Source: a virus
DNA: 23,399 bases
Virus record (IMG/VR): IMGVR_UViG_3300038428_000171
Coordinates: 1-23,399 of that record
Direction: 5' to 3' (one strand)
Each line of letters begins with the position of its first letter. The first letter of the stretch is position 1. The notes beneath the pieces are model-generated. The model had not been told where the DNA came from, made no database searches, and saw only the letters and a list, made by a program, of their open reading frames with translations. Positions 1-23,399 of this stretch are shown piece by piece. A program made the translations under genes and the position numbers.

Positions 1-1140
1 GTCTGTCCAGATAACTCCTCCCAATGTTGCCGGCGCCCCGCTACTTGACACAATTGGTGCATAATCCAAATTAAAGATATTTATGATCGGAGGTATTGCC
101 TCTCTTATTGACATCTGAATAGAGGTAACTGAAACTGTTGAACTATCGACAACTATACCTAAGTTTTTATATTGATAGGAGATGGAAAGAGAAACTATCT
201 GTGTCAACGAAAAGTTAGGATCAGAAAGAACTTGATCGTTGAGTCTAATCTGATTAGTTGCCAGATTAGCATAAGAACTTGCATAATTTTGATCATAGCG
301 CGAACTTGTTATCTGATATCCATAAGTCTCTATATCATAGGTATAAATACCTGTTGTCAGAACAAAGGTTAAGCTTTCCAATATTGTTATTGGTGATTGT
401 GTCACATTAAGAGTTAAATCATTGATATTAAAATAACCGATAGCATCAATAGAGTTAGGTGTTAATGTTTCTTGCCAATCTTCTTGTTGCAATGTTATTG
501 GAAAACTTGGAAAATCAACTATTGAATATGATGCTGATGCGGTTGTTCCTGTTTTTGTCAAAGCAACACGGGTAATCTCATAAGCACTCTCTTGATTCAA
601 TCTATCATAAGGACCTGCTGCTCGTGTTTTCTGCTCATCGATGACATTAAAAGAAAGATAGTTTTCATTTTTACATTGACCAATATCATACAATGCACGA
701 GCGAGAACATCTGATAATGCATTTATATATGAGGAAACAATAGTTTCACTATTCTCAATATTATAGATGTTATCCTTAAAATATGAAAGAAAATAGTTTT
801 TGACAGGATTAGCAGGGTCTAATGGACCTATAATCGTATAAACATTTGATACGCCATCCTGAGACAATCTTGATGTTCCATTTAATGACATAAATGGGTT
901 TGTTTTTGTTGAAATAAATATTAAATTATACGATCCATTAGGAGATAACGGAAGGCAGGTTATATTTAATGTTGCGCCGGAGACTAAAACTTGTGTCACT
1001 TGTGCGTTAGGAACATTGATAGAAGTAGATACAATAGAAACATTAGATGGAACTATATAAGGCGTCAAATTATCAGTAAACGTGATACTGATACTCGTGC
1101 TACTATTGACAACTGTATTGATAATTCTTAGTATAGCCAT
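1..1140 (-). CDS. Baseplate wedge or tail-associated protein, 5' part (runs off left edge)
   Basis: Translating 1140 down to 1 on the minus strand gives 380 codons without a stop, so this is the N-terminal part of a larger protein. The ATG overlaps the stop of the upstream J-like gene as TAATG, which indicates translational coupling; a weak GAG lies 8 nt upstream. Residues 1-80 alternate beta strands in the style of an Ig-like/SbsA-type domain (ITFTDNL, LNITCLPLSPNGSYNL). Residues 120-165 look helical (SSYINALSDVLARALYDIGQ), followed by NENYLSF and more beta-rich sequence. In P2-like clusters the gene after J is I, and in T4 gp6 is followed by gp7, so position suggests a wedge protein or a connector to receptor-binding fibres. 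That role is inference from position: I do not recognise the family. The end, and any fibre or receptor-binding domain, lie outside the window. Confidence 0.85.
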   Translation of the reverse strand, partial: MAILRIINTVVNSSTSISITFTDNLTPYIVPSNVSIVSTSINVPNAQVTQVLVSGATLNITCLPLSPNGSYNLIFISTKTNPFMSLNGTSRLSQDGVSNVYTIIGPLDPANPVKNYFLSYFKDNIYNIENSETIVSSYINALSDVLARALYDIGQCKNENYLSFNVIDEQKTRAAGPYDRLNQESAYEITRVALTKTGTTASASYSIVDFPSFPITLQQEDWQETLTPNSIDAIGYFNINDLTLNVTQSPITILESLTFVLTTGIYTYDIETYGYQITSSRYDQNYASSYANLATNQIRLNDQVLSDPNFSLTQIVSLSISYQYKNLGIVVDSSTVSVTSIQMSIREAIPPIINIFNLDYAPIVSSSGAPATLGGVIWTD

Positions 1141-4100
1141 TAGAGGTTCTCAGTATTCAAAACAATATTATTGGCGACGAGATATTGATTATTGGCAGCC
1201 TGAATGCTTATTACTGTTCCAGATGTTCCTGTCACATTAAAGTAAAGAACTCTTGCTCTATCTATTCCTGTGACCGATTGAGCGACATTTATCAATGTAA
1301 CCGTCGATACATTTTGTCCTAGCTTTGTCGTCGTCATCGCCGTTATTAATTGGTTTCTTAATGTTTGCAGTGCGGTCGCAGCTGTCGACGTTAATAAATA
1401 TGTGCTATCAATGACAACATTCATTGTTAAATCGATAAGAACTTCTTGTGCTTCATAAGCAAGAACATCAGCATTTATTGGACGACTCGCTTCAATTGCA
1501 AAAGTTGCATTTGTTATTATCTGATTGTAATTATACGTTATCATAATTCTTTCATTGGGCTGCGGAGCTAAATAGTTATAGAAAGCACGATATCTCGATC
1601 CTAAGTTAGGTTGTGTAAATGTTGCAATTGTTAATCTTGTCGATTGTGATGATTTAAATCCACTTCCTGCATATATCTTATTTATTAATGCAAACTTCTT
1701 ATTGGTAAATAATGTTCCATTTTTTGTATATGAAAGCGTCTCTAAATCATTATCTACCGTATAATAAAAGCTTATGTTAATCTTATCGCCTCTCACCGGA
1801 GCGTTATTTGTATTATTTGTCGTCGATGGAAGTTGTATATATGTTCCAGCAAAACTTGGATTGGAAAGCAACTCATTTGGATAATATAAATTGTTAAAAA
1901 CAACGCTTTCTTTCACATCGTATGTCGCTGTTGTTTCGAGAATAGTATTATCTGTCGAACTATATGTGATTACTTTCTCTGCCAACATAACTCGAACAAC
2001 TTTTATAGAGTTTATTGAATAAGAAACGGAAAGAGATGATAGAGCTGTCTCAATAGCTTCTGTCACATCCTGTCCTAATCCTGATGTAGTCGCCGTGAAG
2101 ACAACATTATCTGCCTTATATAATGTAGTTCCAAAAATACTCAAAACGCCTGGATTAATTATTTGATCGACGGTCGTCGCTGATAATCTTGTTGCAGCTC
2201 GGCGCAATGTGTTAAAATTGTAAAAGATGACATAGACACTATCACCAGTAACCGCAGAAACACCACTCTGCAATAATAATTGATTACCACTTATAGCCCC
2301 ACTATAATTCCACACTTCTTGTCCATCGAGAATACGGAGGACACATATTTGATCTACCGTTATATTTGTCAATATTTGAGATATGGTGATAATATTGCCA
2401 TTAATTGCTGTTATATCATATAATCCATTATCGAAGACGGATGCAAATCCTGTCACTCTTACTTTGTAATTAAGTATTCCTGGAAGAGAACTAAATAATG
2501 ATGAGCTCGTCAATGTTGCATATCCATCATATGCTGTTAGAACTCCATCTGTCCCTGAAAGCAAAGAAATATCTGTATTCGGTATTAAAACGGAAAAATT
2601 AACATTTGTTTTTGAGGTATATTTATTTATCGCCAATGATAATCTTCCCGTCGCCGGATCTGTTCCCAATGTATCAATCCTTGATGAAAGAACATAATTG
2701 GAATAACTAAACGGTTGAAACCTTATTAAATCTGTTGCGTAGTAAATTATGAGAACTCTATTCCCTATTGCAGGAGTATTTACTCCATTGAATATTATTT
2801 GATAATTACCATCATTACCAACTTGAATAGTTCCAATATTATCAGAGTTCCATAATTCCTTAAAATCTGAAAGTCTTATTATGGATAGAACTTGATTTGC
2901 TGATAATGAATAATCAGTCGCTGAAAGATTTAATTCAATGTATAGTTGAGAAGAACTATTATTCTGAATTATCTGAAACTCTCTTCTTGATATATTAGCT
3001 TGACTAATATTATTAAACCCATTATTATTGCTCAATATAAAACCATTGCTTATTCGAGAAATTGGTAATGATGTTGTCGCTAATGAACATAGATTTGGAA
3101 CATTAGCAATATAATTAACCTTCAATATGATGTTATTCATCGCTAAACTATTTGGGTTGATTGATGAAGCAGGTATTGTTATTTGTGTCCCATTGAAACT
3201 GCCTATATTGCCAGTTATATTAAATGTATCTACCCCATTAAGATAGACAGAAACATTTTGATTAAGCATTGCCGTAGTATCAGTCGGCAAAATTATTAAG
3301 ACACCATAATAAAGAGTTATACCAACAATAGAGTTGCTTACTATGAATGATCCATTATTTTGAGCTGTCGCATAAAGTTCAGCATTATTATTCTTCAATA
3401 GAACACTATCAACCGTCGAAACTGTTGCCGTCAGATTATTCAAGATCACACACAATCTTCCTGTATTCACACCAGAAGTAATAACGGAGACAATGCCATT
3501 AACTTCTGTAAACATCTTTGCTGTAAGAACCGTGCTAATCGGATGAGAAACTGTTCCAGTGAAAAAATTAGATGAGCTATTGTAGCTAAAATTAGTCTTT
3601 TCTATAATCTCGGAAGCATAACCCCAATCTATACTATTTGTTACAGGTCTTGGATTATTTGTTCCCTCTAATCCATCATAATCAGAATATTGATCATAAT
3701 TGATTATCCAGGTATAATCAACTTGCAACTGACCATTTGTTGAAGGTAATGTATTCCCAGAGATCTGTATTCTTCCAGTAGTATTATATGTTCCTGTATT
3801 ATCAACATTTTGATTAACGACAACATATCTCTCTCCGGTATTCACATTGTAGACCCGAGTAACATTTGTCGCCGGTGTATGCAATAACTGAATTATTGAT
3901 CTATCCGAGGTAACCGTACTATTCTCATTTGTTATTGAGATATTTTGTTGAACATTAGGAATAGCGAGAAGTCCTGTATATGTTACCGCGTCCTGTCCAT
4001 TAAACTGCCCCTTGACCCTATCATCGGGAAATAATGATATTTGATTGGATATCCAGGCAAATGTATCAAATCCCCACGGACTACCTCCATAAACCCCAGT

Positions 4101-5201
4101 ATCATTAATCAATTTATAGTTTCCGAAAACTCTTCCATATTTATCAATACTCTCCGAAACAAAATTAGATCCGCTTACCGATCCAGAGACCGTTAAAATA
4201 GCATCAATCGGTTGCGTCGGTAACTGACCATTAGCTATATCATCTATTCTTTTTCTATTTATCGTCTTATTAAGATCCGCAGCAATCTGTCCGAGAACAA
4301 CATTATTTTTAGAAGATGTTGGGTCATTATTATTGCTTTGATCAACATAGATATAAGAGTCAGTATTTGATTGAAGATTGCTTCCCATAATGATAATATT
4401 GACCTTGCCACCAGTTCCTTCTGAGATGACGACACCATTTTTGACTATCGATCCATCTCTCACCATTAATGGATCGCCAGGTTGGACGACATATGCATCT
4501 TGAACTCCGGTCACTCCTAACGCTGTATTCAAATAACCCAATGCTGTTCCGACACTTGATCCACTAAAAGTTGATAGTATTCTATTCCTAAATGTTGTAT
4601 CGCTTTCTTGATCTGTTCCTCCTGTAAATGGAGAGACATTTGTCACATTAGATATACTTGCGGTGCTTACTGTCAATAAAGAGTAAATGCCTATATTTCC
4701 ACTCGACCCAGCTGAATTAGCTCGTAAGGTTACTTGAACAGCATATTGGTCTGTTATACCTGCGGTTGCTAATTGTGCAGAAAACTTACTTGCAATAGAC
4801 TTGTAAAGATTAATATTTGCCGGAGTTACAGAGACACCATTGATAACAGAAAAAGTTATTCCATTATTAGCTGTTGCCGTATCACCTGGATTAATATTTA
4901 TCGTTGCCGTTATCGTTGAGAATGTATATAATGCGGTTCCACTACTCGTCGTAGCATTCTTTCGAACTAATCCATAATTCATTGCTAGCTTATCTAAATC
5001 AGATCCTGAAACCAAACGAAGGCTCTGCTTATTAGATATTCCACCTAATTCATCGTATAATATAGATATTTGAGACGCCGGCGCTTCTATTATTAGATCA
5101 CGACTCACCGTGCCGGCTTTTGTATCTAAATTAGGTTGAGCCAACTTAAGAAAATCAACTAAACCTTGTATGATATCATTAGCATTTCTTATAGTAACCA
5201 T
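1140..5201 (-). CDS. Baseplate J-like (T4 gp6-like) wedge protein, greatly enlarged
   Basis: This 1353-residue protein carries Baseplate_J signatures. The N-terminus has the helical start (IIQGLVDFLKLAQPNLD, then SRDLIIEAPASQI), then beta strands, then GGTDQESDTTFRNRIL at residues 194-209, the hallmark loop of the family. The C-terminal part (about 1238-1320, beginning ASRPINADVLAYEA) matches the usual family ending. Family members link hub to sheath and form the iris-like wedge ring that drives contraction; ordinary ones are roughly 300-500 residues. Here residues about 350-1230 are an insertion of beta-rich Asn/Ser/Thr-rich sequence with a recurring module (about 442-503, 770-824, 951-998 and 1189-1227). 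The ATG follows the gp25-like stop by 2 nt with only a weak SD (GTGAG), so translation is probably coupled. The next gene overlaps its stop. Family call confident; function of the insert unknown. Confidence 0.92.
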   Translation of the reverse strand: MVTIRNANDIIQGLVDFLKLAQPNLDTKAGTVSRDLIIEAPASQISILYDELGGISNKQSLRLVSGSDLDKLAMNYGLVRKNATTSSGTALYTFSTITATININPGDTATANNGITFSVINGVSVTPANINLYKSIASKFSAQLATAGITDQYAVQVTLRANSAGSSGNIGIYSLLTVSTASISNVTNVSPFTGGTDQESDTTFRNRILSTFSGSSVGTALGYLNTALGVTGVQDAYVVQPGDPLMVRDGSIVKNGVVISEGTGGKVNIIIMGSNLQSNTDSYIYVDQSNNNDPTSSKNNVVLGQIAADLNKTINRKRIDDIANGQLPTQPIDAILTVSGSVSGSNFVSESIDKYGRVFGNYKLINDTGVYGGSPWGFDTFAWISNQISLFPDDRVKGQFNGQDAVTYTGLLAIPNVQQNISITNENSTVTSDRSIIQLLHTPATNVTRVYNVNTGERYVVVNQNVDNTGTYNTTGRIQISGNTLPSTNGQLQVDYTWIINYDQYSDYDGLEGTNNPRPVTNSIDWGYASEIIEKTNFSYNSSSNFFTGTVSHPISTVLTAKMFTEVNGIVSVITSGVNTGRLCVILNNLTATVSTVDSVLLKNNNAELYATAQNNGSFIVSNSIVGITLYYGVLIILPTDTTAMLNQNVSVYLNGVDTFNITGNIGSFNGTQITIPASSINPNSLAMNNIILKVNYIANVPNLCSLATTSLPISRISNGFILSNNNGFNNISQANISRREFQIIQNNSSSQLYIELNLSATDYSLSANQVLSIIRLSDFKELWNSDNIGTIQVGNDGNYQIIFNGVNTPAIGNRVLIIYYATDLIRFQPFSYSNYVLSSRIDTLGTDPATGRLSLAINKYTSKTNVNFSVLIPNTDISLLSGTDGVLTAYDGYATLTSSSLFSSLPGILNYKVRVTGFASVFDNGLYDITAINGNIITISQILTNITVDQICVLRILDGQEVWNYSGAISGNQLLLQSGVSAVTGDSVYVIFYNFNTLRRAATRLSATTVDQIINPGVLSIFGTTLYKADNVVFTATTSGLGQDVTEAIETALSSLSVSYSINSIKVVRVMLAEKVITYSSTDNTILETTATYDVKESVVFNNLYYPNELLSNPSFAGTYIQLPSTTNNTNNAPVRGDKINISFYYTVDNDLETLSYTKNGTLFTNKKFALINKIYAGSGFKSSQSTRLTIATFTQPNLGSRYRAFYNYLAPQPNERIMITYNYNQIITNATFAIEASRPINADVLAYEAQEVLIDLTMNVVIDSTYLLTSTAATALQTLRNQLITAMTTTKLGQNVSTVTLINVAQSVTGIDRARVLYFNVTGTSGTVISIQAANNQYLVANNIVLNTENL

Positions 5202-5203
5202 AT

Positions 5204-5635
5204 TTATAGTGTACTCACATTAAAGCCTGTTGATACAGGAGTTAGCCCTTTTGTTTTAACTCTTATTTTTACGGTAAAAAATCTTGGATCTATTGTGTTC
5301 CTGACTACTGATATGTTAGATATAGCAGCAATTTGTTCATCGGCAGAGACACTCTGAAAAGACTTTACCTGTTGAGCCTGTAAGTTTTGCAAATTGTTTA
5401 GACACGAGGTCAACTGCGACTTCGCCACTTGGACGAGAATAGAAGTATCAATAGCTGTGCCAATTATACTTCTGGTCAAAAATGACCCATACCAAGGCTG
5501 ATAGACATTTGACCCCGCCGGTGTTAGACAAATCTTTAAAATATCCTGTTCAAGTTTTTCTTGATTGATGACAGTTTGTATATCTCCATTTTGAAGAACA
5601 AAATCACCATTATTAATTTTAAGGTCGAATGACAT
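5204..5635 (-). CDS. gp25-like baseplate wedge protein (GPW/gp25 family)
   Basis: At 143 residues it has normal length for the T4 gp25 / P2 gpW family. The pattern NGDIQTV followed by the helix INQEKLEQDILKICLTPAGS and the conserved PWYGS at 47-51 is typical. Residues 62-90 form the second helix, and 103-133 the closing strands (ISNISVVRNTIDPRFFTVKI). Members are lysozyme-fold-like sheath-initiator/wedge subunits that join gp6/J to the first sheath ring. It sits immediately upstream of the J-like gene, as in nearly all contractile systems, with 2 nt between them. The start has AAGG six nt upstream of the ATG. The preceding 30-nt spacer holds a small AU-rich hairpin (5645-5668) directly before this SD. 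Confidence 0.93.
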   Translation of the reverse strand: MSFDLKINNGDFVLQNGDIQTVINQEKLEQDILKICLTPAGSNVYQPWYGSFLTRSIIGTAIDTSILVQVAKSQLTSCLNNLQNLQAQQVKSFQSVSADEQIAAISNISVVRNTIDPRFFTVKIRVKTKGLTPVSTGFNVSTL

Positions 5636-5665
5636 ATAGCGCCTTAACTAATGTCAAATTATTAG

Positions 5666-7390
5666 TCAGTTCTGATTGTTGTGGATGACATCATTAAATA
5701 TGCTATCCATCAAATTATAGAAAGCGAGAACATTTTGAGAAAATGAAGTCATTGTATCTTGTATGTCATTAGATGAAAGATTTGTCCCTAATATTGTATT
5801 CATTCTCACCAACGCGTCAGCATCCAAAAAACCCAATAATTTAGCTTCTGGCATAATATATAATGCTCCCATTATAGCAATAATATCACACAATCCAAGT
5901 CCAGAGAATTCTCCCATAATTATCTCTATTGTTCTTAACCCATCGTTTCCTTTTTGTAAAATGCCATTTCTTTTCTTTGTTAATGATTGCATATTATCAG
6001 AACTTGCATCACCAAAAGCCGAGCTTGTCTCCGGTCCGAACGTATTCTTAAAACTATCAAAAGCAAATCCGCCAACGTCCGGCGCTCCAGTTATATTAAG
6101 CGTTCCTGTATTTATTATGTTTAACGTGTTCTTTATTGTTGCGTTTATTATAGCTATATCATTAGGAGATAACAAATATAACGGAACATTTTGAGAGAGA
6201 AAAACTCCTTGTGTCGTGCACCCTCCCTCTGGACCATTAAGCGCCGGCACCGGAACATAATAATAATTTTGTTGAGCTGTCCCTATATCTATTATTGCGT
6301 TTCTTAACGAGACCATCATAGCCCTAATTATATTGACAAACTTAGTGAACTCTTGCTGTTGCCCAGTGCTATATTGAGAACTACCACTAATAAGATCTAA
6401 TATCGATTGATCTGTTATATTTTGTAGTCCTTTGACATAATCTATCGTCGCTTTATCATTAGTTCCGAGAGAGCTATTAGATTGATCAAAAATTGTTATT
6501 CTATCTCGAATAACTTGTTCGATTATTGGTCGGGAAACAAAAATATCATCTTTAACTTTCAGATTTGCTTTTGTTGGCACAAAAGGAACAGCAACTAATC
6601 TTGACGAATCATTAACTGAAAAATCGATGACAGGATCAACTATAAATGGAGAAATTATATGAAGACCAGAAGTAGATATTTGCCCTAATCCTGTTCCTAT
6701 TAAAGGACTATTCCCTAATGTATCAACATAGCTCTCCAATAATTGACCATATTGATATGCAGATCCCATAAGAAAGTTTCTTGTATATTGCTGATTCGAT
6801 ATCGAAACATCAAAAGGTGCTTTTCCTGACGCTAATGTTTTTGTTAATGGTGATGCAAATAGTCTTGTATTCACTCCTGATAATGCTAACGTAGATGCTG
6901 TTATGCTTCCTTGTGTGGCAAATATGCTTGAATATGTTAAAGGCAAAGCTTCTCTCTGAATTGAAAGATCTCTTTCACCAGCTATTTGACTTCCAGCAAT
7001 ACTTAATTTAGCAGAGCTTACCGCCGCACCTATTGTTCTCGCCGTTCCATTTGTTCCTGGGTAGACAGTATCATATCCTGGATTGTATATTGAGAAAGAA
7101 CTTGAAACAACGGGAAAACCAATAATTCTAAAAAATGCGTGACATCGACTCTCCTGATATGTAGAGACTATCTGAACCTGCTGCTTTAATTGAGAAAGTG
7201 TCGTATCACCAGATCCAAATATTGTCTTCGCTATCTGATCTGTTACCATTGAGCAGTTTGTATAGCTTCGAACAGCATCAATAGATCCTATGAAGTCAGA
7301 ATATATTTTATCAATATCGATACTATAATTCTGATCATCTTGATAATTGAATTGATTTGGAGATTGTGCTTGTGAAGATTGACTAGCCAT
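5666..7390 (-). CDS. Uncharacterised virion/baseplate protein, 574 aa
   Basis: I do not recognise a named family. The N-terminus is Gln/Ser-rich, followed by a helical region at 25-80. A distinctive conserved-looking block at 81-106 (SRCHAFFRIIGFPVV, then YNPGYD) follows, then beta/Ala/Ser-rich sequence to about 260, a charged helical stretch at 285-370, and a final helical domain at 480-570 containing the hydrophobic run LGLCDIIAIMGALYIM. There is no signal peptide. The SD is GGAG four nt before the ATG, placed in the 9-nt gap after the membrane-type gene. Lying between the spike-side genes and the gp25/J pair, it is most likely a baseplate component, perhaps a hub-to-wedge adaptor; this is inference from context. 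A long plus-strand ORF antisense to it at 5763-6194 is a shadow. Confidence 0.85.
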   Translation of the reverse strand: MASQSSQAQSPNQFNYQDDQNYSIDIDKIYSDFIGSIDAVRSYTNCSMVTDQIAKTIFGSGDTTLSQLKQQVQIVSTYQESRCHAFFRIIGFPVVSSSFSIYNPGYDTVYPGTNGTARTIGAAVSSAKLSIAGSQIAGERDLSIQREALPLTYSSIFATQGSITASTLALSGVNTRLFASPLTKTLASGKAPFDVSISNQQYTRNFLMGSAYQYGQLLESYVDTLGNSPLIGTGLGQISTSGLHIISPFIVDPVIDFSVNDSSRLVAVPFVPTKANLKVKDDIFVSRPIIEQVIRDRITIFDQSNSSLGTNDKATIDYVKGLQNITDQSILDLISGSSQYSTGQQQEFTKFVNIIRAMMVSLRNAIIDIGTAQQNYYYVPVPALNGPEGGCTTQGVFLSQNVPLYLLSPNDIAIINATIKNTLNIINTGTLNITGAPDVGGFAFDSFKNTFGPETSSAFGDASSDNMQSLTKKRNGILQKGNDGLRTIEIIMGEFSGLGLCDIIAIMGALYIMPEAKLLGFLDADALVRMNTILGTNLSSNDIQDTMTSFSQNVLAFYNLMDSIFNDVIHNNQN

Positions 7391-7399
7391 ATATCTCCA

Positions 7400-9544
7400 T
7401 TAGTTATCGTTTCCAGCATCAGCAATATCTTCAGAAGTCCTTCTATTCGCGCCAGTTCCTGTCGATCCTTCACCACCAGAAAGAACAGATGGAGCATAAA
7501 CGAACTGATAATTATATTGCTGCAATGTATGAGCCATAGGTGATGTCGTATTCGTGCAAAAAATATTATCATCAAATGATATCATTAATTGACCTTTGCC
7601 AGGATCTCCGCTCGTCAATTCAGCAGTAAAATATTGATATCCATCATATGTAAACGGAGAAACATGTCCAAATGTAGCATAAGCTTTTATTCTTGGCGAT
7701 AATGCATTAGAAACAACCTCTGGTATTCCATTTGTCAATAATAATCCATTTGTCTCATTAAGAGAAACCTGCACTTTTATTGGAACACTTGTAAATTGCT
7801 CCTCTGGATATAGAGTCACTGAAGAAGAACATGGCTCGACACCAATACCTATTGTTGATGTTAATGCATTGTTAGTATCATTCTGTAACTGTTGAAGACA
7901 AACTGATGTCATTGCTTGAAACTCGGAGACGCCCTCTACTGTTAAATTACTTCTTAATGAAGTCAGCGCTGTACTCAAACATTTTTGAGCATCTCCTGGT
8001 TTTGGCATCTTAATATTTTTCAATGCAGCAGTCTTCGTTCCAACATTGCTCGCATACGCGGTATTCACAAATGTTCTCGCTAATGCAACTTCTGGCATAC
8101 AACCTAATGTTATTATACCAGAACTCATAAGAACTTCAGTATTTGGCTTAAATGTATATGTTATGTTTGTAAATGTATATCCATCAGTTGGACTAAACGA
8201 TGGAGAGGATGAAACTATAGCAGGTTTGTGAATAAAATTACCTAATGTAGCCTGTGCTGTTATTGGAGTTACTCCATCAACATCATATCCAGGAATAGGA
8301 TTGCCACTCATCTCATATCCTTTACCACCCGCTAATGAGAGAACACCAGTAGCTATATTCTGTGTCGAATTATCAAAAATTGTTAACGTTGGACTTGTTG
8401 CAGAAAGAACAATACAATTAAGAAACCTTATTCTTCTTGCTGGACCAGTTCGCCCCCATTGAGAAGGGTCGTAATCCATCTCTAAATCTATAGTATATGC
8501 AGCTTGATTCGATGGTGTCGTCCCAGAATATGAGCTACTCGTCGGGAAAAAAACTGGCTTGTAATATGGGGCATCGTATGTTGTCGAATCTGCGGTAACA
8601 TCGTATCCATCATAGATGTTTGAGAACGCATCTTGTTGTGGTTGTGCGAGATCATATAATTGCCAGCTTTCTTGGCGAAGAGGAACATTAAAACTGGTTC
8701 CAAATTGAACAGGTAATGGTATTGTCGTCTTCGCGTCTACCTCATTAAGATATTGAAGTGTTCCTGTTTTCAATGTATACGGACCATCAGATATTATAGC
8801 TGGACAAACATTAGAATTGCAACATTGTGAGTTTCCGCCTCCACCACATGGAGGAATACCAAACGCTGTCTGCAATATAGATTCGACTATATTGAGAATA
8901 ACCTCGAAGATAGCAAAGAGAACAAATAAGTTCTGAAAAATGCAAAGAATAGAACCTATTTTTGCGGCTATTGCGAGAACTCCATTAGCATTCGATTCAG
9001 CAAACGCATTTTGTAAAGCTAATATATTGCGAAGTAACATTGCGATGAGCGCTAATACACGCAATATGACGTAGGCTATTAAAGCAATAATAAGCAATAA
9101 TATCGAAATTATCATTATGATAAGAGCAAATATTGGAAAGAGATTGAGAAATTGAGGAAGACACTGCGTAAAAAGAGTAATTAGCGATCCTGGCAAACTG
9201 AAGGGCGATAACAATGAACATAAAACATTTATGATACAGATAATCATATTCAATAATGGCAATAAAAACTTATAGAGCATAAGAAAAGGCAAAAATAAAT
9301 CGAGAACCTTCATTATAGCACCGAAGACATCTTTGACCCACGGACCTAGGTTCGGTTGCAAAAGTCCCGGCGGAATCTGAAAATTAAGAGAATTAAGTAG
9401 CGCTAATAAATCCTCGGGCAGTCCTGGGATAGGAATTACGCTTATATTTGGTATATTAACTGCAAATGGACTTCCAAAACCTGGGATTAGTGGAGATGGA
9501 AGAATACTAGGCGGCAAACTAATATTGTTAGGAGTGCAAACCAT
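7400..9544 (-). CDS. Multi-membrane-segment protein with large beta-rich C-terminal part, in baseplate cluster
   Basis: The 714-residue product has three visible parts. Residues 1-66 are Pro-rich and repetitive in feel (PPSILPSPLIPGFGSPF). Residues about 73-228 are extremely hydrophobic, with several candidate membrane helices (about 76-112, 119-175, 189-228; for example FALIIMIISILLLIIALIAY). A Gly/Cys cluster with cysteines at 233, 241, 242 and 247 follows. The remainder to 714 is soluble, beta-rich and without further membrane segments, ending in a Gly/Ser-rich tail. Virion baseplate proteins rarely look like this. It could be stored in the baseplate and inserted into the host membrane on DNA entry, or act in the cell during assembly; I cannot tell which. 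Translation starts at ATG directly after the endonuclease stop (TAAATG), using a GGAG encoded by that gene's last codons. Gene certain, function unknown. Confidence 0.88.
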   Translation of the reverse strand: MVCTPNNISLPPSILPSPLIPGFGSPFAVNIPNISVIPIPGLPEDLLALLNSLNFQIPPGLLQPNLGPWVKDVFGAIMKVLDLFLPFLMLYKFLLPLLNMIICIINVLCSLLSPFSLPGSLITLFTQCLPQFLNLFPIFALIIMIISILLLIIALIAYVILRVLALIAMLLRNILALQNAFAESNANGVLAIAAKIGSILCIFQNLFVLFAIFEVILNIVESILQTAFGIPPCGGGGNSQCCNSNVCPAIISDGPYTLKTGTLQYLNEVDAKTTIPLPVQFGTSFNVPLRQESWQLYDLAQPQQDAFSNIYDGYDVTADSTTYDAPYYKPVFFPTSSSYSGTTPSNQAAYTIDLEMDYDPSQWGRTGPARRIRFLNCIVLSATSPTLTIFDNSTQNIATGVLSLAGGKGYEMSGNPIPGYDVDGVTPITAQATLGNFIHKPAIVSSSPSFSPTDGYTFTNITYTFKPNTEVLMSSGIITLGCMPEVALARTFVNTAYASNVGTKTAALKNIKMPKPGDAQKCLSTALTSLRSNLTVEGVSEFQAMTSVCLQQLQNDTNNALTSTIGIGVEPCSSSVTLYPEEQFTSVPIKVQVSLNETNGLLLTNGIPEVVSNALSPRIKAYATFGHVSPFTYDGYQYFTAELTSGDPGKGQLMISFDDNIFCTNTTSPMAHTLQQYNYQFVYAPSVLSGGEGSTGTGANRRTSEDIADAGNDN

Positions 9545-10870
9545 TTATTTTATCTCCAAATCTTTCTTAATTTTCTTCCATTCACTTTCCCAAATTGAAA
9601 TTATTCTATATCCAGCTGATTTTATTTTTTCTTCTTTTTCAAGTGTATTTTGATATAACTCTCCAAAAGAACAATCTGTATTTTGATTTATATCATTTGG
9701 ATCATACATATCTGGATTACCATGATAATAATCACCATTATATTCATATACTATATTTTTTTCTGGATCGTATCCATCAAAATAATATGTTTTTCCATCT
9801 ATTTTAACAGAATATTGTTTCAATATATTTATATTATTTTGATAATTTAACCATTCAATTTCACCATTTGATATTTTATGGCAGCATGTCGGACATCCAT
9901 ATCCTCTTAAATGATTAAATGGTATTTGAGGAAAATATCCATGTTTTTTACATTTTATTTCTATTGGTGTCCTATTATTCACATATTCAATCTTATCATA
10001 TTCATATAATCCATTATGAACTTTATTCGCAGCAATCTTAAAACTATCATTATCATATGGTTTACATCCAGAGCATTCTGGACAGCCATGACCATTTCTA
10101 TGATGCATTGGATTTTGCCAAAACTCACCATGACTTGAACATATAATACAAATATCTTCTTTACTATTTATATATATAGTATTACTATAATCAAACCTAT
10201 CTCCATGTGCTAACTTTGCTTCATCCAAATAATCTTCTAATGTTTTTACTCTGCTCTCAAAAAAACATTTTCTACATCCAGAACCTCGTAAATGATTTCT
10301 AACTATTTGATAAAACTCTCCATGTTTTGGGCAAATTATTAACATTTCACTTCTTACGCCATTAATTTCTGCATAAGGATATATATAATAATTATTATGA
10401 ATATCATTTGATCTCTTAACAACACTTTCATAATCTACTCTTTTGTACCCTGAACATTCTTGACACCCCTGACCAGCCAAATGATCCCTTGGTACTATAT
10501 CAAAATCTGCATGTTCTCTACAAATTAGAGTAACCTTTTTATGATTATTTTTATACTCAACTTTATCATAAATATATTCATCTCCATGAATTGCTTTTGA
10601 TTCTAATATAAAATTATCTCTTCCTTTTGATTGTGATTTTGATGAGTTTTCATGAACACATAGCTTACATTGACCTGATCTATTTATATGATTGAATGGT
10701 TTTTGCCAAAAATTATTATGTATTGGACATGTTATTTCCACTGGTTCCCACATATCAATATATTTAACTAAATCATATGTGTAAAATCCATTATGGACAA
10801 TTTTGCCTTTCAATACAAACTCGCCTAATCCATCTTCTTTTTGCAATCTATTACTATTTTTTCTACCCAT
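9545..10870 (-). CDS. Free-standing homing-endonuclease-like protein: five zinc-finger-like repeats plus Vsr-like nuclease domain
   Basis: This 441-residue protein has five repeats of about 63-69 residues. Each has the layout C-x2-H, a second His ten residues later, then C-x2-C: C48/H51/H61/C68/C71, C117/H120/H130/C136/C139, C180/H183/H193/C199/C202, C244/H247/H257/C263/C266 and C307/H310/H320/C326/C329, with the recurring phrase CP-x-HG-x-F. This resembles the DUF723-type repeats of phage mobile nucleases. The C-terminus (337-441) has D365, D368 and E376-Y-N-G-D380-YYHG, followed by a YRIISIWESEW ending, as in Vsr/PD-(D/E)xK-like homing endonucleases. It is intact and has its own AAGGAG eight nt before the ATG. 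Its base composition is lower in G+C than its neighbours, which fits acquisition. It is not expected to be structural; it probably spreads by cutting phage genomes lacking it. Confidence 0.88.
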   Translation of the reverse strand: MGRKNSNRLQKEDGLGEFVLKGKIVHNGFYTYDLVKYIDMWEPVEITCPIHNNFWQKPFNHINRSGQCKLCVHENSSKSQSKGRDNFILESKAIHGDEYIYDKVEYKNNHKKVTLICREHADFDIVPRDHLAGQGCQECSGYKRVDYESVVKRSNDIHNNYYIYPYAEINGVRSEMLIICPKHGEFYQIVRNHLRGSGCRKCFFESRVKTLEDYLDEAKLAHGDRFDYSNTIYINSKEDICIICSSHGEFWQNPMHHRNGHGCPECSGCKPYDNDSFKIAANKVHNGLYEYDKIEYVNNRTPIEIKCKKHGYFPQIPFNHLRGYGCPTCCHKISNGEIEWLNYQNNINILKQYSVKIDGKTYYFDGYDPEKNIVYEYNGDYYHGNPDMYDPNDINQNTDCSFGELYQNTLEKEEKIKSAGYRIISIWESEWKKIKKDLEIK

Positions 10871-10887
10871 TAAATCTTCTCCTTATT

Positions 10888-11223
10888 CTACTTCTCTCCC
10901 GGAACTCTCTCTTCATTTTCACCCTTTGCTCTAATCTCGCCACAAACTGCAATCTCTAATCCATCAACAACTTTTTCTGCCATTCGAATTATCTCTTCAT
11001 CAATCTTCTCAATATTAACATTGACACCATTCATCGATATAATATTTGCGGCAACAGCCCACAACTGTTCATATGCTTTATCGTTAATTGATGCAGATGA
11101 TAGATCTTCAACTCCAATATTGTCTGTCACCTTAAAAACAATATTTGCCAGCTTTTTTAGCCCTTGATAATCAGCTTCATTTGCTTGTGCTATCAATCTT
11201 TCAATTAATATCTCATTTTCCAT
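10888..11223 (-). CDS. Small acidic helical protein, unknown function
   Basis: The 111-residue product is rich in Glu, Ala, Asn and Ile, appears almost wholly helical, and lacks membrane segments or a signal peptide. Recognisable features are an N-terminal helix (ILIERLIAQANEADYQGLKKLANIVF), a middle helix around the phrase LWAVAANII, a helix with EEIIRMAEKVVDGLEIAV, and a charged tail. No family is recognised. It is unlike the Asn/Thr-rich beta structural proteins around it, so an intracellular role (chaperone, assembly factor or endonuclease-associated passenger) is as likely as a virion role. The start has GGAG five nt before ATG, but this SD is the 3' arm of a hairpin formed with the end of the spike gene. 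The homing-endonuclease-like gene starts 17 nt after its stop. Codon phase and RBS support a real gene. Confidence 0.78.
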   Translation of the reverse strand: MENEILIERLIAQANEADYQGLKKLANIVFKVTDNIGVEDLSSASINDKAYEQLWAVAANIISMNGVNVNIEKIDEEIIRMAEKVVDGLEIAVCGEIRAKGENEERVPGEK

Positions 11224-11224
11224 A

Positions 11225-11262
11225 AACTCTCCAATACCATATATATCACATTATTGAGAGTT
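11225..11262 (-). promoter_or_regulatory. Hairpin covering the SD of the 111-aa gene and the spike stop codon
   Basis: An inverted repeat pairs 11225-11231 with 11256-11262 and 11233-11236 with 11252-11255, with one bulged base and a 15-nt loop: about 11 base pairs. On the transcribed strand the 5' arm starts within the spike stop codon and the 3' arm contains the GGAGAG of the next gene. A ribosome finishing the spike would melt it, so it should couple translation of the small gene to the spike. It has no T-tract, so it is not a terminator. Pairing is seen; function is inferred. Confidence 0.5.
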
Positions 11263-13342
11263 ATATTGAACCGCCTGTTTCTTTTTGCACTAATCGTCCT
11301 TGAAGAACCAAATTCTCACACTCTATATCTATATCACCATCTGAGGTCAATAAAGTTCCCTGTGCACTATGTATGGCAACTTGCCCAGGAGTTAATATCT
11401 TAATTCCGTGATCATCAAATCTCAATAATGTACAATACCCTCCACTTGACATAACTCTAATGTCTAGAACTGCTCCTATCTGTCCATTAGAGACTGGATT
11501 TTTTGTATTAGTTGGTTGGAATCTGCTATCTGTTGATACTCCAATGCTTCCAAACTGTAAATAAGTATTACCGTCAAACTTTAACAATGCAGAATTGTTT
11601 CTCAAATCTCTTCCGATATTTCCTACAATTCCACCAGCTGTATCAAATATTATGCTTTGCCTATCGCTTGTATTTGCTCCAATATTAAAGTCGAGAGACC
11701 CATCTATACTTATCAGACCAGACCTTCCACCGGCATTAGCGGCGCTCGCACCTGATGTATTTGTCGTTCCGGTTCCACTTAATGATAATCCACTATTTAT
11801 TGTTGGAGAAACTATGGTATTCAATAATGGTATTGATTGAACTGCTGATTTGCTAAAAACAACATTTTGAGGATCCGCAACAAACTGAATAAAATCACTT
11901 CTTTGTGCTGCATAGCAAGTTGAAGATATATCGTGATAAGCCGTACCCCATTTGATATTATTACCAGTTATACGATCGACAGGTGTTCCATATCCATCAT
12001 TATCCATAACAGAGACACTTCCATCGCCAACCGAACCGATAGCTCCTGTCTGAACATTTAATGATGGTGCAGCAAAACTATCTTGATAAATATCAATATT
12101 ATCATCACGAAATACCAATTGATTAGGATCAACATTTCCATTTTGGTCTTGACCAAAAGATGAATAATTTTCATATCGAGTCAATAATGGGACGATACCA
12201 TTTTCACTTGAACACGGAATATTAAGCTTGAAAACTCCTTCTTTTGTTATGTCGAGAAATAATCTGCTTCTGTTCCTCGCATAATCAGCATTAGAGTTAA
12301 TATCAGGAAGGATGACTTGACCATTGCTTCCAGATAAATCTTTTCTTGCATTGAGCTCAAAATGATATGCGAGACTGTTCCTCTCCAATGCTTTTATCAT
12401 ATTGAATGAGATTACTTTATCAGTGCTTATTGTAGCGTTTAATGTATTCTGTCCTTGACCTATTGGTAATGGATATCTATTAATATCCAATATGTTTCCA
12501 AATATATCAATGACTGTTCCCTTGACATTCTCCATCAAATAATTAGGAGAAAGAAGAGTAAGACTCAATGTATCTGCACGAGATTGGCGTCTATTCGGAT
12601 AGACAGAAACTGACTTTTTAATTGGATTAGATCCATATATAGAGCTTTCAGTTAAATCATCAGAAACATTGGCATTATATTGAAACTCATAAATCATCTC
12701 TCTTTCTTCAACAAAAGGAGGATTTTTATTTGAGTTATTTGTCGATGAGTTTGGAGATATTGTCGGGTCTAATCCTATTGTATAAAACTTTTCATCATAA
12801 CTATCATTTTCTAACTTTAATGATTGGTCGTAGTTTGTATTCAACAGCAAATCTCTTTTTACTAATCCATTAACTTTTCTACTTGCTTGTGTAAACTCAT
12901 TGCTATTGAAAAAATTGGTTGTTATAAGGTTAGAAGTAGTATCGATATGTATTCTATTATTATCAGACCCAATATAAATATCATCATTAGAATTAAGGGT
13001 TATTTTTGTCTCATCGTTTGACTGAATAATAAGTTCGCCCGATGTTAATGTAGGCACATTAGAAATATTTTCAGCAAGAAAAGAGACAAAATGGTATTGC
13101 CCGCCAGAGCCCTGAGCGATTATAACCGGCGTTCCAGGGACTGGCAATGTCCCCATAAACATTCCGTTGTTGTAGAACATTGCATGAGGAGCTGGAACAT
13201 TTATTGGAAGAGACTGCGGTCCTCTTATTGATGATGCTCCGCTAAATCTTACCTTCATCATTCCAGTGTTCTCATCATAAGAGACAATAGAGCCGCGTTT
13301 TAGAAGACCAACTTCTTCATCAAAAATATGATTATTAGCCAT
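11261..13342 (-). CDS. Central baseplate spike: N-terminal OB-fold plus beta-helix-like C-terminus
   Basis: The 693-residue protein begins with a gp5/gpV-like OB-fold at about 12-95: GSIVSYDENTGMMKVRF, then PLPVPG-type loops around residues 64-71 and GGQYHFVSFL. Repeated short beta strands follow (102-140, SGELIIQSNDETKITLNSND), typical of a spike entering a beta-helix. A large middle domain (about 160-500) is unassigned. Residues 545-600 (GSLDFNIGANTSDRQSIIFD and after) and 625-690 (TPGQVAIHSAQGTLLTSDGD) resemble the trimeric beta-helical shaft with one residue set per rung. No lysozyme domain is visible, unlike T4 gp5. It would sit as a trimer under the hub and pierce the outer membrane. 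The SD GGAGG, six nt before ATG, is encoded by the last hub codons, and the stop/start overlap is TAATG. Confidence 0.9.
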   Translation of the reverse strand: MANNHIFDEEVGLLKRGSIVSYDENTGMMKVRFSGASSIRGPQSLPINVPAPHAMFYNNGMFMGTLPVPGTPVIIAQGSGGQYHFVSFLAENISNVPTLTSGELIIQSNDETKITLNSNDDIYIGSDNNRIHIDTTSNLITTNFFNSNEFTQASRKVNGLVKRDLLLNTNYDQSLKLENDSYDEKFYTIGLDPTISPNSSTNNSNKNPPFVEEREMIYEFQYNANVSDDLTESSIYGSNPIKKSVSVYPNRRQSRADTLSLTLLSPNYLMENVKGTVIDIFGNILDINRYPLPIGQGQNTLNATISTDKVISFNMIKALERNSLAYHFELNARKDLSGSNGQVILPDINSNADYARNRSRLFLDITKEGVFKLNIPCSSENGIVPLLTRYENYSSFGQDQNGNVDPNQLVFRDDNIDIYQDSFAAPSLNVQTGAIGSVGDGSVSVMDNDGYGTPVDRITGNNIKWGTAYHDISSTCYAAQRSDFIQFVADPQNVVFSKSAVQSIPLLNTIVSPTINSGLSLSGTGTTNTSGASAANAGGRSGLISIDGSLDFNIGANTSDRQSIIFDTAGGIVGNIGRDLRNNSALLKFDGNTYLQFGSIGVSTDSRFQPTNTKNPVSNGQIGAVLDIRVMSSGGYCTLLRFDDHGIKILTPGQVAIHSAQGTLLTSDGDIDIECENLVLQGRLVQKETGGSI

Positions 13343-16300
13343 TAACTTCCTCCATAAACATTCGATATTTCTTGCGCGGCATTTGATGGATCAGAAGGAA
13401 TTGAATTAGCATTTATAGCAGTTGTCCCTAATGACTGCGATGTGCTCGTCGTATTCGCTGCCGATGTATTTTCGGTGAGAACTAACCAACAATCGACAAC
13501 ATATCCATATAATGCTTGACTTATCTGATCTGTGCTCACCGTAGGAGCAAATGTATTTAATGAAGAAGAGGCTATACCAGCGGCAGTTCCTGCTCCATAA
13601 CTATTCCCATTAGCTTGATTACGAGCAGCATCCCATGCTCTTTGTGATGGAGAGCGCCGATCTGCTTTTGATGGTTCTGTCGCCGGAGAGAGATTAATGG
13701 AAACCGGGATTATATTAGCTGGATTAAATGGTTGATTCTGTATAGATGAAAAACTTGGAATTGTCAATCCTCCAGAACTTCCCGTCAATATTCCTTGAAT
13801 TGAGGAGACAAAACTTTGCAGATTAGGATTAACAGCATTATTATTGTCGAAGTAGTATCTCAGCTCTATATTAGCAGTTATATTATTTCCAGCTGTATTA
13901 TTAGCATTTATTTTATATGCAGCATAGAAAATTATGTTGTTTAAAACTTTACTATTCCATGTGCCTATTGGAGAAAAACTTTGATTAGTTCCATCGGCAG
14001 GAAGAGCAGTTTCATTGTTTCCATTCGGATCGAGAATAAGGACGCCGAGATCAGCCTCATTATTTGTATTAGTCTGCCGATTGACAATAAAAGATCCATT
14101 ATCTCTGTTATTGTAGATCATCTTACCGGCAGCATCGAGAATTGTAGGAATAAAATCTCCTGCTGTATGTCCATATGTTAATTCTAATTTTGTTGTGAAG
14201 CTTCTACCATATGTAAACTCGTGAGAGACGGAATGAACATAGAAGAGCATTTGTCTATCTTCGAGGAAAACAACATCACCGGGCTGTAAATATTCATTAC
14301 CAGATATAGTTACCGAACCCTTAATCATATTCTTGCGATTACGAGAGAGAACAATGCTTGCATATGGTCCGCATTGTGTTACAGGATCACTTAAAAATGG
14401 AGCTGTTATAGGTGCTGATTGCTTAAATCCATAATTTCTCCACGCGTCGTAGTCAACAGCAGTCGCAGTAACCAAAGCATTACCACCCCTTGGAAAAGAA
14501 TTAAATTGGTCAGGAAGACCTTCATTACCTATCACCGGAGAGAAGAAACCTTTAACATCTACCATTGTATAATCCGGTTCACCAGCATGAATACTAATAT
14601 TCCGTATTTGCGGTCGTCTTATTATGTATCTGGTCCCTGATCCTGGACCATAATCATCATATGTCTCATCCTCGATAAGAGATTGGAATACTTCTGGAAC
14701 ATTAGAGTTTCCATATGATGGAGGAGGTAAAAATTGATTGCCTAATGGATTGTCGAGAGACTTATATTCCAATGCATTCTTCAATGTTGAATATAGTGTC
14801 TTAATAAGCATCTGTCTCTGATTAATTTTCTCTTGCAAATCATTAGTTACTTTAACAACATCAACTTGTTGGCTCGATGGTATTGAAACATCATATTGAC
14901 CAAATGGATTTGGCGCAATAAAATCAGCTTGGTTTATTTTGACACCAGACTTAACAAATATCTCGTTGATGAGTAACTGAACATATGTTTCCGTTGCTAA
15001 TGAAGATGCATCGACAGAAAACCCTTGTGCATTTGTCTTCTGATTAATTACCTGCTGAACTATTGCAGTATATTTTGCTGTATCTGTAAATGGATTAGCT
15101 GTTCCTTGTGCCTGTTGTTCGAGAACTGTCTCTTGCGTAGCCACGCCCTGTCTCTGTGCAAAAGCATTCATACCAGAATTAGCAGCGAGAGAAGCTGCTG
15201 CAGATCCTGATAAACCAGAAGTTAATGATTGAGGAGATAGAGTCCCAGGATCCGTTGCCGTGCTCTGTATCAATGTTGTAAAATCGACAACTGTTCTGCT
15301 CGTCGGATCTGATATGAAAGCAAAAGGTGTCGTCGCCGCTGTGCTGTTTTGTATAAATTGTGTTAACGAAGTATCATCTGAATATCCGATAATGGCTCCA
15401 TCCAATCTTATCATATCTTCGAGAACCTCTAACTGTTCTGTTAACGTTCTTATCTGATTACCGAAAAGATCAGTTAAAAATTGAGGAAAGACCTGTATTC
15501 CATATGCTTGTTTCATATAGAGCATACGATAAAAAACAGAACTCGGCATCTTATTATATTGTGGAGGACGGACACGAATATGCCCTTGTGTATCAGCAAA
15601 AACTTCTAAATCTAATAATTCAGCCACTGATCTTATTTGATCTCTTACAGAGAGATATTCATTAGTATATATGGAGACATCAGATAATGATTGTTCGAAT
15701 GCCAATATGTCATAATCTTTATCATAAGAGTCATCGACAATGAAAAGATTTTTATCTTCATTGGAACGGACATTATATGACATTCTTCTTGTCAAAAAAC
15801 CTGTTTCTTTTCTTAATAGATCTTGTGCCGTCGGCTGCACCGGATTAGTTCCGTTCTGAATATCTATTAATGATGGTCCAGATGAATATGACCCAAATTG
15901 GGATGGAGAGTTTTGTGTAAAGCTATTATCTTGTGCTTGTAGTTTTGCAATATCTGCTTGTATTGATGTAGCCAAAGCAGTCATTTGTGCGGAGATATTA
16001 GTTGTGCTCGGTAAATTACCATTAGAGACTGCTGTTCCAATTGCACTTGGAAAACCTTGTGTATTATCGACAGAAAAAATACTATTAAGGCTCTGCAATG
16101 CTTTGTATTGATTAATCTTGGCGATTAATGCATCATTTTTAGATCCTATTCTCGTCTCCGATGTCGCCGACTTTGCAAAATCTTGTCCAGAAACAATAAG
16201 TTCCTTAAAAGGAATAAAATTGCCCCACATAATGTTATTTTTGGTTAACGAAGATGTTAGAGAAGACATAAAAGAGTGAGCTGCATCAGACTTACTCTGC

Positions 16301-18468
16301 GGATCATTATTATACCCTCCATTGCTTGCTGTTGCCTTCCAAAATGTGGCATAATTATATGGTTGTCCTGTAATCAATAATGAGATGACATTCATAACAT
16401 CTTGACCAGCAAATGGATTCTTAAATATGTTTGTTCCACCTGTTAAATTGGCATCATTTAATTGATCTGAATCACCAAATTGTGTGAACACCCCAATACC
16501 TTCTTTCCATTTATAGACTAATCCATCAGGAGCAAAAATCTCATTAGATACCTGCCCTGTATTCCCATTGACCACCTGTCCACGAAGGAATGAATCAGAT
16601 GTCACATTTTGACCAGCATTAGGACCGGCTTTTGCTTTAAGAAGCCCTGTTTTATCCTGTGATGTTCCAAGAATAGCTTGATTCTCATCGAGAAGGACTG
16701 GCGTCTGTGCTTTTGATGTGCTTGTTATCGTATCAAAGCTTGTCTTAAATGGAGTCAACGGATCAAACATTAATCCATTAGAAACATCAACGCCTGGCTT
16801 AAAATTAATCTTTCCTTGATCAAAGTAATAAGTGTTATCTTTGCCAGTGACACTAATCGTAAATGCTCCAAATGCTCCATTAGACCAGTTATCATTAGCT
16901 TCGGTTACAATACCAGAGAATACATGCGTCCCTTCATTTTCTGTTACAAATTGGCTTCTTAACATATTCCAGAGATAATTGGGAAAATCAGAGCCGACAA
17001 ATGCTGATTTTTCTATTTGCAACATTATTGATTGTTCTGGGTTTAGAAGGCTTCCTAATGATGTTGTCAAATTAGTAACCATTGTATTCAAGTTTTGAAG
17101 AATACCAGCACCAGAAAACATACTTTGCAGTCCGGAGAGAAGCTTACTATCATAAGAGCTTTTACTATTGATGTAAAAATGAATAATATCCATTGGTTGA
17201 ATTATTAATTGCCCAAGAAAATTAAATCTCATCTTTCTTCGCGCATAATTAGTTTGTTGATTTGCTATCTGAAATGAGTTTCTCGAATTAGCATCCAACT
17301 CTATCTTTGAGTAAATCGAGGAGACAACATTCTGAAAAATTGATAATTCATTGGAAGATAATCCGTTAGTCCCCAATCCATTTCCGTAGAGATAATAATC
17401 AGCGACGGAGACAGATGACCCTATACCAAGAAGACCAGAGTTGTATGTGAAAACTAATTCTTTGCCAAGGTTATCGAGAATTGCGGTTACCCTCTGTCCG
17501 AGAAGTGTATCAGGATCAATAACAAAAGATATAGTGCTCGCTCCGCGTGAATAACGAAGAGAGTTTAGTTGAGCTTCACCAGAAGCGATAACCTGATCAA
17601 TAGATTGCTGACCAAGATTAAATGTCTGATCGCTGTAAAACATATTAGTCGCATCAGATATTGCCTTCTCTATATCCCATTCTGTTATTAACATTGATTC
17701 ATATGGATCTGAAATATTTAAGCTAAATCCTCCGTGATTAGCTATTCCGTTGACAGCAACATTTGTATTAAAAGATGTAAAGTTCGTAATCTCGATTACA
17801 CCAGTTCCCGCTCCAAGTTGTGATTGAAACATATCGGAAGAGTCAGTAATCCAGGTTGTGCTAAAATTGGTTGTATTATATCCATAAATCTTACGAAGCT
17901 GATCCATAACCGAAGCAAGTTGGCTCGCATCTTGTGATCCACCAAAAGAATTGGAAGTAAACGCACCAAATAAGCCTCCTGTTCCAGCTGCTGTCAATGT
18001 ATCAGAAAGAGACATAACAATAGGGACTAACTGATCAGAAATCGTGCCAACGGCAGATGTGACCTGCTGTATCTTCGATAATTTTTCGAGAGCAGATATA
18101 ACATTGCACTTATTCTGAAAAAGAAACTTAATCGCGCGATAATAAAGCTTTTCATCCTGATCCATATAATCAGGACGAAAGTTCTCTGCTATTGATGAGA
18201 ACATTCTCTTTTTGATAAGAATGGTCGCAGAAGGCTGCTGAAACAATATTTCTCGTTGTTTTGGCTCAGCATTATATGGGTCTGTCCTTAAATAGCCTTC
18301 TTCTACGTAAGAACGTTGGGCACTTTGGTCTATTTGAGAGGCAAAGGCTCCAAGTGATCCATATTGTGTCTGTTGTCCAGCTATAACCGAATCTAATGAA
18401 TGAGTATTATTTTCGCCTACATTGAAGGTTGAAGATATACTACTTGCTAAATCGGATAAGAATGCCAT
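13342..18468 (-). CDS. Giant baseplate hub protein (gp27 / XkdQ / gpD-like domains)
   Basis: At 1708 residues this is several times longer than typical hub proteins (roughly 300-400). Hub-like segments are dispersed. Residues 418-437 carry LGQLIIQPMDIIHFYI, with the paired FSGIVTEAND at 517-526 and the strand FTISVTGKD at 536-544. Residues 890-1000 include the structured block ending VFADTQGHIRVRPPQYNKM. Residues 1385-1445 contain LQPGDVVFLEDRQMLFYVHS and SFTTKLELTYG, the characteristic late strands of gpD/gp27-type hubs. Between them are helical or Gln/Thr/Ser-rich inserts (about 560-880 and 1030-1250) and an extra C-terminal part (1450-1708). Members form the trimeric ring that joins tube to spike; the spike gene follows directly with overlap. 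The SD GAGG is only one nt from ATG, an unusually short spacing. No frameshift is seen across the ORF. Confidence 0.87.
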   Translation of the reverse strand: MAFLSDLASSISSTFNVGENNTHSLDSVIAGQQTQYGSLGAFASQIDQSAQRSYVEEGYLRTDPYNAEPKQREILFQQPSATILIKKRMFSSIAENFRPDYMDQDEKLYYRAIKFLFQNKCNVISALEKLSKIQQVTSAVGTISDQLVPIVMSLSDTLTAAGTGGLFGAFTSNSFGGSQDASQLASVMDQLRKIYGYNTTNFSTTWITDSSDMFQSQLGAGTGVIEITNFTSFNTNVAVNGIANHGGFSLNISDPYESMLITEWDIEKAISDATNMFYSDQTFNLGQQSIDQVIASGEAQLNSLRYSRGASTISFVIDPDTLLGQRVTAILDNLGKELVFTYNSGLLGIGSSVSVADYYLYGNGLGTNGLSSNELSIFQNVVSSIYSKIELDANSRNSFQIANQQTNYARRKMRFNFLGQLIIQPMDIIHFYINSKSSYDSKLLSGLQSMFSGAGILQNLNTMVTNLTTSLGSLLNPEQSIMLQIEKSAFVGSDFPNYLWNMLRSQFVTENEGTHVFSGIVTEANDNWSNGAFGAFTISVTGKDNTYYFDQGKINFKPGVDVSNGLMFDPLTPFKTSFDTITSTSKAQTPVLLDENQAILGTSQDKTGLLKAKAGPNAGQNVTSDSFLRGQVVNGNTGQVSNEIFAPDGLVYKWKEGIGVFTQFGDSDQLNDANLTGGTNIFKNPFAGQDVMNVISLLITGQPYNYATFWKATASNGGYNNDPQSKSDAAHSFMSSLTSSLTKNNIMWGNFIPFKELIVSGQDFAKSATSETRIGSKNDALIAKINQYKALQSLNSIFSVDNTQGFPSAIGTAVSNGNLPSTTNISAQMTALATSIQADIAKLQAQDNSFTQNSPSQFGSYSSGPSLIDIQNGTNPVQPTAQDLLRKETGFLTRRMSYNVRSNEDKNLFIVDDSYDKDYDILAFEQSLSDVSIYTNEYLSVRDQIRSVAELLDLEVFADTQGHIRVRPPQYNKMPSSVFYRMLYMKQAYGIQVFPQFLTDLFGNQIRTLTEQLEVLEDMIRLDGAIIGYSDDTSLTQFIQNSTAATTPFAFISDPTSRTVVDFTTLIQSTATDPGTLSPQSLTSGLSGSAAASLAANSGMNAFAQRQGVATQETVLEQQAQGTANPFTDTAKYTAIVQQVINQKTNAQGFSVDASSLATETYVQLLINEIFVKSGVKINQADFIAPNPFGQYDVSIPSSQQVDVVKVTNDLQEKINQRQMLIKTLYSTLKNALEYKSLDNPLGNQFLPPPSYGNSNVPEVFQSLIEDETYDDYGPGSGTRYIIRRPQIRNISIHAGEPDYTMVDVKGFFSPVIGNEGLPDQFNSFPRGGNALVTATAVDYDAWRNYGFKQSAPITAPFLSDPVTQCGPYASIVLSRNRKNMIKGSVTISGNEYLQPGDVVFLEDRQMLFYVHSVSHEFTYGRSFTTKLELTYGHTAGDFIPTILDAAGKMIYNNRDNGSFIVNRQTNTNNEADLGVLILDPNGNNETALPADGTNQSFSPIGTWNSKVLNNIIFYAAYKINANNTAGNNITANIELRYYFDNNNAVNPNLQSFVSSIQGILTGSSGGLTIPSFSSIQNQPFNPANIIPVSINLSPATEPSKADRRSPSQRAWDAARNQANGNSYGAGTAAGIASSSLNTFAPTVSTDQISQALYGYVVDCWLVLTENTSAANTTSTSQSLGTTAINANSIPSDPSNAAQEISNVYGGS

Positions 18469-18499
18469 ACCTCATATATATCAGGATATTAGCCAATTA

Positions 18500-19354
18500 T
18501 CAAAAAGAAGTATCGACCTGACCATTAAATGAATGTTGTGAATAAGGACCGCTTGGATTCTTTGGAGAAACTTGCCAGGGGAAAATATTAGTTCGATAAC
18601 CGCGACGCTGAGTCACCTTAAATGTCATATCATATTCAAGAAGAAAATTAGTCGCACTTTCATGAACCTCCATACTCTCAAAAAAGCCACGGTAGACTAA
18701 TCCTGAATAATACATTTCGACAGTAAACGCCAACTGTGCCAAAGAGTCAATATTACTCATTGCTAAATTGCTATTCGGGCTATCCATTCCTAATATTCCG
18801 CCAATAGCTCCTCCGGCGACCGCACCAACTATTCCGCCTATGCTTCCAATACCTCCTAATGAAGCCCCTACGCTGGACAATGTATTCGAGAGATCAGTGC
18901 TCGCATTATTAGCTGCTAATGTTAATCCAACGGCGTCAAAAGCATATTGTTCAGCTCTATATATTTCGTAAAGAACATTTATTCCCTCAAAACCGGCTGA
19001 TCCTGTATTTCCACTTATACGAAGCGTGTCCAGCTCTTCCCCCCAATACTGCAATGTATATCCACCTTTTGTTCTTTCTTGTGTAATCAGTTTTTTATGT
19101 AAATATATTATTTTTTGCGGGTTGACATACATTGAGACAATGCCAAATTGAGGAACAAACCAAGTGATAATATTTCTTTTTAACTGTCCAGGGTTATTTT
19201 CTGGAACATTGGAATATGGCAAACCATTGCCATTTGCTTCATATGTCGGAGGAACGTTAAAACCTTGCCCTTGTGTCGCTGTGCCATTAACGTTGAGCGC
19301 ATTTTGGACTGTATTTATTCCACTGATTAAGTTAGCTATTCCAGAGTTTGCCAT
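18500..19354 (-). CDS. Tube-initiator / baseplate hub-cap protein (CIS-tube / XkdP / gp53-gp48-like)
   Basis: The 284-residue protein follows the tape measure, where tube-initiator proteins normally lie. Its N-terminal strands contain MYVNPQKIIYLHKKLITQ at 75-92, then TKGGYTLQYWGEELDTLRIS at 95-114, the pattern of contractile-injection-system tube/initiator proteins (an NPQ-x-I strand followed by a strand ending in W/F-G). A second half at 207-250 pairs AFTVEMYYSGLVYRGFFESM with FLLEYDMTFKVTQRRGYRTN. Between them, 157-190 is a Gly-rich hydrophobic stretch (GGIVGAVAGGAIGGILGM) resembling a glycine zipper. No C-terminal LysM is visible, unlike XkdP. It would sit on the hub and nucleate tube polymerisation. 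The SD is AAAGGA seven nt before ATG. The exact family name is uncertain. Confidence 0.75.
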   Translation of the reverse strand: MANSGIANLISGINTVQNALNVNGTATQGQGFNVPPTYEANGNGLPYSNVPENNPGQLKRNIITWFVPQFGIVSMYVNPQKIIYLHKKLITQERTKGGYTLQYWGEELDTLRISGNTGSAGFEGINVLYEIYRAEQYAFDAVGLTLAANNASTDLSNTLSSVGASLGGIGSIGGIVGAVAGGAIGGILGMDSPNSNLAMSNIDSLAQLAFTVEMYYSGLVYRGFFESMEVHESATNFLLEYDMTFKVTQRRGYRTNIFPWQVSPKNPSGPYSQHSFNGQVDTSF

Positions 19355-19365
19355 TTTGTGTTCCT

Positions 19366-21516
19366 TTAATAGCTCCTATTTGCGACAGAGATTGCTGTCG
19401 ATTGAGAGTTTGTTTCAATCTCTCTCTTACATTTTAGACAATATCCCGTAACATTAACATTTATCTCGCCCGGCTTTGATGTATGTGCATGAGCTGGTGC
19501 TACTCCTGCTTCTGCTTTTGCATTTTTTTCATCCATAGCTTTTCTTATCTCTTCTGGCGTATGTCCAACCATACTCGCCGATGTTCTCGGTGGATTACGA
19601 GCTATGTTTCTTTTCGCTTCTTCTGATAATGATCTTCTTTGTTCAGTTTCTGATATACCGCCAGAACTACCATACATTGACTGCAACATTTCTACATAAG
19701 CCTTTGTGCTTATTGAGGAAACATGATGAACTAATCTATCCATTTGAGCTTTCGCACCAGCTGTATCAGAAATTGCATGACCTTTTAATTGAGTTCCATA
19801 AATATTAGCATTTTCTCCGCCAACATTTGCTGCTGCACCATATTCTGCACGACGCATAGTTTTATATTCATCCATCTCTTTTGCATACATACCGCCAACT
19901 TGTGTCGACTTAGCTAAATCTTCTCTTGTCATTGGTCGCGCTGACATTAATCTACTCACCGTATCAAAATTAGTTATATTAGCTTCAACTCTTAATCCAT
20001 TAAGTTTACTCCTTAGATTAGATATATCTGTCTTCGATAAGTTTTCTCTTGCAGTTCCTCTTCCTGTAATATCGCCCAAAATATCTTTACTTAACTCTTT
20101 TCCTGTTGCTCTTCCAGCTTGCATTTCTCCAAAACCAGCAATTATTTTATGTGCCTCTGTTTCATTTTTACCAATACCAAACATTTGCAAAATCTTTGTC
20201 TGTCTCTCTAATTGACGGGCGGCGGCTTCACTCTTACTCGCCTCTTCTACGGTTACAAAATGCCCGCCACCAGCAGACTTCTGAACCTGCTTCATTATCA
20301 TATCCATTGCTTCTTTTGTCTTTCCTTGGTTTAACATATTCTCAAAAGCAAATCCTCCACGAAGCCCGCCAGGTCCACCTGCTTGCGACATTAAAAATGA
20401 TTTTTGTGCTATTGTAAGATCCTTAATCGAAGAAGTCATTTTTGTTGCCGACATAACCGCTTGATCTGCGCTCAATCCAGCCTTTTTAAGTCCTTCGGAA
20501 TAATCATTAACAATTTGGACAACGCCCTCTAAATTATTTTTTCCGTCAACGCCTAACATAACAAAATCATTTGATAATTCTGTCAATGCACCTCTTATTG
20601 TATCAAAGGAGCCGCCTAAATGACTATTCAATTCTGTCATTCTTGCAGTATATTTTGCGGCGCCTTCTAACCCAACATTATAGTTCTTAATTGTGTTTCC
20701 AATATCTTTTGCTGTTACATCAAAATATCTTCCGGCTCCTGTTGCTAATTTTGTGACCGCTGTGACCGAATTAAATGTATCCGTTCCAGCTTTTACTGTA
20801 TCGTTAAGAACCCTTGGTATTTTGCCAAGCTCAACATAGTATCGCTGTATAGTTTCTATTGGTAAATGTGTCGCTGCCGCTGTATCCTCCCAAGCTTGCC
20901 CTTGTTTTTTTAACATTGGACCTAGATTTTCTAAATTAGCGCCAGCTGATGCATATGTATCAGCTAAACTGCCAGTGCTTCCTGCTAATTGAAAAAGAAC
21001 ATTAGAATATCGCAATCCAACATCTGCCGATTCTGCTGTTATCATAGCAAGAGATGTTAATGCACCTGTTCCCTTTTTAACAGCATCAGATATTTTATCT
21101 AATGGAACACCCATTCCAGATAGAGTCTTTACTAATCCATCAGTAGCCGTCTTCATAGCATTTGATACCAATGATCCGCCATTCATAAGATCACTTATAT
21201 TTTTAATCGGCTCACTAAAAGTTAATAATGATTTAGTATCTATACCGCCCAAATCTTTAAGAGCATTACCAAACCCAAGAATGCCAACAGTAGCTAATCC
21301 AAAAGCAGCCCCACCTTTTTCTAGCTGCCCTCTCAGCCCTTGAAAAATGCCAGAGACAACATTTGAGGCTACACCAAGAGAAGTCATAGAATCTCTTAAT
21401 GTATTCGATGCTTCAAATGCATTCGTTGCATTCGCCGCATACTTACCCACATTTTCAATAGCTTCATTAGTTATTGAATCAATAGTTCCTTGTGTCGGTG
21501 GTGTCGGCGAAGCCAT
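19366..21516 (-). CDS. Tail tape measure protein
   Basis: This 716-residue, largely helical Ala/Gly/Thr/Lys-rich protein lies directly after the frameshifted chaperone, the diagnostic place for a tape measure. Residues 36-86 form a helical region ending in a hydrophobic stretch (AAFGLATVGILGFGNAL). Residues 145-400 are long amphipathic helices. A Gly-rich break occurs at 380-389 (GGPGGLRGGF), with further charged helices to about 660. The C-terminus holds C693-L-K-C696, a CxxC pair. At about 1.5 angstrom per residue, the usual rule of thumb, the tail would be near 107 nm, comparable with T4. The protein would extend inside the tube and be released during DNA ejection. GAGG lies four nt before ATG, ten nt after the chaperone stop. 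Antisense ORFs at 20106-20417 and 19581-19808 are shadows. Confidence 0.88.
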   Translation of the reverse strand: MASPTPPTQGTIDSITNEAIENVGKYAANATNAFEASNTLRDSMTSLGVASNVVSGIFQGLRGQLEKGGAAFGLATVGILGFGNALKDLGGIDTKSLLTFSEPIKNISDLMNGGSLVSNAMKTATDGLVKTLSGMGVPLDKISDAVKKGTGALTSLAMITAESADVGLRYSNVLFQLAGSTGSLADTYASAGANLENLGPMLKKQGQAWEDTAAATHLPIETIQRYYVELGKIPRVLNDTVKAGTDTFNSVTAVTKLATGAGRYFDVTAKDIGNTIKNYNVGLEGAAKYTARMTELNSHLGGSFDTIRGALTELSNDFVMLGVDGKNNLEGVVQIVNDYSEGLKKAGLSADQAVMSATKMTSSIKDLTIAQKSFLMSQAGGPGGLRGGFAFENMLNQGKTKEAMDMIMKQVQKSAGGGHFVTVEEASKSEAAARQLERQTKILQMFGIGKNETEAHKIIAGFGEMQAGRATGKELSKDILGDITGRGTARENLSKTDISNLRSKLNGLRVEANITNFDTVSRLMSARPMTREDLAKSTQVGGMYAKEMDEYKTMRRAEYGAAANVGGENANIYGTQLKGHAISDTAGAKAQMDRLVHHVSSISTKAYVEMLQSMYGSSGGISETEQRRSLSEEAKRNIARNPPRTSASMVGHTPEEIRKAMDEKNAKAEAGVAPAHAHTSKPGEINVNVTGYCLKCKREIETNSQSTAISVANRSY

Positions 21517-21526
21517 AATACCTCAG

Positions 21527-21895
21527 CTAAATTATTTTTCGTCTTCTTCTTTGTCTATCTATTCCTTTTCCTTCTTCTATTTCTCCTAATTTTAACTTTC
21601 CTTCATTTATGTCTCGAACCATTCTTGTCGACTCTTCGAACTCCTCATCAGTTGATATATGCATATCCGCACCTTCTCCCTTAATCTTGCGAACCGCTTC
21701 GGGATTCCAGAATGATGCTAACAAATATGCATGCTCCTTTGCTAGCTCAACTTTCTCATTCTGATCCGCTACCCAGTTATTGTATTTCCACATATATCGA
21801 ACCGGATCCATATCTCTTATTATAGGATCGTCCTGCTCGCATCCATACATATTGCATAAATGCCAAACAAAACGATGATCAGGCTCGTTAACTAT
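21527..21895 (-). CDS. C-terminal extension of tail assembly chaperone, reached by -1 frameshift
   Basis: This reading frame is open from the slippery site (first shifted codon ATA at 21893-21895) to TAG at 21527. The first internal ATG (21848-21850) has no Shine-Dalgarno sequence, and 15 in-frame codons precede it up to the slip site. The expected product is therefore a fusion of the upstream 239 residues plus 122 more (361 aa, spanning 21527-22611), the equivalent of lambda gpGT. Residues are charged and aromatic-rich (DPVRYMWKYNNWVADQ, then HAYLLASFWNP), ending in a very basic tail (RQRRRRK). Extensions of this kind bind the tape measure, whose gene follows ten nt later. If initiation does occur at 21850, the product would be 107 residues. 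Confidence 0.85.
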   Translation of the reverse strand: MVNEPDHRFVWHLCNMYGCEQDDPIIRDMDPVRYMWKYNNWVADQNEKVELAKEHAYLLASFWNPEAVRKIKGEGADMHISTDEEFEESTRMVRDINEGKLKLGEIEEGKGIDRQRRRRKII

Positions 21896-22611
21896 TTTTT
21901 TAGGTCTTCTATAACCTCCTTCATTTCAGCCTCATTTTTAATAGCATATTTCTCCGAAGAACCTTCTCTCATTTTAATATACTCATCATATAATCTATTG
22001 AAAACAACCTGATCAATCTCGCCAAGAAACTCTAATCTCGCATCTAATTCATCAGTCCCTAAAAACTGCGCAGTATCGACACCAGCAATAGATATTATCG
22101 CCCGAGCAAGAACATTTCTCTTCATCTCAAAATCTTGTTCGAGAACATTATCAAGTGGCAATGCCTCACATAACGCCTCATTAAATGCTTTTGCGGAAAG
22201 TATTTGAAGAACAAAAATATTACCACCAATATCAACATTTCTCTGCACTCTCGTCATACCAAGCAACATCTCTATTCTTTTCTTCGCATTCTCTGAAAGC
22301 CGCTCTTTACCCGTTAACTTGGCTTTCTTTGCCTCTCTCGCTGCTTTAAAATCTTCTTCAACCTGTCGCGGATCCTCTTGATCTATCTTCGATTGTAAAT
22401 CCTGTATCGATTGATTAATCTGTGGCATATTCATAGTTCGACGAAACGCAGGATTGACGCTCTGCGTAGGGTCAAATCCCTTAGGATCATTAAAATCTTC
22501 AATAGGTTGCTGAACAGTTTGCGACTGTGCTGCTCCATCAGGGATGACTAATTGCTTCATTGGTTGAACCTTAAATGTTTTCTTGCCGAGCGGTGAATCA
22601 AATTGTGCCAT
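21892..22611 (-). CDS. Tail assembly chaperone (gpG-like, short form)
   Basis: The short form is 239 residues from the ATG at 22611. An upstream in-frame ATG at 22659 would add 16 residues but has no SD and overlaps a promoter-like element, whereas 22611 has AAAGGA 11 nt upstream and the natural-looking start MAQFDSPLG. Residues 1-60 are Pro/Gln-rich and probably disordered. Residues 60-105 form a charged helix (PRQVEEDFKAAREAKKAKL), and 110-235 a helical domain (MLLGMTRVQRNVDIGG, then ARAIISIAGVDTAQFLG, then a C-terminal helix ending EVIEDLKK). Tail tube upstream, tape measure downstream and the frameshift at its last codons define it as the chaperone that keeps the tape measure soluble and recruits tube subunits. 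It is not expected in the mature virion. Confidence 0.85.
   Translation of the reverse strand: MAQFDSPLGKKTFKVQPMKQLVIPDGAAQSQTVQQPIEDFNDPKGFDPTQSVNPAFRRTMNMPQINQSIQDLQSKIDQEDPRQVEEDFKAAREAKKAKLTGKERLSENAKKRIEMLLGMTRVQRNVDIGGNIFVLQILSAKAFNEALCEALPLDNVLEQDFEMKRNVLARAIISIAGVDTAQFLGTDELDARLEFLGEIDQVVFNRLYDEYIKMREGSSEKYAIKNEAEMKEVIEDLKK
21895..21921 (-). promoter_or_regulatory. Programmed -1 ribosomal frameshift site with SD stimulator
   Basis: In the transcript the short-form gene ends CTA AAA AAA TAG, so the heptamer A_AAA_AAA (21895-21901) is in the correct phase for tandem -1 slippage and is followed at once by the stop. A perfect AAGGAGGT (21914-21921) lies 12 nt upstream, as in the dnaX-type arrangement where an internal SD stimulates slippage; no start codon is placed to use it. 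Only a weak 5-bp hairpin (21871-21889) is seen downstream. The run of seven A could also permit transcriptional slippage. Confidence 0.85.
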
Positions 22612-22647
22612 GTTTTTATTTGTCCTTTCAATACGATTGACTATACC

Positions 22648-22677
22648 TTTATATATCATGTTATTAGGCTATTGCAA
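22648..22677 (-). promoter_or_regulatory. Possible promoter for the chaperone-tape measure-baseplate operon
   Basis: Immediately after the terminator the minus strand has TTGCAA (22672-22677), 18 nt, then TATAAA (22648-22653), resembling sigma70 -35 and -10 elements (4/6 and 5/6 matches). A start about seven nt later would give a leader of roughly 30 nt before the ATG at 22611. In an AT-rich genome such matches occur by chance, so this is tentative. A TGATATATA string shared with two other spacers overlaps the -10. Confidence 0.35.
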
Positions 22678-22682
22678 AAAGA

Positions 22683-22713
22683 AAAAGAGGCGTCAAGGAG
22701 AAAACGCCTCTTT
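22683..22713 (-). terminator. Rho-independent terminator after the tail tube gene
   Basis: A perfect 10-bp stem (22684-22693 paired with 22704-22713, GC-rich core) with a 10-nt loop is followed on the minus strand by a run of T broken by a single C. It begins about 25 nt after the tube gene's stop codon. It would end most transcripts after the highly expressed tube gene and reduce read-through into the low-copy assembly and baseplate genes. Confidence 0.85.
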
Positions 22714-22738
22714 ATTAAAAGAATGTTAAGAGCTTTGA

Positions 22739-23386
22739 TTAGAAAATATTGCCTGTTGATCCGAGATCGATAAGACCTGATGCTGTCATGCTACCTCTAT
22801 ACCCATTTGCCCCACTATCCACGGTTTGTTCAATTTGCATGCCCGGAGCAGCGCTATACTTAATCGCCCTATTGCCTTCAACACCGCCTTGTGCAACCGG
22901 ACCATTATTCATAATACTATATATGAACTCAGCCTCCCAATCCATTGTATCTGTTATCAACCAATCACTTGCTCTATATGCATGACTTAATTTCATAATC
23001 CATATGTTTTTAATTATAGTCGATATCTGAGTTGCTTTATCTGATGTCTGCTTATCTAATATAACCAAATCAAATGGGTATACTTGAGCGCTTGCATGCA
23101 AAAAGCCGCGAGAAAAGGCTTGCGTCACTGTCAATCTATCATATCTTATTCTTTGACATGACCCTGTAATATTAGTTGATGCAGTGGGGCAAGAATCCAC
23201 GTGTCCATCAGTGCCCACTTCATCTATCATTTTTATTGTTCTCGTTTCATTAATACTAAGCTCCTGAACAGCACCAACTGCCGTATTATTAACTAGCATA
23301 ATGATGTTTGTAGATAAAGAGACACTTGTTCTATTTGTGCCATTTGGAAAAGTTAGTGTTGAGTTTGTATTTGGAGCCACAGCCAT
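22739..23386 (-). CDS. Tail tube protein-like (gp19-type inner tube subunit)
   Basis: The 215-residue protein is the normal size for a tail tube subunit and lies upstream of the chaperone and tape measure, as expected. Strands around 27-53 (IIMLVNNTAVGAVQELSINE) are followed by IDEVGTDGHVD at 54-64. A central segment carries the phrases RIRYDRLTVTQAFSRGF and YPFDLVILDK, and a long strand/helix pair (IIKNIWIMKLSHAYRASDWL) is followed by DMW-type acidic aromatic residues and EAEFIYS. This is the strand-helix-strand arrangement of tube proteins. GAGG six nt before ATG is a good SD, in line with high expression. A strong terminator follows, isolating it from the next genes. The tail sheath gene would normally lie just upstream, outside the window. 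I judge the family by layout and general pattern, not by an exact match. Confidence 0.72.
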   Translation of the reverse strand: MAVAPNTNSTLTFPNGTNRTSVSLSTNIIMLVNNTAVGAVQELSINETRTIKMIDEVGTDGHVDSCPTASTNITGSCQRIRYDRLTVTQAFSRGFLHASAQVYPFDLVILDKQTSDKATQISTIIKNIWIMKLSHAYRASDWLITDTMDWEAEFIYSIMNNGPVAQGGVEGNRAIKYSAAPGMQIEQTVDSGANGYRGSMTASGLIDLGSTGNIF

Positions 23387-23399
23387 ATAAGACCTCAGA

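Follow-up and report, generated by a model that had tools for sequence, protein, structure and literature searches.

An A7 slippery site with a conserved internal Shine-Dalgarno element and RNA stem as a probable −1 frameshift signal in tail chaperone genes of large phages

A 23.4-kb fragment of an IMG/VR virus (the whole stretch analyzed, hereafter the window) carries a tail module in which a programmed −1 shift on a run of seven A's, aided by an internal Shine-Dalgarno (SD) element and a downstream RNA stem, very probably yields two tail chaperones from one mRNA. In the large uncultured phage family to which the site belongs, selection acts on all three dnaX-like parts of the signal across 80 distinct sequences. 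Frameshifting by −1 in tail chaperones is textbook knowledge and is usually described by the slippery heptamer alone. To our knowledge, the three-part signal of A-rich heptamer, SD and stem has so far been known from bacterial dnaX and transposons. A literature search turned up no tail-chaperone site described as having both a conserved SD and a conserved stem and, as far as we found, a family-wide signal made of A7, SD and RNA stem is undescribed for tail chaperones. The available portion of an E. coli survey (PMC4066793) describes some clusters from IS elements and prophages as having SDs and hairpins but does not specify which. The natural series of sites, with and without the SD and with varied stems, offers a test bed for the influence of SD pairing and RNA structure on the ratio of two viral products. 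Annotators, for their part, can join two ORFs that are otherwise listed apart in jumbo phage genomes.

Layout and identity of the chaperone genes

The zero-frame ORF, orf1 (21892..22611, minus strand), encodes a 239-aa protein, the G-like part of the putative chaperone pair, and ends at a TAG (21894-21892). Its mechanical start is an in-frame ATG at 22659; relatives, however, align from MAQFDSP at 22611 and do not support the upstream codon, and ATG 22611 was therefore taken as the start. The zero frame ends GAC CTA AAA AAA TAG. The initial annotation had placed A_AAA_AAA in phase with TAG directly after it, a perfect SD 12 nt further 5′, and a −1 frame open for another 122 codons, and reading of the minus strand bore this out. 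The heptamer occupies 21895..21901 (read 21901-21895), the stop codon (21892..21894) is directly 3′ of it, and the SD element, AAGGAGGT, lies at 21914..21921 (read 21921-21914), leaving 12 nt between SD and heptamer. Read from the heptamer, the −1-frame extension orf2 (21527..21901, minus strand), the T-like part, runs to a stop at 21529-21527 and has 124 codons, two of which are the shared Lys codons and 122 of which are new. With ATG 22611 as the start, the orf1-orf2 fusion would be 361 aa long.

Several lines of evidence point to a tail chaperone identity, as the initial annotation had supposed: homology to phage G, structure matches, weak PHROG matches and gene order. In hmmsearch, the orf1 profile matched Bacillus phage G gp181 (5e-13) and the orf2 profile matched the gp182 extension (2e-9); gp181/gp182 (NC_023719) is annotated as a joined, frameshifted tail assembly chaperone CDS. 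A Foldseek search with the predicted orf1 structure retrieved gp181 (7e-7) and the chaperone of Rhodococcus phage Finch (2e-5), and the predicted orf2 structure matched gp182 (prob 1.00, E 6e-3). Against the PDB, orf1 gave weak matches only, the best being YqbN (3klu, E 0.18). Single-protein PHROG and Pfam scans of the window's orf1 and orf2 alone gave no match; relatives match PHROG families weakly, tail assembly chaperones among them, and orf2 also gives unrelated names. We infer that orf1 and orf2 serve as tail assembly chaperones.

The upstream neighbor (22739..23386, minus strand) is a tail tube-like protein, homologous to phage G gp180 and gp179 (9e-17 for gp180). The downstream neighbor (19366..21516, minus strand) is a 716-aa probable tape measure protein, so named from its position and length; it has no family match, and its profile matched no phage G protein. 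A homologue of the tube protein lies upstream in 78 representatives and one of the probable tape measure lies downstream in 70, the first downstream ORF being 698-995 aa long across relatives. These tape measure candidates come from phages whose genomes reach 480 kb, and that of phage G has ~2,900 aa; if the assignment is right, these are very large phages with short tails. The module also holds baseplate genes, including those for a sheath initiator-like protein and a Baseplate_J protein. The latter (1140-5201, minus strand) has ~1,000 further residues without a family match, and its nearest cultured match is in phage G. Amid the baseplate genes lies a 441-aa protein with repeated Cys-containing motifs (9545-10870, minus strand), which looks like the product of an inserted endonuclease-type gene.

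Conservation of the slippery site

We collected 112 related loci from IMG/VR, 80 of them with <90% identity and many in phages of 350-480 kb. The initial search, which used peptide patterns within orf2 only and left the junction out, returned 36 loci, all with AAAAAAA in phase (36/36). Later searches used orf1 and orf2 alignments and patterns touching KKI or DLKK, which favour recovery of the junction; in the enlarged set, 112/112 loci had an in-phase run of exactly seven A's and an open −1 frame, and, because these later patterns touched the junction, 36/36 is the cleaner figure. Counted from the first A, the zero-frame stop lies at +7 in 73/80 loci and at +10 in 7/80. The −1-frame protein is kept from the heptamer onward (KKIxxEPxHRF), 5′ of any start codon. 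An alignment of relatives, proposed in the initial annotation as a check, thus showed conservation of both the heptamer and the SD position, and none of the 112 loci had one continuous frame or lacked the heptamer, either of which would have refuted the proposal by the initial annotation's own criterion. Relatives were also searched for in bacterial genomes, where none was found, and INPHARED phages contained no close relatives of the window's own proteins.

The window and two further assemblies (L002 and L003) have identical sequence. In a diverged fourth assembly (L004) the site is kept, and the orf2 protein is identical to the window's despite DNA changes. Aligned with L004:1-1075, window positions 21300-22700 form a mosaic: the middle of orf1 is clearly diverged, near identity sets in ~100 nt ahead of the junction and holds across orf2, and the N terminus of the tape measure is diverged. 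To judge from this alignment, the mosaic suggests recombination whose endpoints lie close to the chaperone.

Selection on the SD element and the outer stem, and alternative readings

An SD with an anti-SD energy of −6 kcal/mol or lower was present in 74/80 loci. Exactly 13 nt separate GGAGG from the heptamer in 47/80, and GAGG is found at the same spacing in 13 more; the spacing across loci is 12-13 nt, and that known for −1 stimulators is 9-14 nt (PMC5009743). Within the final 400 nt of orf1 there is no second SD peak, and the SD of the window (−12.9) is stronger than any gene start tested there (best, −9.3). Synonymous shuffles that use the gene's own codon usage gave a mean anti-SD energy of −4.8 kcal/mol, compared with −10.5 kcal/mol for the natural loci, a value reached by 0/200 shuffled sets; such shuffles take account of the protein sequence and of codon usage, but not fully of shared ancestry. 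Codon choice at the site was equally distinct. Glu is encoded by GAG in 66/70 cases, compared with 608/1906 (32%) elsewhere in orf1, and Lys by AAG in 41/56, compared with 339/1067 (32%). The residue of the first SD codon varies (K, Q, E, A, R), with 19 changes on the tree; the SD state changed 6 times. Since both anti-SD energy and GAG use exceed the expectation from synonymous shuffles or from the rest of orf1, the SD is kept beyond what the protein needs. We conclude that the SD element is under codon-level selection.

In the window, the sequence after the heptamer folds with unusual stability (z −3.2, or −5.0 when upstream sequence is included). The 5′ arm of an outer stem, CGAGCC.GATC (21877..21887, minus strand), begins 7 nt after the heptamer, and its 3′ arm, GATC.GGTTCG, lies at 21798..21808 (minus strand). 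A long inner hairpin of 13 + 10 bp is predicted at 21827..21876 (minus strand); its sequence is not conserved, and relatives fold the interior differently. Folded one at a time, the relatives have in common an outer stem in which GAACCGG pairs with CCGGTTC ~75 nt on, around a variable interior. RNAalifold reported no consensus structure for the aligned downstream region, and the outer stem, named after inspection of the single folds, was therefore tested by means of named pairs, slides, synonymous shuffles and the tree. The named pairs were paired in 77-82% of cases, compared with at most 54% when the partner was slid, and 9 cells were changed on both sides of the stem, compared with 1.6 in shuffled sets. 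A strong outer stem was found in 61/80 loci and in 2.8% of synonymous shuffles, and the folding energy was −27.2, compared with −19.7 for the shuffles. Pro codons in the stem arms are CCG in 41/46 cases, and in 25/326 elsewhere. On the tree, compensated changes occurred five times at the closing pair and twice at one inner pair. Strong stems begin 5-8 nt after the heptamer in 60 loci and 13 nt after it in one. The window's own outer stem has one mismatch and is joined to the strong inner hairpin; by the ungapped test it does not count as strong (P 0.1). One relative (L034:1389-1500) has another 9-bp stem, TGACCAAAG / CTTTGGTCA, at about the same location in place of GAACCGG / CCGGTTC. An Rfam scan of 21500-22000 gave no match, and SD strength and stem strength showed no trade-off (Spearman near 0). 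The outer stem, too, is under codon-level selection.

With 6/80 loci lacking a strong SD and 19/80 lacking a strong stem, neither element is strictly required. The heptamer is invariant in the same loci, and neither lambda nor P2 has a strong SD (−2.5 and −4.0), as would be expected if a true −1 frameshift took place on A7 with the SD and stem of little weight and the GAG/AAG and CCG codons had some other cause. This reading is improbable: codon choice at the sites departs from that in the rest of the same genes and does so in register with the heptamer, and an origin unrelated to the shift does not fit with the lack of any second SD peak near the end of orf1.

Toward the 3′ end of a gene, an SD often belongs to the gene that follows, and an IS element is known in which initiation and frameshifting share one SD (PMC5009743). 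The SD could thus serve re-initiation, with orf2 translated separately from a start codon close to the stop of orf1. However, 78/80 loci have their first ATG, GTG or TTG of the −1 frame at least 33 nt past the heptamer (mostly 42-93 nt), and the other two have it 9 nt past the heptamer; these positions are far from the SD. In 43/80 loci the −1 frame opens just 3-6 nt before the heptamer. Re-initiation would need no exact A7, nor would it account for an orf2 protein conserved 5′ of any start. Because no start codon is positioned to use the SD, we regard re-initiation as very unlikely. Just as little credence attaches to transcriptional slippage, in which RNA polymerase would insert one A into the run: A-runs do cause slippage, and one additional A would join the frames, but runs that support it are longer (>7 A's, and 9 in bacterial examples; PMC3711429, PMC5009743) than the run here, which never departs from seven, and slippage would leave phase, SD spacing and codon choice unexplained. 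Homopolymers are prone to sequencing and assembly error, but an error or a pseudogene is ruled out by the agreement of all 112 loci, which come from many metagenomes and encode strongly diverged proteins.

Proposed mechanism and comparison with known systems

The SD-stimulated −1 frameshift put forward in the initial annotation is supported by the conservation of the heptamer, its phase, the stop, the SD position and the choice of SD codons over 80 loci. We infer that slippage takes place and that the SD and the stem stimulate it. In this contractile-tailed phage family, many members of which are jumbo phages, one mRNA would give two tail assembly chaperones. Most ribosomes would terminate at the TAG or TAA that follows A7, yielding the short, G-like chaperone. 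In a fraction of ribosomes, tRNA-Lys would move back by one base on the A-run and pair again, and this −1 slip would give the GT-like fusion. The rate of slippage would be raised by pairing of the SD, 12-13 nt upstream, with the anti-SD of the elongating ribosome's 16S rRNA, and also by the GAACCGG/CCGGTTC-closed structure ~7 nt downstream, which would stall the ribosome. The C-terminal part of the fusion probably bridges the chaperone-coated tape measure and the tube subunits, as in lambda GT. In a published E. coli test, an A_AAA_AAA cassette gave 10% frameshifting and tail-chaperone cassettes gave 6-7% (PMC3711429). It is possible, and we suggest it tentatively, that these phages need a fusion share far above that of lambda, tens of percent, as in dnaX, rather than a few percent, and that SD pairing and the long-range stem became fixed to reach it. 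If so, the chaperone ratio would hinge on pairing of the elongating ribosome's anti-SD with the mRNA.

The closest known system is gp181/gp182 of phage G, the nearest cultured relative, which infects B. megaterium; both halves are homologous, gene order is the same, and the −1 shift is on an A-rich heptamer with TAG directly after it. It differs in its heptamer (A_AAA_AAC), in a weak SD-like AAAGGA (−5.3) and in a longer extension, and no GAACCGG stem was seen there. At 19245-19400 of the phage G locus (L169), AAAGGA lies 12 nt before A_AAA_AAC and inverted repeats follow downstream, e.g., AAAGCCATTG / CAATGGCTTT; since these elements flank its site, phage G may likewise rely on an SD, albeit a weaker one, and on a different stem. 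Lambda gpG/gpGT and P2 E/E+E′ likewise have one gene before the tape measure that gives a short chaperone and a −1 fusion, but their slippery sites are G_GGA_AAG and T_TTT_TTG, no strong SD precedes them, and we found no sequence similarity to their chaperones. Lambda, P2 and phage G are the tail-chaperone baselines used here for the SD. The chaperone of the SPO1-like phage SBSphiC (Herelleviridae; L088, 3350-3520) has a weakly homologous orf2 (8e-5) and an orf1 C terminus that looks similar, but its two frames would require a +1 (or −2) shift and it has no A7 site. As the pair is apparently homologous, the direction of the shift may have changed in the chaperone lineage.

Outside tail genes, the SD is used in dnaX and in an estimated 56% of IS elements (PMC5009743). 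IS911 and the IS3 family resemble our sites in combining an SD, an A-rich heptamer and a branched downstream structure (in IS911, a three-way junction; PMC5009743), and in making the fusion as the longer product; they differ in that the genes encode transposases and that the IS911 SD also serves initiation. E. coli dnaX likewise has an A-rich heptamer, an SD ~10 nt upstream and a stem downstream (PMC5009743, PMC3711429), but its heptamer is A_AAA_AAG, its stem is a simple 11-bp hairpin rather than a long-range stem, and the gene is unrelated. The dnaX-type features found in the phage loci are the in-phase heptamer (112/112), the SD at 12-13 nt and a nearby downstream stem (61/80). The initial annotation had not mentioned the stem, and with it the resemblance to dnaX is more complete.
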